A stretch of 64,000 nt of DNA from Collimonas arenae. GTDB taxonomy: Bacteria; Pseudomonadota; Gammaproteobacteria; Burkholderiales; Burkholderiaceae_D. The stretch covers positions 1,550,001 to 1,614,000 of the forward strand of contig NZ_CP009962.1 in the NCBI RefSeq assembly GCF_000786695.1, read 5' to 3'. Below the pieces are notes generated by a model. The model ran no database searches, had not been told where the DNA came from, and worked only from the letters and a program-made list of their open reading frames with translations. The position numbers and the translations under genes were made by a program. The stretch's first letter is position 1. Each line of letters starts with the position of its first letter. Shown here piece by piece: positions 1-64,000 of the stretch.

Positions 1-1851
1 TCGCGTACCAACACCGCGACGCTCACTTTGCCGTGGTTCGTGCAGCGCACTGAATACCTGCCTGCCCCGGCAACGTATAAGCCGCTCGTCAACGGCGAGG
101 AAGCTTTCGGTGCTGTCTACGACGCGATCCTCGCGGCGCAGCATACGGTGGATATCATTTGCTGGGGCTTCCAGCCTTCGATGCAGTTCAAACGCGGTCC
201 CGGGGTAAGCGCTCTATGCATCGGTGACCTGCTCATCAAAAAGGGGCGGGAAGGCGTGAAAATCCGTTTGCTGTGCTGGGCAGATTTTCTGCACCTTGCG
301 CAAGCGTCGGAAAACTCCACGCCCGGTGACGGCTTCTGGCGAAGCCTTTCTACTCAGAATGAAAATAACACGCAGCGCGAATACGACCGCAACTGGTACT
401 ACCAGGCTCGCGCAGCAGGGTCGCCGGAGCAACAAGAATTTATTGGTAATCTCAGGGCGACTACGACAGCACATTCACAGGATGTAAGCGCGCGGCCTCA
501 GTTAACCGTGCCGCCCTTGAAGAACATTCAAGTGGGCACCCGGGATTTTTCTCTCTCTGACCGTGCGGAGATTGTCTACCGGGAATTAATGCATCGCTCG
601 GACAAAGATCTGAGCAAAATAGCTGTCGTAGGTAGTTTTGGTTTAGAACCATCACATCATCAGAAAATGATTCTGGTGGACTATGAGGCGCCGGAGCAAG
701 CACTGGGTTTTGTCATGGGCCACAATACGCTCGACACCTACTGGGACAACGATGCCCATGGTTATGCACGCATGCATCCAAACTTCGGGCGTAACGGCGA
801 GACGCCGCGCCAGGACATGTCCAGCCTCGTCACAGGGCCGGTGCTGGCGTATCTGAATGAGAATTTCTGTCAAGCCTGGAAGCGCACCACCAACGTTGAC
901 TTGCTGTCCAAGCGCAAACCGCTTGCGTCTGCCCTGAAAGTGCGTCGCGACATGGGAACCGCTGTCATGGCGCAAATCACCCGCACCCAGTCGCAAGAAG
1001 GTAAGCAGGATATCAAGACGCTGTACCTGCAAGCCGCAAACAACGCGACGCAGTTTATTTACATCGAGAACCAGTATTTCAGGTGGAGCGCGCTGGCCAC
1101 GCAAATCAAGGCGATTGCCAAGCGCCATGTTGAATGGGGACGCGATCCCGGCCAGGACGGACCCATCCATCTGTTTGTCGTGACCAATTCGAGTGATGAG
1201 GGTATGGGTGACGGCACGGTAAGCACCTACAACATGCTCAACAGTCTTGGACGTGCAGACGTGATACCCGGTGTGGCAAGACTCGAGCGCGACGATCAAT
1301 TGCTGGCGCAACGCGATGCCGCCCAGCAGCAACTGGAGCGCGCGCAAATGACGCGACAATATGTTGACAGCGACAAGCAGGTGCAAATGGCGCAGCAAAA
1401 ACTGGATACGGTCAATCAGCAGCTCAGTGAAAACAAGAAGGCGATCATTCCAATGGAAATTCCCGGCCTGAAAGTCCATGTGTGTACTTTGGTTGCACCT
1501 GATTCGCCCGCAGATGCCTGGATGCCGGTGTACGTGCACAGCAAGATTATGATTGTCGACGATGTTTTTCTGACGCACGGTTCGGCGAATATCAATGTAC
1601 GCAGTATGGAAGTCGATAGTGAACTGAATATTTGCCATGAGAATGCGGCGGTGACGCATCCGTTACGACGACGATTGTGGAATATTCATACCAAAGGACT
1701 GGGGGCGCAGGATAAGGCGGTGGATGCTTTTAAGACCTGGAGAGATATTATTCAGAAAAATTCCGACCGCCAAGCAAGCAAAGTTCAATCTCCATACGCC
1801 TCGTTGGTCGGCTTTTATCGTGCCTCAACAAAACGCAGTCGATTGGACTGA
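1..1851 (+). CDS. Type VI secretion phospholipase D effector (Tle5-like), 5' end outside window
   Basis: The reading frame is open from base 1 and the first usable codon is a TTG at 28, so the true start lies upstream of the window. The protein carries two HxK-type phospholipase D motifs: HHQKMILVD near residue 210 and VHSKIMIVD near residue 507, counted from the TTG. This is the usual pair that forms one PLD active site. The N-terminal block with NGEEAFGAVYDAI and ICWGFQPSM is typical of PLD effectors delivered by type VI secretion, which cleave membrane phospholipids in the target periplasm. A Gln-rich, probably coiled segment lies near residues 425-475. The Sel1-repeat lipoprotein gene starts three bases after the stop, the normal effector-immunity arrangement. 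No VgrG is visible, but it could lie upstream. Family call is secure; T6SS delivery is inferred. Confidence 0.85.
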   Translation, partial: SRTNTATLTLPWFVQRTEYLPAPATYKPLVNGEEAFGAVYDAILAAQHTVDIICWGFQPSMQFKRGPGVSALCIGDLLIKKGREGVKIRLLCWADFLHLAQASENSTPGDGFWRSLSTQNENNTQREYDRNWYYQARAAGSPEQQEFIGNLRATTTAHSQDVSARPQLTVPPLKNIQVGTRDFSLSDRAEIVYRELMHRSDKDLSKIAVVGSFGLEPSHHQKMILVDYEAPEQALGFVMGHNTLDTYWDNDAHGYARMHPNFGRNGETPRQDMSSLVTGPVLAYLNENFCQAWKRTTNVDLLSKRKPLASALKVRRDMGTAVMAQITRTQSQEGKQDIKTLYLQAANNATQFIYIENQYFRWSALATQIKAIAKRHVEWGRDPGQDGPIHLFVVTNSSDEGMGDGTVSTYNMLNSLGRADVIPGVARLERDDQLLAQRDAAQQQLERAQMTRQYVDSDKQVQMAQQKLDTVNQQLSENKKAIIPMEIPGLKVHVCTLVAPDSPADAWMPVYVHSKIMIVDDVFLTHGSANINVRSMEVDSELNICHENAAVTHPLRRRLWNIHTKGLGAQDKAVDAFKTWRDIIQKNSDRQASKVQSPYASLVGFYRASTKRSRLD

Positions 1852-1854
1852 ACT

Positions 1855-3162
1855 ATGAACCGAACCGTTTTCATCCTTTCGCTTGCATGCCTCCTTTGTT
1901 CTTGTTCAAATAAGGAAAATCCCTTGGCCGATTTACCCGACATGAGCGCCGTGCGCGCCAATCTCGCCTTTACCTGTACCCACGAAGCGGACCATTTACC
2001 GCCGCTCGATCCCGAAGTCGATAGTATCTTCCAGTACGGGCGCTCGCTAGAAAAGAAAGAAGGACCGAAGAATTTCAATGAGGTCGCCCGTTATTACCGG
2101 ATCGCCGCAGCGCACGGCCACTACAAGGCCAATCACAATCTGCAGCTGTTGGTGTCGGAAGGTTCCGCTTCGTCCCCAGATCCTGAGAAGGAAAGCGTTG
2201 CACTGGCCGACCAGTTGATCAAGGCGGGCGTACCCAGTGGCTATTACGATATAGGACACTACTTGTTGAACGGCTATGGTTTCAAGCTGGACGAGGAGAT
2301 GGCTCGGCGTTTCATCCGCAAGGCGGCTGATCTGGGCAATGCGGATGCACAGTATTATGTCAGCAATCTGCTTGCGCCTGCAGACAACGCGCCAGCGATT
2401 GCCAAACAGATGCGTCGCTGCGCAGCTGATCAGGGGCATGGTCAAGCAGCAAGTGCTTTAGGAATCAATTATCAAAATAACTCTTTGTTTCCGGAAGCCG
2501 TTCAAGCTTTCCAGAAAGGTGTAGTGTCTGGGGATTCGCAATCGGCATCCTTTTTAGAGAATGGTTTCAAGGGGCCTCCATCAACCGAGCTATTGTATTA
2601 TCTTGCCGTCTCCAACGATCCCGAACGCTCGCAGCGCTACAACCTGATTGGTAAATTCATTGATGCCAACGATGGTCGCAACCCAAAGGTCCCAGACATT
2701 GACAAGATCGTACCTCTTCCCCCCGCCAAGCTGCCGGCATGGGACGGAACATTCCAGTGGAAAAAGGAGCAGGATGCTGCAGTGCCTCCGCCGAAGCCGT
2801 CGGACGACCTCATCGAGCGCTTAAGCAAAGCCAAAAATCTCGATCCGGCCACCGGCCTGCCGCTGTCGCCATCGGCAAGTAAAACCCCGCAGGGCAAGCA
2901 AGCGTCAAACGTGGCTGCACGGCTGCCGCTAGGCGCCATTGTGCGAACTGGCGAACGTTGCCCAGAAAACGGCGTATGGTGTAGCCAGCTTGACGCAAGT
3001 CGGGGAAATAATGCCAAGGAAAATTTTAGGAAAGGCGACCTCATGCCCCTGCTGGTCGTGTACCTGGACCGCGCTGCATGGCTCGAACAATTAATCGGTC
3101 CACGCCGGCAAAGCGTGGAAGTTGCGTGGAAACTCGTTTCTTATGACGACAAAAAAGTGTAA
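1855..3162 (+). CDS. Sel1-repeat lipoprotein, probable immunity protein of the PLD effector
   Basis: This 435-residue protein begins with a lipoprotein signal peptide ending at a Cys near residue 17 (LCSC lipobox), so it should be anchored in the periplasm. Sel1/TPR-like repeats follow at roughly residues 60-240, recognisable by phrases such as ARYYRIAAAHGHYKAN and ARRFIRKAADLGNADA. A proline-rich linker and a C-terminal domain with two cysteines (ERCPENGVWCSQ) complete it. Tle5-type phospholipase effectors of Pseudomonas are neutralised by periplasmic Sel1-repeat proteins encoded next door, so an immunity role is the natural inference. The gene starts three bases after the effector stop, suggesting translational coupling. 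Confidence 0.75.
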   Translation: MNRTVFILSLACLLCSCSNKENPLADLPDMSAVRANLAFTCTHEADHLPPLDPEVDSIFQYGRSLEKKEGPKNFNEVARYYRIAAAHGHYKANHNLQLLVSEGSASSPDPEKESVALADQLIKAGVPSGYYDIGHYLLNGYGFKLDEEMARRFIRKAADLGNADAQYYVSNLLAPADNAPAIAKQMRRCAADQGHGQAASALGINYQNNSLFPEAVQAFQKGVVSGDSQSASFLENGFKGPPSTELLYYLAVSNDPERSQRYNLIGKFIDANDGRNPKVPDIDKIVPLPPAKLPAWDGTFQWKKEQDAAVPPPKPSDDLIERLSKAKNLDPATGLPLSPSASKTPQGKQASNVAARLPLGAIVRTGERCPENGVWCSQLDASRGNNAKENFRKGDLMPLLVVYLDRAAWLEQLIGPRRQSVEVAWKLVSYDDKKV

Positions 3163-3177
3163 TTACTCGGAGTTTAT

Positions 3178-3564
3178 ATGCAACTTTTTGCATTTTTGCT
3201 GTATGCCAATGTGCTGCTAGGTCTTTTCTGGTTGATTTACATTCCAATCAAGTTCGTAATGATGCGAGATAAGGGACAGAGTGGTTGGTTTTGGCTGACT
3301 CGGAAGAAGCTTATTTGGATAGCACTGTCCTATTTGCTCGGGGCATTGTTTTTGTGGTTACTTTCGATGCTGATAGATCTTGGCAGTCCTGGGGGCGCTG
3401 CCGGGACAAGCCCATTGTTGGAAAATTTTTTATTGGGCTGGAGCATTGTTTACTTGTTCTTTGGTGTTGTCGCAATTTTCGCCATTATTGGCTATGACCC
3501 GCAAGTCGCACCAGAAAACAAGAGTTCCGAATCGCTGCCGTTGGATGCGAGAAAAGAAACTTGA
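3178..3564 (+). CDS. Small inner-membrane protein downstream of the PLD effector pair
   Basis: A 128-residue protein with three likely membrane helices at about residues 3-27, 42-66 and 84-106, separated by a basic loop (MMRDKGQSGWFWLTRKK). The start follows CTCGGAGTTTAT, a good ribosome binding site, 15 bases after the Sel1 gene, so it is probably the third gene of the same operon. No catalytic motif is visible and I do not recognise the family. Its position suggests a helper or second immunity function, but that is only inferred from context. Confidence 0.6.
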   Translation: MQLFAFLLYANVLLGLFWLIYIPIKFVMMRDKGQSGWFWLTRKKLIWIALSYLLGALFLWLLSMLIDLGSPGGAAGTSPLLENFLLGWSIVYLFFGVVAIFAIIGYDPQVAPENKSSESLPLDARKET

Positions 3565-3615
3565 CTGAAAATATAATAATCACAATTGCCCCTGCCGCAA
3601 TCAAAGGTCCCTGCC

Positions 3616-3726
3616 AATGGCAGCAACCAGCCTGTGCGTATCTTCGCTCATGAGTTGCGCAAGCAGATCTGGAGCAAGTTATTCGGCATCAACAGCGGCT
3701 TGCGTTCGGCGAGCTGCGTGCGCTGA
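3616..3726 (+). pseudogene. Orphan fragment resembling a PLD effector C-terminus (copy 1)
   Basis: One reading frame encodes VRIFAHELRKQIWSKLFGI and then runs into a stop at 3724. The block resembles the region after the second HxK motif of PLD effectors; the intact effector here has CHENAAVTHPLRRRLWNIH at that place. No start codon or upstream catalytic part exists. An almost identical block recurs at 6241. I read it as the tail left when an effector gene was deleted or recombined away while its immunity gene (next downstream) was kept. The rest of 3565-3892 shows nothing recognisable. Confidence 0.45.
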
Positions 3727-3892
3727 TGAAAGATCGTCGTCAGAAATTCCGCATTAGTCCCCAGACCGAGCAATCTATGTCACGCCTAACGCTCGGCGCG
3801 CCGCAATGCCGATTGTTCCTTGCCATAGTTATCTCGACAGTCAGCATTGCAAAACAGCGGACCAGCAGTCCATTATCTAAAGAGGACGTGTG

Positions 3893-4999
3893 ATGATGAA
3901 ATTCGACATATTTTCACAGATAATTGTTACTTCAATCTTTGGCATCAGCCTGTCAGTATGTTCAGCTCAAGAAATACCTGCCGATTGGAAAATGGAATGC
4001 GTCGGACGGTTGCAACTTAGTTTTCCAAGTGAGGTTGATGTTGCCGGATACACGTTTAAGAAATTGGAAGAACAAATTGATGGCGGTGGGGAGCCGCAAT
4101 TTCAATTTCAAGACGGTAGTGCGGCGAATTGGAGTTCTCTGCAATATGGAGGTTTGATATACACCAGTAACTCATTAGAAAAAAAAGAATATTCTGAGCT
4201 AGAAATACATATGAAAAAATGGATGGAAAACTCACGTTTGTCATCTTTAAATAGAAAAAACGAAGATGCAAAAAATCGTCAGTTTGAGATATTAGCTACG
4301 AATCCACAAACCGGAATGGCGTGGCATGTCGATGAAAGATATAGGGCTTTTTTGAGCATTCGAGATCATGTTTTTTTATGGAACGTCACGGGGCGAAGCA
4401 GTAAAAATCAAGAGCCTGAGCGTTCAAACCTATCGACTATTGTTAATGGCTTGTCTTATCGCTCGTTATATGCGGTTCCAAGAACAGCGGGTGTGTGCCT
4501 GCCATTTTTTTTCATTCGCGACAACGATCTTGATAAAAATTTATCCAGAGTTATTGCCATGACCTACCGTCTTAAGTCTCACCCTGACGTCACGATCATG
4601 CTGGAAGATGCAACCGCTGATCAATTCGACTCTGAGAAACGCGAAAAAATTTCTGAACCAGATTATGTAATCGATGATTTCTGGACGCAGTACCGGAGCC
4701 CTGATGCAAGTATTCGTTCGCTCTGGGAATTTCCCATTAAACGTTCCGTCACCCTGGCCGGACAAAAAGGTCTCGCCTCATTTGTCAAAATCACCCGAGA
4801 AGGAAATATTGATTACGGTTATTTCGCAACGGTGCGCGGTGATCCGAAAGCAAAAACGGATACACCAGACTTGCGCCTTTATGTCATTCAAGAGGGCAGC
4901 AAGGCCAAAGCCAAAGGCATCGAGCCCATTGGCAAGGAAGAATTTCTGAAGATGGCGGAAACAATTGCTGCGAGTGTACAGCGACGACCGACTCAATAA
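3893..4999 (+). CDS. Periplasmic immunity-like protein (possible Tli4 family), paralogue A
   Basis: About 368 residues with an N-terminal signal peptide ending near SVCSA. The CVGRLQLSFPSE block just after it resembles the start of the mature part of T6SS phospholipase immunity proteins of the Tli4 type, so a periplasmic antidote role is proposed. GTG, ATG and ATG lie in a row at 3890-3898; I chose the ATG at 3893, six bases from AGAGGA. The last 145 or so residues are nearly identical to paralogue B, while the first 220 have diverged strongly. This is a mosaic pattern expected when specificity regions diversify and tails are homogenised. No cognate effector gene survives next to it, only a fragment. 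Function is inferred. Confidence 0.55.
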   Translation: MMKFDIFSQIIVTSIFGISLSVCSAQEIPADWKMECVGRLQLSFPSEVDVAGYTFKKLEEQIDGGGEPQFQFQDGSAANWSSLQYGGLIYTSNSLEKKEYSELEIHMKKWMENSRLSSLNRKNEDAKNRQFEILATNPQTGMAWHVDERYRAFLSIRDHVFLWNVTGRSSKNQEPERSNLSTIVNGLSYRSLYAVPRTAGVCLPFFFIRDNDLDKNLSRVIAMTYRLKSHPDVTIMLEDATADQFDSEKREKISEPDYVIDDFWTQYRSPDASIRSLWEFPIKRSVTLAGQKGLASFVKITREGNIDYGYFATVRGDPKAKTDTPDLRLYVIQEGSKAKAKGIEPIGKEEFLKMAETIAASVQRRPTQ

Positions 5000-5041
5000 G
5001 CGCAGGCGTGGCTTGATTACCAGAGCAGTAAGTCAGGTTAG
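4716..5041 (+). repeat. Direct repeat copy A (3' part of immunity paralogue plus downstream flank)
   Basis: This stretch matches 5905-6230 closely across the end of the coding region and continues about 40 bases past the stop (GCAGGCGTGGCTTGATTACC in both). Because identity extends into non-coding flank, the duplication unit included the 3' flank and was not a selected coding similarity alone. Confidence 0.8.
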
Positions 5042-5084
5042 CGATGCAATCTCCCAGCGATCCAGCACTTAAAGAAGAGATGTG

Positions 5085-6188
5085 ATGATGAACTTCACGA
5101 TGTTTGCGCAAGTGGTAGGTACGTCAATTCTAGGCATCAGTCTTTCGGTATGTGTTGCAAAAGAAATGCCCACAAACTGGAAATCGGAATGTGTCGGAAG
5201 ATTGCAACTCGATTTACCGACTGAGGCCGATATCGCAGCCTATAGTGCCAAAAGACTAAATGAAGAAATTAATATTGAAACGGAACAACAATTTCACTTT
5301 GAAGACGGACAATCCGCAGACTGGAGTGCTTTATGGTACGGCGGAAAGATCTACGTTAGCCACCCATTGAATCAAGAGCAGTACGTTGTATTGACCGATT
5401 CCATAAAAAAATACATAAATATTCCACCAAATTTTGCAAAAAAAGAAAAACGCAAAGATGGCAGCTCCCGACAATTCGATATTTTACCCACCGATCCTCT
5501 GGCGGGATATGCATGGCGTGTCAACAGTTCATACAGGGCTTTTCTAAAGACGAACAATCATGTTCTGTGGTGGAAAGAATCAGGTGATGGACCTACTGAT
5601 GAAGAGTCTGAACGTCACACATTGGCGACGATTTTGCATGGTCTTTCCTACCGCGCTCCTTACAGCGTGCCACACGTCATGGGCGTTTGTCTGCCATTTG
5701 AGTTTATTCAGGACGATGGCGACAATCAGCGCTACCGGAGCATCGGTATGACCTACCGTCTCAAGGCACATCCTGATGTCACAATCATGCTAAAAGATGC
5801 GAGCGCCAGGAAATACGACTCAGAAAAACTCGAAAAAATTGCTCAACCGGATTATGTAATCGATGATTTCTGGACACAATATCGCGGTCCAGATACAAGC
5901 ATCAGATCAGTATGGGATTTCCCCATTAAACGTTCAGTCACCCTAGCTGGTCAAAAAGGTCTCGCCTCATTTGTCAAAATCACCCGTGACGGAAATATTG
6001 ATTACGGTTATTTCGCAACGGTACGCGGCGATCCGAAAGCAAAAGCGGATACACCAGACTTGCGCCTTTATGTTATTCAAGAGGGTAGCAAGGCCAAAGC
6101 GAAAGGCATCGAGCCCATTGGGAAGGAAGAATTTCTGAAGATAGCAGAAACTATTGCTGCGAGTGTGCAGCGACGACCGACTCAATAA
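5085..6188 (+). CDS. Periplasmic immunity-like protein (possible Tli4 family), paralogue B
   Basis: This is the tandem paralogue of the preceding gene, about 367 residues, with the same layout: signal peptide, CVGRLQLDLPTE block, divergent middle and a near-identical C-terminal third. Its upstream region repeats the AAAGAAGAGATGTGATGATG context of copy A (AAAGAGGACGTGTGATGATG), so the unit was duplicated with its ribosome binding site. I chose the ATG at 5085 by analogy. It is followed by a second orphan effector-like fragment. An immunity role is inferred from resemblance and location. Alternatives are a housekeeping periplasmic protein family or immunity against foreign effectors only. Confidence 0.55.
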   Translation: MMNFTMFAQVVGTSILGISLSVCVAKEMPTNWKSECVGRLQLDLPTEADIAAYSAKRLNEEINIETEQQFHFEDGQSADWSALWYGGKIYVSHPLNQEQYVVLTDSIKKYINIPPNFAKKEKRKDGSSRQFDILPTDPLAGYAWRVNSSYRAFLKTNNHVLWWKESGDGPTDEESERHTLATILHGLSYRAPYSVPHVMGVCLPFEFIQDDGDNQRYRSIGMTYRLKAHPDVTIMLKDASARKYDSEKLEKIAQPDYVIDDFWTQYRGPDTSIRSVWDFPIKRSVTLAGQKGLASFVKITRDGNIDYGYFATVRGDPKAKADTPDLRLYVIQEGSKAKAKGIEPIGKEEFLKIAETIAASVQRRPTQ

Positions 6189-6230
6189 GTGCAGGCGTGG
6201 CTTGATTACCGGAGCGGCAGGTCAGGTTGG
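5905..6230 (+). repeat. Direct repeat copy B (3' part of immunity paralogue plus downstream flank)
   Basis: Second copy of the repeat at 4716-5041. Similarity stops around GTCAGGTTGG, immediately before the effector-like fragment. Confidence 0.8.
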
Positions 6231-6240
6231 CATATCGCTG

Positions 6241-6480
6241 TTGGTCTTCGCCCATGAGTTACGCAAGCAGATCTGGAGCAAATTATTCGGCATCAGCGCC
6301 ACGAGGACTTGGCACAATATGATAAAAATATTGCGCGATTTTCTTGGTAAGGTCTCTCAGAGAGTGTTGAGAAGGCCATGTCAACTGAACAGCATCATTA
6401 AGCGACATCCGTCTTCTGGAGGGCAGTCGCTCAATGATTTTGTTCAGCCAAATGCAACAGCAGTGCGTCGCCAATCAAGC
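6241..6480 (+). pseudogene. Orphan fragment resembling a PLD effector C-terminus (copy 2)
   Basis: The frame encodes LLVFAHELRKQIWSKLFGIS followed by ATRTWHNMIKILRDFLGK. The first block repeats the fragment at 3616. The second is loosely comparable to AFKTWRDIIQKN in the tail of the intact PLD effector. There is no start codon or catalytic motif, and the open frame extends into unrelated sequence that overlaps the opposite-strand gene. Probably a relic of an effector gene lost beside its retained immunity gene. Confidence 0.45.
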
Positions 6481-6495
6481 CCGATCGGTCGCACT

Positions 6496-6515
6496 AAAAC
6501 CCGGCAAAGACCGGG
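6496..6515 (-). terminator. Rho-independent terminator of the CVNH lipoprotein gene
   Basis: On the minus strand a CCCGG/CCGGG stem with a TCTTTG loop is followed by TTTT, 14 bases after the stop codon at 6529. A degenerate copy of this stretch (GCACTAAAAC...GCAAAG...) lies at about 7548-7610, at the 3' end of the next minus-strand gene. Confidence 0.65.
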
Positions 6516-6528
6516 CCGGATAGCGATA

Positions 6529-7287
6529 TTATCTGTCGCATTGCAGGTAACCATTGATATTGCTAAAACTGCGGCTTGCGCAGGAAGATACCGAAACTGA
6601 TGACTGCACTCTGCGGTTGTTGTTGCCGCCACAGCTGGCCGCCAATATACCGCCTCGCAGGCTGATATCGCTACAGGACTGCAAGTAACTCCCCGGCGGC
6701 AAATCTCTGCCATCACGCCCGCTTTCACCGCCAGCGCATTGCAGGTTGCCGTTGATGTTTTCAAAATTCCCACTCTTGCACGAATTTAGGGAGATCGACG
6801 TGCGTCTGCCGTTGCCGCCGCCGCATGTGGCTTCCAGCACATCTCGGCTGACAATAATATTGCCACAGGATTGACGGTAACTGCCGGGAGGCAAATCTCT
6901 GCTGTTGCGATCGCTGTCACGCCTGCCTCCGCTGCCGGAGCATTGCAGGTTGCCGTTGATGTTTTCAAAATTCCCGCTCCTGCATGAATACAAGGAGATC
7001 GATGTGCGCCTGCCATTGCCGCCGCCGCATGTCGCCTCCAGCACACCCCGGCTGACAACAATATTGCTGCAGGATTGGCGGTAACTGCCGGGCGGCACCC
7101 AACTGTCGTCGCGGTAACCATCACCATTTGAGGGCGCATAGTTAAAACCACCACCGTATGCAGGTGCGGGAGAATAGCCGTAGTTACCCCCGCCATAAGA
7201 TTGGCTATAGCTACTGTTATAAGGACCGGCTGCACAAGCCGTCAGCGCAGTGCACACGATTGCCGCGAAGGCAGATTTGATTGTCAT
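6529..7287 (-). CDS. Lipoprotein with three cyanovirin-N homology (CVNH) repeats
   Basis: From the ATG at 7287, preceded by AGGAA, the protein has 252 residues. The signal peptide ends in the lipobox LTAC with Cys18. A Gly/Tyr/Ser-rich linker (about 20-60) leads to three tandem CVNH domains at about residues 65-116, 133-184 and 197-250. Each begins PPGSYxQSC, has an ATCGGGNGRRTS-type core and ends with INGxLQC. Four cysteines per repeat would form the usual disulfides. CVNH domains bind carbohydrate in characterised members; here a surface or periplasmic glycan-binding role is inferred. A longer open frame reaches 7344, but its first codons encode a non-signal stretch without a ribosome binding site. 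Repeats 1 and 2 are much closer to each other than to repeat 3, implying a recent internal duplication. Confidence 0.85.
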   Translation of the reverse strand: MTIKSAFAAIVCTALTACAAGPYNSSYSQSYGGGNYGYSPAPAYGGGFNYAPSNGDGYRDDSWVPPGSYRQSCSNIVVSRGVLEATCGGGNGRRTSISLYSCRSGNFENINGNLQCSGSGGRRDSDRNSRDLPPGSYRQSCGNIIVSRDVLEATCGGGNGRRTSISLNSCKSGNFENINGNLQCAGGESGRDGRDLPPGSYLQSCSDISLRGGILAASCGGNNNRRVQSSVSVSSCASRSFSNINGYLQCDR

Positions 7288-7609
7288 TTCATTCCTATTT
7301 AACAAAAAATAATGCTTTTCATCTTGCTTATCATATTCAATCAAATAACCGTCTTAGCTCCATCAGAGCTCGGATACCTGCTATTGAAAATGAAGAAAAT
7401 GAACATTTCCGGGGCTCCGACGCTGACCCGAGACACGTAGCCATGTCCCGATGATGATCAGAAATCCCCTCATAGTTTAATTATAGATAACAAAACACTA
7501 TTTATATATATGTCCGTCGGTGCCAGTACTACAGATGCGGCAAGAGAGAATCGCGAATCAGCGCCTGATTGATCGCACTAAAACTCTGCAAAGGCCCGGC
7601 TGGATGCCG
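7288..7609. other. Intergenic region without a gene
   Basis: AT-rich spacer between two minus-strand genes. It should hold the promoter of the CVNH gene. Its distal end (about 7548-7610) carries a degenerate copy of the terminator-containing stretch found at 6468-6530. No coding potential was seen. Confidence 0.5.
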
Positions 7610-7910
7610 TCACTGTTTTAAGTAAGCAGGAATATAAGCAGGAATATGATGAGCACATTCATCCAGCGCCTCATCACTATCGGCCGTTACCCCAAAGCGA
7701 TACTTGCAGTAATCAACAAGTGATTTTCTATCTATCGTCGAAAGGTCAGAGATATCCGGACTGTCACCCTCGCTAGCAAAGGGATCGACAAACTCCACCT
7801 GAAAGGCGGGAAATTTCTTGATGAAAAATGTAGTTTGCTGCTCGTCATCCAGATACGAGCGTACATATCCTACAAACAACCCGGCAATCAACAGCACGAA
7901 GATAAAAGCG

Positions 7911-7920
7911 GCGAGGTAGA
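7911..7920. repeat. Target site duplication, left copy (GCGAGGTAGA)
   Basis: Ten-base direct repeat next to the left terminal inverted repeat; identical to 8045-8054. Confidence 0.8.
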
Positions 7921-8044
7921 TTAATGCCGTTCAGTTAAGGAGAGTTTTGTTCGAAATGATGAATTAAATCGCCTCGAAACAAAGGAAAAAGGCCGCTCCA
8001 AATCGTTTCGGAGTGGCCTTTTTTGCCTTAACTGAACGGCATTA
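7921..8044. mobile_element. 124-bp MITE-like element with 19-bp perfect terminal inverted repeats
   Basis: The left end TAATGCCGTTCAGTTAAGG (7922-7940) is the exact reverse complement of the right end CCTTAACTGAACGGCATTA (8026-8044). A 10-bp direct duplication flanks the element. It encodes no protein. It contains a GGCCGCTCC/GGAGTGGCC hairpin (7991-8018) followed by six T residues, preceded by A residues, so it probably terminates transcription in both directions. A non-autonomous element mobilised in trans by a transposase elsewhere is the likely explanation. The 9-12 bp duplication size would fit an IS4-like donor, but that is a guess. Confidence 0.8.
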
Positions 8045-8054
8045 GCGAGGTAGA
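8045..8054. repeat. Target site duplication, right copy (GCGAGGTAGA)
   Basis: Identical to 7911-7920. The two copies bracket the inverted-repeat element and identify it as a transposition product. Confidence 0.8.
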
Positions 8055-8170
8055 CGATTTTTTTATTGAATGTTTTTCGCATCAAATTTGTTGGCTCTGT
8101 CATGGTGCTGTAAGACCACCCGCAGCACGAGCTTTTTTGACGAAAGATAGAGCAGCATTATTCACCCAAT

Positions 8171-8184
8171 GCGTCATTGCAAGA
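8171..8184 (+). repeat. Dispersed 14-mer GCGTCATTGCAAGA
   Basis: One of four matches in this window to GYGTCATYGCAAGA; the others are at 12444, 17896 (inverted) and 17978. It lies in the gene-free 8104-8343 gap. Confidence 0.5.
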
Positions 8185-8343
8185 GCAGACCCCGGCTTCG
8201 CGTTTCGGGAAATATCAGGGCAGTTCATCCAGCCAGAGCATTCGCCAAAACCTCCATCAAATGAAGGTTCGCCGGGGAGCTCGGAGTCTGGTCTTGCTAG
8301 ACCTTGTTCCTGCTTCCCAGCTTCCATGGCAATCAAAATTTCT

Positions 8344-9240
8344 TTATTTCCCGATTCCGATCATCGTCGCGGTATTGGCGCCGGTGGTGGTGGTCGGAAG
8401 TTTTCCATCCCATTTTTCAATCCAACGTGATTGGTTTTTAATCTGAGCCGCCTCTGACCCGTAGCGTTTCATGGCTTCCCCGACGACCTCCAGCGAGCGT
8501 GCATCCCCCTCGGCTTCGGCAATTTTGGCGTCTGCCTTGCCCTTCGCAATGGCGACGGCGTTGGCTGCATCAGCCTGGTTCTTGCGCAACAAAGCTTCGG
8601 ACTGCAATGCCTCTTGCGTTGCCTGAATCTTGGCATTGATCGCGTTTTGGATATTGGTCGGCAACCGGAGTTCATTGATGAAACCGAACTGCTCAGCCAG
8701 CACGCCGTAAGGCCCGAGTTCGTGGTTTATTTCAGTGCGCACCTGTTCCGCCAATTTGATCTTGCCGCCGGAGAGCAGGCCCTCGGCATCATAAGCAGAG
8801 CCGTAAGCGTTCAGGGAATTTCGGATGGCGTTGCGGATGATTTGCGAGGTGATTTCCTCATAGCCTCGTTTGTATTTTTGATACAGCGCCGGCGCTTTGC
8901 TTGGGTCAATACCGTAGGAGATGCTCACATCCGCATTGATCACCACGCCAGAAGCCACCTGAAAATTCACTGACTCATTTTCAGCGCGACCCTCGGTCAT
9001 GGATTTTGTCCACGCATAGGTTTGCGTGAAGGTAGGGAAGTCCACGACCGTGGTGCCGAATCCAATCAGATGCCAGCCACTGGGCAGCGGTATCGGCTCT
9101 ACACGGCCATCAACCCTGCTGAATTCCACGCCGACGTGGTTGGCTGGAACGGAAGCGATGAATGTATGAGACAGCATACTCATCAAAATCAGAACGCCGA
9201 TGATGATGGCGATCCACTTACGGAATGAAGTACCTTGCAT
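8344..9240 (-). CDS. SPFH/band-7 (prohibitin-like) membrane protein
   Basis: With the ATG at 9240 the product has 298 residues. An N-terminal anchor helix lies at about residues 10-32, followed by an SPFH domain from about 35 to 210 (VPANHVGVEFSRVDG at its start). An alanine- and lysine-rich coiled coil follows at about 215-265 (AIAKGKADAKIAEAEGDARS), the usual layout of bacterial prohibitin/stomatin relatives. Such proteins oligomerise at the inner membrane and often scaffold proteases or membrane microdomains; the specific role here is unknown. A longer open frame to 9315 adds an unlikely Pro/His-rich leader. It stands alone, with no NfeD-type partner next to it. Confidence 0.85.
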   Translation of the reverse strand: MQGTSFRKWIAIIIGVLILMSMLSHTFIASVPANHVGVEFSRVDGRVEPIPLPSGWHLIGFGTTVVDFPTFTQTYAWTKSMTEGRAENESVNFQVASGVVINADVSISYGIDPSKAPALYQKYKRGYEEITSQIIRNAIRNSLNAYGSAYDAEGLLSGGKIKLAEQVRTEINHELGPYGVLAEQFGFINELRLPTNIQNAINAKIQATQEALQSEALLRKNQADAANAVAIAKGKADAKIAEAEGDARSLEVVGEAMKRYGSEAAQIKNQSRWIEKWDGKLPTTTTGANTATMIGIGK

Positions 9241-9565
9241 ATTCTTATTATCCCTGCGCCAGTGCCCGGCGTGCGGCGGACTCGGATGAATCCGTGCTGG
9301 AATTGTAAGTGACAAATGCTTTTCGGGAATTTATTTGCTTTGATCTTGATATGGGTAACTTGAACCCAGGACCCCAGTGATCTTGGCCATCAAGCGCAAT
9401 CATGGTGAGAGGATTTACGATTATTGCAATTGAAGCTCTATTGCATAAAGGATATTTATTGTATATTGGCAATGAATTGGCGACGATATGCCGTTGTACC
9501 CGCTTCAGCGGTGCAGGCAACTTCAACGTTCTTGGAGTACAGCTTATTACCGTAGGATGTAGAGA
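9241..9565. other. Intergenic region between divergent genes
   Basis: Promoter space for the SPFH gene (leftward) and the membrane protein gene at 9566 (rightward). AT-rich around 9415-9480. No gene, RNA or clear repeat was seen. Confidence 0.4.
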
Positions 9566-10276
9566 ATGGGCAATTTCATCGAGGTCGTCGGCACGCACAA
9601 TCCGTGGCTCATCATTGTCGCGTTAATCGTCATTATCGTTCCCATTCTTAAAAACTGGGCCGATATGAGAACCGGTTCGCACACGGTCAAGAAAGACCGG
9701 CAAGCAGCCTTGTTTGCCGCGATGAATAACTATCTCATTTCCGCGCCGGGATATGCGCCGGAATTCTTGAACTATCAACTTGAGCAGACGTTTGACTTCT
9801 ATTACAAGAAGCGGCTGGTGCATCATGAAATAAGAAAACTGGTGTCCGCAACGGACCCAAGCGACTCGATCCGGGAATATCTGCAAACCAAGCCGTTTCT
9901 CAAATTGGAGATAAAAAATGGCGTACCGGGGAAATTCCGTTTTCGGGAAAAACAAAAAAGATATCGTTTAAAAATTCTTCGCTGGAAGCTCACGTTTTAT
10001 AAAACAAGATGGCGCCTTCTCGTGTTCTATTTTTTTTCAGCGCTTTTCGGATCGCTTTTGTTGATAGCCTTGACGTCTTTTGCTGACCATAACAAAGATT
10101 TTCTGAGTTGGGCATTTGTATTGCTTTTCGTCTTGGGTAGTTGCTCCGTGCTAGCTGCTTTTGTGTTCTTGTTGCTAGAAGAAAGATTTGGTTCAGCCAG
10201 GCAGTTTTTGATCAGGAAATCTCCGCCTTCGTTGAAGACGCTAAGTCTCCCGATGTTCGACAGGGTCACAGGGTAA
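9566..10276 (+). CDS. Membrane protein of unknown function
   Basis: 236 residues with a likely N-terminal helix at 14-30 (LIIVALIVIIVPIL) and two helices near 150-172 and 180-205, with a basic, probably cytoplasmic domain between. No family motif was recognised. It starts at an ATG after GTAGAG and lies 72 bases upstream of the DUF4236 gene in the same direction, so the two may be co-transcribed. Codon use is AT-richer than the housekeeping genes of the window, as for its neighbour. Confidence 0.6.
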   Translation: MGNFIEVVGTHNPWLIIVALIVIIVPILKNWADMRTGSHTVKKDRQAALFAAMNNYLISAPGYAPEFLNYQLEQTFDFYYKKRLVHHEIRKLVSATDPSDSIREYLQTKPFLKLEIKNGVPGKFRFREKQKRYRLKILRWKLTFYKTRWRLLVFYFFSALFGSLLLIALTSFADHNKDFLSWAFVLLFVLGSCSVLAAFVFLLLEERFGSARQFLIRKSPPSLKTLSLPMFDRVTG

Positions 10277-10348
10277 TGGGTCGCAGCGGCAGGAAAATTT
10301 CGAATCGACGGCAATCTCTCTAGGAAACAAAAATAAAGGAGACGGGAT

Positions 10349-12106
10349 ATGGGCTGGAGCTTCAGGAGAACAATAAAAATTGCACCCGGCGTGCGGATAA
10401 ATTTGAGCAAAAGCGGCGTGAGTACCTCAATTGGCGGAAAGGGGTTTACCTACAATACCCGAGGACGTCTCACCACAAGCATTCCTGGAACTGGGATTCA
10501 CTATACCCAGAATCTGAAGGCTCGCAGAACGGCAACGCCGATTCGCTCTGCAGTTGAGGCCAGCGGCCGTATTGATTCTGCAGGCACAGAACGACTCTCA
10601 AAGCGGGAACAGGCAACGCGCGATTTTGTGATGCTGTTACAAGATCGAACGACAAAGGCGCTCCGTCATTATTTCATTTCGCACGGCGTCTATGTCCTCG
10701 CTGAAGATCTCGCGGTCGCCGTAACACTTGAAGATCATCAGGAGTTTCTTGAGACCCTTAACCGGGAATTCGGGATAACTACCAAGGCAATTAAGCTCGC
10801 CGTAGATATCGGCTCGATATCGCTGGCCGAAAAAGAAAAAGCGATATCGGCACTTTATACGATAGAGGAGAGGTGCGCAGATCATCAAGGCGAGCGTGGT
10901 GCATTAAAGGAAGCCGCAACTTCGTTGCGGAACACAGTGCTGGCATGGCCAAGAGCACCAAATTTCATCGGGCCATTTTTGGTTAGTCTTCTCGGTTGCA
11001 TATTTATTTCACTGAGGTATTTCAGCATGGGATTGATTCTGGTGGCGGGTTCTGCCTTGTACGGCTTCTACGTGCTGAAATATTTCGAAAAAGTGAAGAT
11101 TTCAGTGTCGGAGGAGATTGCAGACGAAAATGCCAAGTTTGATGCATTGGTCACGAACGAAATTTCGCCTCGCCCGGCTGTGCCGAATTCTAAGGAGAAT
11201 CCCCTTGGTATGGCATTGATGTATACGGGAATCACACTGATGCTTGCATTGGTTGCAGTCCTCTATCAACCGCAAAACACTGAACGTACGGAGGTAGCTT
11301 CGGCAGAAAATTTGCCTCCGGTTGAGAGGGAATCGCAAAACGGGGGAAGTCCCACGTCGCAGGCTTCGATATCTACTACCGCGAATTCTTCACAGCCTCA
11401 TCAATCACAGGTCGATTTCAGTTGGCTGATTGGAAAATATCCTCAGGACGTGATTAATGATCGTCGATTCAGACACGCGTTTAATAATGTTTCACCGAAT
11501 GAATGGCGAAAGATTGCTGATCGCCTTGTGGTCACCAATGCGGCTGGAATTCAATCAATGGACGGGTACTACTTTGGTACCGGTTGCAAGGCACATTTTT
11601 GTGGCACGGATGACGCGGCTTTTGCAATTAATGCAGCAACAGGGAAGGGCGATCTGATCTATAAGGAAACAAACGATTACAAGGCGGTTGCCAACAGGTT
11701 CGCGTGGAGCGACATGCCAATTACCTCGACTCCCTTGGCCGCTTGGGCCAGGTCAAATGGTATGGAAATTAATACTGCCGAAGCATTTGTATCGGACGCG
11801 ATTTCTCATCCCACGTTCCAGACCAGCTTTAATTGTGCCAAAGCACGCTCCGATGCTGAACAACTGATCTGTGGTGATCAAGAACTGGCGGCGGACGACA
11901 TTGAGCTGGCGGGTGCGTTTGCCAAAGCAAAGGCTGCAGCCGTTGACCAGGTTGCTTTCAAAGAACGCAGCCGGAAGGAATGGAATTATCGTGAAAAGAA
12001 TTGTCATGACAGGGACTGCCTTATCAGCTGGTACGCTGTTCAGAAGGCCGCGCTTAGGCAAATAGCTGAGACTGGGAATGTCGCAGAAAACTATCCGGCT
12101 AATTAA
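10349..12106 (+). CDS. DUF4236 membrane protein with C-terminal LprI-like domain
   Basis: A 585-residue protein with three parts. Residues 1-55 are a clear DUF4236 domain (MGWSFRRTIKIAPGVRIN, STSIGGKGFTYN, SIPGTGIHYT). The middle contains three hydrophobic segments near 210-245 and 290-310 and a Ser/Thr/Gln-rich linker near 325-350. The last 80 or so residues carry a lysozyme-inhibitor LprI-like (DUF1311) pattern: FNCAKARSDAEQLICGDQEL, then further cysteines (NCHDRDC). LprI-type domains are normally periplasmic, so the tail probably faces the periplasm. An AGGAGACGG ribosome binding site precedes the ATG. A cell-envelope role is inferred. Confidence 0.75.
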   Translation: MGWSFRRTIKIAPGVRINLSKSGVSTSIGGKGFTYNTRGRLTTSIPGTGIHYTQNLKARRTATPIRSAVEASGRIDSAGTERLSKREQATRDFVMLLQDRTTKALRHYFISHGVYVLAEDLAVAVTLEDHQEFLETLNREFGITTKAIKLAVDIGSISLAEKEKAISALYTIEERCADHQGERGALKEAATSLRNTVLAWPRAPNFIGPFLVSLLGCIFISLRYFSMGLILVAGSALYGFYVLKYFEKVKISVSEEIADENAKFDALVTNEISPRPAVPNSKENPLGMALMYTGITLMLALVAVLYQPQNTERTEVASAENLPPVERESQNGGSPTSQASISTTANSSQPHQSQVDFSWLIGKYPQDVINDRRFRHAFNNVSPNEWRKIADRLVVTNAAGIQSMDGYYFGTGCKAHFCGTDDAAFAINAATGKGDLIYKETNDYKAVANRFAWSDMPITSTPLAAWARSNGMEINTAEAFVSDAISHPTFQTSFNCAKARSDAEQLICGDQELAADDIELAGAFAKAKAAAVDQVAFKERSRKEWNYREKNCHDRDCLISWYAVQKAALRQIAETGNVAENYPAN

Positions 12107-12543
12107 AAAAGTTCGGCGGAAGGCTTGGCATGATGTAAATGGAGATACGAATCTGTGACATATTTTCGGGGTTGATTTTCAAAAATATGCTATTACAAGA
12201 TTTGATCCCAGCACCTCCTTGTCGATCCGTCGCTGATTCAGCCTAACACTAGATGAGGGGTCTATAGTGTGATCCGAACATTGATCATTTCTGCCACAGT
12301 CCGAGCTACTCTCTTCGGTCTGCATCGTGACCTTCAATCTCGGTAACGCTGTGGAGCTTTACTTATCGTGGCTCGATAGCAGGAGTAGCCCCTGGTCTGC
12401 CAGTGTGTTCGAGGAAATCTGTGTCATATTTTATATTGAGGGTGTGTCATTGCAAGACTAGGCACTGGACTCCTTATCTTACGGCTTCATTCATGGCTTT
12501 ACTATTTCTGTCTGGAAAACTGAGTTTAATGCTAATATTTGAA
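12107..12543. other. Gene-free flank upstream of the retron, with short direct repeats
   Basis: No coding frame is evident. AATCTGTGACATATTTT at 12150-12166 and AATCTGTGTCATATTTT at 12416-12432 form a 17-bp direct repeat with one mismatch, bracketing about 250 bp. Small hairpins occur at 12246-12270 (ACACTA/TAGTGT) and 12364-12378 (TATCG/CGATA). A dispersed 14-mer is at 12444-12457. The composition suggests relics of inserted DNA at the edge of the retron island. Confidence 0.45.
12444..12457 (+). repeat. Dispersed 14-mer GTGTCATTGCAAGA
   Basis: Second copy of the four-copy motif, about 100 bases before the candidate retron RNA. Confidence 0.5.
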
Positions 12544-12703
12544 CGGTGAAGTGAGGGTTCCCAATTGACCGGTGCTGTGTTCCTGCGGCATTTTTACTAG
12601 GTTGATGCTTGCCTAGCTATATATATACTTAACTTTCCCTGATGATATCTATCTGGTACCTATAACGGTAAAGTAGAATTGAAATACGGCCCTTGCTTCA
12701 CAC
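12544..12703 (+). ncRNA. Candidate retron msr-msd RNA (template for msDNA)
   Basis: Bases 12546-12559 (GTGAAGTGAGGGTT) and 12688-12701 (GGCCCTTGCTTCAC) can pair over 14 consecutive positions in RNA, counting four G-U pairs. They would form the a1/a2 stem that closes retron RNAs. The pair encloses about 130 nt and ends six bases before the reverse transcriptase ATG, the standard place. Inside are a CTAGG/CCTAG hairpin with a 10-nt loop (12597-12616), suited to msr, and an ACTTTCC/GGTAAAGT stem (12632-12638 with 12667-12674), suited to msd. The msr/msd boundary and branching G cannot be fixed by eye. Confidence 0.6.
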
Positions 12704-12706
12704 ACT

Positions 12707-14320
12707 ATGCTGATTACCTTAAGCGCTTTGACACCTCCCAACTTTCTGGATTTGAAGTCCTTCTCAGATCTTGCTTTATTCTTTGGTATTCCTTCGAATA
12801 AGCTTGGGTATCTTCTTTATGCTTTGCAAGATAGCGACAAATATAAGTCGTTCAATGTCCCCAAAAAAACTGGCGGAACAAGGCAGATTTCTGAGCCTCA
12901 TCCGCTTCTTAAAAAAATTCAAAGGAAATTGGCCGATTCCTTGCTTGAACTATACAAGCCAAAGCAAAGTGTGCATGGTTATCTAAAGGATAAAAGTATT
13001 GTTTCGAACGCAAAAATGCATTTGCGAAAACGTTATCTTTTAAATTTTGACTTAGCAGATTTTTTCACAAGCATAAATTTTGGCCGTGTTCGCGGTCTAT
13101 TTCTTAATCATCCGTTTAATTTTCCTCAAGAGGTCGCAACGGCGCTGGCTAGGATTTCTACAAAAGAAAATAGTTTGCCACAAGGAGCGCCGTCGTCACC
13201 TGTTATTTCTAATTTTATGTGCTGGGGGTTGGATAACTATTTGCGAAAATTTTGCTATCAGCTCGGGTGTACATATACAAGATACGCAGACGACATATCT
13301 ATTTCTACTAATCGGGAGAATTTTCCAACTGAAATAGCTAATGTAAAACACGATCCATACAGTGCGGTTATTAGCGAAATTTTGACAACCAAAATTGAGC
13401 AAAATGGTTTTACGATTAATAATGCCAAGACGCGTTTTAGCACTCCCAGACAGTCTCAAGTTGTCACGGGGCTTAAAGTAAATGAATTTGCTAACGTATC
13501 AAGAAAGTATGTTCGTAATTTACGAGCAATGCTTCATGCGTGGGAAAAATTTGGTCTCGATAAAGCGGAGAGCGAATTCAGGGAAAAATACGTTTCGAAA
13601 CATCGAGCGCCCTTTCTTCCGCCAGTTTCTTTTAAGCAGGTTCTTCATGGAAAGCTAACTTTTCTACGCTCTGTCAGAGGTCCAAACGATGATATTTATC
13701 AAAAATTGCTTGGTCGATATTCGCTGGTTGCAGATCTAAGAAGATTAACTAAATTTGGGTTTCCAAAGCAAATTAACAGAGCACTTTGGATTTTGGAGTC
13801 TGATCTTTTCGAGGATGATTACTATCAAGGTACTGGATTTTGTCTTGACGGAATTGGTATTGTCACTTGTGCTCACGTTCTTAAGCCGGGAACTAAAGCA
13901 CGTAGGATTTATAATCATTTAGAGTCCTTAAATATTGAAATAGTGGAGCGAAATGACGCTCTCGATTACGCCATAATAAAAGTCATTGGTGGCGTCGAAG
14001 AAGTATCTTTAATAGCAGACTTGGATTTTAACCATCAGTTAGGTGGGCAGGTGAGGACTATTGGTTTCCCCGCTCATGACGGAACTGCCTCGGTGGCCTA
14101 CGAAGATGGTGTAATAGTTCAATCGCGATACAATGCAGCAGGACAAAAATGGTTTCGAGTGAATACAAATATTGTCGCAGGAAGTAGTGGTGGGCCTGTT
14201 CTTAATAGCGAGATGAAGGTGATAGGAATTGTCGCTTATGGCGCAACAAATCTTTCCGGCGGTGGTGATCCAATCAACAGCGGCTATATTCCAATTCAGT
14301 GCTTAAATGGTCCTGCTTAG
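12707..14320 (+). CDS. Retron reverse transcriptase fused to a trypsin-like serine protease
   Basis: This 537-residue protein has two halves. Residues 1 to about 340 are a retron-type reverse transcriptase. It has motif A FDLADFF (Asp115), LPQGAPSSP at 157-165 and the YADD catalytic box at 193-196. Both retron hallmarks are present: NAKMH (NAxxH, 101-105) and VTG (253-255). Residues about 355-537 are a trypsin-like protease with a complete triad: His390 in TCAHVL, Asp420 in ALDYAII and Ser494 in GSSGGPV. Retrons are anti-phage systems in which RT, msDNA and an effector form a guarded complex; the protease is the presumed effector, released on infection. No separate effector gene adjoins it. 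The gene is clearly AT-richer than its surroundings, suggesting recent acquisition. Fusion identity is firm; defence function is inferred. Confidence 0.9.
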   Translation: MLITLSALTPPNFLDLKSFSDLALFFGIPSNKLGYLLYALQDSDKYKSFNVPKKTGGTRQISEPHPLLKKIQRKLADSLLELYKPKQSVHGYLKDKSIVSNAKMHLRKRYLLNFDLADFFTSINFGRVRGLFLNHPFNFPQEVATALARISTKENSLPQGAPSSPVISNFMCWGLDNYLRKFCYQLGCTYTRYADDISISTNRENFPTEIANVKHDPYSAVISEILTTKIEQNGFTINNAKTRFSTPRQSQVVTGLKVNEFANVSRKYVRNLRAMLHAWEKFGLDKAESEFREKYVSKHRAPFLPPVSFKQVLHGKLTFLRSVRGPNDDIYQKLLGRYSLVADLRRLTKFGFPKQINRALWILESDLFEDDYYQGTGFCLDGIGIVTCAHVLKPGTKARRIYNHLESLNIEIVERNDALDYAIIKVIGGVEEVSLIADLDFNHQLGGQVRTIGFPAHDGTASVAYEDGVIVQSRYNAAGQKWFRVNTNIVAGSSGGPVLNSEMKVIGIVAYGATNLSGGGDPINSGYIPIQCLNGPA

Positions 14321-14470
14321 AGTCTTACTTAGCGTTTTTTTGAGGATACGTCATACGACTTCCCCTTACAAAAATTGATAGCGGAACGTGGCGATACCCA
14401 GTCTCTAAGTCGCATTCAAATCACCTAGCACCGAAAATTTAGCTGAATTTCATGTGTTAGCTCTATGGAT

Positions 14471-14782
14471 TTATCCGGACTGATTGCTATACATATCTCC
14501 AATGATCATTAGTACACGCTTTTTTTCCGACTGTTTAAGGCGATGAAATGTCATTAGCAATCTAGCTAGATCATCATCCGCAGTATAGAAATATGCCGCG
14601 GGTACATTCAAAACAGAGGCAAGCCGCTCGACCATAGTGAGATCAGGCACGTGCTTCCCACGCTCATACTGATTCATCCTGGCGCTGGCAGACATCTCAT
14701 CAATCCCCGCAAGTACGCCCAGTCGTTCCTGAGACAAGCCAGCCTCTAATCGAGCTTCTTTAAGCCTTTTCGCAAGTGACAT
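14471..14782 (-). CDS. XRE-family repressor
   Basis: 103 residues with an N-terminal helix-turn-helix (SLAKRLKEARLEAGLSQERL, then MNQYERGKHVPDL) followed by a short helical tail that may dimerise. This is the layout of small Cro/CI-like regulators. The gene is transcribed away from the SDR gene at 14879. Two palindromes sharing the half-site ACTAAG lie between them and are the likely operators, so autoregulation plus control of the SDR gene is inferred. It could be a remnant of a mobile island, since the retron ends 150 bases away. Confidence 0.85.
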   Translation of the reverse strand: MSLAKRLKEARLEAGLSQERLGVLAGIDEMSASARMNQYERGKHVPDLTMVERLASVLNVPAAYFYTADDDLARLLMTFHRLKQSEKKRVLMIIGDMYSNQSG

Positions 14783-14790
14783 AGTTACCC

Positions 14791-14817
14791 CAAAAACTAA
14801 GATATTCTTAGTTTTTG
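14791..14817. promoter_or_regulatory. Operator-like palindrome O1
   Basis: A perfect 12-bp inverted repeat CAAAAACTAAGA/TCTTAGTTTTTG around TAT, 9 bases upstream of the XRE start codon; probably the repressor binding site. Confidence 0.75.
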
Positions 14818-14828
14818 ATTGGTGCTAC

Positions 14829-14845
14829 ACTAAGGAATGCTTAGT
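14829..14845. promoter_or_regulatory. Operator-like palindrome O2
   Basis: ACTAAG-GAATG-CTTAGT repeats the core half-site of O1, 34 bases upstream of the SDR start. Two sites of shared half-site between divergent genes suggest joint control. Confidence 0.65.
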
Positions 14846-14878
14846 ATTTGATTGTGTACATTCCGGACCTGAAGCCCC

Positions 14879-15661
14879 ATGAGCCAACTCAACGCCTACT
14901 TCTCCCTCAAAAACAAAGTCGCCCTGGTCACCGGCGCCGCACGCGGCATCGCGCTCCACATCGCCTGTGCGCTCTCCACCGCCGGCGCCCGGCTGGCGAT
15001 CCTGGACGTGCGCGAGCAGGAGGGGCAGGTTGTCGCCTGGCTGCTTGGCAGCGCGCAGGGCCGGGCCAGGTTCTGGTCGCTTGATGTCAGCGACCGCAAA
15101 GCGGTGCAACAAGTGATGGCGGCAGTGGAGGGCCATTTCGGTCGTATCGATATTCTGGTCAACAGCGCCGGCATCGATGCCGACAATCCGTCAGCGCAGG
15201 GGCTCTCGCTGGCGCAGTGGGAGAAGGCTATGTCGGCCAACGTCAACGGCAGCATCTTGTGCTCCAAGCATGTGATCGCGGCGATGGAGCGGGCCGGTGG
15301 CGGTTCTATCGTCAATGTACTGTCTTTGTGCGCGCTGGAGGATGAGCGGCATGAAGCGGCTGACCATGCCGCGAAGGCGGCGCTGCGGATGGCCAACATG
15401 AATGCGATGCGCTATGCGGCGCGCAATATCCGCGTCAATACGATTCATCCGGGCTTTTCACGGCCACCGGCGCAGGTGGAGGCTTTGCGCAAGCAGGGCG
15501 ACCTGACGCAGAGGTTGGTTGATCTGGCGGAAGTACAGATGTTGACGGGCCGGGGTTCAGCGACGGATGTGGCGGCGGGGATTCTGTATCTGGCGTCGGA
15601 TGCGAGCCGGTTTGTCAGCGGGACGGAGCTGGTGATTGAGGCGGGCTACGGCTGTCGCTGA
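14879..15661 (+). CDS. SDR-family protein lacking the catalytic tyrosine
   Basis: 260 residues with the classical short-chain dehydrogenase fold: cofactor loop TGAARGIA at 18-25, LDV near 68-70, NSAG at 95-98, Ser149, Lys166 and the PG motif at 191-192. Two key positions deviate. The third glycine of TGxxxGxG is Ala25, and the Tyr of YxxxK is Asp162 (DHAAK; the codon is GAC where TAC is expected). Without the Tyr the standard hydride-transfer chemistry should fail, so the protein may bind nucleotide without acting as a dehydrogenase. It is divergent from the XRE gene with two operator-like sites between. Substrate unknown. Confidence 0.8.
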   Translation: MSQLNAYFSLKNKVALVTGAARGIALHIACALSTAGARLAILDVREQEGQVVAWLLGSAQGRARFWSLDVSDRKAVQQVMAAVEGHFGRIDILVNSAGIDADNPSAQGLSLAQWEKAMSANVNGSILCSKHVIAAMERAGGGSIVNVLSLCALEDERHEAADHAAKAALRMANMNAMRYAARNIRVNTIHPGFSRPPAQVEALRKQGDLTQRLVDLAEVQMLTGRGSATDVAAGILYLASDASRFVSGTELVIEAGYGCR

Positions 15662-15756
15662 CAGTCACAGTGGCGTCCTTTACCTAACGCTTTCCGATAA
15701 CAGATTTCATGCGACTGATTTCAGCTTTCTGCCTCTGTTGCAGATGGCAAGTGAAA

Positions 15757-15810
15757 GACATTAAAGCGGCAAAACGCCTTGCAGCAACGTGGAGCGAAGA
15801 AAATGCCTGA
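15757..15810 (+). pseudogene. C-terminal remnant of a HigB/RelE-like toxin gene
   Basis: The frame encodes DIKAAKRLAATWSEENA and stops at 15808, overlapping the start of the antitoxin reading frame by 8 bases. Toxins of the HI1419 type end with a similar DIKxAxxLAxxW sequence directly before their antitoxin. The upstream part of the toxin gene is missing or frameshifted (SDR stop at 15661). Confidence 0.55.
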
Positions 15811-16108
15811 AAAACTGACTGGCTACGATCCTGCAGAAGATTTGTCTTCAGGCGAAGCAATGGCTGCTTTCATGACCGCCGCTTTTGAAACGGGCGATGC
15901 CGCATACATTGCGCACGCACTTGGTGTTGTGGCGCGTGCCAAGGGTATGGCGTAAATTGCAGTTGAAACCGGACTGTCACGGGAGCAACTTTACCGCTCT
16001 TTCAGCGAGAACGGCAATCTGACTCTAAAAAACACGCTCGCCGTAATGAAAACATTAGGCATCGAGCTGACGACAACTCCGCGTCGGCTAACGCTTAAAA
16101 CGGATTGA
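15803..16108 (+). pseudogene. HI1420/HigA-like antitoxin gene with a premature stop
   Basis: The 101-codon frame starts MPEKLTGYDPAEDLSSGE and continues to LTLKTD. It matches addiction-module antidote proteins with a C-terminal helix-turn-helix (ALGVVARAKGMA, then IAVETGLSREQLYRSFSENG). Codon 51 is TAA (15953-15955) where family members have CAA for the Gln of the recognition helix, so a single C-to-T change truncated it before the DNA-binding part. With only a toxin tail left upstream, the module is dead. Confidence 0.75.
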
Positions 16109-16418
16109 TGTCGGACTTATTTACCCATATTGCCGCCAAGATGATGATCCTGAAAATAATCGTTTTCTCCGTTGTTTAGCGCAAGATAGAAACACTTTCT
16201 TGCGTTGGCGTGTTTGGATAAATGTTGTTTCCTGTTGTGTCCATATCTCGTGAAATCATGCAGGCCGTTGTAGTGTTTGCTAGTCTCCATAGCCATAGCT
16301 TATATCTCGCCTAAACAGAAGCCGCTCAGATATCACGTCTGCCGCAGGGCAATGAAAGCCAGAACAAAACCAGGTTCCGGCTATCTAATCTTTTGCAAGT
16401 TCGGCAGAGGAGCAGAAA
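16109..16418. other. Intergenic region upstream of the pilin gene
   Basis: No gene. A modest CGCAAGA/TCTTGCG hairpin lies at 16180-16204, possibly the terminator of the decayed module. The rest is probably pilin promoter and leader. Confidence 0.35.
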
Positions 16419-16847
16419 ATGAAAAATGTATATCCTGCGATGCAAAGAGGTTTCACCGTGATTGAACTGATGATCGTCGTGGCGCTCATTGGCATATTGG
16501 CGGCAGTGGCAATCCCGGCCTATCAAAATCACCTGAAGAAAGAAAAATTTGCGGAAGTGACCGCAGCGGCTATGGCGCTCAAGCCGGTAGTTGAAAGCTG
16601 CGCACAGCATACGGGTGGCCTGGCCGCTTGCGATGGCGGCGCCAACGGCATTCCTGCCGACCGCACTGGAGATGCAGGAAAATATATCGCCTCGCTGAGC
16701 GTCAAGGGCGGCGTCATCAAGGCCGTTCCGCAAGAAAAGGACGGCATTCTCGCAACGGATACCTACGTGCTGACGCCAGTCGCCGGAACGCCGTTGCAAT
16801 GGTCAAGTGCCGGCAGCGGTTGTGTTGCTACAACCCTCTGCAGGTAA
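16419..16847 (+). CDS. Type IV major-pilin-like prepilin (PilA/PilE type)
   Basis: 142 residues. The prepilin peptidase site RG/FTVIELMIVV lies after residue 11, with the conserved Glu at position 5 of the mature protein. The hydrophobic assembly helix LIGILAAVAIPAYQ follows. The globular part has four cysteines able to pair (SCAQH...LAAC and GCVATTLC). No other pilus gene is adjacent, so it is an orphan pilin using machinery encoded elsewhere. The start follows AGAGGAGCAG, a strong ribosome binding site. Confidence 0.85.
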   Translation: MKNVYPAMQRGFTVIELMIVVALIGILAAVAIPAYQNHLKKEKFAEVTAAAMALKPVVESCAQHTGGLAACDGGANGIPADRTGDAGKYIASLSVKGGVIKAVPQEKDGILATDTYVLTPVAGTPLQWSSAGSGCVATTLCR

Positions 16848-16884
16848 TCAGCCCAGGGCATTGTTTTAGCATTGAGAGGACAGC

Positions 16885-17106
16885 ATGTACGGTAGCGTTG
16901 ATTGGAAGCATGCGCCGAAAGGCGCGCGATGGTGGGCGATGGATGGCAGCGGACACGCTCATTGGTTCATGGAGCCGCATATAAAATCCCGGGCGCATTT
17001 CTGGTATACGCAAGAACTCCATGCGCCGACGTTTGGCTATATGGGGGACTGGCAAGAGAGCTTGACTGAGCGGCAGCCAGACGAAGCCGGTCCGGCGGCT
17101 GGCTGA
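16885..17106 (+). CDS. Small Trp-rich protein of unknown function
   Basis: 73 residues beginning MYGSVDWKHAPKGARWWAMD, preceded by GAGAGGACAGC 38 bases after the pilin stop. The DWxxAPxGAxxW pattern resembles short phage-associated proteins of unknown function. No signal peptide or membrane helix. Possibly co-transcribed with the pilin gene. Moderately likely to be real. Confidence 0.45.
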   Translation: MYGSVDWKHAPKGARWWAMDGSGHAHWFMEPHIKSRAHFWYTQELHAPTFGYMGDWQESLTERQPDEAGPAAG

Positions 17107-17193
17107 TACTTCTGAGAGCGGCTCCACACCGGCTTGCGATTAATGTGAGGATACATAGAACGAAGCATCGCGATGCCTCGGCTATTTGTTCGC

Positions 17194-17643
17194 TTACAAC
17201 GTTTCACCCGGTGTTTTCTTCCCGTGAATAAATGTTACTTTGGCGATTTTTCCATCCTGAACTTCATAAATTGCAATCGCCTCCATGACACCCGGTCCTT
17301 CGGGCAGCGTGACGCGAACGCGCTCATGGTCGATGACGGTATTTCCCATCACAATGCGCTTGACGACGACGCCATGCAAAATCGTATCGCTGAACCGTAC
17401 CGCATAGCTCTTGCGCATTTCCTCCTTGCCCTTTCTTGAGGGAGTGTTCGGAAATCCAAAAAGCTCGGCGTTGTCCGCATAGGTGGCAAGGAAGGCATCC
17501 ATATCGCGCGCATTGTAGGCATCGAACTGCTTCTGGACGATCTCCTCGGCAGAGTTTGTCTCGACAGCCGATGCGGATTCAGACATAGGCAAAGCGCGGA
17601 AAAACAATGGGGCGCAGATGACTGATTTGAATATATCTTTCAT
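17194..17643 (-). CDS. SnoaL/NTF2-like protein
   Basis: 149 residues with a SnoaL-like alpha+beta barrel pattern: AEEIVQKQFDAYNARDMDAF, then ATYADNAELFGFP and an AIYEVQDGKIAKVTFI ending. This superfamily includes small isomerases, hydrolases and ligand-binding proteins. The start at 17643 gives an odd 20-residue leader; an alternative start at 17586 (MSESAS) would begin just before the domain. The specific substrate cannot be inferred. Confidence 0.75.
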   Translation of the reverse strand: MKDIFKSVICAPLFFRALPMSESASAVETNSAEEIVQKQFDAYNARDMDAFLATYADNAELFGFPNTPSRKGKEEMRKSYAVRFSDTILHGVVVKRIVMGNTVIDHERVRVTLPEGPGVMEAIAIYEVQDGKIAKVTFIHGKKTPGETL

Positions 17644-17895
17644 GCCGTATTCTTTCTTTAGCTAAGTTAACTATCAACATGGGCTTTGTTGTCGCCAGCC
17701 TGTAGGCCTTGAGGAGATGATTAAATCGCGGCCCGCCCGGGAATTCGATGAACAGTACGCAACTCATCGCGTGGGGCCAGGAGGTTTTACCACGATGGTT
17801 TATCAGGGCAGGGCGGGAAAGCGCCTGGATTCTAAATAACCTAAATCTGATTGATATATCGAGGCCAGGCGCAAAGCAGAAAGTTCTAGACCTGG

Positions 17896-17991
17896 TCTTG
17901 CAATGACACATTGCCGCATTGAAGGTGCTGATCTTCCTTCGTTTTTGTCAGCCCAATGCAACGTCGTTTCATTGGATGTGTCATCGCAAGA
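17896..17991. repeat. Inverted pair of the dispersed 14-mer (REPIN-like)
   Basis: TCTTGCAATGACAC at 17896-17909 faces GTGTCATCGCAAGA at 17978-17991 (one mismatch in the inverted pair). A nested CCAATG/CATTGG pair lies at about 17953-17974. The arrangement resembles a paired REP sequence. The rest of the 17644-18015 gap shows no gene. Confidence 0.5.
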
Positions 17992-18015
17992 TCCGGCTCT
18001 TCCATCAAGGGAAAT

Positions 18016-18651
18016 TCAGTTCTTCGTTGCCGTCGCAATCAGCCGCAAGCCGAACAGGATCATCACGCCGCCGGCAACGCGGTCGATCCAGCTTTTGTAG
18101 CGCAAGTAGGCGTCGCGCGGGGAGGCCGAGGAAAGCAATAGCGCAACAATGCTGTACCAGCCTGTTTCAATACAGAAAACGACGATCAGCAGGGCAAGGT
18201 TGAGCCAGGCCGGGAAGGCCGGGGGCAGAAGCGAAGCAAAAATACTGGCGTAGAAAATGGATGTCTTCGGATTGCTCAATTGAGTAACCAATCCGAGCAT
18301 GAACGATTTTTTTAATGTCGGCATTGCCTCTTGTCCGAAATTCGCCCCCAGCATCAACGGCGATTTGGCGCCTTTCCAGATGCGATACCCGAGGTAGGCC
18401 AGATATGCTCCGCCTCCGATTTTTAATGCGAGATAGAGCCAAGGCACGGAAGCCAGCAGCGCCTGCAACCCCAATAGCGCTGCGGTGGCAAACATGATGC
18501 CGCCGGTTCCCATGCCAAGCGCGGCTGCCAGGCCATGCGATCGGGTCGACGCCACGGCAGTCTTGGCGACCATGACGAAGCTGGGGCCGGGGCTCATCGC
18601 GCCGATGGCGATGGCGCTGCCGATACTGAAAACGGTAATCGCTGTATTCAT
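18016..18651 (-). CDS. LysE/RhtB-family amino acid exporter
   Basis: From the ATG at 18651, which has AAAGG upstream, the protein has 211 residues and about six membrane helices. It carries the family signatures GAMSPGPSFVMVAKTA near the N-terminus and GLVTQLSNPKTSIFYASIF in the middle. Members export amino acids or derivatives by proton exchange at the inner membrane. The longer frame to 18693 adds a polar leader and is less likely. Confidence 0.85.
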   Translation of the reverse strand: MNTAITVFSIGSAIAIGAMSPGPSFVMVAKTAVASTRSHGLAAALGMGTGGIMFATAALLGLQALLASVPWLYLALKIGGGAYLAYLGYRIWKGAKSPLMLGANFGQEAMPTLKKSFMLGLVTQLSNPKTSIFYASIFASLLPPAFPAWLNLALLIVVFCIETGWYSIVALLLSSASPRDAYLRYKSWIDRVAGGVMILFGLRLIATATKN

Positions 18652-18926
18652 GATGACCTTTCGCGTTACTCGGTTAGCCTTTGTGGCATGCATTTCCTCT
18701 GAAAATGCTCCTGTTGCATTGGGCAGACGGCCAACGCAAGACGCTACCCGTCATACCTTAGCGTAGCTGCCAAGCCTTGATCAAGGGATATCTAGTCTAG
18801 TGCAACGCCGCCATCAATGCCGCGCAGCCGTCAGTCTGCAAAGCGAGTTCTCGCGGGAACGCTTTGACTCAGCCTTTACAAGCACTGGGGGAGGGGGATT
18901 GGATGAAAAATCTGAAGGCAAAAGAA

Positions 18927-18954
18927 AAGGGGTCACATTTGCATGTGACCCCTT
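18927..18954 (-). terminator. Rho-independent terminator after tRNA-Asn
   Basis: A 12-bp perfect stem AAGGGGTCACAT/ATGTGACCCCTT with a 4-nt loop, followed on the minus strand by TTTTCTTTT, lies eight bases past the tRNA 3' end. Confidence 0.8.
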
Positions 18955-18961
18955 AGAATCT

Positions 18962-19037
18962 TGGCTCCCCGACCTGGACTCGAACCAGGGACCTGCGGAT
19001 TAACAGTCCGTCGCTCTACCAACTGAGCTATCAGGGA
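18962..19037 (-). tRNA. tRNA-Asn (anticodon GTT)
   Basis: The minus strand folds as a standard cloverleaf. The 7-bp acceptor is TCCCTGA/TCGGGGA (with one G-U pair), the D-arm is AGCTCAGTTGGTAGAGC, the anticodon loop is CTGTTAA and the T-arm has GGTTCGAGTCC. The terminal CCA is encoded. The GTT anticodon reads asparagine codons. Confidence 0.95.
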
Positions 19038-19146
19038 ATTGAAAGAAGCAGAATTATAGTCTTGAATTTGCTGTGGTGTCAAAGCTTTTTCTAAACTTTT
19101 CTACATCTCCCGATGCAAGTGTTGCTACTGCATCGGGACCCGAATA

Positions 19147-20364
19147 TTACAGGACTTTTGCGATTGCGGCGACAACATTATCAATATTTTTTGAATTCAG
19201 CGCGGCAACACAGATACGGCCTGTGTCTACGGCGTAAATCGAGAACTCGTCGCGCAGGCGGTCGACTTGTGCCTTGGTCAAACCCGAGTAAGAAAACATG
19301 CCGCGTTGCTTGGTGACGAAATCGAAGTCGTGGCCTGGCGCCTGTTCTTTCAGTTTCTTAACCAGCAGGTGGCGCATTTCGCGGATGCGCACGCGCATGC
19401 CGGCCAGTTCTTCTTCCCACAATGCGCGCAGTTCCGGCGACGACAGGGCGGTGGCGACTACCTGGCCGCCGTGGATTGGCGGGTTGGAGTAGTTGGTGCG
19501 CACCACGCGCTTGAGTTGCGACAGTACGCGGCCGGCTTCTTCCTTGCTGGCGGCGACGATGCTCAGTGCGCCTACGCGCTCGCCGTACAGCGAGAACGAT
19601 TTCGAGAACGAGTTGGAAACGAACAGCGGGCCGCCTGCTTCTGTGAAGCGGCGCACTACCTGGCCGTCGGCTTCGATGCCGTCGCCAAAGCCTTGGTAGG
19701 CCATGTCGAGGAACGGCACCAGGCCGCGCTGGATGACGACTTCGATGACCTGGGTCCATTCGGCGTCGCTCAGGTCGGCGCCGGTCGGGTTGTGGCAGCA
19801 GGCGTGGAGGACGACCACGGAGCCGCTTGGCATGCTCTTGAGCGCATTGAGCATGCCGCTGAAGTTGACGCCGCGGGTAGCAGGGTCGTAGTACGGATAG
19901 TTGTTGACGGTGAAGCCGGCCGATTCAAACAGTGCGCGGTGGTTTTCCCAGCTTGGATCGCTGATCCAGACTTGCGCATCGGCGGTGGCGAAGCGCTTGA
20001 GGAAATCGGCGCCCAGTTTCAGCGCGCCGGTGCCGCCGATGGATTGCACGGTGATCGCACGCTTCTCTTGCACTACGGCGCTGTCGGCGCCAAATACCAG
20101 TTCTTGCACTGCCTTGTCGTAAGCGGCCAGGCCTTCGATCGGCAGATAGGTGCGTGGCGACAGTTTTGCAATCAGTTGCGCTTCCGCTTTTTGCACGCAC
20201 TCCAGCAGCGGCACCTTGCCGTTATCATCGTAATAAACGCCGACGCCGAGGTTGGTTTTGCCTGGATTTTGATCCGCATTGAAGCCTTCTGTAATACCGA
20301 GGATAGGATCGCGTGGCGCCATTTCGATGGCGGTGAAGAGGGAGGCTGAAAGAGGTGCGTTCAT
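19147..20364 (-). CDS. tyrB: Aromatic-amino-acid / aspartate aminotransferase
   Basis: 405 residues from the ATG at 20364. A class I PLP aminotransferase with the pyridoxal lysine in SNSFSKSFSLYGERVG, the HNPTG motif in CCHNPTGADL, and LGVGVYYDDNGKVP at the N-terminus as in the AspC/TyrB subfamily. It transfers the amino group of aspartate, tyrosine or phenylalanine to 2-oxoglutarate. TyrB versus AspC cannot be decided with certainty. It is divergent from uvrB. Confidence 0.85.
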   Translation of the reverse strand: MNAPLSASLFTAIEMAPRDPILGITEGFNADQNPGKTNLGVGVYYDDNGKVPLLECVQKAEAQLIAKLSPRTYLPIEGLAAYDKAVQELVFGADSAVVQEKRAITVQSIGGTGALKLGADFLKRFATADAQVWISDPSWENHRALFESAGFTVNNYPYYDPATRGVNFSGMLNALKSMPSGSVVVLHACCHNPTGADLSDAEWTQVIEVVIQRGLVPFLDMAYQGFGDGIEADGQVVRRFTEAGGPLFVSNSFSKSFSLYGERVGALSIVAASKEEAGRVLSQLKRVVRTNYSNPPIHGGQVVATALSSPELRALWEEELAGMRVRIREMRHLLVKKLKEQAPGHDFDFVTKQRGMFSYSGLTKAQVDRLRDEFSIYAVDTGRICVAALNSKNIDNVVAAIAKVL

Positions 20365-20491
20365 CGTGATAACATAAAAAGTTGGCTGCAAAGTTGCATC
20401 TTGTAGCCGGGTTGAATGCTGTGCCGGGTCACGAATACATCGCTGGTCGGCGCGGATTTACTACCGTCTATTTTACCAAAGGTCGAGGCCC

Positions 20492-22573
20492 ATGGCTGAC
20501 ATATCACAGGTTTCCAGTACCGTCGACGAGTCTAAAATCGTCACTTTTCCCAATTCGCCCTATAAGCTGTTTCAGCCGTTCGAGCCGGCCGGCGACCAGC
20601 CTGCGGCCATCGCCAAGTTGGCTGAGGGCGTGGAAGATGGCTTGTTTTACCAGACTTTGCTGGGGGTGACCGGCTCGGGCAAGACTTATACGATGGCTAA
20701 CGTCATCGCCCGCATGGGGCGGCCGGCGATCGTGTTTGCGCCGAATAAAACCCTGGCGGCCCAGCTGTACAGCGAGTTTCGCGAGTTTTTCCCGCATAAC
20801 GCGGTGGAGTATTTCGTCAGTTACTACGATTACTACCAGCCTGAAGCGTATGTGCCGCAGCGCGACTTGTTCATTGAGAAAGATTCGTCGATCAACGAGC
20901 ATATCGAGCAGATGCGCCTGTCTTGCACCAAGTCGCTGATGGAGCGGCGCGACGTGGTTATTGTGGCAACGGTGTCGGCGATCTACGGTATCGGTAATCC
21001 CAATGAGTACCATCAGATGATCCTGACCTTGCGCGCCAAGGACAAGGTCAGCCAGCGCGATGTGATCGCACGCTTGATCCAGATGCAATACACGCGCAAT
21101 GAAATCGATTTCGGCCGTGGCACCTTCCGTGTGCGCGGCGATACGATCGACGTGTTTCCTGCAGAGCATGCCGAACTGGCTGTGCGTATCGAGATGTTTG
21201 ACGATGAGATCGACAGCCTGCAGCTGTTCGATCCGCTGACCGGCCGCGTACGGCAGAAAATTCCGCGCTTTACGGTCTATCCCGGTTCGCACTACGTGAC
21301 GCCGCGCGCCACGGTGCTGCGCGCCATCGATACCATCAAGGAAGAGTTGCGCGACCGGTTGGAGTTTTTCCGTAAGGAAAATAAATTGATCGAAGAACAG
21401 CGCATTGAGCAGCGCACCCGTTTCGATCTGGAAATGATGCAGGAAATCGGCTTCACCAAGGGCATCGAAAACTATTCACGCCATCTGAGCGGCGCCAAGG
21501 CGGGCGAACCGCCGCCGACATTGGTCGATTATTTGCCGCCGGATGCGCTGATGTTCCTGGATGAATCGCACGTGCTGATCGGCCAGTTGAACGGCATGTA
21601 CAACGGCGACCGTGCGCGTAAGGTGAATCTGGTGGATTACGGTTTCCGGCTGCCGTCGGCGCTGGATAACCGGCCGCTGCGTTTCGATGAATTCGAAGGC
21701 AAGATGCGGCAGACGATTTTCGTATCGGCGACGCCGGCCGATTATGAAAACCAGCATGCCGACCAAGTGGTGGAGCAGGTGGTGCGGCCGACGGGGCTGA
21801 TCGATCCGGCGATTGAAGTGCGACCAGCCTTGAGCCAGGTGGATGACCTGATGTCCGAGGCGAATGCGCGCATCAAGAAAAACGAGCGCGTGCTGGTCAC
21901 CACACTGACCAAACGCATGGCGGAACAGCTGACCGAATTCCTCAGCGATAACGGCATCAAGGTGCGTTATTTGCACAGTGATATCGAAACCGTCGAACGG
22001 GTTGAAATCATCCGCGATCTGCGTCTGGGAACGTTTGACGTGCTGGTCGGGATCAACCTGCTGCGTGAGGGTTTGGATATTCCCGAGGTGTCGCTGGTAG
22101 CGATCCTGGATGCGGACAAGGAAGGCTTCCTGCGTTCCGAGCGCAGCCTGATTCAAACCATCGGCCGTGCCGCGCGTAACCTGAACGGCACCGCGATCCT
22201 GTATGCCGACCGCATGACCGATTCCATGCGCCGTGCAATCGACGAGACCGAGCGCCGCCGCAACAAGCAGATCGCTTTCAATACCGCGAATGGCATCACG
22301 CCGGTCGGCATCAGCAAGCAGATCAAGGAGTTGATCGACGGCGTCTACAGCCCGCAAGAAGCGCGTGAGGAGTTACATGCGGCGCAGGACCAGGCCAAGT
22401 ACGAGGCGATGAGCGAGAAGCAGGTCAGCAAGGAAATCAAGCGCCTGGAAAAATTGATGGTCGATCACGCCAAGAACCTGGAATTCGAAAAAGCCGCGCA
22501 GGTGCGCGATCAGTTGCATGTGCTGAAGCAGCAGTTGTTTGGTGCGCCTGGAGCGGACAGTATCGCTATTTAA
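20492..22573 (+). CDS. uvrB: Excinuclease ABC subunit B
   Basis: 693 residues, full length for UvrB. Walker A is [10 protein letters not shown] near 58-67, the beta-hairpin [12 protein letters not shown] follows, then helicase motif DESH, TRPTG-type sequence VRPTGLIDP and QTIGRAARN in motif VI. The C-terminal UVR domain ([20 protein letters not shown]) binds UvrC. It unwinds and verifies damaged DNA after loading by UvrA in nucleotide excision repair. Confidence 0.97.
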
Positions 22574-22599
22574 TTGTAGTTATTTCGTACCCGTATTTT

Positions 22600-22633
22600 G
22601 CAGGCCGGGTTGCGTTGCACTAACCCGGCCTGC
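22600..22633 (+). terminator. Hairpin terminator after uvrB
   Basis: A 12-bp perfect stem GCAGGCCGGGTT/AACCCGGCCTGC with a 10-nt loop, 27 bases past the uvrB stop. The following tract (ATCTTTATCC) is only weakly T-rich. Confidence 0.6.
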
Positions 22634-22673
22634 ATCTTTATCCACTCTGTTTTTAAAGCGTTTTAACTGGTTT

Positions 22674-23465
22674 ATGACTGACTTTCTTCCTGCTTCAATT
22701 CGTGATGCTTTACGTGGCGTGCACGCTTCCTGGCTCGTCATTCTGGAGAACGGTTTGCGCGCAGTCGCGCAGGCCAATCCAGTCTACTTGAAAGACCTGG
22801 CCGCGACTGAGTATTTGCCGACCGAAGGCCGTATGTTCGCTGCCTTTACTCAACCGCTGGACGCTGTGCGTTACGTGCTGGTAGGCGAGGGGCCTTATCC
22901 GCGCGCAGCCAGCGCTACAGGCGTCTGTTTCATGGATGGCGCGGTGGGTTCGCTGTGGTCTGAGAAGGGTTTGTCCAAGCAGGTCAATCGTGCTACGTCG
23001 CTGCGCAATTTCATGAAAATGTTGCTGGTGGCTGATGGCCAGCTGGCGATTGAAAGCACTACCGGCGACGCCATGTCTGGCGTGGCGCAGCAAGCGCAAG
23101 CGGCGGGTTCGCCGGCGATCCAGTTGCTGGCGGATTTGCAGGACAATATGGTGGGGCAGGGATTCCTGTTGCTGAATGCGTCGTTGGTGTTTCGTTCCGA
23201 CGTGGCGCCGGTGAAAGACGCCAAGGCCTGGCAGCCGTTCATGCAGGCGGTGCTGCAAGGGTTGGCCGATGCCGCAGAAGGGCGCGGCGAGCCTTTGCCG
23301 ACGCTGGTGCTGTGGGGGAAAATCGCCGAGCAGTTGCATGCCTACCCGGTCACTGCGCGCTTTCCGAAAGCGGTCGCCGAGCATCCTTACAATCTCAGCT
23401 TTATCGGTAATGCCGGCATGCAAGCCTTGTTCGGCCCGATGCAGCTATTGAAACGAAGCGCGTAA
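22674..23465 (+). CDS. Uracil-DNA-glycosylase-like protein with altered active-site motif
   Basis: 263 residues from the ATG at 22674. The order of motifs matches family 1 uracil-DNA glycosylases: GEGPYPRAASATGVCF at 71-86 where the enzyme has GQDPYH, LLLNASLVFR near 165-174, and HPYNLSF at 237-243 where the enzyme has HPSPLS. The general-base Asp of GQDPY is Gly73 and the following His is Pro76, so normal uracil excision is doubtful. It may be a DNA-binding or otherwise adapted paralogue. It converges on the TetR gene with stops abutting. Confidence 0.7.
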   Translation: MTDFLPASIRDALRGVHASWLVILENGLRAVAQANPVYLKDLAATEYLPTEGRMFAAFTQPLDAVRYVLVGEGPYPRAASATGVCFMDGAVGSLWSEKGLSKQVNRATSLRNFMKMLLVADGQLAIESTTGDAMSGVAQQAQAAGSPAIQLLADLQDNMVGQGFLLLNASLVFRSDVAPVKDAKAWQPFMQAVLQGLADAAEGRGEPLPTLVLWGKIAEQLHAYPVTARFPKAVAEHPYNLSFIGNAGMQALFGPMQLLKRSA

Positions 23466-24227
23466 TTAGATCAGGCTCATCTGCCGCAGGTCGGTCTCGG
23501 CTTGCGTCGGGGTCTTTTCCGCGGCAGGCTCTGGTTCCGGCGCAAAGTCGAATTCCGGTGCGGCTATAACCGGCTTCGGCGCTGGCGCCGGCTTGACGCG
23601 CTTGGTGCTCACCGCTGCGGTCGACAGCCAGCGCTTCAGCATGTCGTCAAACAAGTTCATCATGGCTTCCGGCACTTCTTGCGTGTAGGCCTGGCGGATC
23701 ACGATGCCATCCCACATTGCGGTCAGCAACAGCGCTGCTTGCTGGGCATTCAGCGCAGCATCGATCTGGCCGCGTTCCTGGGCGGTGCGCAGCATGTCTG
23801 CCAGGCCGTCCACCCATTCCGTCTCCGCCTTCTTGATGACCGCGCCAACCCGCTTGTTGCGCAATCCCTCTGCATAGATTTCCGTCATCAGGCCGGCATC
23901 GCTGATCGCAGCGTAGCGATCAGCGAAGGCGCGGGTGATGGCAGACAAGGCTTGCGGCAGGTCGTCGGTGTCATGAAACTCCGACAACATGGTGCGCGCC
24001 TGGCGGCGTTCATCCTCGGCCATGGCCGCGATGATGGCGTCCTTGCTGGTGAAATAGCGATACACCGCGCCCGGTCCCAGGCCCACTTCGGTGCAGATCT
24101 CCTGCATCGAGGTCTGGTGAAAGCCGTTCTTGCGGAAGCACTTGCCGGCGGACTTCAGGATGTCGACGCGTTTCTGGTCGGCTCTCTGTGTCGGTGATTG
24201 CGGTGTCTTGGATTTGCGGATGGCCAT
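23466..24227 (-). CDS. TetR-family transcriptional regulator
   Basis: 253 residues. The N-terminal helix-turn-helix at about 15-65 (ILKSAGKCFRKNGFHQTSM, then VYRYFTSKDAII) is typical of TetR. The ligand domain runs to about 200. An unusual low-complexity Pro/Ala/Glu tail (about 205-253) follows and is not normally part of the family. Target genes are not obvious; the divergent neighbour is the isc operon, 336 bases away. Confidence 0.85.
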   Translation of the reverse strand: MAIRKSKTPQSPTQRADQKRVDILKSAGKCFRKNGFHQTSMQEICTEVGLGPGAVYRYFTSKDAIIAAMAEDERRQARTMLSEFHDTDDLPQALSAITRAFADRYAAISDAGLMTEIYAEGLRNKRVGAVIKKAETEWVDGLADMLRTAQERGQIDAALNAQQAALLLTAMWDGIVIRQAYTQEVPEAMMNLFDDMLKRWLSTAAVSTKRVKPAPAPKPVIAAPEFDFAPEPEPAAEKTPTQAETDLRQMSLI

Positions 24228-24470
24228 GCTAAGTGTAAGTGCTGCTCAAAAGAGGACTGTGCGGGAGGGTCAGTATTATAGGTTTAAGCGCCGCATCCTT
24301 GCATAAATTTTTTGCAGGAAACGCTTTTCTGCCGGGTCCATCCTATAAGTATGTTGCTTTTTTTCCTCGAAACATCCGCTTTTCGGTATACCCTGTTTTT
24401 CTGTGGTTGATTAAATGTTAACTACCCTGAAACCCAAGACTGGCGCGGGATTCCAGGAATTGGGTAATAC

Positions 24471-24499
24471 CTGACGGATTCACTCAAGTTTGGTATACT
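24471..24499 (+). promoter_or_regulatory. iscR promoter
   Basis: A -35 box CTGACG and a -10 box TATACT are separated by 17 bases, about 65 bases upstream of iscR. The stretch from ATACCTGACG to GGTATACTG is loosely two-fold symmetric and could be a type 1 IscR site, which would give the known feedback repression by Fe-S IscR. The remaining part of 24228-24470 shows no gene. Confidence 0.65.
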
Positions 24500-24563
24500 G
24501 TCGTCACACTGCGCGATTCGGAGTACGGATGCGCGGATAGATAGCTTTAAGAGCGGAGATTAC

Positions 24564-25046
24564 ATGCGTCTGACTACAAAAGGCCGGTTTGCGGTAACTG
24601 CGATGATCGATTTGGCATTGCGCCAGGGCAAGGGTCCGGTGACTTTGTCCGCCATCAGCGAACGGCAAGAGATTTCTCTTTCGTATCTCGAACAATTGTT
24701 CGGTAAGTTGCGCCGTCACCAGATTGTTGAATCCGTACGCGGGCCAGGCGGCGGATACAACCTGGCGCGCAAAGCAGAGGACGTCACTGTGGCCGATATC
24801 ATCATTGCGGTCGACGAACCGCTGGATGCGACCCAGTGCGGCGGCAAGGAAAATTGCCACAGCCCGGATCACGAAGGCGGCGGCCGCTGCATGACGCACG
24901 ACCTGTGGTCGACCCTGAATTCGAAGATGGTCGAATATCTGGATTCGGTGTCGTTGAAGGATTTGGTAGAACAGCAGCACGCGCAGCAAAAGAAGACCCT
25001 GGAACAAAACGTGGTGGTGATGCATCGGTCCCACCTGGTTGCTTGA
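24564..25046 (+). CDS. iscR: Fe-S cluster assembly regulator IscR
   Basis: 160 residues of the Rrf2 family. A winged helix at 1-65 ([31 protein letters not shown]) is followed by three cluster-binding cysteines, Cys92, Cys98 and Cys109, and His112 in RCMTHDLW. Compared with the E. coli spacing, five extra residues (Gly-rich) sit between the second and third Cys. It senses Fe-S status and represses the isc operon. First gene of the cluster, with iscS 17 bases downstream. Confidence 0.95.
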
Positions 25047-25063
25047 TTGGAGCTCAAAATAGT

Positions 25064-26317
25064 ATGAACGCACCCTTGGAAAAAAGCCTGATAGACACAT
25101 TGAAGGCGCCTCACTTCCCGATTTACATGGATTATTCGGCAACCACGCCGATCGATCCGCGTGTTGCCGACAAGATGATTCCTTACCTGCGCGAGCAGTT
25201 CGGCAATCCGGCCTCGCGTAGCCACATGTATGGCTGGTCCGCTGAAAAAGCCGTGGAAGATGCGCGCGAGCAAGTCGCCAAGCTGGTCAACGCCGATTCA
25301 CGCGAGATCATCTGGACTTCCGGCGCCACCGAAGGCAACAATCTGGCGATCAAGGGCGCAGCCAATTTCTACAAGACCAAGGGTAAGCACATCATCACCG
25401 TCAAGACCGAACATAAAGCGGTGCTGGACGTGGTGCGCGAACTGGAGCGCCAGGGTTTTGAAGCGACTTACCTGCAACCGCAAGACAACGGCCTGATCAC
25501 CATCGAGCAGCTGGAAGCGGCGATCCGCCCAGACACGATTTTGATCTCGGTCATGCTGGTGAACAATGAAATCGGCGTGATCCAGCCGATTGAAGAAATC
25601 GGCGAACTGTGCCGCCAAAAGGGCATCATTTTTCATTGCGACGCGGCGCAAGCCACCGGCAAGGTCGTGATCGACCTGGAAAAATGGAAAGTCGACCTGA
25701 TGACTTTCACCGCGCACAAGACGTATGGTCCGAAGGGCGTTGGCGCCCTGTACGTACGCCGCAAACCGCGCGTACGCCTGGAAGCGCAAATGCACGGCGG
25801 CGGTCACGAGCGCGGCTTGCGTTCGGGCACCTTGCCTACGCACCAGATCGTCGGCATGGGCGCGGCGTTTGAAATCGCCCGTGAAGAAATGGATGAAGAG
25901 ATCGTTCGTATCAAGGCATTGCGCGACCGCCTGGCGACCGGCCTGCAAACAATTGAAGAAGTGTATGTGAATGGCGACATGGCGCACCGTGTGCCGCATA
26001 ACCTGAATGTCAGCTTCAACTATGTTGAAGGCGAATCGCTGATCATGGCGATCAAGGATATCGCGGTGTCGTCCGGCTCGGCCTGCACGTCGGCCAGCCT
26101 GGAGCCATCGTACGTATTGCGCGCACTGGGGCGCAGCGACGAACTGGCGCACAGCTCGATCCGCTTCACCATCGGCCGCTTCACGACCGAAGAAGACATC
26201 GACTTCACGATCGAACTGATCAAGACCAAGGTAGCGAAACTGCGCGAGTTGTCGCCACTGTGGGATATGTATAAAGACGGGATCGATATCAGTACGATCC
26301 AATGGGCGGCGCACTAG
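25064..26317 (+). CDS. iscS: Cysteine desulfurase IscS
   Basis: 417 residues from the ATG at 25064, which has GGAG upstream. A PLP enzyme with Lys in [21 protein letters not shown] near the N-terminus and the sulfur-carrying Cys in [13 protein letters not shown]. It releases sulfur from cysteine as persulfide and passes it to IscU and tRNA thiolation. About 13 residues longer at the N-terminus than the E. coli enzyme. Confidence 0.97.
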
Positions 26318-26375
26318 AAATTCTCTGCGGCTGATTGAATTTTCAGCGCCGCAGCATTAAACAAGGAGCAGTAAA

Positions 26376-26774
26376 ATGTCTTACTCAGCAAAAGTTTTGG
26401 ATCACTACGAAAATCCACGCAATGTCGGCGCTTTTGAAAAAGGCGACGAGACTGTCGGTACCGGTATGGTTGGCGCGCCAGCTTGCGGCGACGTCATGAA
26501 GTTGCAGATCAAGGTCGGCGCGGATGGCGTCATCCAGGACGCCAAGTTCAAGACCTACGGTTGCGGCTCGGCGATTGCTTCATCGTCGCTGGTGACTGAA
26601 TGGGTCAAGGGCAAGACCCTGGACCAGGCAATGTCGATCAAGAACACCCAGATCGCCGAAGAACTGGCGCTGCCGCCAGTGAAGATCCACTGCTCGATCC
26701 TGGCCGAAGATGCAATCAAGGCCGCAGTTGAAGATTACAAAGCCAAGCACGGCGAGCAGAAACAAGCAGCATAA
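26376..26774 (+). CDS. iscU: Fe-S cluster scaffold IscU
   Basis: 132 residues with the three cluster ligands in GAPACGDVMK, YGCGSAIASSS and IHCSILAEDA, and the LPPVK motif recognised by HscA (ALPPVKIHCS). [2Fe-2S] clusters are built on it with sulfur from IscS. An AAGGAG site precedes the start. Confidence 0.97.
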   Translation: MSYSAKVLDHYENPRNVGAFEKGDETVGTGMVGAPACGDVMKLQIKVGADGVIQDAKFKTYGCGSAIASSSLVTEWVKGKTLDQAMSIKNTQIAEELALPPVKIHCSILAEDAIKAAVEDYKAKHGEQKQAA

Positions 26775-26789
26775 AAGGCGCTGACGGTT

Positions 26790-27113
26790 ATGGCAATCAC
26801 ACTGACAGAAAAAGCGGCGAAGCATATCAACCGCTATATCGAACGTCGCGGCAAGGGCATCGGCCTGCGCTTCGGCGTGCGTACGACCGGTTGCTCGGGG
26901 CTGGCCTACAAGCTGGAATACGTGGATGAGAAGACTGACGAAGATGCAGTGTTCGAATCGCACGGTATCCAGGTGTTTGTCGATCCCAAGAGCTTGCCGT
27001 ATATCGATGGCACCGAACTTGATTTCGCCCGTGAAGGCTTGAACGAAGGCTTCAAGTTCTACAACCCGAACGTCAAGGACGAATGCGGCTGCGGCGAAAG
27101 TTTCCGGATCTGA
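26790..27113 (+). CDS. iscA: A-type Fe-S carrier IscA
   Basis: 107 residues with the A-type signature: Cys in [10 protein letters not shown] and the CGCGESF C-terminus. It carries iron or clusters to target apoproteins. It lies 15 bases after iscU. Confidence 0.96.
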
Positions 27114-27152
27114 TCCGGATTTTTCGCTGGTTTGAACTACGGTTGAACTGCC

Positions 27153-27185
27153 AAGCCTGTTGAACCACAACAGGCTTTTGTTTTG
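27153..27185 (+). terminator. Hairpin terminator/attenuator between iscA and hscB
   Basis: A perfect 10-bp stem AAGCCTGTTG/CAACAGGCTT with a 5-nt loop followed by TTGTTTTG, 40 bases past iscA and 28 before hscB. It could reduce expression of the chaperone half of the operon relative to iscRSUA. Confidence 0.7.
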
Positions 27186-27212
27186 TGGGTCCCCTGATCT
27201 GCCAGAGTAAAC

Positions 27213-27728
27213 ATGCAAAATCACTTTGAACTGTTCCAGTTGCCGCAACGCTTCACACTCGATACGACGGCGCTGGACCAGGCTTATCACGAGGTGCAGA
27301 ACCAGACGCACCCCGACCGTTTCGTCAACGCCACCGCGGCTGAAAAGCGCGTGGCGATGCAATGGACCACACGCGCCAACGAGGCCTACCAGATCCTCAA
27401 GAGCCCGTTCAAGCGCGCCGCCTATATGTGCGAGCTGAACGGCGTCGCGTTGCAGGCGGAGTCGAATACGGCGATGCCGGCGGCTTTCCTGATGCAGCAG
27501 ATGGAGTGGCGCGAAATGCTGGACGATGCGCGCGCCGGTAAAAACCTGGAAGCGCTGGAGCAGCTGGATCGCGAATTGCGTGCGGCCCGTAGAGCGGATC
27601 TGCAACACATCGGCGCATTGCTGGATGCCGGGGATTTCGAGAAAGCGGCGCAATTTGTGCGGCAATTGATGTTCCTGGAAAAGTTCGGCGAAGAGATCAG
27701 CAATGCTTTCGCTATCCTCGAATCTTGA
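27213..27728 (+). CDS. hscB: Fe-S co-chaperone HscB
   Basis: 171 residues. A J-domain occupies the first 75 residues with the HPD motif in NQTHPDRFVN; a helical IscU-binding domain follows. It delivers IscU to HscA and stimulates its ATPase. Confidence 0.93.
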   Translation: MQNHFELFQLPQRFTLDTTALDQAYHEVQNQTHPDRFVNATAAEKRVAMQWTTRANEAYQILKSPFKRAAYMCELNGVALQAESNTAMPAAFLMQQMEWREMLDDARAGKNLEALEQLDRELRAARRADLQHIGALLDAGDFEKAAQFVRQLMFLEKFGEEISNAFAILES

Positions 27729-27756
27729 TTAACCAAATTATTGACTGAGTACTGGC

Positions 27757-28371
27757 ATGCCCGATATCTGGTTATTCCTGATCGCCGCGATAACCCTGAC
27801 CCTGGCGCCGGGGCCGGATAATATTTATGTACTGACGCGCGGCATCGCCCAGGGCCGCAAGGCCGGGCTGGTCTCCGCACTTGGTTTCAGCTCGGGCCTG
27901 ATTTTTCATACGATGCTGGCGGTGCTCGGTTTCGCCGCGCTGATCAAGGCTTCGCCGCTGGCGTATTCGCTGCTGCGCTATGCTGGCGCTGGCTATCTGG
28001 TGTACATCGGCGTCCGCACCTTGCGTTCGCATTCGGCGATTCATCTGCAAGGCAATGTTGCGCCGATGAAGCTGTCCCGCATCTATTGGCAGAGCGTGAT
28101 CGCCAATATGCTGAATCCGAAAGTGACGCTGTTCTTTATCGCATTCCTGCCGCAGTTCGTGAACGCAAGCGCCGGCCATATCCCGGCGCAGATGTTGCTG
28201 CTGGCAGCGGTATTTATCCTGCAGGCGCTGGCCATTTTTAGCGTGGTCGCCCTGTTTTCAGGCATGGTCGGCGCATTCTTCCAGCGCAAGAAATCGGCCG
28301 CCACCATCATGAACCGCTTGGCGGGCACTGCGTTTATCGGTCTCGGTATCCGCATCGCCCTGCCACAATAA
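27757..28371 (+). CDS. LysE-family exporter inserted in the isc operon
   Basis: 204 residues with about six membrane helices, the LysE signature [16 protein letters not shown] at the N-terminus and [18 protein letters not shown] in the middle. It sits 28 bases after hscB and 28 before hscA in the same direction, so it must be co-transcribed with them. Exporters are not part of canonical isc operons. A link to cysteine or another amino acid is conceivable, but nothing in the sequence shows the substrate. Confidence 0.85.
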
Positions 28372-28399
28372 AGCAATAAACGGAAAGCAAGACACCCCC

Positions 28400-30265
28400 A
28401 TGGCACTTTTGCAAATCTCAGAACCAGGCATGTCCACCGCTCCGCATCAACACCGGTTGGCGGTAGGGATAGACCTGGGCACCACCAATTCACTGGTCGC
28501 TACGGTGCGTAACAGTATTCCTGAAGTGCTGAACGACGAAGCAGGGCGGCCGCTGATGCCGTCCATCGTGCGCTATCTGCCGAACGGCAATGCTCATATC
28601 GGCTATAAGGCGCAAGCTGCACAGACGACTGACCCGAAGAACACGATCTTGTCGGTCAAGCGCTTCATGGGCCGCGGCCTCAAGGACATCGCCTACGCTG
28701 AGAACCTGCCCTACGATTTTCTCGATGCGCCAGGCATGGTGCAGTTGAAGACAGTGGCTGGCGTCAAGAGCCCGGTGGAAATTTCAGCGGAAATCCTGGC
28801 GACCTTGCGCCAGCAAGCGGAAGATGCGCTGGGCGACGACCTGGTCGGTGCGGTGATTACCGTACCAGCCTATTTCGACGATGCGCAGCGCCAGGCCACC
28901 AAGGACGCGGCCAAGCTGGCCGGCCTCAACGTGCTTCGCCTGCTCAATGAGCCTACGGCGGCGGCGATCGCCTACGGCCTGGATAACGCCTCGGAAGGCG
29001 TCTACGTGGTCTATGACCTGGGCGGCGGCACTTTCGATATCTCGATTCTGAAGCTGACCAAGGGTGTGTTCGAAGTGCTGGCGACCGGTGGCGACTCGGC
29101 CCTCGGCGGCGATGATTTCGATCACCGGCTATTTTGCTGGATCAGCAAGGAAGCCGCGCTGGCGCCGTTGTCCGACGAAGACACGCGAGTGCTGATGGTG
29201 AAGGCGCGCGAAGCCAAGGAACTGCTGTCGACCAAAGCGGAAGTCACCATTGATGCTGTGTTGAACTCCGGCGAGCGCGTGCACCTGCTGCTGACCGCCG
29301 AAATTTTCGATGAGATTACCCAGCATCTGGTGGCCAAAACGTTGACGCCGACACGCAAGGCATTGCGCGATGCCGAATTGAGCGCCGACGATGTCGATGG
29401 CGTGGTGCTGGTCGGCGGCGCTACCCGCATGCCAAGCATCCGCAAGGCGGTCGGTGCGTATTTCCATACTACGCCGCTGGCGAACATCGATCCCGACAAG
29501 GTAGTGGCGCTGGGCGCTGCGATCCAGGCCAACCTGCTGGCTGGCAACCGTGCCGCCGGCGACGACTGGCTGCTGCTGGATGTGATTCCCTTATCGTTGG
29601 GTATAGAAACCATGGGCGGCCTGGTGGAAAAAGTCATCCCGCGCAATTCGACCATTCCTTGCGCCCGTGCGCAGGAATTCACTACCTTCAAGGATGGCCA
29701 GACCGCGATGGCGATCCAGATCCTGCAAGGCGAGCGCGAACTGGTCAGCGATTGTCGTTCACTGGCCAAGTTTGAACTGCGCGGTATTCCGCCGATGGCG
29801 GCCGGTGCGGCGCGGATTCGCGTGACCTATCAGGTTGATGCCGACGGCTTGCTGTCAGTCTCGGCGCGTGAACTGCGTTCCGGCGTGGAAGCGTCGATCA
29901 GCGTCAAGCCATCCTATGGATTGGCGGATGACGACATTTCGCGCATGTTGCAGGAGTCGTTTGCCTCGGCCGACGTCGACATGCAGGCGCGTGCGTTAAG
30001 AGAAGAGCAGGTAGAAGCGGAGCGCATCGTGCTGGCGACCGAATCGGCCTTGCAAAGCGATGCTGCGTTGTTGTCCGCCGAAGAGCAGGCTGCGATTACG
30101 GCGTTGATTGCCGTTGTCCGTACGCAGACGCAAGGCGCCGACCATCTGGCGATCAAGGCGGCAGTCGAGGCGCTGGCGCATGGCACCGAAGATTTCGCTG
30201 CGCGCCGCATGGATCGCAGCGTGCATGATGCACTGACCGGCAAGACACTGGACCAAGTGTCGTAA
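28400..30265 (+). CDS. hscA: Fe-S assembly chaperone HscA (Hsp70 type)
   Basis: 621 residues with Hsp70 ATPase motifs [27 protein letters not shown] and [12 protein letters not shown], and an N-terminal extension beginning [12 protein letters not shown] that is characteristic of HscA. It binds the LPPVK motif of IscU and drives cluster release together with HscB. Confidence 0.96.
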
Positions 30266-30309
30266 CTCATTTCACAAAAAAGTATCAACCTATTCCCGAG
30301 GTAAACCAA

Positions 30310-30648
30310 GTGCCCCAAATCGTCGTATTGCCCCATCCTACCTACTGCCCCGAGGGCGTCGTGATTGAAGCCCCGCGCGGACAATCGGTCTGCGATGCCT
30401 TGCTGGACCATGACATCGAGATCGAGCACGCCTGTGAAAAATCCTGCGCTTGCACGACATGCCACGTGGTGGTGCGCGAAGGCTTTGCCTCATTAGGCGA
30501 GCTGGATGACAAGGAAGAAGACTTGCTGGACATGGCCTGGGGCCTGGAAGCGACTTCTCGCCTGTCATGCCAGGCTATCCTCGGCGAAGAAGACCTGGTG
30601 GTCGAAATTCCCAAGTACACCATCAACCACGCCAGCGAAAACCACTAA
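30310..30648 (+). CDS. fdx: [2Fe-2S] ferredoxin of the isc operon
   Basis: 112 residues starting at GTG (30310) after CGAGGTAAACCA. Adrenodoxin-type ligands Cys42, Cys48 and Cys51 in CEKSCACTTC, and the fourth Cys in RLSCQAI. It supplies electrons during cluster assembly. Confidence 0.95.
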   Translation: MPQIVVLPHPTYCPEGVVIEAPRGQSVCDALLDHDIEIEHACEKSCACTTCHVVVREGFASLGELDDKEEDLLDMAWGLEATSRLSCQAILGEEDLVVEIPKYTINHASENH

Positions 30649-30667
30649 GCGAAAGGGGAGCCGTCTC

Positions 30668-30862
30668 ATGAAATGGATAGATACACTGGAAATTGCAGAA
30701 GCCTTGTACGACAAATTCCCGGATGTCGATCCGGAGAAAATCCGTTTTACCGATTTGCATAACTGGGTGCTTGAACTGGACGGCTTCGATGATGATCCAA
30801 AGCGTACCGGCGAAAAAATCCTGGAAGCGATACAAGCTGCCTGGATAGAAGAAGCCAGATAA
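30668..30862 (+). CDS. iscX: IscX (YfhJ) regulator of IscS
   Basis: 64 residues starting MKWIDTLEIAEALYDKFPDV, with the acidic DLHNWVLELDGFDDDP core typical of IscX. It binds IscS and modulates its activity depending on iron. Last gene of the isc cluster, 19 bases after fdx and preceded by AAAGGGGAG. Confidence 0.95.
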   Translation: MKWIDTLEIAEALYDKFPDVDPEKIRFTDLHNWVLELDGFDDDPKRTGEKILEAIQAAWIEEAR

Positions 30863-30873
30863 TCGTTACTTAA

Positions 30874-31050
30874 AGGCTGTTGCAAACACGCCTGGCGTTG
30901 TTGTCCTTGCAGGGCGAGCCCGGGCTTGCAAGCCCGGGTTGTTCCGAAGGCAGACGACAATGTCGTCTGAAACCCCTGCTACACCATCCTGGCCGTACTA
31001 CTCGTACTGTCTTCGTCGGAGCGCCTAGCCATCTGTGTTTGCAATAGCCT
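30874..31050. mobile_element. 177-bp MITE-like element with 16-bp terminal inverted repeats
   Basis: Left end AGGCTGTTGCAAACAC and right end GTGTTTGCAATAGCCT are inverted copies with one mismatch. CTTAA occurs directly outside both ends (30869-30873 and 31051-31055) as a 5-bp target duplication. It holds two perfect palindromes: CCCGGGCTTGCAAGCCCGGG at 30919-30938 and CAGACGACA/TGTCGTCTG at 30951-30969. No coding frame. It begins 12 bases after the iscX stop. Confidence 0.6.
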
Positions 31051-31057
31051 CTTAAAT

Positions 31058-31101
31058 AAAAAACCCGCTGTCGCTACATTCGTAGCAACAGCGGGTTTTT
31101 T
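31058..31101. terminator. Bidirectional terminator between iscX and the glycine-zipper gene
   Basis: A-tract, CCCGCTGT stem, GCTAC/GTAGC inner stem, ACAGCGGG and T-tract form a long hairpin that works for both converging transcripts. Confidence 0.85.
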
Positions 31102-31117
31102 ATTGGTGGAACAGGTT

Positions 31118-31807
31118 TTAGCCGCGGCCTTCCAGGTGGCCGTTGACTACACGGACCGGATCGCCGACTTGCCAGCCCTGGCCGGACTGCGGGAAGCTGC
31201 GCAGCTTGCCGTCTTCCATCCGCACCATCACCTGGTAAGTCGTATTGGTGCGGGTGCGTTTTTCAACTTCGTTACCGGCAAAACCGCCGCCTACCGCGCC
31301 GGCTACTGTCGCCAGGGTGTTGCCGTTACCATGGCCGACCTGGTGACCCAGGACGCCACCCAAAACCGCGCCTGCGGCAATCCCCAAACCGCTAGGCGGG
31401 GCTGCATGCTGGATAGCCTGGATCGACTCGACCCGACCGCAGCTGTGGCAGATCGCCGGCTGTGGCGCTGGAGCCGGCTGGCGCGGCGCCTGTGCGTATT
31501 CAGAGCGTGGCGCTTGCGCATATTCCGGACGTGGCGCTTGCTGCGATTGTTGCGCCTGCGTCGGCTGTTGCTGCGCGTAGTAACCATTCTGGCCGGCTTG
31601 CGGCGCGCCGTTATTCATTGCCTGACCTGACGGCTGTTGCTGGCTGTTGTAATCAGGTGACATCGCGGCGACAGGTGCGGGTGTCGATTGCGAGCTAGGG
31701 AACAAGCCAGTCATTGCAGCTACACCAACCAGGCTGGCAAGAGTAACGGCAACCGCTGCCGCAGCAACTAACGGATGAATGCGATTGTTTGGTTTTGGGT
31801 TATCCAT
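31118..31807 (-). CDS. Glycine-zipper 2TM-domain outer membrane-type protein
   Basis: 229 residues. An N-terminal membrane anchor at about 12-35 and a long Gln/Pro/Ala-rich linker (YAQAPR repeated twice) lead to the glycine zipper GLGIAAGAVLGGVLGHQVGHG at about 142-175, typical of the Rick_17kDa/2TM family. A C-terminal beta domain follows (TTYQVMVRMEDGKLRSF). CHSC precedes the zipper. Function in envelope integrity is inferred from the family. Confidence 0.8.
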   Translation of the reverse strand: MDNPKPNNRIHPLVAAAAVAVTLASLVGVAAMTGLFPSSQSTPAPVAAMSPDYNSQQQPSGQAMNNGAPQAGQNGYYAQQQPTQAQQSQQAPRPEYAQAPRSEYAQAPRQPAPAPQPAICHSCGRVESIQAIQHAAPPSGLGIAAGAVLGGVLGHQVGHGNGNTLATVAGAVGGGFAGNEVEKRTRTNTTYQVMVRMEDGKLRSFPQSGQGWQVGDPVRVVNGHLEGRG

Positions 31808-31991
31808 TTTGACCTCCAGAAATTTTTTTGTTTGTCGAGTAATGTAATTATCAAAGGTTCAAAGCCGGAACACTAGATTGATAATGTGTCAGATGTATCC
31901 TTATGTAACGAGTTCACGGATAACGAAAATATTTTTCTGGAGGAAATTAATTTGCCGAAATGGCAAGTTGGTAAAAGAGGCGTGCAGGCGG

Positions 31992-32103
31992 ATAAAACAA
32001 TTGGGGTCAGAGTGGGATTAATTGTTGCGGGTGCCCACGCCCGCACTACCTAAAGCGCCAAAAGAGGCAGAGTTTTTACGACAGCGGGATTTGTCGTAAA
32101 AAA
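31992..32103. repeat. REP-like element, copy 1
   Basis: A 31-bp block (ATAAAACAATTGGGGTCAGA onward) is identical except for one base to 46478-46508. About 50 bases further, a 10-bp hairpin TTTTTACGAC/GTCGTAAAAA with a 10-nt loop (32073-32102) corresponds to the TTTACGAC hairpin of the second copy. Composite elements like this are often moved by REP-associated tyrosine transposases. The rest of 31808-32174 shows no gene. Confidence 0.6.
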
Positions 32104-32174
32104 GCTCTCCTCCTTTTAAATTCGCATGCCTTCGATTTTATGAAAAAGCGGACATGGAGCCTGGCATCGCAAAA

Positions 32175-33182
32175 CTAGAACGTGTGGCTCATGCCCACTG
32201 CGTAACCGGTGGTGTTCACAACGATCTTTTCCCGATACAGGTCTGCGTATAACGCGGTGCGCTTGGAAAGCGGGTGACTGTATCCAAGGCTGACCTTGTG
32301 ATTGCCGCTATCCTGATTGCGTCCATAACCGGCCTTGATGGTATCCGCACCGACTGCATAGGTGGCAGCCAGCACCATCAGCCGTTCGCTGCTGCGACCA
32401 GCTGCCGCGGCATTCACGCCAACCAGTTTGGTATGCGCGTAGGAGCCCATGATCACTAGCCCACCGAAAGCATAGGAGCCGCCGAGGAAATAGATATTAT
32501 CGTTGTTGTCGTTGCGCTCATACGACGCCATGGCGCCCACCGGGCCTTTGCCATAGTTGAGCGAAATGCCGACGTTGCGCGTTTTAGCCAAGGGATTCCT
32601 TTCAACCTCGCCAGCCACGGCAAACCTGAAACCTGAAAAGTCCGGGGAATCGTAAAACACGCCATTGCTGATCCGCGCAAAATTGGCATAACCGAGCGCT
32701 ACATCGTTGATGCCGTCACTGCTGTAGCTGCCGGTCTGGTAGCTGGCCAGCGAGCCGTTGAAGCCACTGTTGTACCAAGGCTCAAACAGCCAGATATTGT
32801 TCCACAAAGGCGTTACAGCGCGTCCGATGCGCAAGCTACCGACAGTGTTGCTTTTCAGGCCGACCGTGCTTTCGCCTTGTAAGAAAGTGGTAGGGCGCTC
32901 TTGTGCACCGGTGGCGGGAATGAAGCGGGTTTGCAGATTGAAGATCGCGGATAAGCCATCGCCCAAATCTTCTTGTCCTTTGAAGCCCAGCCAGTTGTTG
33001 TAGCCGCGCCCCATGATGACTGCGCCACCGCTTTCCTTGCCGATAGATACATCCAGGTTGCCGTACATGGTGACGCTGGTTTGGGCATGCGCCTGAGAAG
33101 CCGTTGCCGCGAGCAGGAGCAGTCCCAATTTGATTGCCTTGCCTGGAAGTTGGAAGCTGCTGCTGCGATTCAGATTTTGCAT
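32175..33182 (-). CDS. Outer membrane porin (Gram-negative trimeric type)
   Basis: 335 residues with a signal peptide ending ASQAHA, the start SVTMYGNLDVSIGKESGG and the C-terminal phenylalanine (VGMSHTF) needed for BAM-dependent insertion. Repeating beta strands (GFKGQEDLGDGLSAIFNLQT) match the porin family common in Burkholderiales. It forms a general diffusion channel. An AAGGAGAC site precedes the start. Confidence 0.92.
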   Translation of the reverse strand: MQNLNRSSSFQLPGKAIKLGLLLLAATASQAHAQTSVTMYGNLDVSIGKESGGAVIMGRGYNNWLGFKGQEDLGDGLSAIFNLQTRFIPATGAQERPTTFLQGESTVGLKSNTVGSLRIGRAVTPLWNNIWLFEPWYNSGFNGSLASYQTGSYSSDGINDVALGYANFARISNGVFYDSPDFSGFRFAVAGEVERNPLAKTRNVGISLNYGKGPVGAMASYERNDNNDNIYFLGGSYAFGGLVIMGSYAHTKLVGVNAAAAGRSSERLMVLAATYAVGADTIKAGYGRNQDSGNHKVSLGYSHPLSKRTALYADLYREKIVVNTTGYAVGMSHTF

Positions 33183-33479
33183 GTTTTGTCTCCTTGTCGT
33201 TTTAGATTTGTTATAGATTTTTATGTGCGCGCATACCGCGAGCTGGCTTATCTTCTGTGATTAATCGTTTGTTTCCCAACGCAATAATTAGATGGGCCCA
33301 TCGCATATTCAGATACGTGCTCATTTGCTTGCGTGGCACACAGGAAGGGCGACGGCGTGCCGCGCATGGTCGATGCGAAGAACGAAATTTGAGGCGGATT
33401 TGCCGGTAGAATGTCTGCCACAGCGGCGCAAAAAAATCATGAAAAATGCGCCGCCAGGATAACTAGGCTAGGAGACCCT

Positions 33480-34448
33480 ATGGACCGTCGATGTCTGCCA
33501 TTAAATGCATTGCGCGCTTTCGAAGCCGCCGGCAAGCACCTGAGCGTGACTGCCGCCGCCAACAGCCTGTTCGTCTCGCAAAGCGCCGTCAGCCGGCACA
33601 TCCTGACGCTGGAAGCTCTGTTAGGCGTAAAGTTGTTTGAGCGCAAGCATCAACATCTGGAGCTGACGGAAGCCGGACGTGCGTTGCTGCCCGTCGTGAA
33701 CAAATCATTCGACCGCATCGAGCATGTGCTGAAAGACATTCTCAAGGACGGCGCAGAATCCCGCCGGGTGCTGCACATTCAGATGCCGTCGACCTTTGCA
33801 CATAACCTGGCGGTGCCGATCTTGCGCGAATTCAGGAATATTTTCCCGGACGTGATGCTGGATCTGGTGATCCCCAACAAGGTCGGCATGCCTGATATCA
33901 ATAGCGATATCGCGGTGGTGTATTCAAAACCCGAAGTCAACGATCTGATTGCGGACCTGCTGTGGCATGTGCGCTTGACACCGCTGTGTCATCCTTGCCT
34001 GCTAGAAGCCGCCAATGCTGCCAGCCTGGCCGATTTTGTCGCTGGCAACGAGATTGTGCATGTCATTTTGGAAGGGCAGCCGCGCCACCGTTTGTGGGAC
34101 AGGTTTGTACGGCAAGCGGAATTGCCCAAGGTAACGGTGGATCGCGGCCTGGTGTTCGAGACCGCCAATCTGGCTGCGCAATATGCGATGAGCGGCACCG
34201 GCATCGCCTTGCTCGATCCCTTGCTGTTCCAGGACGAGCTGCGTAACGGCACGCTGGTGCAGCCCTTCGACGCCTGGGTCGATGACGGTTATGGCTACTA
34301 TCTGCTGACCCATTCCGATGACCTGCTGGATGAAACGATTGCATCGTTCCGGTCATGGATGATCCAGCGCTTCGCCAACTCTTCACTGGAGCTGCAAAAC
34401 CTGGTGCGCCGGACCGGTGTTTCTGCCGCAGTCCTGCCCGACGCTTGA
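33480..34448 (+). CDS. LysR-family transcriptional regulator (GcvA-like)
   Basis: 322 residues from the ATG at 33480, which follows AGGAGACCCT. The helix-turn-helix LNALRAFEAAGKHLSVTAAA...SQSAVSRHI is typical of LysR, followed by a periplasmic-binding-like sensor domain. It converges on the glycine-betaine transporter genes (16-base gap) and may regulate them or the dehydrogenase upstream of them. The effector is unknown. Confidence 0.88.
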   Translation: MDRRCLPLNALRAFEAAGKHLSVTAAANSLFVSQSAVSRHILTLEALLGVKLFERKHQHLELTEAGRALLPVVNKSFDRIEHVLKDILKDGAESRRVLHIQMPSTFAHNLAVPILREFRNIFPDVMLDLVIPNKVGMPDINSDIAVVYSKPEVNDLIADLLWHVRLTPLCHPCLLEAANAASLADFVAGNEIVHVILEGQPRHRLWDRFVRQAELPKVTVDRGLVFETANLAAQYAMSGTGIALLDPLLFQDELRNGTLVQPFDAWVDDGYGYYLLTHSDDLLDETIASFRSWMIQRFANSSLELQNLVRRTGVSAAVLPDA

Positions 34449-34463
34449 TCCGATGCCATTGGA

Positions 34464-35315
34464 TCAGTGCGGGCTGGAGCCGCTCGAACGTTTTTCGACA
34501 AAGCGCCTGACGTAATCATCGGCAGGGCGAGTCAGGATGTCGTCGGCGGTACCAGCCTGCACCAGCACGCCATCGCGCAAGATGGCGATTTGCGCGCCGA
34601 TGTGGATTGCCTCATCCAGATCGTGCGTGATGAAAACAATGGTCTTGTTGAAGCGTTCCTGCAGCACCAGCAGCTGGTCTTGCATTTCAGCGCGTATCAA
34701 CGGATCAAGCGCACTGAAGGCTTCATCCATCAGGATGATGTCGGTATCGGCTGCGAGCGCCCGCGCAAGGCCCACACGCTGGCGCATGCCGCCGGACAGC
34801 TGGTCCGGATAGGCCTTCGAGTAACCCTTCAATCCAACCCGTTCCAGCCATTCCTGCGCGCGTTCATGCGCTTCCTTCTTTTTCACGCCGCGCGTTAGCA
34901 GGGCAAAGGCGGTATTGTCCAGCACCGACCAGTGCGGCAACAGGCCGAAGCTTTGGAACACCATGCTGATCTTGTCGCGGCGTAGCTGGCGCAGGCCGTG
35001 CGCATCGAGCGACAGGATGTTTTCGCCGTCGATCAGGATTTCGCCCTGGGTAGGATCGATCAGGCGGTTGAAGTGCCGCACCAGAGTCGATTTACCCGAA
35101 CCGGAGAGCCCCATGATGACGGAGATTTTCGCCTCCGGAATTTCCAGGGAAATATCACGCAAGCCGACATTGCAGCCGGTCTGCTGCAAGACTTCCGCCT
35201 TGCTTTTTTCCTGCTTCAGCATATCCAGCGCCGATTCGCATTGCGCGCCGAATACCTTGTAGATATTGCGTACCGAAATTTTGCTTGTGCTTGTGCTTGT
35301 GTTTGTAGTTGTCAT
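34464..35315 (-). CDS. proV: Glycine betaine/proline-type ABC transporter ATPase
   Basis: 283 residues with Walker A GLSGSGKSTL, signature LSGGMRQRVGLARAL, Walker B IILMDEAFSALDP and the switch histidine THD. The N-terminal region matches ProV/OpuAA. The CBS domains that make E. coli ProV about 400 residues are absent, so osmotic gating by CBS is not expected. The N-terminus is encoded by short repeats (TGCTTG units at about 35283-35302) giving Thr/Ser-rich TNTSTSTSK. It starts three bases after the permease stop. Confidence 0.88.
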   Translation of the reverse strand: MTTTNTSTSTSKISVRNIYKVFGAQCESALDMLKQEKSKAEVLQQTGCNVGLRDISLEIPEAKISVIMGLSGSGKSTLVRHFNRLIDPTQGEILIDGENILSLDAHGLRQLRRDKISMVFQSFGLLPHWSVLDNTAFALLTRGVKKKEAHERAQEWLERVGLKGYSKAYPDQLSGGMRQRVGLARALAADTDIILMDEAFSALDPLIRAEMQDQLLVLQERFNKTIVFITHDLDEAIHIGAQIAILRDGVLVQAGTADDILTRPADDYVRRFVEKRSSGSSPH

Positions 35316-35318
35316 GGC

Positions 35319-36191
35319 TTACTCCGGCTTGGTCAGTTGCGAGCGCTGGCGGCGATTCATGCCGTAGGCCTGGGTAATCCGATCGATCACGATTGCCAGG
35401 ATGACGACCGCCACTCCGGCATGCGCGCCTTTGCCAAAATCCAGGTTGGTCAGCCCTTGCAAAATATCCTCGCCCAGGCCGCGGGCGCCGATCATCGACG
35501 CCACCACCACCATGGCCAGGGCCAGCATGGTGGTCTGGTTGATGCCGGCCATGATGCTGGGGCGCGCCAGCGGCAGTTGCACCCACATCAATAGCTGGAA
35601 TTTGGTAGTGCCGAAGGACCAGGCAGCGTCACGGGTTTCCTGGTCGACCTGGCGGATACCGAGTTCGGTCAGGCGGATCAGCGGCGGCAAAGCATAGATG
35701 ACGGTGGCCAGCACTGCAGGTACTTTACCGATGCTGAACAACATCACAGCCGGCAGCATGTAGACGAACATGGGGAAGGTTTGCATCACATCCAGTAGCG
35801 GCAGCAGCAGGCGCGACAGCAGCTTGCTACGCGCCATCAGGATACCGATAGGGACGCCGATAACCAGGCAGATGATGATGGAAACCAGCATGATGCTGAG
35901 CGTCTGGATCGTTTTTTCCCATAAGCCCATGCAGCCGATGAAGTACAGCGCCAGTACGAAAACGATGCTCAAGCGTACCCGGCGCAAGGCGTGATAGCTG
36001 ATCAGGCCGACGGCCACCAGCACCAGCCACGGTGGGATCGACTGCAGGAAACCTTCCAGCGGAACCATCAGGTAACGCAGCATGAAGGTGGAAATATCAT
36101 GCAGGCCGTCGCCATACTTCTGGACGATGTTGTTGATACCGGAATTTAAGACTTCCGAAAACGAAATCGGAATAAAGAATTCGAAAGACAT
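35319..36191 (-). CDS. proW: Glycine betaine/proline-type ABC transporter permease
   Basis: 290 residues with about seven membrane helices and the EAA loop typical of binding-protein-dependent permeases (ELGIRQVDQETRDAAWSFG). The inner-membrane channel of the transporter, between the ATPase and binding-protein genes. Confidence 0.88.
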   Translation of the reverse strand: MSFEFFIPISFSEVLNSGINNIVQKYGDGLHDISTFMLRYLMVPLEGFLQSIPPWLVLVAVGLISYHALRRVRLSIVFVLALYFIGCMGLWEKTIQTLSIMLVSIIICLVIGVPIGILMARSKLLSRLLLPLLDVMQTFPMFVYMLPAVMLFSIGKVPAVLATVIYALPPLIRLTELGIRQVDQETRDAAWSFGTTKFQLLMWVQLPLARPSIMAGINQTTMLALAMVVVASMIGARGLGEDILQGLTNLDFGKGAHAGVAVVILAIVIDRITQAYGMNRRQRSQLTKPE

Positions 36192-36335
36192 GCTGATTTC
36201 CTTCTGAAGACACGACGTTCCAAGAGTATCCGCCCACGGATAAGCTCTTTGCTATCGATTGATACGGTAAGTCCACAAAAACAGGATAGAGCCCGCGCCG
36301 GCGATAGTGCGGCAGCGGGCCTCAGGGTAGGGGAA

Positions 36336-37364
36336 TTACAGCTTCAGCTCGACTTTCTGAGCGACGTCGGCAGGAACCCATTGCGTCCATAACGCTTTGT
36401 TTTTTTGTAGAAATTCTTTAGCAAGCACCGAGCCGCCGACCTTGCGTTCACCCATCTCGGTAATGGCATGATTGACGATATCGGCTGGCACCGAGAGTTT
36501 GTTAAAGAAGGCGATGACGTCTGGCGCGCCCTTGATGAACGGTGTAGAGACACCGATTGTCAGCTTGAATGACGGCGTGACTGTGCCGCAGACATCGTCG
36601 GTGGTGGAGTTCTGCACGGTCTTCCAGCATTTTTCCGTGAACTCCGGTTCCTGCAGCTGGACGAATTTGTACTTGCCCATCAGGCCAGCCGGCGACCAGT
36701 AGTAAAACAGGATAGGTTTGCCGCGCTCATAAGCCGACGAAATGGTGGCGTCCAGTGCGCCGCCGGTGCCAGGACGGAAATTGGTGTAAGTGGCGGCCAG
36801 TTTGTACGCCTTGAATTTCTGGTTGTTGATGCGCTCGCAATCCCAGCCGCTTGGACAATTCAAGAAACGCCCCTTGGCCGGATCCTCGTCATCGGTGAAC
36901 AAATCCTTGTATTTCGGCAGGTCGGCCACGGATTTCAGACCGGGCGCAATTGCCTTGATGCCACGCTTGGCGTCGCCGTTGACCACATAGTCCGGGACGA
37001 ACCAGCCTTCACGGGTACCGCCGGCCAGGATGTTGCCGACCAAATCGATCTTGCCGTCGGTGCGGCCCTTCTTGATCACGTTGGTGCGGTCCCATTGCTC
37101 GACCCAGACTTGCAGATCGTTCGACACCAGCGCGGTTTCCGTGACGGCGGTGCTGCCGGTTACGCTTTCGGTCTTGCAGCCGTAACCGTTTTCGACGATG
37201 AAGTTGGCGATTTCGGTAAAGAACTGCGCGCTTTCCCAGGTCACGCCGGCGAATTTGACCGGTTTTCCCTCGGCGCACCATTGCGGGGTTGCGGTGGCTT
37301 GTGCTGCCGTCGCCGCCAAAGTCAGCAGCAGGGCGCCGCCGGTCTTGATGATGATTTTTTTCAA
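36336..37364 (-). CDS. Glycine betaine-type substrate-binding protein
   Basis: 342 residues with a signal peptide ending AAQATA and an OpuAC fold (KPVKFAGVTWESAQFFTEIA, QVWVEQWDRTN). Tryptophans in the GYG...W and FYYWSPAGLM segments could form the aromatic cage for quaternary amines. Periplasmic; feeds the permease at 35319. The 144-base gap to the permease gene may allow extra binding-protein expression. Confidence 0.85.
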   Translation of the reverse strand: MKKIIIKTGGALLLTLAATAAQATATPQWCAEGKPVKFAGVTWESAQFFTEIANFIVENGYGCKTESVTGSTAVTETALVSNDLQVWVEQWDRTNVIKKGRTDGKIDLVGNILAGGTREGWFVPDYVVNGDAKRGIKAIAPGLKSVADLPKYKDLFTDDEDPAKGRFLNCPSGWDCERINNQKFKAYKLAATYTNFRPGTGGALDATISSAYERGKPILFYYWSPAGLMGKYKFVQLQEPEFTEKCWKTVQNSTTDDVCGTVTPSFKLTIGVSTPFIKGAPDVIAFFNKLSVPADIVNHAITEMGERKVGGSVLAKEFLQKNKALWTQWVPADVAQKVELKL

Positions 37365-37476
37365 TATGTTCTCCTTTGATTTTTTATCATGTCCACTGTA
37401 TCTGTCGCCAGCCGTGGACTTAGGTACTGCGGTTCGCTAAAGCGCAGGTTTGCGCTTTAGCGCTTGTGCAGGAGGA

Positions 37477-38928
37477 TTACAAACCGCCCATGCACAGGTA
37501 CTTCAACTCCAGGTACTCATCGATGCCATATTTGCCGCCTTCGCGGCCCAGTCCGGATTGCTTGACGCCGCCGAACGGCGCTTCCGCATGCGAAATGACG
37601 CCGGTGTTGATGCCCACCATGCCGACTTCCAGCGCCTCGGCCACACGCCACACACGGGCCACATCGCGGCTGTAAAAATAGGCGGACAGGCCGAACTCGG
37701 TGGCGTTGGCCAGCGCGATCGCTTCTTCTTCAGTGTTGAAGCGGAACAGGCCGGCCACAGGACCGAAGGTCTCTTCCTGCGCCAGTTGCATATCCGGGGT
37801 TGCATTGAGCAATACGGTCGGTTCGTAGAAAGTGCCGCCGAGCGCATGCCGTGCGCCGCCTGTGGCGAGCTTGGCGCCCTTGGCCAAGGCATCGGCCACA
37901 TGTTCTTCTACTTTGTGCAGTGCGTCGCTATCGATCAACGGTCCTTGGGTAGCGCCGTCTTCGGTGCCGGCGGCAACTTTCAGCGCTGCTACGCGCGCCG
38001 TAAGCTTGGCTGCGAAAGCGTCGTAGACGCTCGCTTGCACCAGGATCCGGTTGGCGCAGACGCAAGTCTGGCCGGTATTGCGGAATTTCGAGGCCATTGC
38101 GCCATCGGCGGCGGCATCCAGATCGGCGTCGTCAAAAACGACGAAAGGTGCATTTCCTCCCAGTTCCAGGGAAAGTTTCTTCAGGGAATTTGCTGATTGA
38201 CTCGCCAACAGACGGCCCACAGCGGTTGAACCGGTGAACGATAGTTTGCGCACGACGTCGCTGGAAGTCAGTTCACCGCCGATCTGTACCGCATCGCCGG
38301 TGACGACATTCAACACGCCGCCCGGTACGCCGGCCTGTTGCGCCAGATAGGCCAGGGCCAGGGCGGACAGGGGAGTTTGCTCGGCTGGCTTGAGAATCAT
38401 GGTGCAACCGGCCGCGAGTGCAGGCGCCGCTTTGCGGGTGATCATCGCCAGCGGAAAATTCCATGGCGTGATTGCGGCAGTTACGCCGACCGCTTGCTTG
38501 ATCACTACGATGCGGCGGTCATTGGCTGGTGACGGCACCACGTCGCCATAGCTGCGCCTTGCTTCTTCGGCAAACCATTCAATGAATGATGCGGCGTAGG
38601 CAACTTCGCCACGGGCTTCGGCCAACGGCTTACCTTGTTCCGCCGTCATCAATTGCGCTAGGTCTTCCTGGTTCGCCATTACCAGGTCGAACCATTTGCG
38701 CAGGATCACGCTTCGTTCCTTGGCTGTGCGTTGGCGCCAGGCCGGCCAGGCAGCGTCGGCCGAGGCGATCGCACGGCGCGTCTCGGCTGCGCCCATGTTC
38801 GGCACGCTGCCGATCACAGCGCCACTGGCCGGGTTGGCGACATCGAAACGGGATTGATTGTCTGCGTCTTGCCATTCGTTGCCGATCAGGGCTTGTTGCC
38901 TTAAAAGCTGGGGGTTCTGCAATTGCAT
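37477..38928 (-). CDS. gabD: NAD(P)-dependent succinate-semialdehyde-type dehydrogenase
   Basis: 483 residues from the ATG at 38928. Aldehyde dehydrogenase with ELGGNAPFVVFDDADLD, the catalytic Cys in NTGQTCVCANR and PWNFPLAM; these match GabD (succinate semialdehyde to succinate) best. Its presence upstream of the quaternary-amine transporter and in the same direction suggests one transcript, perhaps for uptake and oxidation of an amine-derived compound. An alternative is betaine-aldehyde or glutarate-semialdehyde oxidation. Confidence 0.8.
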   Translation of the reverse strand: MQLQNPQLLRQQALIGNEWQDADNQSRFDVANPASGAVIGSVPNMGAAETRRAIASADAAWPAWRQRTAKERSVILRKWFDLVMANQEDLAQLMTAEQGKPLAEARGEVAYAASFIEWFAEEARRSYGDVVPSPANDRRIVVIKQAVGVTAAITPWNFPLAMITRKAAPALAAGCTMILKPAEQTPLSALALAYLAQQAGVPGGVLNVVTGDAVQIGGELTSSDVVRKLSFTGSTAVGRLLASQSANSLKKLSLELGGNAPFVVFDDADLDAAADGAMASKFRNTGQTCVCANRILVQASVYDAFAAKLTARVAALKVAAGTEDGATQGPLIDSDALHKVEEHVADALAKGAKLATGGARHALGGTFYEPTVLLNATPDMQLAQEETFGPVAGLFRFNTEEEAIALANATEFGLSAYFYSRDVARVWRVAEALEVGMVGINTGVISHAEAPFGGVKQSGLGREGGKYGIDEYLELKYLCMGGL

Positions 38929-39171
38929 AGATTTCCTGAGGTGCGTTGATCTGTGCATATATTCGGCGCAAAGGCCAATCCCGCCCAGCACAATAATTAG
39001 ATGGTGCTATCGAAATTTGTGATGCATGAGAAGTTGTCCTAAATATATTCAGGTATCCGGTTTTGCACCCATGCATTTTTTAGATGGCGCAATCTGTATT
39101 TTGTGTTTGTCGGCAACCTGCGCCTGCTCCTACGATGGCTGCTCATCCACCCATTTTAAAACACCTCTCTC

Positions 39172-40167
39172 ATGCAAACTGTCCGCTTCGGCCGCACCGG
39201 CCTTAAAGTATCGCGTTTCTGTCTTGGCACCATGTCGATGGGATCATCGAAGTGGAAAGGCTGGGTGCTGGATGAGGACAAGACTGCGCCGATTCTCAAG
39301 AGCGCACTGGATCTCGGCATCAATTTTTTCGACATGGCGGACTGGTATTCCAACGGCGCCAATGAGGAAGTGGTGGGCCGCACGCTGTTGAAGTTGAAGC
39401 AACGCGACAGCCTGGTGCTGGCGACCAAGGCCTTTTACGCCATGAGCGACGACGCCAACGACCAGGGGTCGTCGCGCAAGCACCTGATGGCGTCCATCGA
39501 CCGTTCGCTGCGGCGCATCGGCACCGACTACATCGACCTCTACCTGTTGCACGCATTTGATCCGCACACGCCGATGGCCGAGACCATGGAAGCCTTGCAC
39601 GATATCGTCAAGTCCGGCAAGGCGCGCTATATCGGCGCCTGCACCATGTATTCCTGGCAATTTGCCGAGATGAATGCGATTGCGCGGCAAAACAACTGGA
39701 CCGAGTTCGTCAACATGCAATGCCAATATAGCTTGCTGTATCGCGAAGAAGAGCGGGAAATGATGCCGTATTGCCAGGATAAGGGCATCGCGGTCTCGAC
39801 CTTCAGCCCGCTGGCGCGCGGCTACCTGACCGGTGTGCAAAAGAGCGCGCGCACGGAGCACGATCCTTTCCTGTCGCAATTCTTCGGCGATGAGATCGAC
39901 GTCGAGATCGCTAACCGTGTGGTCAAGATCGCCAGCGACAGGGCGGTGCAGCCGGGGCAGATCGCCATGGCCTGGGTGGCGCAGAACAGCAATTCGACCG
40001 TGCCGATGATCGGCGCCGACAGCCCTGAGCAGTTGCGCCTGGCGGTGGAAGCCGGCGAGATTGTGCTGAGCGCAGAGGAATGCCAGTACCTCGAGCAAGC
40101 CTACCGGCCGCGCGACATGATCAATGATTACAACTACATACGTCGTCCGCGCAGTTACAAATCCTAA
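39172..40167 (+). CDS. Aldo/keto reductase, first gene of the Fae-containing operon
   Basis: 331 residues, a TIM-barrel AKR with the usual tetrad: Asp and Tyr in FFDMADWYS, Lys in LATKAFY and His in LYLLHAFD. MQTVRFGRTGLKVSRFCLG is the typical start. It interconverts aldehydes/ketones and alcohols with NAD(P)H; here it could oxidise a sugar or aromatic alcohol. The Fae homologue follows after 39 bases. Confidence 0.85.
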   Translation: MQTVRFGRTGLKVSRFCLGTMSMGSSKWKGWVLDEDKTAPILKSALDLGINFFDMADWYSNGANEEVVGRTLLKLKQRDSLVLATKAFYAMSDDANDQGSSRKHLMASIDRSLRRIGTDYIDLYLLHAFDPHTPMAETMEALHDIVKSGKARYIGACTMYSWQFAEMNAIARQNNWTEFVNMQCQYSLLYREEEREMMPYCQDKGIAVSTFSPLARGYLTGVQKSARTEHDPFLSQFFGDEIDVEIANRVVKIASDRAVQPGQIAMAWVAQNSNSTVPMIGADSPEQLRLAVEAGEIVLSAEECQYLEQAYRPRDMINDYNYIRRPRSYKS

Positions 40168-40206
40168 TTAAATATTTACACACACATCACGCGACAAGGA
40201 ATTTAC

Positions 40207-40710
40207 ATGATCAAGATTGGCGAAGGTTTTTGCGGCAGCGGTCCGAATGCGGCGCACATTAATTTGTTCCTCGGCCCTAAAAACGGCCCCATGGGAACGG
40301 CAACAGTAACCGCCGCCAGCAGCCCAGGCCCGGGACACATCCCGTTCCAGGCGGTATTGAAGCCGAACATGCCGGTCAAGCCGACCACGGTATTCATCGG
40401 CAAGGCGGTGTTGACCACACCCAATCATGAAAACATGACATGGGGGCCGGCGCAGGCAGGCGTCGCCTACGGCGTGACCAAGGCGCTGCTGGATGGCGTG
40501 CTGCCGCCGGAAGCGGAAGACGAATGGATCGCTGTGGCGGCGGTGTGGGTCAACCCGCAGGCCGATGATGCGGACCAGGTGTATGCCAATAATTGCGAGG
40601 CAACCTATCTGGCGGCGCAGCGTGCGCTGGCCAAAGGCTGGCCTAGCCGCAAGGAACTGGCCGAGGCGCTGGGAAGTATTTCCAATCCGTTCTATACACC
40701 GAAAAAATAA
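40207..40710 (+). CDS. Formaldehyde-activating enzyme (Fae) homologue
   Basis: 167 residues of the Fae family, with the catalytic histidine at position 17 (PNAAHINLFLGP), exactly as in characterised Fae, and the WGPAQAGVAYGV block. Fae joins formaldehyde to tetrahydromethanopterin. No other H4MPT-pathway gene is in the window. The gene lies in an operon with an aldehyde dehydrogenase, an MFS transporter, an enolase-superfamily dehydratase and a GMC oxidoreductase. It may detoxify formaldehyde released from a methylated substrate or have another carbonyl chemistry. It is clearly diverged from classical Fae. Confidence 0.82.
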   Translation: MIKIGEGFCGSGPNAAHINLFLGPKNGPMGTATVTAASSPGPGHIPFQAVLKPNMPVKPTTVFIGKAVLTTPNHENMTWGPAQAGVAYGVTKALLDGVLPPEAEDEWIAVAAVWVNPQADDADQVYANNCEATYLAAQRALAKGWPSRKELAEALGSISNPFYTPKK

Positions 40711-40805
40711 CCTTCTTCGGCTGCAACGCATGCCTGCATAGCTGGTCCGGCCAGGTTAAGAAGCTGCTATCTTGGTCTGGTCCATTCAATTTCTGAGAGT
40801 TTGTC

Positions 40806-42230
40806 ATGCGCATCTATAAGAATTTCATCGGTAATCGATTCGTCGAGCCGAAAAATGCAGACCTTATTGCCGTGTACGATCCGGCCACCGAGCAACTGGT
40901 CGGACAGGTTTCCGCCGCCACTGCGGAGCAGGCGCGCAGTGCGGTGGATGCGGCCGCCGCCGCGCAGAAATCGTGGCGTAAATTGCCGGGCGTGGAGAGG
41001 GCGAAATACCTGCATAAGCTGGCCGATGCCTTGCTGGCGCGCGCCCCGGAAATCGGCCTGGCGCTGGCGGCCGAATCGGGCAAGAGCTTGAACGACGCCA
41101 GCAATGAAGCAATCTACGCTGCCGAAATCACGCGTTACCACGCTGAGTGGGCGCGCCGTATCGAGGGCGAGATTATTCCCAGCGATTCGCCGTCGGAAAA
41201 CCTGCTGCTGATGCGTGAGCCGATTGGCGTCGTCGCTTGCCTGATCCCGTTTAACTATCCGGTATATACCTTGTTGCGCAAGATCGCACCGGCGCTGATC
41301 GCTGGCAATACCGTCGTGGTCCGTCCAAGCAACAACACGCCTTGTTCGGCTTTCGAGGTGGCGCAAGCGGTGCTGGATGCAGGCTTTCCTGCTGGCGTCG
41401 TCAATATCGTCAGCATGCAGCACGAGGTGGCGGAAACTGTCTGCACCCATCCCAAAGTGGGCATGATCACTCTCACCGGCAGCGTCGGCGCGGGGCGCAA
41501 GGTGCTGGAGTATTCCAAGGCGAATATCGCCAAATCTTCGCTGGAGCTGGGTGGCAAGACGCCGGTGATTGTCGAAGCGGATGCGGATCTGGAACTGGCG
41601 GCGACAGAAATCACCAGTTCCAAAACCACTAACTGCGGCCAACTCTGCACGGCGGTGGAGCGGGTCTATGTCAACCGCAAGGTGGCGGCAAAGCTGATTG
41701 CCCTGCTCAAGCAGAAATTCGGCAGCCGGCAATGCGGTAACCGTGCGCAACATCCTACGCATATGGGGCCGTTGATCAATGCGGAGGCGCGCAACAATGC
41801 GCATCGAATGGTAGTGCGGGCGATTGCCGATGGCGCGACGCTGGAAGCCGGTGGTGTGATTCCCGACGGCAAAGGGTTTTTCTATCCGGCGACTTTGCTC
41901 AGCAACTGCCGGCAAGAGATGGAAATCGTGCAGGAGGAAGTGTTCGGTCCGGTGCTGTGCGTGGTCGAATACGACACGGTGGAGCAAGCCTTGGAAATGG
42001 CCAACGATCATCAGTTCGGCTTGTCGTCGATCATCTACACCGCCGATTACCGTACCGCCATGCAGGTAGCCAACAACATTGAAGCCGGCGAGTTGTACAT
42101 CAACCGGACTCCGGCCGATCCCTACCAGGGATATCACGCTGGCTGGAAACGTTCCGGCCTGGGTGGCGATGACGGCAAGCACGGCATGCTGGAATTCACC
42201 CAGACCCGCCTGGTAGTCATGAAATATTAG
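40806..42230 (+). CDS. Lactaldehyde/glycolaldehyde-type aldehyde dehydrogenase (AldA-like)
   Basis: 474 residues with SLELGGKTPVIVEADADLE, the catalytic Cys in NCGQLCTAVERV and the C-terminal block YQGYHAGWKRSGLGGDDGKHG that is characteristic of AldA. It would oxidise short hydroxyaldehydes such as lactaldehyde or glycolaldehyde to acids. It lies 95 bases after the Fae gene. Confidence 0.85.
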   Translation: MRIYKNFIGNRFVEPKNADLIAVYDPATEQLVGQVSAATAEQARSAVDAAAAAQKSWRKLPGVERAKYLHKLADALLARAPEIGLALAAESGKSLNDASNEAIYAAEITRYHAEWARRIEGEIIPSDSPSENLLLMREPIGVVACLIPFNYPVYTLLRKIAPALIAGNTVVVRPSNNTPCSAFEVAQAVLDAGFPAGVVNIVSMQHEVAETVCTHPKVGMITLTGSVGAGRKVLEYSKANIAKSSLELGGKTPVIVEADADLELAATEITSSKTTNCGQLCTAVERVYVNRKVAAKLIALLKQKFGSRQCGNRAQHPTHMGPLINAEARNNAHRMVVRAIADGATLEAGGVIPDGKGFFYPATLLSNCRQEMEIVQEEVFGPVLCVVEYDTVEQALEMANDHQFGLSSIIYTADYRTAMQVANNIEAGELYINRTPADPYQGYHAGWKRSGLGGDDGKHGMLEFTQTRLVVMKY

Positions 42231-42288
42231 AAGTGTTTTTGCCGGCATAGCGTACCCAGAAGGCGCGTCAGGCTCACAGGATGGAGAC

Positions 42289-43590
42289 ATGATAGATACC
42301 TTGGCAGTAGCACCACCCGCGTCTGTAGCAAGCCAGAAAAAACAAGATTTGAAGCGTTATTTTCAGTTTGCATTATTGCTGCTGGCCGCCGGCATTATTT
42401 ATCCGATGCTATACCTGCGGCAAAACTACGAACTCACGATCCTTGATGCCTTCCGCATTAGCAAGGACGAACTTGAGAACAGTTACGCATTACTCGGCAT
42501 TATCTATGTGATTTCCTACGGCCCCAGTGGATGGCTGGCAGACAAGATTTCGGCGCGGATCCTGCTTCCGTTTTCTCTGGCTTTGGTGGGATTTTTAGGG
42601 TTGTGGTTTGCCAGCTTCCCGGACAAGCAATTCTTGCCGCTGATCTTTGCCGGTTGGGGCATAGGCGCAGGGCTGACGTTCTGGGCGGCGCTGATCAAGA
42701 GCGTCAAGCTATTGGCCAAGCGGGAAGAACAGGGGCGTTTTTTCGGGATTCTTGATGGCGGCCGGGGGTTGATCGAGGCGTTGCTGGCGACCGCAGCCTT
42801 GAGCATCTTTGCCTACATGACGCACAATGCGGCTTCTAGCCAGCAAGCCATGCAACCCATCGTATATATGTATTCGATCGGCTGCCTCCTGGTTTCCATG
42901 ATGATTTTTATCTTTCTGGATAAACGCGACGACGCGGAGACATCCAGCCTTGGCAGCGAAGTCAAGATCGGCTTGATTGCCGGTTTGCGCATCCTGCTCA
43001 GGATCCCTCAGTTGTGGCTGATGGCTTTCATCATATTTACCGGCTACCAGCTGTTCTGGGTGACTTATTCGTTCTCATCGTTCTTGCGGCAGGGACATGG
43101 CATGGACGCCGTCGCCGCCGGCACCATTACCGTCATCAAATTATGGATGCGGCCTATCGGCGGTATCGGCGGCGGTTTTCTCGGCAATAAATATTCGAAC
43201 GAAGGCGTGCTGGCCGGCGCCATGCTACTGGCTGCAGCCGGCCTGGTTGGCCTGATGATTTTGCCGCAATACATCAATACCTATGTGCTGCTGGTATTCG
43301 TATTGTTGGTAGGCACCATGAGCTACACCGTGCGCGGTTTGTATTGGGCACTACTGGATAAGTGCCAGGTGCCGGCGCGGGTTATCGGCCTGGCGATCGG
43401 CCTGGTGTCCATGATCGGCTACTTGCCGGATGTCTTCCTGCCGGAAATTAATTCTGCATTGCTTGGCATGTATCCAGGCATGGCAGGTTTCAAGGTGTAT
43501 TACGGCTATATCGCCCTGTGCGGCTTGCTAGGCGCGGCCGGCGTGTTCTATTTTAAAAAATCTATAAAGAAGGAAAAGGCATCGTCATGA
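42289..43590 (+). CDS. MFS transporter
   Basis: 433 residues with about twelve membrane helices and the MFS loop motif GPSGWLADKISARILLPF after helix 2. It resembles sugar-phosphate/organic-anion antiporters. Presumed uptake system for the operon's substrate. Its stop overlaps the start of the dehydratase gene by four bases (ATGA). Confidence 0.85.
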   Translation: MIDTLAVAPPASVASQKKQDLKRYFQFALLLLAAGIIYPMLYLRQNYELTILDAFRISKDELENSYALLGIIYVISYGPSGWLADKISARILLPFSLALVGFLGLWFASFPDKQFLPLIFAGWGIGAGLTFWAALIKSVKLLAKREEQGRFFGILDGGRGLIEALLATAALSIFAYMTHNAASSQQAMQPIVYMYSIGCLLVSMMIFIFLDKRDDAETSSLGSEVKIGLIAGLRILLRIPQLWLMAFIIFTGYQLFWVTYSFSSFLRQGHGMDAVAAGTITVIKLWMRPIGGIGGGFLGNKYSNEGVLAGAMLLAAAGLVGLMILPQYINTYVLLVFVLLVGTMSYTVRGLYWALLDKCQVPARVIGLAIGLVSMIGYLPDVFLPEINSALLGMYPGMAGFKVYYGYIALCGLLGAAGVFYFKKSIKKEKASS

Positions 43591-44831
43591 AAATCGTATC
43601 AATGCAATCTCATATCGTCGCTGTGCCGCCGCCGTATTTCGGCGGCATGTACTGGATCTTCGTGACGTTGAAGACTGATTGCGGCATCGAAGGCGTCGGC
43701 GAGATATATGCATCGACCTTCCACCCCAAGGTCATGGTGCCGGCGATAGATGACGCCTTCGAACGCCACCTGCTGAATCATGATCCGCACCATATCGAAC
43801 GCTTTTTCCGCTCGGCCTATTCGAGCGGCTTTACCCAACGTCCGGACCTGACCATGATGGGTATCGTCAGCGGCCTGGAAATGGCCTGCTGGGACATCAT
43901 CGGCAAAGCCGCCAACAAGCCGGTCTACGAACTGATTGGCGGCAAGGTGCATGAGCGCCTGCGCTCTTATACTTACTTGTACCCGAAGAACGGCAAGGGA
44001 GAGTACGACTACGATGATGTCGACCTGGCGGCGGAGTGCGCGGTGGATATGATGAAGCAGGGTTTTACCGCGGTGAAGTTCGACCCGGCCGGGCCATATA
44101 GCGCTTACTCCGGTCATCACTTGTCGTTGGAAGTGATGGACAAATCGGAAGAGTTTTGCCGCAAGATTCGCGATGCAGTCGGCAGCAAATGCGACCTGTT
44201 GTTCGGTACGCATGGACAGATGTCACCGGCATCGGCGGTGCGTCTCGCCAAGCGGCTGGAAAAATACGATCCGCTGTGGTTTGAAGAGCCGGTGCCGCCC
44301 GGGCAGTCGGATGCGATGGCAGTGGTGGCCGGCAAGACCAGCATCCCGATCGCCACCGGCGAACGGCTGACTACCAAGTATGAATTCTTCGATCTGTTGA
44401 ACCGTGGCGGCGCTTCGATCCTGCAAATGAACCTGGGCCGCGTCGGCGGTATCCTGGAAGCCAAGAAAATCGCTGCCATCGCCGAAGTGTATTACGCGCA
44501 GATTGCCCCGCATCTGTACAACGGCCCGATCGGCGCCGCCGCCAGCATCCAGCTGGCCACGGCGACGCCGAATTTCCTGATTCAGGAAAGCATCCGCAAC
44601 TGGGACGGTTTCCATTCAGAGATCCTGAAGAAGCCGATAGTCTGGGAAGACGGTTTCATTATTCCTTCGGCCGAGCCCGGTCTTGGGGTAGAGTTGAATA
44701 TGGATGTCGTGGCGGCCAATTCGCCCTACACCGGCGATAAATTGCATATTTCGATGGACCCCAAGCCGTTTGACGTCAAGCATCAATCTTCCGATAGCTG
44801 GAAAAACCGTTGGCGCGCAGAGAGTAAATAA
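43587..44831 (+). CDS. Enolase-superfamily (mandelate racemase-type) dehydratase
   Basis: 414 residues. The capping domain is followed by a barrel with Lys in VKFDPAGPY, metal-ligand region LLFGTHGQMS, Glu in WFEEPVPPG and GERL, and His in APHLYNGP. These place it in the mandelate racemase/sugar-acid dehydratase group (galactonate-, arabinonate- or mannonate-dehydratase-like). It would dehydrate an aldonic acid to a 2-keto-3-deoxy acid. Overlaps the MFS gene by four bases and the GMC gene by one. Confidence 0.85.
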   Translation: MKIVSMQSHIVAVPPPYFGGMYWIFVTLKTDCGIEGVGEIYASTFHPKVMVPAIDDAFERHLLNHDPHHIERFFRSAYSSGFTQRPDLTMMGIVSGLEMACWDIIGKAANKPVYELIGGKVHERLRSYTYLYPKNGKGEYDYDDVDLAAECAVDMMKQGFTAVKFDPAGPYSAYSGHHLSLEVMDKSEEFCRKIRDAVGSKCDLLFGTHGQMSPASAVRLAKRLEKYDPLWFEEPVPPGQSDAMAVVAGKTSIPIATGERLTTKYEFFDLLNRGGASILQMNLGRVGGILEAKKIAAIAEVYYAQIAPHLYNGPIGAAASIQLATATPNFLIQESIRNWDGFHSEILKKPIVWEDGFIIPSAEPGLGVELNMDVVAANSPYTGDKLHISMDPKPFDVKHQSSDSWKNRWRAESK

Positions 44832-46456
44832 TGGCTTTCGATTTCATCATTGTCGGCGCTGGTTCAGCTGGCTGCATTCTGGCGAATCGCCTGAGCGAAT
44901 CGGGCAAGTACAGTGTGTTGCTGCTGGAAGCGGGGGGCAGGGATAATTCCTACTGGCTGAAGATACCGGTCGGTTTCGCCCGGACATACTACAACCCGGA
45001 ATACAACTGGATGTACTACAGCGAACCGGAAGCGCAGATGGCAGGGCGTCGCCTGTATGCGCCGCGTGGCAAGGTGCAGGGTGGGTCAGGCAATATCAAT
45101 GCGATGATTTATGTGCGCGGCCAGGCTTGTGATTTTGACGATTGGGAAGCTGCCGGGAATCCGGGGTGGGGTTATAAAGATGTGCTGCCTTACTTTAAGA
45201 AACTGGAAGCGCATCCGCTCGGCGATACCGCCTATCACAATGCCAAGGGTTTGATCGGCATCACCCAGATGAAGCACGATGCGCATCCCATCTGTCAGGA
45301 CTACCTCCAGGCTTGTAAGGAACTCGGCTATCCGTTGAATGATGATTTCAACGGCGCCAGCTTCGAGGGTGCGGGTATCTACGAAGCCAATATACGTAAA
45401 GGCAGACGCGATTCCAGTAGCTACGCTTACCTGCATCCGGCCTTGAAGCGGCCTAACCTGACGCTGGAATGCCGCGCCCAGGCTGAACAGATCCTGTTTG
45501 ATCCGGACAAGCGCGCAGTCGGCGTCGCAGTGTTACAAAACGGTCTGCGCAGGGTATTTACTGCCAATAAGGAAGTGATCCTGGCGGCGGGTGCGGTCGA
45601 TTCGCCTAAACTGCTGCAACTGTCCGGCGTTGCCGATGCCGAATTACTTGCTAGGCATGAGATTCCCTTGGTCCAGCATCTGCCCGCAGTGGGGAAGAAT
45701 TTACAGGATCATCTGTGCGTATCGTTTTATTTCAAGGCGAATAAAAAGACCTTGAATGACGAATTGGGATCGCTGTTCGGACAGGCGCGGGCGGGGATCC
45801 AATACCTGTTCAAGCGCAGCGGTCCGCTGGCGATGAGCGTCAACCAGGCCGGCGGTTTTTTCAAAGGCAGCATGCAGGAGCAGCATCCGAACCTGCAGCT
45901 ATACTTCAATCCCTTGTCCTACCAGATTCCCAAGAATCCGAAGGCGAAACTGAAGCCGGACCCGTATTCCGGCTTCCTGCTGTTCTTCAATCCATGCCGT
46001 CCCAGCAGCCGCGGCGCCATCGAGATTGCGGATAAAGATGTCGGCGTGCCAGCCAGGATCATGCCGAATTACCTGAGCACGCAAAAGGACATAGACGAGG
46101 CGATACAGGGCGGCGCCTTGATACGCAAGCTGATCGAGGCGCCGGCCTTCAAGAAAATCATCGTGGAAGAGGTATCGCCCGCGACTGCGGTAAGCGATGA
46201 CGCCAGCATGCTGCAATTTTTCAGGGAGCAGGCCGGATCGATCTATCATCTGTGCGGCTCATGCGCGATGGGGCCGGACCAGCAGAAGTCTGTTGTATCG
46301 AACCAGCTGAAAGTGCATGGCGTCAAAGCCCTGCGCGTGATCGATGCGTCGATCTTCCCCAACATCACGTCCGGCAATATCAATGCCGCGGTGATGATGG
46401 TGGCGGAAAAGGGCGCAGAGCAGATATTGGCCGATCACCGCCAGCGCGCAGTGTAA
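44831..46456 (+). CDS. GMC-family FAD oxidoreductase (choline dehydrogenase-like)
   Basis: 541 residues. FAD-binding GxGxxG region FIIVGAGSAGCILANRLSE, GGSGNINAMIYVRGQ signature and the C-terminal catalytic His region YHLCGSCAMGPDQ and NITSGNINAAVMMVAEKGA. Oxidises an alcohol, possibly of a sugar or aryl substrate. Last gene of the operon; its start overlaps the previous stop (TAATG). Confidence 0.88.
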   Translation: MAFDFIIVGAGSAGCILANRLSESGKYSVLLLEAGGRDNSYWLKIPVGFARTYYNPEYNWMYYSEPEAQMAGRRLYAPRGKVQGGSGNINAMIYVRGQACDFDDWEAAGNPGWGYKDVLPYFKKLEAHPLGDTAYHNAKGLIGITQMKHDAHPICQDYLQACKELGYPLNDDFNGASFEGAGIYEANIRKGRRDSSSYAYLHPALKRPNLTLECRAQAEQILFDPDKRAVGVAVLQNGLRRVFTANKEVILAAGAVDSPKLLQLSGVADAELLARHEIPLVQHLPAVGKNLQDHLCVSFYFKANKKTLNDELGSLFGQARAGIQYLFKRSGPLAMSVNQAGGFFKGSMQEQHPNLQLYFNPLSYQIPKNPKAKLKPDPYSGFLLFFNPCRPSSRGAIEIADKDVGVPARIMPNYLSTQKDIDEAIQGGALIRKLIEAPAFKKIIVEEVSPATAVSDDASMLQFFREQAGSIYHLCGSCAMGPDQQKSVVSNQLKVHGVKALRVIDASIFPNITSGNINAAVMMVAEKGAEQILADHRQRAV

Positions 46457-46464
46457 AACAATTC

Positions 46465-46605
46465 GACTCTGACCCCAATAAAACAATTGGGGTCAGAGTC
46501 GGATTAATTTTACTGATTATCAAGATTTTTGCTCTGTGGGACGTGAAATGGGGCCCGAGTAATTTACGACGGTAAAGTCTGTCGTAAATTACTCGGGCCC
46601 CATTT
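46465..46605. repeat. REP-like element, copy 2, with a 25-bp perfect hairpin
   Basis: The first part is a 15-bp inverted repeat, GACTCTGACCCCAAT (46465-46479) with ATTGGGGTCAGAGTC (46486-46500). The second part is a perfect 25-bp stem, 46546-46570 with 46581-46605, around the loop GGTAAAGTCT. The block 46478-46508 repeats 31992-32022. It lies between the converging GMC and lysS genes and may terminate both. Confidence 0.7.
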
Positions 46606-46651
46606 AAACTGCGCATGGTGGCGAGAAAGCCGCTAGCGCATATGCTGCATA

Positions 46652-48178
46652 TCAGTCCTCGCGGCGCAGGTGCGGGAACAGGATCACGTCGCGGATGTTT
46701 GGCGAGTCGGTGATCAGCATCATCAGGCGGTCGATGCCGATGCCGCAGCCGCCGGTCGGTGGCATGCCGTATTCCAGCGCGCGGATGTAGTCGGCGTCGT
46801 AATACATGGCTTCTTCGTCGCCGGCGTCTTTGGCGGCAACCTGCGCCTGAAAGCGGGCGGCCTGGTCTTCCGAGTCATTCAACTCGGAGAAGCCGTTGGC
46901 GATTTCGCGGCCGGTGATGAACAGTTCGAAGCGCTCGGTGATGCCTGGCACTGTGTCGGAAGCACGCGCCAATGGCGATACTTCAACCGGATAGTCGACG
47001 ATGTAGGTCGGATCCCACAACTGCGATTCTGCGGTTTCTTCAAACAACGCCAGTTGCAGCGCGCCGAGACCCGCGTGAGCGTGCGGCTTGACACCGAATT
47101 TCTTCAGTTCAGCCTTGATGAACTCGGCGTCTTGCAACTGTGCATCCTGGTATTGCGGTGCATATTTGTTGATCGCGCCGACGATGGTCAGGCGCTGGAA
47201 CGGCTTGCTCAGGTCCAGCTCGCGGCCTTGGTAGGTCAGGGTGGCGGTGCCGTGCGCATCTTCCGCTGCCTGGCGAATCACTTGTTCAGTGAAGGTCATC
47301 AGCCATTGATAGTCGACGTAAGCCGCATAGAATTCCATCATCGTGAATTCTGGATTGTGGCGCGGCGACACACCTTCGTTGCGGAAGTTGCGATTGACTT
47401 CAAACACGCGTTCGAAACCGCCGACCACCAGGCGCTTCAGATACAGCTCAGGCGCGATACGCATGAACATTTGCATGTCCAGTGCGTTGTGATGCGTGAT
47501 AAACGGCTTGGCCGCTGCGCCGCCGGGAATGGCGTGCAGCATCGGCGTTTCGACTTCCATGAAGTCGTTCTTTTCCATGAAGCGGCGGATCGACGACATC
47601 GCGGCGGTGCGCGCCTTGAAAGTGCGGCGCGTGTCTTCGTTCATGATCAGGTCGACATAACGCTGGCGATACTTGGTTTCCTGGTCGGCCAGGCCATGGA
47701 ATTTGTCCGGCAGCGGGCGCAGCGACTTGGTTAGCAGGCGCAGGGTCGTTACCTTGATCGACAGTTCGCCGGTCTTGGTCTTGAACAGCGTGCCTTCAGC
47801 GCCGAGAATGTCGCCCAGGTCGTAGTGCTTGAAGCTGTCGTAGTCGGCTTCGCCGATGTTTTCCTTGGTGATGAACAGCTGGATGCGGCCGTCGGCCTTG
47901 CTGCCGGAGGCATCTTGCAAGGTAGCGAAGGACGCTTTGCCCATCACCCGTTTCAGCATCATCCGGCCCGCTACGACGACCTTGACTGCGGCGGCGTCCA
48001 GCGTCTCGTTATCCTGAGCGGCGTATTCAGCCTGGATAGCGTCAGCCTTATGCGTAGGGCGGAAGTCGTTCGGGAAGGCCACGCCCTGGCCGCGCAAAGC
48101 GCCGAGCTTGGTGCGGCGTTCCGCAATGATTTTATTTTCGTCTTGCGGGACAGGTGGTTGCTGATTGTCTGTCGTCAT
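46652..48178 (-). CDS. lysS: Lysyl-tRNA synthetase (class II)
   Basis: 508 residues from the ATG at 48178. An N-terminal OB-fold ([20 protein letters not shown]) binds the anticodon; class II motif 2 [18 protein letters not shown] and motif 3 [15 protein letters not shown] are intact. Charges tRNA-Lys. 87 bases downstream of prfB. Confidence 0.97.
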
Positions 48179-48265
48179 GTCAGTGTCTTTATAAGTGATG
48201 CAGTGAAACGTCTGTGGAGCAATGCGTTGCATACCACGGGCATGGCCCGTGGCTGCATGGATAAA

Positions 48266-49370
48266 TTAAACGCCTTGCTTAAGCGATGCCGCGATGAAGT
48301 CATCCAGGTCGCCGTCGAGAATGGCCTTGGTATTGCCGCTCTCAAAGTTGGTACGCAAATCCTTGATGCGCGACTGGTCCAGCACGTAGGAACGAATCTG
48401 GTGACCCCAGCCGACGTCGGTCTTGGAATCTTCCAGCTTTTGCTGCTCGCTCATGCGTTTGCGCAATTCCAGTTCGTACAGCTTGGCTTTCAGCATGTCC
48501 CATGCTTCGGCACGGTTGCGGTGCTGGCTGCGGTCGTTCTGGCATTGCACCACGATTCCGGACGGCATATGCGTCAGGCGCACGGCGGAGTCGGTTTTAT
48601 TGATGTGCTGCCCACCTGCACCGGACGCGCGGTAGGTATCAACGCGAACGTCGGCAGGATTGACATCGATGTCGATCGAATCATCCACTTCAGGATACAC
48701 AAACAGGCTGGAAAACGAAGTGTGGCGGCCGTTGGCGGAATCGAACGGCGATTTGCGCACCAAGCGGTGGACGCCGGTTTCCGTGCGCAGGAAACCGTAG
48801 GCATATTCGCCTTCGACTTTCAGCGTTGCGGTCTTGATGCCGGCGACTTCACCGTCGGACTGTTCCAGGATCTCGACCTTGAAACCCTTGCGTTCGCAAT
48901 AGCGCAGATATTGGCGCAGCAGCATCGACGCCCAGTCCTGCGCTTCGGTACCGCCAGCGCCTGCCTGGATATCGATGAAGCAGTTGTTCGGGTCCATCGG
49001 GTTGCTGAACATGCGGCGGAATTCCATGCCTTCCACCAGCTTGCGCAATGTCTCGGTATCGGCTTCGACAGCCTCTACCGTGTCTTCATCCTGTTCTTCG
49101 CGGGCCATCTGGAACAGGTCCGAGGTGTCGCGCAGATCGGCTTCGATCTTGGTCAGCGTCAGGACGATGGCTTCCAGCGATTTCTTTTCTTTACCCAGGT
49201 CCTGGGCGCGTTTCTGGTCATTCCAGACTTCCGGATCTTCCAGTTCGCCATTGACCTGGTCGAGTTTCTCTAACTTCGTATCGAAGTCAAAGATACCTCC
49301 GAAGTTCGGCTTCGCGGCTGGTCAGGTCCGCGAGCAGGTTTTGCAGGGAATTTAAGCGTTCGGCTTCCAT
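48266..49370 (-). CDS. prfB: Peptide chain release factor 2, with programmed +1 frameshift
   Basis: The start ATG at 49370 opens 27 codons ending CTT TGA (TGA at 49289-49287). A GGAGG at 49300-49296 precedes the slippery CTT TGA C, the classical RF2 autoregulatory frameshift. After the +1 shift the frame continues to 48266, giving about 367 residues. The SPF tripeptide ([12 protein letters not shown]) reads UGA and UAA stop codons, and GGQ ([10 protein letters not shown]) catalyses release. A frame starting at 49108 is only the downstream part. Confidence 0.96.
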
Positions 49371-49573
49371 TTTTGGCTCTTTTGCAATCAAACCCTAAAT
49401 TATACGCCAGCAGCATGGTAGATGGCGCCGCTGTTTGCCATTTGGCATGGATACGGGCTGGTTTTGTCTCAAATCGTAAGGAATGTGAACCATTGCGATA
49501 TGGCGGTAATCGAAGCGGGGTCTTCTTTACAATGGATTGCGCTTGATAACTCTCAAGCCCGGCTCTGACGCTT

Positions 49574-50329
49574 ATGCCGCTTAAGTTACGATGTAATGCC
49601 TTTTTGCCATCGTCGATACGGATGATTCCGCTATGCTTTGCACTCGGCGCCTGCGGCCTGATGGCGCCGACGCCTGCGCCGCATGGCGAAGTACAGGGTG
49701 CGTCTACCAGCGGTACAGAATTGGCGCAGTCCGATGTCAATCGCATCGCCACCCTCGGCATGCATGACAACCTGGACAGCTTGTATCGTTTATTGGATAA
49801 GTTGTACCGGCGCAACCCGGCGGAGTGGAAAAAAACGGCTACCAACCGGGAACTGGCGATCAAGCGCGTGCGCGACGCCATCGAATCGCGCCAGCCCTGG
49901 CCCGAATTGCAAGGCAAGCACGATATCCAGGCGTTGTCACTGGCGCTGACGCCGGATTTCAGTGGCGACCGCGCGGCGGCATTCATTTATGGCGCTGCGG
50001 ACATGATCATCGTTGCCCACGGCGGCAAGACCAAGTTCTACCTGATCGACAGTTTCGATGCCCAGTATCTCTACAACGCAGCGCGCAATATGGAAATTGC
50101 CTCTTGGATACTTAATAGCCGAAAAAATGCGGCGGGCCAGCCCTTGTTACTCTCCAACGATATCAGCGAGAGTGAACACAACATCAGTTTCGAGCGGGAG
50201 TTCGGCAAGATCATTGCCCGTATCGACCTGCTGGCCGAGATGACCACCGAGAAGTATCGCCGCGCCGGCATCAGTTATCTGCAAAATCTGGTGGGCGGGA
50301 CATTCCTGCAATTCTTGCCGGTGCGTTAA
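49574..50329 (+). CDS. Lipoprotein of unknown function
   Basis: 251 residues with a lipobox LGAC (Cys27) after a hydrophobic segment. The mature part is mostly helical and carries IATLGMHDNLDSLYRLLDKLYRRNP. Resembles Burkholderiales lipoproteins of unknown function. No partner gene is obvious. Confidence 0.7.
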   Translation: MPLKLRCNAFLPSSIRMIPLCFALGACGLMAPTPAPHGEVQGASTSGTELAQSDVNRIATLGMHDNLDSLYRLLDKLYRRNPAEWKKTATNRELAIKRVRDAIESRQPWPELQGKHDIQALSLALTPDFSGDRAAAFIYGAADMIIVAHGGKTKFYLIDSFDAQYLYNAARNMEIASWILNSRKNAAGQPLLLSNDISESEHNISFEREFGKIIARIDLLAEMTTEKYRRAGISYLQNLVGGTFLQFLPVR

Positions 50330-50353
50330 GGGGGAAAGTAGGAGGCGCGGGCT

Positions 50354-50635
50354 TCAGGCAACTTCCAGTTCGAGATGCACGCGGCGGCCCAGCGCCGTGG
50401 CGATGTTCACCAATGCATCAAGAGAAAAACGCGATACGCGGCCGCGCAGAAGATCGTTGATGCGGGGCTGGCTGATACCGCAATGAGTGGCGGCTTCTGT
50501 TTGCGTCCATGCGCTTTGCCGGACGATTTCGGCGATTTTTTGCATCAACTCAGAGCGGGTGCGCAGGTTCGCAGCCTGTTCAGGCGAATCGGCGATTGCG
50601 TCCCAGATGCTTGCGTAGTTTTCAGTCTTGTTCAT
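50354..50635 (-). CDS. XRE/HigA-like antitoxin
   Basis: 93 residues with a helix-turn-helix near 38-85 (TQTEAATHCGISQPRINDLL) followed by FSLDALVNIATALGRRV. It overlaps the toxin stop by four bases, the standard toxin-first HigBA-type order. Represses its own promoter and neutralises the toxin, by family analogy. Confidence 0.85.
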   Translation of the reverse strand: MNKTENYASIWDAIADSPEQAANLRTRSELMQKIAEIVRQSAWTQTEAATHCGISQPRINDLLRGRVSRFSLDALVNIATALGRRVHLELEVA

Positions 50636-51009
50636 TTTTTGCCTTTCATCAAATGCGCGAGGCGACTCCTGGCTAATTCAATATCGCTTTTAGGTGTGGC
50701 TTGCGTCTTCTTTTGGAAGGCGTGCAACACATATACGGTATCGACAAGCCGGGTTGTGTACACGATTCGATAAATGCCGGACAGATCCCGAACGCGGATC
50801 TCTTCTACTCCCTTGCCTATGGACGGCATCGGTTTGAAATCGTCCGGTTGCTTGCCTCTTTGCACTTTATCCAATTGATACCCCGTATCTTGCCTCGCAT
50901 CTTCGGGGAATTCGCGTAAGCGTTTCAGCGAGTCTCCAAGAAAACATACGGGTTTGACAGGTTGATTATACTGAACTGGATATGTTTTGCAATTGGCATC
51001 GATTGACAT
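50632..51009 (-). CDS. HigB/RelE-type (Gp49-like) toxin
   Basis: 125 residues. The core from VKPVCFLGDSLKRLREF to SRLAHLMK matches Gp49/HigB-like ribosome-dependent ribonucleases, including FKPMPSIGKGVEEIRVRD and YRIVYTTRLVDTVYVLHAF. The first 17 residues are not part of the family. A promoter-like TTGCAA (50992-50987)/TATAAT (50970-50965), 16 bases apart on the minus strand, lies inside this leader. However, no in-frame ATG, GTG or TTG occurs close behind it, so the ATG at 51009 is kept. Confidence 0.8.
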   Translation of the reverse strand: MSIDANCKTYPVQYNQPVKPVCFLGDSLKRLREFPEDARQDTGYQLDKVQRGKQPDDFKPMPSIGKGVEEIRVRDLSGIYRIVYTTRLVDTVYVLHAFQKKTQATPKSDIELARSRLAHLMKGKK

Positions 51010-51186
51010 GCTGTATCCGTTTCATAGTGTCGCTGACGGCTTCCATCAGGCTGTTTCAAGGATGTCCGGTTTTGTCCGCATTATGTCTACAGCGAGCATT
51101 TCAGGATATTGGCTGCTGACCTAACATCGATCTCAACGGGGGCAGTCCGGTCTTCGGGCTGCATGTAAAGCAGATGAGGAAAAAAG

Positions 51187-51789
51187 ATGTTGAGCGTAGG
51201 AATACTAGTATTTGACGATGTGGAGATTCTGGATTTTTCAGGGCCGTATGAAGTGTTTTCGACAGCTGCGAGGGTCCATGGCCGGAGCAACGGCAACGGC
51301 GCAGCGGCAAACCTGTTCAAGTGCTTCCTTGTAGCGCCAGCCATGCGGCCGGTGCGTGCAAGAGGCGGGATGAAAGTATTACCCGACTGCGTGCTGGCGC
51401 CATCTGCAGACATTGACGTGCTGCTGGTACCGGGCGGCGACGTTGCTGCAATCCTCAATGACGACGCGGTAATTCACTGGATTGCAACCCAATCGCTTGG
51501 TACGGTCATCACGGCGTCGGTTTGCACCGGCGCTTTCTTGCTGGCCAAGGCAGGTTTGTTGAATGGACTGGATGTTGCTACGCATTGGGAAGACCAGGAT
51601 GCCTTGCAAGCCGGTTTTCCGGCTTTGAACGTGCAGCGTAACGTTCCTTGGATGGATTGCGGTAAAGTGGTGACTTCCGGCGGTATTTCGGCAGGTATAG
51701 ACATGAGTTTGCATCTGGTCGAACGCCTGGCCGGCCGTCCGCTCGCCGAAGCCACCGCCAAACAGATGGAGTATCGATGGCTGCAATAG
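51187..51789 (+). CDS. DJ-1/PfpI-family protein (GATase1-like)
   Basis: 200 residues. The nucleophile-elbow cysteine in ASVCTGAFLLAKAG, VLLVPGGDVAAIL and a C-terminal THWEDQDAL form a single DJ-1/PfpI domain. The same domain begins the GlxA-type regulator whose frame starts 13 bases before this stop, so the pair probably arose by duplication and works together. The enzymatic role (isonitrile hydratase-like or other) is unknown. Confidence 0.82.
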   Translation: MLSVGILVFDDVEILDFSGPYEVFSTAARVHGRSNGNGAAANLFKCFLVAPAMRPVRARGGMKVLPDCVLAPSADIDVLLVPGGDVAAILNDDAVIHWIATQSLGTVITASVCTGAFLLAKAGLLNGLDVATHWEDQDALQAGFPALNVQRNVPWMDCGKVVTSGGISAGIDMSLHLVERLAGRPLAEATAKQMEYRWLQ

Positions 51790-52784
51790 CCGACAACATG
51801 CATGCTGCCGCAGCAGCCATTCCGGTCTATTTTTTGCTGCGGGACGCTACCATGGCGCTTGACCTGATCGGTCCGGCGGAAGTGCTGCGCTATGCCAACC
51901 GGATTGCGCAGCGTGAAGAGCGGGCCGATTTTTTCGACGTGCGCTATATCAGCGCCGCGCCCAGCATCAGCACATCCATCGGATTGAGTTTGAGCGGGTT
52001 CGAGCCCTTGCCAGACAGCCTTCCTGCCAACGCGATCCTGATACTGAACGGCTGTACCGGTAGCGACGACGATTTCAGCAGCGCTGCCGATCAGCGTGCG
52101 GTAGCCTGGCTGCGCGCCAACTGGCGGGACTCGCATCGTTTGCTATGCATTTGTACCGGCGCCTTGCTGGCCGGTTATGCAGGGTTGCTCTATGGCCGTC
52201 AATGCACCACGCATCACAGTCATTGCAACGACCTGCGACGTATCGCGCCACGTGCGCATGTGCTGGAAAACCGGATATTTGTTGAAGACGGCAATATCTA
52301 CACCAGCGCCGGCGTCACTACCGGTATCGACCTGGCCCTGCATGTCGTGGCGCAAATTACCGGTCACGCCCGCAGCGCCTCGATAGCCCGTTCACTAGTG
52401 GTGTACATGAGGCGCGCCGGCAGTGATCCGCAGTTGTCGCCTTGGCTCGCTTGCCGCAATCATCTGCATCCTGCGGTGCACAGGGTGCAAGATGCCGTGA
52501 TCCGCGATCCCGCCAACGACTGGGATTTGCCGCAACTGGCCGAGATCGCCTGCACCAGCGAAAGGCACCTGACGCGCTTGTTCCGCGAACATACCGGCAG
52601 CAGCCTGGTTGATTACATCCAGCGCATCCGCGTTGCGCTGGTGCGGGAGTTACTCACCCAGTCCAAGCTGGACATGGAGCAGGTAGCGCAACAGGCTGGC
52701 TTCAATTCAACCCGTCAGTTACGGCGAGTGTGGAGCAAATTCGAAAATTTCCCACCCAGCCAGCAACGGCAGGCGAACGCTTAA
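51777..52784 (+). CDS. GlxA-type AraC-family regulator
   Basis: 335 residues. An N-terminal DJ-1/PfpI-like sensor domain (LCICTGALLAGYAGLLYGR) is followed by a C-terminal AraC helix-turn-helix (LPQLAEIACTSERHLTRLFREHTGS). Overlaps the preceding gene by 13 bases, implying translational coupling. Likely regulates its operon partner. Confidence 0.88.
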   Translation: MAAIADNMHAAAAAIPVYFLLRDATMALDLIGPAEVLRYANRIAQREERADFFDVRYISAAPSISTSIGLSLSGFEPLPDSLPANAILILNGCTGSDDDFSSAADQRAVAWLRANWRDSHRLLCICTGALLAGYAGLLYGRQCTTHHSHCNDLRRIAPRAHVLENRIFVEDGNIYTSAGVTTGIDLALHVVAQITGHARSASIARSLVVYMRRAGSDPQLSPWLACRNHLHPAVHRVQDAVIRDPANDWDLPQLAEIACTSERHLTRLFREHTGSSLVDYIQRIRVALVRELLTQSKLDMEQVAQQAGFNSTRQLRRVWSKFENFPPSQQRQANA

Positions 52785-52816
52785 AAAGGGTAGGAGAATT
52801 TCCCTTCTCCTGGAGA

Positions 52817-54511
52817 CTACATTGGCTCGGCATGTTCGACCATCAGTTGCACCTTGGTCACACCGTTATATTCGTTGGCATCCAGTCGAAACGCCACCTT
52901 AGCCTTGCTCCCCAGCTCATCAGTATGACCGAACCAGATCGCGTCGTAGCGCGTGCCGTTCCGCTCCAGCTGAAGTTTCAAATGCTTCTCCTTCAAGATG
53001 CGCTGGCTGACCACCCTGAATTCGTCGCAGAACAGTGGCGGCGCAAAACCCTGGCCCCATACCTGTCCATCCATCAGTTCGATGAATTGCGTCGTGTAGT
53101 AAGCGTCTTCCAGCGGCCCGTCGGTTTCCACCACGCGCTCCAGCTGGCTTTTTCCGAGCCATTCGCGACCGACCTTTTCAAAGGCTTCGGCAAAGGCGTC
53201 AAACGCATCTGCGCGAATCGTCAGTCCCGCGGCCATCGCATGGCCGCCGAATTTCTGGATCAGGCTAGGCGCGTGCTTGGACACCAGATCCAGCGCATCG
53301 CGCAAATGAAAACCGGGAATCGAGCGTCCCGAACCCTTGATCAGCCCTTCGCCTCCCGGCGCAAAGGTAATCGTCGGCCGATAGAATTTATCCTTGAGGC
53401 GTGAAGCGACGATACCGATCACGCCCTGATGCCAGGAAGCGTCGAAGACGCTGATGGTCGTACTATCTTGCGGCTTGAAATCGTCCAGCAAAGCCAGCGC
53501 GGTATCCTGCATGCCGGCCTCGATATCGCGCCGTTCGCGATTGATGGTGTCGAGTTGCTGAGCGATGGCCCAGGCCCGGCCTTCATCGTCGGTAGTCAGG
53601 CATTCGATTCCGAGCGCCATATCGGCCAGGCGGCCGGCGGCGTTCAGGCGCGGTCCCAGCGCAAAGCCCAGATCGAAAGGAGTGGCCCGGCGTGCTTCTC
53701 GGCCGGCGGCGCGGAACAGGGCGGCAATGCCTGCATGCATGCGGCCGGCGCGCATGCGTTTCAGGCCTTGCGCCACCAGGATACGGTTGTTGGCGTCCAG
53801 CTTGACGACGTCGGCCACGGTGCCGAGCGCCACCAGATCCAGCAGCACGTCCAGTTTCGGCTGGCTCTTGGCGTCGAACACGCCACGCTTGCGCATTTCG
53901 GCGCGCAGCGCCAGCAAGACATAAAACATGACGCCGACGCCCGCCAGATTTTTGCTTGGAAAGCCGCATTCAGGCTGGTTCGGATTGACGATGACGCGCG
54001 CCGCCGGCAAGGTATCTGCAGGCAAGTGATGGTCGGTGACGACTACTTCGATGCCGCGCCGGTTGGCTTCCTCGACGCCATCGATGCTGGCGATACCGTT
54101 GTCGACGGTGACGATGATATCGGGCGATTTCTCGCGCGCGGTCAGTTCGACGATTTCCGGCGTCAGGCCATAGCCATATTCAAACCGGTTCGGTACGATA
54201 AAGTCGATATTGGCGCCCAGCAGCCGAAGGCCGCGCAGGCCGACTGCGCATGCCGTGGCGCCGTCGCAATCGTAGTCGGCGACGATCACCATTTTCTTTT
54301 GCGCAGCGATGGCGTCGGCCAGGAAACTGGCGGCGGCGTCGATATGCAACAGCCCTGAAGGCGGTATCAGCGCCGTCAGTTCGCTTTCCAGTTCCTTGAC
54401 ATCAAGCAAACCACGCGCGCTATATACGCGCGCCAGGACCGGATGAATGCCGCTTTGATGCAGCCGTTCAGAGTCGCGAAAAGAGTAGGGGCGGGTAGTG
54501 ATACGCGTCAT
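52817..54511 (-). CDS. recJ: Single-stranded-DNA exonuclease RecJ
   Basis: 564 residues. DHH-family motifs VIVADYDCDGATA, VVTDHHLPAD and NPNQPECGFPSKNLAGVGV, plus a DHHA1 domain with GGHAMAAGLTI. A 5'-3' exonuclease in recombination and mismatch repair. Its start overlaps the RpfE-type gene stop by four bases. Confidence 0.96.
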   Translation of the reverse strand: MTRITTRPYSFRDSERLHQSGIHPVLARVYSARGLLDVKELESELTALIPPSGLLHIDAAASFLADAIAAQKKMVIVADYDCDGATACAVGLRGLRLLGANIDFIVPNRFEYGYGLTPEIVELTAREKSPDIIVTVDNGIASIDGVEEANRRGIEVVVTDHHLPADTLPAARVIVNPNQPECGFPSKNLAGVGVMFYVLLALRAEMRKRGVFDAKSQPKLDVLLDLVALGTVADVVKLDANNRILVAQGLKRMRAGRMHAGIAALFRAAGREARRATPFDLGFALGPRLNAAGRLADMALGIECLTTDDEGRAWAIAQQLDTINRERRDIEAGMQDTALALLDDFKPQDSTTISVFDASWHQGVIGIVASRLKDKFYRPTITFAPGGEGLIKGSGRSIPGFHLRDALDLVSKHAPSLIQKFGGHAMAAGLTIRADAFDAFAEAFEKVGREWLGKSQLERVVETDGPLEDAYYTTQFIELMDGQVWGQGFAPPLFCDEFRVVSQRILKEKHLKLQLERNGTRYDAIWFGHTDELGSKAKVAFRLDANEYNGVTKVQLMVEHAEPM

Positions 54512-55581
54512 GGCAGCAATCTGGTTAGACTTGGCTTACGCCAGAATTTTTTCAGCGAGAAGCGGCTGGTGTGCAGTTCAAGCACGTGGCTGCTATCGGT
54601 GACGATTAGCGAGAGCTGATCCAGTTGCCCTTGCTGCATGGCTTGCAGAAGAGGCGCGAACCAATTGCTTTCCAGAGTTTGCAGCTGTTCCAGCCAGCTT
54701 GACCATTCACCGGTGAGCGCCGGCTGGATCAGCAGATCCAGCGTCAGCAGGCCGTTTTCCGGCCTGGCCGCGATGACGTCGGCGGCGCTGGCATTGGCCA
54801 GCACCGTCCTGGCATATTGGCCAAGGCCGCGGAAGCCGTCCGGTAGGTTGAATACTTCGCGCTGGCCGGGGCTTGATACGGTAGCTGGCGCGCCACCCCA
54901 CAGCCACAAGGAGTTGACAGCCTGCTTGCCCTGTATCTGGCGACGTTCGTTCAAAGGATGGGCAAACCACAGCATCTGTACTTCATTCTGCAACTTGCGC
55001 CAGTCGCGGGCGCCTTCGCCTTGCGGCATCCAGATATCGATGTTGTGCCCGCAAGTGGCGTCCGGCGTCGAGGTCAGCAAGCCGTGCCAGCCATCGGCGC
55101 GCATGAACCAGGTGTTGGCGTCGCCATACAGCAGCTCTCTGCCCACCTCGGCAAACAGCGGCGCCGCAGCATCGAACAATTCACGCGCATCTACCTCGGA
55201 CAAGTCGATCTGACGGATGTCCGTCAGCACCAGATGGTCGCGGGCGATATGGATGTGCGCCGGATGCAGCATGAACCAGTTGCCTTGTTCCACAGGTAAG
55301 CTCAGCGCGCGCATGGCGGCGCAGGCGAGGGCGGGACTGTTTTGCACATCCTGTCCTGGCAAGAGGTTCGCTGGAACAAACGAAAGCAAGGGAAATTGCG
55401 CGCTTAACCACATTTCATGTGGCAAGGCGCGCGCGAATTCGTCGAATTCGCGGCGCGAATCCTCTTTTTTGGCGCGTGCCACCAGAGTGGCAAGGGCTGG
55501 CAGCTTCAATTCGCGCAGTAAATCGCGTGCCAGTTCCGGCCGCGGCAGGCCAAATGGCAATAGGATAGTTAAATGACTCAT
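54508..55581 (-). CDS. RpfE-type conserved protein upstream of recJ
   Basis: 357 residues from the ATG at 55581 (MSHLTILLPFGLPRPE). It matches the conserved protein annotated as RpfE-type or phosphoglycerate-mutase-like that precedes recJ in Burkholderiales and lies in the Xanthomonas rpf cluster. No catalytic motif could be confirmed. Translationally coupled to recJ (ATGA overlap). Confidence 0.75.
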   Translation of the reverse strand: MSHLTILLPFGLPRPELARDLLRELKLPALATLVARAKKEDSRREFDEFARALPHEMWLSAQFPLLSFVPANLLPGQDVQNSPALACAAMRALSLPVEQGNWFMLHPAHIHIARDHLVLTDIRQIDLSEVDARELFDAAAPLFAEVGRELLYGDANTWFMRADGWHGLLTSTPDATCGHNIDIWMPQGEGARDWRKLQNEVQMLWFAHPLNERRQIQGKQAVNSLWLWGGAPATVSSPGQREVFNLPDGFRGLGQYARTVLANASAADVIAARPENGLLTLDLLIQPALTGEWSSWLEQLQTLESNWFAPLLQAMQQGQLDQLSLIVTDSSHVLELHTSRFSLKKFWRKPSLTRLLP

Positions 55582-55759
55582 GGCGAGATTGTAGGGCAAA
55601 CAGTCTCGGCGTGAGAAATCCTTTGTTTGATCTGATTGCCAGACTTCAAAGCTACATATCCAGAAAGTCAGTAAAGAACTTTTTTCTTTAGCAAGAGATT
55701 GTGTATCAGATAAAGGGAAGATTTAGTGCACAATTAATATTTTAATTTCGGAGATCTAT

Positions 55760-56611
55760 ATGAAATTTGAAGCCCTAAATATTCCGATATCTAGAAGGCA
55801 GTTGATGAAGAAAATTGGAAACGGGTTGTTAGCAGGAGGTGCAACTTATGCATTCGGAATTACTTCTGTAGTAGGACAACCGATTAGCTCGCCCGCTATA
55901 TTTTATTCACCGCATCAAGACGACGAGGCCATTGGCATGGCTGGTGCGATAGCAGAACACAAGGCTGCCGGCCGCAAGGTCTTCCTCGTCCTTTTAACGA
56001 ATGGAGTGAATGATGGTCTTTTGACCCTGGTTAATTTGAAGTTGGGAAATATCGGGAGGCTCCCAATTACGCTTGAACAAATGATGTGGGGCCGCCGATC
56101 TGAGTTTGTTGCTAGCGGATTGGCTCTTGGAGTTGATAAGGTTTTTATTGTTAATTTTGCTCAAGGGCTTGACGATCGTAACGCGTATGATGCTAATACT
56201 TATCCCGCCTTTGTTCAAAAGGTCGCGTCAATCATTGAGTCTTTCGAGAAGCAGTACCCTGGGGCATCTCATAAATTGGCTGCGAATGATGGTTGTACTT
56301 CATGCGCTGAACCGTTCCCCGCCAATCCTACTCATCTAGCTTGCTGGGAGGCTGCGAATATAGTACGAAACAAAGGCGTTTCTTCTGATTTTCGTTTTTA
56401 TAGAATTTATGAATTTAATAAACCATATTCGCAAAGAGGCGGACAGTATGTTGTTAATCTTCCAGATGCATGGATGACATTGAAGCGGAAAGCTCTTGAT
56501 CAATACAAATTGTGGGACCCTGATGCAGGAAGATATGGATTAGGTTACTTGAGTGTCGCTTCGCTGATTGACGCAGCATATAGTGACCCGAGAGAATTTT
56601 TTGATCTCTAG
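55760..56611 (+). CDS. PIG-L family deacetylase, exported
   Basis: 283 residues. A twin-arginine-like signal (SRRQLMKKIGNGLLAGG) is followed by the zinc-binding PHQDDEAIG motif, the family hallmark, at about residues 53-60, with further conserved NPTHLACWEA (the third ligand His). De-N-acetylates sugar conjugates in known members. The gene is AT-rich relative to its neighbours (recJ, dinB-like), suggesting acquisition. SD sequence GGAG precedes the start. Confidence 0.85.
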   Translation: MKFEALNIPISRRQLMKKIGNGLLAGGATYAFGITSVVGQPISSPAIFYSPHQDDEAIGMAGAIAEHKAAGRKVFLVLLTNGVNDGLLTLVNLKLGNIGRLPITLEQMMWGRRSEFVASGLALGVDKVFIVNFAQGLDDRNAYDANTYPAFVQKVASIIESFEKQYPGASHKLAANDGCTSCAEPFPANPTHLACWEAANIVRNKGVSSDFRFYRIYEFNKPYSQRGGQYVVNLPDAWMTLKRKALDQYKLWDPDAGRYGLGYLSVASLIDAAYSDPREFFDL

Positions 56612-56844
56612 TGGCTTATCGATTAAATTCTTTGGCAGAGAAATATATTTTATCTGCTATTTTCCTGTTTTGAAGAACGTGGCTACTGGGCAGCGAACTC
56701 TTGTGTATTTGGAGGTTTTTCTTAGCCAAATGTTGGCCGAGAAAGAAATATGACGATTTGGGAAACACAATAGGTTCTTGTAGATATTACTTGCTTTTTT
56801 ATCCGTTTGTACATCTTTCAATTAGCTATGCGACGCTAGCCATC

Positions 56845-57342
56845 ATGAACGCACAAAACCTGTTTACCACCCTGTTTGAATACAAAACCTGGGCCAACGA
56901 CACCTTGTTTTCCGCCATCGGCGCCTTGCCCGAGGATGCCCATGAGCGTGAAATTCACGACGTCATCCGCATCCTCAATCACGTCTATGTGGTGGATTGC
57001 ATCTTCAAAGCCAACCTGCAACGCCAGCGGCACACATACAAGGGTTTGAATACGGAAGCCACGCCGGTACTTGCCGATCTGCGCGATGCTGTCGCCGAGA
57101 TGGATCGGTGGCTGTTGTCATATGCAAGCGAGGTATCCGAAGCAGAACTTGCTGAAAATGTGGATTTCACATTCGTCGACGGATCGCCTGGACGGATGTC
57201 GCGGGCCGAGATGCTGATGCATGTGGTCACGCATGGCAACTACCATCGTGGCGCAGTTGGGCGGATCCTGACGCAAATCGGCGTGCCGCCGCAACGGGAT
57301 ACGCTCACTGTTTTTTTGCACAGCGGTAAACATTCCAGCTGA
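56845..57342 (+). CDS. DinB-family protein
   Basis: 165 residues from the ATG at 56845. A four-helix DinB/YfiT fold with metal-binding histidines in RILNHVYVVDCIF and LMHVVTHGNYHRGAVG. Starts MNAQNLFTTLFEYKTWAND. Such proteins are thiol transferases or of unknown function. The upstream longer frame is AT-rich non-coding sequence. Confidence 0.85.
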   Translation: MNAQNLFTTLFEYKTWANDTLFSAIGALPEDAHEREIHDVIRILNHVYVVDCIFKANLQRQRHTYKGLNTEATPVLADLRDAVAEMDRWLLSYASEVSEAELAENVDFTFVDGSPGRMSRAEMLMHVVTHGNYHRGAVGRILTQIGVPPQRDTLTVFLHSGKHSS

Positions 57343-57367
57343 ATGGTTTGTACTGGCCCTGAATCCG

Positions 57368-58426
57368 CTAGTCCAGTTTTTTCTTTTCTTGCAGCAGATC
57401 GTCGGCAGACAATGGCAAATAGCCGGTAGCTTCTGCTACATCTGCTATCAAGCCCTGTCCTGCGGGAGACAACAACGTTTCCAGGTAATTTTTGACCGAT
57501 GCATCCAGTGCCTTGCCAGGTGCGCGATTGACATAGATCCGAACATACACCGAGAGTGGGTATTTTCCAGCGGCTACATTTCCGCGAGAAGGGGTAATGG
57601 GTGTTGCGCCGTTTGCCGACGCCAGAGGCAATATGCGTAGCGCTGCAGCATTTGGGCCGATGGTCGCCGGACCAAGCAGGGCGATGCCGTAAGGATCGTC
57701 GGCGACCGCATCGAGCACGGCTTGCGGACTGGCCAGTGCTTCGTACTGTGGAGAAAATGGCTGTTTGCCTAGATGTTCGCTGCGCAGGGCGGTGGCGATG
57801 CCGCCATTGTCGCGCAAACCATACAGGTGAATGCGCCGTTGTTCCCACGCGCCTTTGAGTCCCAGTTGGGACCAGAAATTGATATCGCCCGCGACGCTTC
57901 CGACTGTGAATACCTGCGTCAGCTGTTGCGTAGTCAGGCTGGTCAAAGGATTACGCTGGTTGATATACACGGCGGGCGGCAGCTTGTGCCGGGAGTCTGG
58001 CCCGAAGCCGGCGTAGCCGATACGGATCGCTTGCGGTGCATAGCCCCACACCTGTCGAAAGGCGGAAATCTCAGCCGGACTGGGATCGTGCGTCAAAAGC
58101 GCCATGGAGGCTGCGCCGGCGGTCAGTGCCGGTAATCCGGTCACGCTACCCTTGAGCACCATTTTGACGTTGACGTTTGGCTGTGCAGCGGCAAACCGGA
58201 GATTGAACTGCTTAAGCATATCATTCATGTCGTCCGCGCCAGCCAGCAGCAGATATGACTCGTTAGCGGTGCGATCGCCAAAATTTGTTTCAGCGGTGTC
58301 AGGGATGTTCGCGGCAGCCGGGCCGGCGTTCGCATTAAATGTAAAAGCGCAGAGCGCCAGTAGGGTGATTAGCGGCACGGACAGCGGCGACGGCACGCGA
58401 ATATGCTTGTGTGATTTTGTTGGCAT
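57368..58426 (-). CDS. PstS-like periplasmic binding protein 2
   Basis: 352 residues with a signal peptide ending FNANA and a phosphate-binding-type domain (YINQRNPLTSLTTQQLTQVF, then YGLRDNGGIATALRSEHLG). The second of two related binding proteins behind a TonB-dependent receptor; no ABC permease genes follow. 19 bases after the first one. Confidence 0.8.
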   Translation of the reverse strand: MPTKSHKHIRVPSPLSVPLITLLALCAFTFNANAGPAAANIPDTAETNFGDRTANESYLLLAGADDMNDMLKQFNLRFAAAQPNVNVKMVLKGSVTGLPALTAGAASMALLTHDPSPAEISAFRQVWGYAPQAIRIGYAGFGPDSRHKLPPAVYINQRNPLTSLTTQQLTQVFTVGSVAGDINFWSQLGLKGAWEQRRIHLYGLRDNGGIATALRSEHLGKQPFSPQYEALASPQAVLDAVADDPYGIALLGPATIGPNAAALRILPLASANGATPITPSRGNVAAGKYPLSVYVRIYVNRAPGKALDASVKNYLETLLSPAGQGLIADVAEATGYLPLSADDLLQEKKKLD

Positions 58427-58445
58427 GACGATAGTGGAGTCCGGT

Positions 58446-59495
58446 TCAGTCTAGTTTGCGCAGCTCGGTGCTGACTTCGGCAGCGGTGAGCGGAATGTAC
58501 CCGTCCGGCTGACTGGCAATGATCTGCTGGCCTTGCCGTGACAGCACCATGCGCAGATATTCTTTAGCGACAGGATCAAGCGGCTGGCCTGGCACGCGCT
58601 GCAAGTAAAAATAGACATAGCGACCGTAAGGATAAATGCTGGAAGAGACATCCTGACGACTGCCGCGCGTCTCGGTGCGACCATCTTCAGAGACGATGAC
58701 TACCTGCTTGAGTGTCGCGCTCTCGCGTCCGATGGCGGCAAACGCAATGCCGGCCGGATCTTGTTCCAGCCTTTTCAAGATGGCTTCGGTACTGCCCCAT
58801 TGTTCGTAGGTGGATGCGAAAGTGCGGCCTTGCAATTGCTCGGACTGCATATACGTTCCCATGCCGGTATATTCTGGCGTTCCGAAAGGATGGATGATGC
58901 GTTCTTTCCATTCACCGCCGACGCCTAGCTGACCCCAGCGCGACAGGTCTCCCTCCGGATTGCCGTTGCTGAATATGCGCGCTACCTGGCACGCACTCAT
59001 GCGTTCGACCGGATTGGCGCGATTGACGTAGATGCCGAGCGAATATGACATTTCCTGTTGCGCATTGTCGGAGGTGTGGGCAATACGAATTTCCAATGGT
59101 GCGGCGCCGACTGCTTTCTCATAGGCTTGCAGTTCGAGGTTATTGATCGTACGTCCCATGGGGCCGAATAGCATCCGGCCGTAAGTCAGCAATGGGATGG
59201 TCGCGGTTGTGCCTTTGATGTGATCGGTAAAGCGCAGGCCCGGATGACTGGCGCTGAACAAGGCGTTAAAGCGATCGATGATGAACTGCGCGTGTTCGGC
59301 GCCGCCAATGCGGATGGCGCCCGTCTCGTCCAGATAACTGGCTTGCGGCGGCAGGCGCACGGCATGCGGCAGATAGTCCGGAAGCGACTCCGGCGCAGCG
59401 GCGAGCGCCGCGCTGCCCTGGAGCGACAGCGCGCCGGCCAGCAGGGCAGCTGTTTTGCATTTTTTCACTTTCTGAAGTGGATTCATCTCGATCAT
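58446..59495 (-). CDS. PstS-like periplasmic binding protein 1
   Basis: 349 residues. Signal peptide (ALSLQGSAALAA) and a PstS-like domain with YVNRANPVERMSACQVARIF. Starts two bases after the receptor stop, so it is translationally coupled to the receptor. Role likely to bind the receptor's cargo or phosphate in the periplasm; substrate unproven. Confidence 0.8.
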   Translation of the reverse strand: MIEMNPLQKVKKCKTAALLAGALSLQGSAALAAAPESLPDYLPHAVRLPPQASYLDETGAIRIGGAEHAQFIIDRFNALFSASHPGLRFTDHIKGTTATIPLLTYGRMLFGPMGRTINNLELQAYEKAVGAAPLEIRIAHTSDNAQQEMSYSLGIYVNRANPVERMSACQVARIFSNGNPEGDLSRWGQLGVGGEWKERIIHPFGTPEYTGMGTYMQSEQLQGRTFASTYEQWGSTEAILKRLEQDPAGIAFAAIGRESATLKQVVIVSEDGRTETRGSRQDVSSSIYPYGRYVYFYLQRVPGQPLDPVAKEYLRMVLSRQGQQIIASQPDGYIPLTAAEVSTELRKLD

Positions 59496-59497
59496 CT

Positions 59498-61702
59498 TCA
59501 GAAATTCAGCTTGGCGCTAAGCGTCAATTCGCGGCCTGCGCCGATGTTGACGAATGGCGTGCCGCTGCAGCAACTGGCGGTGTAGTAGGTCGAATCGAAA
59601 AGGTTCTTTACATTGAATTGCCAGTCGATAGCCTGGCCGGCGACCAGGGTATCCCAGGAAACGAAGGCGTCAGCCACGCGCCCGTAGGGCAGATGGTAGA
59701 CCTTGCCGGTGCCGTCGCCTACCGGTAAGCTGCTGAACACGCGTGCACCCACGCCGGCTCTGATGCGGCCTTCAACCGGGCCGACATGGGAGACGCCGAA
59801 ATCGCGCGTCAGATACAGGGACGCTGCGTGTTTTGGCGTATTCGGCAAGGGATTGCCTGCCAGCTTTGGATCATCTGCGTAACGTGCTTCGGTGTAAGCA
59901 TAACTGGCCACCACGCTCAGATTTTGCGTGAGGCGGCCGCTAGCGTCCATCTCCAATCCGCGGGAACGGGCCTTGCCGGCATTGCGTGTGTAGTTGATGC
60001 CGCCGATGGTCTCGGTGGTCTGGATGTTGCGCTTTTGAATATCGAACACGGCGACGGTGGCAGTCAGATTGTCTGTCTCCAGCTTGGAGCCGATTTCGTA
60101 GCCCTTGGCTAGTTCCGGCGGCAGGGTACCGATGGGGGTGGCGATCGAGGTGTTGGGCTTGAAGGATTCGCTGTAGCTGGCGTACATCGACCAGTCCGGC
60201 GCCAGCTTATAGACCACGCCGGCGCGCGGCGTCGTCCGGCCGGCGGCAACTTCGCTGCCGACCTTGAACGGGCGGCCTTTGCCGGTCAGTTCGTTGAAGT
60301 ATTCGTAGCGCAGGCCGGCCAGCACAATCCAACGCTCATCCAGATGCATCGAATCCTGCAGGAAAACGCCGCGCGAGATCAGCTTGTCGGTTTGGTCGCT
60401 ATCGGCCGGGCTGATCTTGCTGCCGGCCTGCGTTAGCTGGCCGTAGACCGGATTGTAAATATTGAACTGGCTATTGCTGGGGCCGCGATAGAGGTCGCCC
60501 AGCACGCGGTAGTTGCGCATGTAGTCAACGCCGCCGACGATATCGTGCAAGATGCCGCCCCAACGGATTTTTCCTTCTGCATTCAAGGTCAGCGTATGCG
60601 CGGACTGCACGCCGTTCTGGGTAGCGTCGACGCGGCGGGTGGCGATGCCGGTGGCGTAGTTCACTGACAGCACGCGGGCTTGCCAGTCGTTGTAGTAGCT
60701 ACGGCTGAAGCCGTAGCCGCCGCGCACAGTCCAGTCCTGGTTGATCTGGTGCTCGAAGCGCAGGTTGACTGCGTCGGAACGACCGGCGGAGGCATTGTAG
60801 TTTTCGTCGAAGCGACGTTCCTTGGGAACCGCGACCGGATTGCCGGTGCGAGGATCGATGATGGTGCCGCGGTCGATCGGCACCGAATAGTTCATGTGTT
60901 CGTAGGCGAACGACAAGGTGGTATCACGGCCATACCAGGCCAGCGATGGCGCCACCACCGATTGGGTGATTTCGCCGAAATTGCGCCAGTAATTGTTGCG
61001 CCGGTGATCGGCGATTAACCGGTAAGCCAGTCCCGAATCGCCGATAGGTCCGGTGAGATCGATCTGTTCGTTGAGGCCTCCATAACTGGAGCCGCTCAAC
61101 GTGACCGAATGCTGCGCTTCCAGCAGCGGCTTTTTGCTGATGACGTTGATGACGCCGCCCGGATCCATGCTGCCGTATAGCATCGATGACGGGCCTTTCA
61201 GCACTTCGACGCGTTCGGTGGTAGGGGTGAAGTTGCGCGGCTGTACCGATAGCATGCCGTCGCGCAGCATGGAATTGTCGCGGTTATCGCCGAAGCCGCG
61301 TTTGATGATTGCGTCCAGCGTGCCGCCCAGGGTGTTGCCCATGCGGACGCCGGAGACGGTATCCAGCGCATCGGCCAGGCTGCCTGGCTGGCGGTCTTGC
61401 AGGAATTGCGAGGTGACTACGCTGACCGCCTGCGGTACGTCGATCAGGGCGGCGTCGCTGCGGCTGGCAATCGAGGCGCGTTTAGGCTGATAGCCGTTTT
61501 CTGCCTGCGGCCGGGAATCGGCGGTCGCTTTGACTGAAATCACTGGAAGGACATTCTCATTGGTCACGGCCGCTTTTGGTGTGCTGCCAACCTGCGTCGT
61601 CGGATTCCCCGTCTTGCGCGCTGTATCGTCGTTTGCTATCTCTGTCGCCATGACGCCATGGGCCAGCACGACCGAACATATGCCTGCTATCTGCTTCTTC
61701 AA
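59498..61702 (-). CDS. TonB-dependent siderophore-type receptor
   Basis: 734 residues starting at TTG (61702) with GAGG eight bases upstream. A signal peptide, plug domain (IDVPQAVSVVTSQFLQDRQ) and 22-strand barrel (GAGRELTLSAKLNF at the C-terminus) match ferric-siderophore receptors. No N-terminal STN signalling domain. A Fur-box-like site and promoter lie upstream, so iron repression is expected. Exports none; imports chelated iron by TonB energy. Confidence 0.9.
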   Translation of the reverse strand: MKKQIAGICSVVLAHGVMATEIANDDTARKTGNPTTQVGSTPKAAVTNENVLPVISVKATADSRPQAENGYQPKRASIASRSDAALIDVPQAVSVVTSQFLQDRQPGSLADALDTVSGVRMGNTLGGTLDAIIKRGFGDNRDNSMLRDGMLSVQPRNFTPTTERVEVLKGPSSMLYGSMDPGGVINVISKKPLLEAQHSVTLSGSSYGGLNEQIDLTGPIGDSGLAYRLIADHRRNNYWRNFGEITQSVVAPSLAWYGRDTTLSFAYEHMNYSVPIDRGTIIDPRTGNPVAVPKERRFDENYNASAGRSDAVNLRFEHQINQDWTVRGGYGFSRSYYNDWQARVLSVNYATGIATRRVDATQNGVQSAHTLTLNAEGKIRWGGILHDIVGGVDYMRNYRVLGDLYRGPSNSQFNIYNPVYGQLTQAGSKISPADSDQTDKLISRGVFLQDSMHLDERWIVLAGLRYEYFNELTGKGRPFKVGSEVAAGRTTPRAGVVYKLAPDWSMYASYSESFKPNTSIATPIGTLPPELAKGYEIGSKLETDNLTATVAVFDIQKRNIQTTETIGGINYTRNAGKARSRGLEMDASGRLTQNLSVVASYAYTEARYADDPKLAGNPLPNTPKHAASLYLTRDFGVSHVGPVEGRIRAGVGARVFSSLPVGDGTGKVYHLPYGRVADAFVSWDTLVAGQAIDWQFNVKNLFDSTYYTASCCSGTPFVNIGAGRELTLSAKLNF

Positions 61703-61726
61703 AACGTTATCCTCGCCGATTGTTGA

Positions 61727-61758
61727 TGATTTTATGATTTTATGATTTCATGATTTAT
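61727..61758. repeat. Four 8-bp tandem repeats upstream of the receptor
   Basis: TGATTTTA, TGATTTTA, TGATTTCA and TGATTTAT lie consecutively in the leader between the promoter and the TTG start. Copy-number change by slippage could alter leader length. Confidence 0.6.
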
Positions 61759-61768
61759 TTATACCGGC

Positions 61769-61794
61769 ATTATACATAAATGAGAATCATTATC
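61769..61794 (-). promoter_or_regulatory. Fur-box-like site and -10 element of the receptor operon
   Basis: On the minus strand, GATAATGATTCTCATTTAT (61794-61776) matches 14 of 19 positions of the Fur consensus. TATAAT (61774-61769) follows immediately. Fur bound here would cover the promoter. Confidence 0.7.
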
Positions 61795-61896
61795 GTTATT
61801 GATGGGTAGGATTTTGTGCGCGGCAGCGGCTTGCCGCCACTGCTTCTATAATCGGAGGGCTGCACCAACTACGACATTAAAAGGATTATTTCGACC

Positions 61897-62931
61897 ATGA
61901 CTTACCACGCATCAGGCAAGCGTTACGAGAGCATGCAGTACAGATTTTGTGGACGTAGCGGTCTCAAGCTGCCACTGCTGTCCATGGGGCTTTGGCATAA
62001 TTTCGGCGACACCACGTCGCTGGCGCGCCAGCGTGAAATGGTGCATACCGCATTCGACCTCGGGATTACCCATTTCGACCTGGCCAACAACTACGGACCG
62101 CCATACGGCAGCGCCGAAACCAATTTCGGCCGCATCCTGAAGGAAGATCTGAGGCCTTACCGCGACGAGCTGATTATCTCCACCAAGGCCGGCTGGGACA
62201 TGTGGCCGGGCCCCTACGGACAGGGCGGCGGTTCACGCAAGTATGTGCTGGCCAGCCTGGACCAGAGTTTGCAGCGGCTGGGTCTGGATTACGTCGATAT
62301 TTTTTATTCGCATCGCTTCGATCCGGAGACGCCGCTGGAAGAAACCATGAGTGCGTTGGCGACTGCCGTGCAACAAGGTAAGGCGCTGTATGTCGGCGTC
62401 TCTTCCTATTCGCCGGCCAAGACTGCGGAAGCCGCCCAGCTGCTGCGCGACTGGAAAGTGCCTTGCCTGATTCACCAGCCGTCCTACAACATGCTGAATC
62501 GCTGGATCGAACAGGGCTTGCTGGATACGCTGGAGCAGGAAGGCATGGGCTGTATTACGTTTACCGCGCTGGCGCAGGGTTTGCTGAGCGATAAATATCT
62601 CAACGGGATTCCGCAAGATGCGCGCATCAATCGCGAAGGCGGCGGGTCATTGCAGCAGGCGCATTTGAGTCCGGAGAACCTGGCGCGGGTGCGGGCCTTG
62701 AACGAGATTGCCAAGACCCGCGGGCAGAGCCTGGCGCAGATGGCGCTGGCCTGGGTGCTGCGCGATCCGCGCGTGACCACAACCTTGATCGGCGCCAGCA
62801 GTCCGGCGCAAATCCGGGAAAACGTGGAAGCTTTGCAGCGTTTGGATTTTTCGAAAGAAGAACTGGCGGCGATCGACGTGCAGGCGCAAGAAGGCGGCAT
62901 CAATCTGTGGGAACGATCCTCCAACGGTTGA
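61897..62931 (+). CDS. L-glyceraldehyde 3-phosphate reductase-like aldo/keto reductase (YghZ)
   Basis: 344 residues. AKR fold with the YghZ pattern MTYHASGKRYESMQYRFCGR and Asp/Tyr in FDLANNYGPPYGSAE, Lys in ISTKAGWDMWPG and His in IFYSHRFDPE. It resembles the methylglyoxal/L-glyceraldehyde-phosphate reductase group. Monocistronic, with AAGGA upstream. Confidence 0.88.
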   Translation: MTYHASGKRYESMQYRFCGRSGLKLPLLSMGLWHNFGDTTSLARQREMVHTAFDLGITHFDLANNYGPPYGSAETNFGRILKEDLRPYRDELIISTKAGWDMWPGPYGQGGGSRKYVLASLDQSLQRLGLDYVDIFYSHRFDPETPLEETMSALATAVQQGKALYVGVSSYSPAKTAEAAQLLRDWKVPCLIHQPSYNMLNRWIEQGLLDTLEQEGMGCITFTALAQGLLSDKYLNGIPQDARINREGGGSLQQAHLSPENLARVRALNEIAKTRGQSLAQMALAWVLRDPRVTTTLIGASSPAQIRENVEALQRLDFSKEELAAIDVQAQEGGINLWERSSNG

Positions 62932-62969
62932 TGAAACCGCAGGTTTGGACTGTTCCCTTTTGTCCAGAC

Positions 62970-63989
62970 CTACGAAATGAAAGCCGCAGGTTGATGCGTT
63001 TGAGCCGCTAGCAGCGCAGCCGGCACCGGTGCTTGCTGGCGGCGTTCCGTGCTCGGCGCCACGTTGAAAATCTCGCGATAGGTTTTACTGAAATGGCAGG
63101 CCGACTGGAAGCCGCAGGCGACCGTGATGCTGAGTATCGACATGTCGGTCTGGCGCAGCAATTCTCTGGCTTTGCGCAAACGCAGCGTCAGGTAGTAATG
63201 GGTGGGCGACATGCCCATGTGTTCCTTGAACATGCGCTGCAGCTGGCGTGGCGAGGAGTTCGACAACTGCGCCAGCTCATCCAGCGACAGCGGTTCTTCT
63301 ATATTCGCTTCCATCAGCGACACCACTTCCACCATGGCCGGACGGGCAGACGTCATGCGCACTGTCAACGGCACGCGTTGCTGATCCTTGTGATCGCGCA
63401 CGTGCTCCAGGATGAACTGATCGGCAATCGCCGCAATCGTGGTTTTCCCAACCTGGCCTGAAATCAGGTTCAGCATCATATCCAGCGGCGCAATGCCGCC
63501 GGTGCAGGTGATGCGATCGCGGTCCACGACAAACAGGTCGGGAGCGAAGGCAATCGACGGATAGGAACGCTTCATCGCGGACAAGTTTTCCCAGTGCGTG
63601 GCGCAGGTATAGCCATCCAGCAGGCCAGCCTCGGCCAGCGCCAAAGCGCCGGTGCATAAACTACCCAGCGTGATTCCCTGCATTGCCAGATGCTTTAGTA
63701 AATCCAGCGTAGCGGTGTTGATGGCGGCTGCAATCTCGGTGCCGCCGCAAACGAATGCGGCATCGACCGCTGCACATTGGTCGGCGCGCACGGTGGTGAC
63801 GGAAAGACCATTGCTGGCAGCCACTGGCCCGCCTTCGGGGCTAATGATCGACCAGCGATACATCGTTTTTCCTTCGAGATAGTTGGCCATTCTCAGTACT
63901 TCGATGGCGTTTGAAAACGCCAGCATCGTAAAATTGTTGAGCGGTATGAAAGCAAAGTGGGTGAAGGAAGTAGAAGTGCTTTTAGACAT
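62970..63989 (-). CDS. GlxA-type AraC-family regulator (GbdR-like)
   Basis: 339 residues. DJ-1/PfpI-like N-terminal domain (LGSLCTGALALAEAGLLDG) and a C-terminal AraC helix-turn-helix (LSLDELAQLSNSSPRQLQRMF). Resembles GbdR-type regulators of choline/glycine-betaine breakdown, which would fit the betaine-type transporter elsewhere in the window, but the target is not shown. The start is 11 bases from the window edge. Confidence 0.82.
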   Translation of the reverse strand: MSKSTSTSFTHFAFIPLNNFTMLAFSNAIEVLRMANYLEGKTMYRWSIISPEGGPVAASNGLSVTTVRADQCAAVDAAFVCGGTEIAAAINTATLDLLKHLAMQGITLGSLCTGALALAEAGLLDGYTCATHWENLSAMKRSYPSIAFAPDLFVVDRDRITCTGGIAPLDMMLNLISGQVGKTTIAAIADQFILEHVRDHKDQQRVPLTVRMTSARPAMVEVVSLMEANIEEPLSLDELAQLSNSSPRQLQRMFKEHMGMSPTHYYLTLRLRKARELLRQTDMSILSITVACGFQSACHFSKTYREIFNVAPSTERRQQAPVPAALLAAQTHQPAAFIS

Positions 63990-64000
63990 GACCTGCTCCG

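Follow-up and report, generated by a model that had tools for sequence, protein, structure and literature searches.

Complete-looking type XI retron carrying a C-terminal trypsin-like protease in Collimonas arenae

In the locus described here, a trypsin-like protease is fused to a retron reverse transcriptase (RT), which raises the question of its proteolytic target. It lies in a 64,000-nucleotide stretch of Collimonas arenae DNA (the window), to which all unprefixed coordinates refer. The RT-protease fusion as such is already in print (PMC12405507), and the same text states that about 32.8% of 3395 retron or retron-like RTs carry fused effectors, for example Toprim, protease or TIR. The fused-effector retron already solved in that paper is an RT-Toprim. 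The open-licence papers searched mention the protease class, but nothing on how it acts or what it cuts was found in them; such work may exist elsewhere.

The fusion protein and its family

The initial annotation described a single ORF of 537 residues joining a retron RT to a trypsin-like protease. This was borne out by Pfam, PADLOC and the motif alignment, and the NAxxH, YADD and VTG motifs and the triad residues were found at the same positions as it had given (Table 1). RVT_1 (residues 51-256) and Trypsin_2 (residues 375-508) both scored above the Pfam cut-offs, and the H390-D420-S494 triad was intact in 141 of the 144 aligned sequences. The closest solved structures for the RT were those of retron RTs, while the protease fold was that of the HtrA stress proteases. 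In contrast to the HtrA/Deg serine proteases, the protease here is fused to an RT, and no PDZ domain was found with Pfam. In the predicted structure, the stretch that joins the two domains (residues 341-350) has a pLDDT of 65. Such a drop is as expected of a flexible linker and would suit a protease that acts mainly on itself, cleaving the fusion or its RT so that parts are released or the RT is switched off. This self-processing is nevertheless considered very improbable, as relatives retain the fusion and the domains that other members of the RT group carry in the same place (TIR, Toprim and nuclease) need no self-cleavage.

Table 1. Features of the retron locus (positions in the window)
Feature	Position	Strand	Basis
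RT-protease fusion gene, 537 aa	12707-14320	+	ORF; PADLOC RT-Protease_XI match
Retron RT domain, residues 15-340 (about); NAxxH 101-105, YADD 193-196, VTG 253-255	12749-13726	+	
HtrA/Deg-type trypsin-like protease domain, residues 347-537 (about)	13745-14317	+	
His390 codon, catalytic	13874-13876	+	alignment
Asp420 codon, catalytic	13964-13966	+	alignment
Ser494 codon, catalytic, within GSSGGP	14186-14188	+	alignment
a1 arm, predicted retron ncRNA	12546-12559	+	complementary to 12688-12701; 0 of 100 dinucleotide shuffles as good (gapless a1/a2 test)
msr stem-loop, predicted, GGTGCTG-TGTTCCTG-CGGCATT	12571-12592	+	motif in related loci
msd (template) region, inferred	12593-12687	+	position only, between msr hairpin and a2; borders approximate
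a2 arm, predicted retron ncRNA	12688-12701	+	complementary to a1; 5 nt before RT start codon

Two RT-Protease_XI models were the best of 70 PADLOC families (E values of 1e-161 and 3.4e-161), and they span both domains (residues 12-531 and 13-533). No NCBIfam model reached its cut-off, the scores being 353.9 bits for RT-TIR (cut-off 600) and 334.8 bits for Ec67 (cut-off 450). Assignment to the group II intron RTs, which the initial annotation had named as one that would refute its reading, scored far lower, with 42.9 bits for TIGR04416 (cut-off 300). The retron reading is supported by the PADLOC family, by the closest solved structures and by the retron-type ncRNA predicted directly upstream. 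The RT is of the retron type with all three motifs, retron families were top in the PADLOC, NCBIfam and structure comparisons, and sequence prediction placed an a1/a2 ncRNA with an msr hairpin beside the RT. As in the type XI retrons (PADLOC RT-Protease_XI), the RT is N-terminal and the trypsin-like protease C-terminal in one gene, a system annotated by PADLOC as 'single gene', and no feature was found that sets the window's copy apart from them. The names 'type XI', 'I-C' and 'XII' used here are those of PADLOC models. The five closest two-domain relatives (P0002-P0006) are 60-68% identical to the window's protein. The sequence data therefore support the assignment of the locus as a complete-looking type XI retron, a class already catalogued in PADLOC. 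What appears to be new is the position of the predicted ncRNA, at 12546-12701, immediately upstream of the start codon.

The predicted ncRNA and the start of the gene

The a1/a2 arms, the msr, the msd and the branching G, in their usual order, are general features of retrons. At this locus the predicted a1/a2 pairing comprises 14 pairs, four of them G-U, and the predicted ncRNA measures 156 nt end to end. A gapped version of the a1/a2 test was dropped as too lenient, the window's score being reached in 22 of 60 shuffles, and the gapless test was used instead. For all loci the start codon was taken as the first ATG, GTG or TTG of the frame. In a first run, p<0.05 was obtained in 11 of 23 RT-protease loci (Fisher, 1.3e-8, with loci that are not all independent). 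In a second run, significant pairing was obtained for 13 of 25 RT-protease loci, 14 of 17 RT-TIR loci and 24 of the first 30 loci in the RT-Toprim set, compared to 2 of 82 controls, which were regions upstream of the ORFs neighbouring the RT-protease genes; the other 12 RT-protease loci had no significant a1/a2 in this run. The loci are not independent because near-identical pairs are present (L022/L025 and L029/L032) and because most of the RT-TIR hairpin matches described below come from one close clade. Since L127 is a piece with a stop in frame, its upstream region was not regarded as a true test. The sequences of the significant arms vary among loci while complementarity is kept, the near-identical pairs excepted.

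The proposed msr hairpin follows a1 and has the form N-N-N-[C/T]TG, a loop of 8-9 ending in TG, and CG[G/A]-N-N-N. It was seen by eye in 17 loci, then sought in all groups, and finally scored by a rule-based scan, in which 14 of 25 RT-protease loci, 11 of 18 RT-TIR loci and 1 of 13 other loci had it in place. The scan found no hairpin in place in the remaining 11 RT-protease loci, one of which, L006, has a match at -11 that was out of place and not counted (15/25 if counted). Among the eight RT-protease loci outside the initial 17, the hairpin was found in four. The background was 20 hairpins in 1,160,598 nt outside the tested stretches, or 0.0067 per 390-nt window. For the 18 distinct hairpins, the covariation score was 0.538 versus 0.224 in shuffles and the number of double-change cells was 24 versus 9.1, neither value being reached in any of 500 shuffles. 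Two of the five pair measures failed to beat the shuffles, namely the number of pairs in which both sides change (5 versus 4.0, with 128 of 500 as high) and the further pair types (8 versus 8.9, with 451 of 500 as high). The paired percentage is partly so by construction because the scan demands pairing, and the outermost pair was unpaired in 12 of the 18.

The whole ncRNA folded slightly better than shuffles, with a z of -1.78 (11 of 200 as good), and with more upstream sequence included the z was -0.74 (43 of 200). The complementary DNA of 12596-12690 folded no better than shuffles (z 0.08), giving no stable msd fold, and no branching G was identified. An Rfam scan of 11800-15200 returned nothing at E<=1, and a MAFFT alignment of two whole ncRNAs gave no useful result. 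The folding results, the missing Rfam match and the loci that lack significant arms or an in-place hairpin weigh against the explanation set out below. A direct repeat of 17 nt (94%) was observed at 12150-12166 and 12416-12432, with a spacing of 266 nt, inside the 600-nt gap upstream of the retron. The promoter scan gave 8 sites versus 6.1 expected in shuffles, and terminators numbered 1 versus 2.1; neither set entered the interpretation. A TGCTAATAT box that ends 7 nt before a1 was noted by eye; it is absent from the promoter scan, which requires a -35 box.

No Shine-Dalgarno-like motif was seen before the window's ATG, as might be expected of a decayed or inactive copy. Such decay is judged highly improbable, since the protein is full length, the catalytic residues and a1/a2 are intact, and a motif of this kind lies within -18 to -4 of the mechanically assigned start in only 7 of the 25 RT-protease loci. 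Of the 11 loci whose stem was significant in the first gapless run, 7 had the end of a2 at most 10 nt from the assigned start, and these seven include the window and two near-identical pairs. Since a2 falls on the ribosome-binding region of the RT, folding of the ncRNA may bear on RT translation, and its folding or processing may also set the amount of enzyme.

The protease as probable effector and the spread of the fusion

The kinship of the RT was assessed with a quick tree that included 76 of the 115 distinct RT rows. Support was by SH-aLRT only, and the effector labels were assigned by HMM for the protease and otherwise by simple motifs. The window grouped with L005 (support 98), and a 34-row group around these two (support 84) held RTs with Toprim, an Mrr-type nuclease (L010), protease or no fused effector. 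The remaining RT-protease rows fell outside this group, in unresolved forks. The protease label requires six changes on the tree, of which the starred branches force only one, so a single origin of the label is possible. The RT-TIR retrons (type XII) have a related RT with the same fusion point and share the msr hairpin motif, but their effector is TIR and they form a separate group (support 97), a clade apart from the window; RT-TIR is named as a phage defence system in PMC10952713. In the wider RT group, TIR, Toprim or Mrr-nuclease domains occupy the place of the protease, and exchange of domains at a single fusion point is typical of effectors. The L010 fusion, which joins a retron-type RT to a restriction endonuclease domain of the Mrr type (27.9 bits for Mrr_cat, with a cut-off of 21), is encoded at L010:7941-9539 in Aliifodinibius salipaludis, and no corresponding model was present among the best 25 PADLOC families listed.

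An all-against-all comparison of 257 neighbouring ORFs (at least 70 aa, within 5.5 kb) from the 25 RT-protease loci, some of which are short contigs, gave no family in three or more loci. The initial annotation had stated that no separate effector adjoins the gene, and this agrees with the comparison; a co-encoded substrate or partner is likewise not evident, since no neighbour family recurs. Because domains swap at one fusion point and no neighbour family recurs, the protease is favoured as the probable effector of the retron, as had been proposed. The HTH gene at 14471-14782 was rejected as a partner because HTH genes accompany other copies of the downstream SDR gene without a retron. The upstream ORFs at 10349-12106 and 9566-10276 gave only DUF4236 or nothing above the Pfam cut-offs and had no MBL match, and a whole-genome MBL search did not discriminate, since the family was matched in all 14 controls.

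These MBL searches bear on the main rival reading, in which the released protease would activate one pro-effector encoded elsewhere in the genome rather than cleave broadly. The protease domain alone gave weak PADLOC matches to PDC-M35A (E 1e-7), HamA1 (7.6e-7) and LmuA (8.5e-7), the latter two falling in the first 175 positions of those models. Furthermore, PMC12799240 demonstrates that in Hachiman and AVAST a fused trypsin-like protease activates an MBL pro-nuclease. The protease-nuclease pairs described there, from Hachiman, AVAST, Lamassu and DRT, likewise have a trypsin-like protease fused to a defence enzyme. In those pairs, however, the protease is N-terminal and the MBL nuclease gene lies immediately upstream, whereas here the protease is C-terminal (347-537), neither of the two genes upstream is an MBL nuclease and no neighbour recurs. 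The cross-matches may also stem from the common trypsin fold alone, and activation of a single pro-effector is regarded as rather unlikely.

The fusion was rare in the genomes sampled. At E<=1e-60, the window's own genome was the only one to carry it among 399 sampled from the order. Full-length matches numbered 3 of 369 in the class sample (the window's own genome, G434 with an internal stop, and G521) and 4 of 398 in the phylum sample (its own, G1073, G911 and G1033). Order-level samples gave 1/247, 2/150 (G1033 and G1381) and 2/199 (G911 and G1511). Among plasmids, 5 of 176 matching records covered at least 80% of the query. A search of viral contigs with the single protein gave no match; a search with the alignment gave 356 relatives, with the fusion in 10 of the best 80 loci. 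Matches with a named source included those from Bryobacteraceae and Pyrinomonadaceae MAGs, a Coriobacteriia MAG (L006) and a Bacillus plasmid (L021). The gene itself is AT-rich, with 38-42% GC in 500-base windows across 12500-14249 versus 43-63% in the other windows of 7000-20000. The patchy spread, the copies on plasmids and viral contigs and the AT-rich gene together form the pattern of a mobile defence gene. The fold of the HtrA stress proteases could instead suggest a retron protease with a role outside phage defence, in stress regulation or housekeeping, but this same pattern of spread and composition makes such a role very doubtful. On a Phaeobacter plasmid (L022), an RT-protease cut short within the protease was observed beside an IS3-family transposase gene.

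Separate observations concern the SDR gene (14879-15661) that lies downstream of the retron. The genome holds eight further copies (L128 and L166-L172), one of them partial, with proteins 87-99% identical, and others occur in the same genus (L173-L176); G1620, of the same genus, has 10 SDR matches. DNA similarity of the copies to the window ends at the gene borders. An HTH_3 gene above the Pfam cut-off lies on the opposite strand just 5' of the SDR gene in five of the nine copies (window, L166, L168, L169 and L171), and that of L128 is just below the cut-off. The HTH-SDR pair (14471-15661 in the window) looks like a multiplying divergent module. For three of the nine SDR copies, the region 5' of the gene holds defence genes, these being the RT-protease in the window, an RT-Toprim I-C retron (L128:7133-8875), and a cytosine methylase with Vsr and an AIPR protein (L166:1975-6102). 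Methylase-like and other defence-like genes were noted, by eye only, at L174 in another genome. The SDR-adjacent site is a possible defence hotspot. Besides the I-C retron, the genome carries two more RT defence systems: a type II-A retron (RT and NDT_II-A) adjoining HEC-01 A/B genes (L129:4753-8473), and Drt2 (L130:6538-7926).

Proposed mechanism

The closest solved relative is retron-Eco2 (Ec67, an RT-Toprim of type I-C). Its effector is a Toprim RNase of another fold, in contrast to the protease of the window. PMC12405507 reports that RT-Toprim and msDNA of Eco2 form a self-inhibitory trimer and that the isolated Toprim domain is toxic while the full-length fusion is not. In its authors' proposal, the Toprim site is occluded by msDNA, and activation follows when the msDNA is degraded, likely by the phage protein DenB. 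Since the RT of Eco2 is 37% identical to that of the window and carries its effector at the same end, msDNA-gated proteolysis is, by analogy, the most likely mechanism here.

A transcript from about position 12546 would yield the 156-nt ncRNA with its ends paired. As in known retrons, the RT would bind this ncRNA and copy the region before a2 into msDNA. The RT, ncRNA and msDNA would then keep the C-terminal, presumably cytosolic HtrA-like protease inactive, in the manner of retron-Eco2, until damage to the msDNA or its alteration by a phage factor set the protease free. The freed protease would cleave host or phage proteins, and infection would be stopped together with the cell. The msDNA synthesis, the gating, the trigger, the substrate and abortive infection are all steps that we infer. 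As a whole, the reading of a type XI retron whose msDNA-held protease is freed by a phage factor and stops infection with the cell is considered reasonably probable. The more specific proposal, that msDNA and ncRNA inhibit a cytosolic HtrA-like protease, that phage damage to msDNA triggers selective cleavage of host or phage proteins, and that the ncRNA may also tune the enzyme level, is put forward tentatively.

With a complete protein and a located ncRNA, the question of the protease target is experimentally approachable with one stretch of 1.8 kb. The locus thereby offers a clean test case for the proteolytic target of retron proteases.
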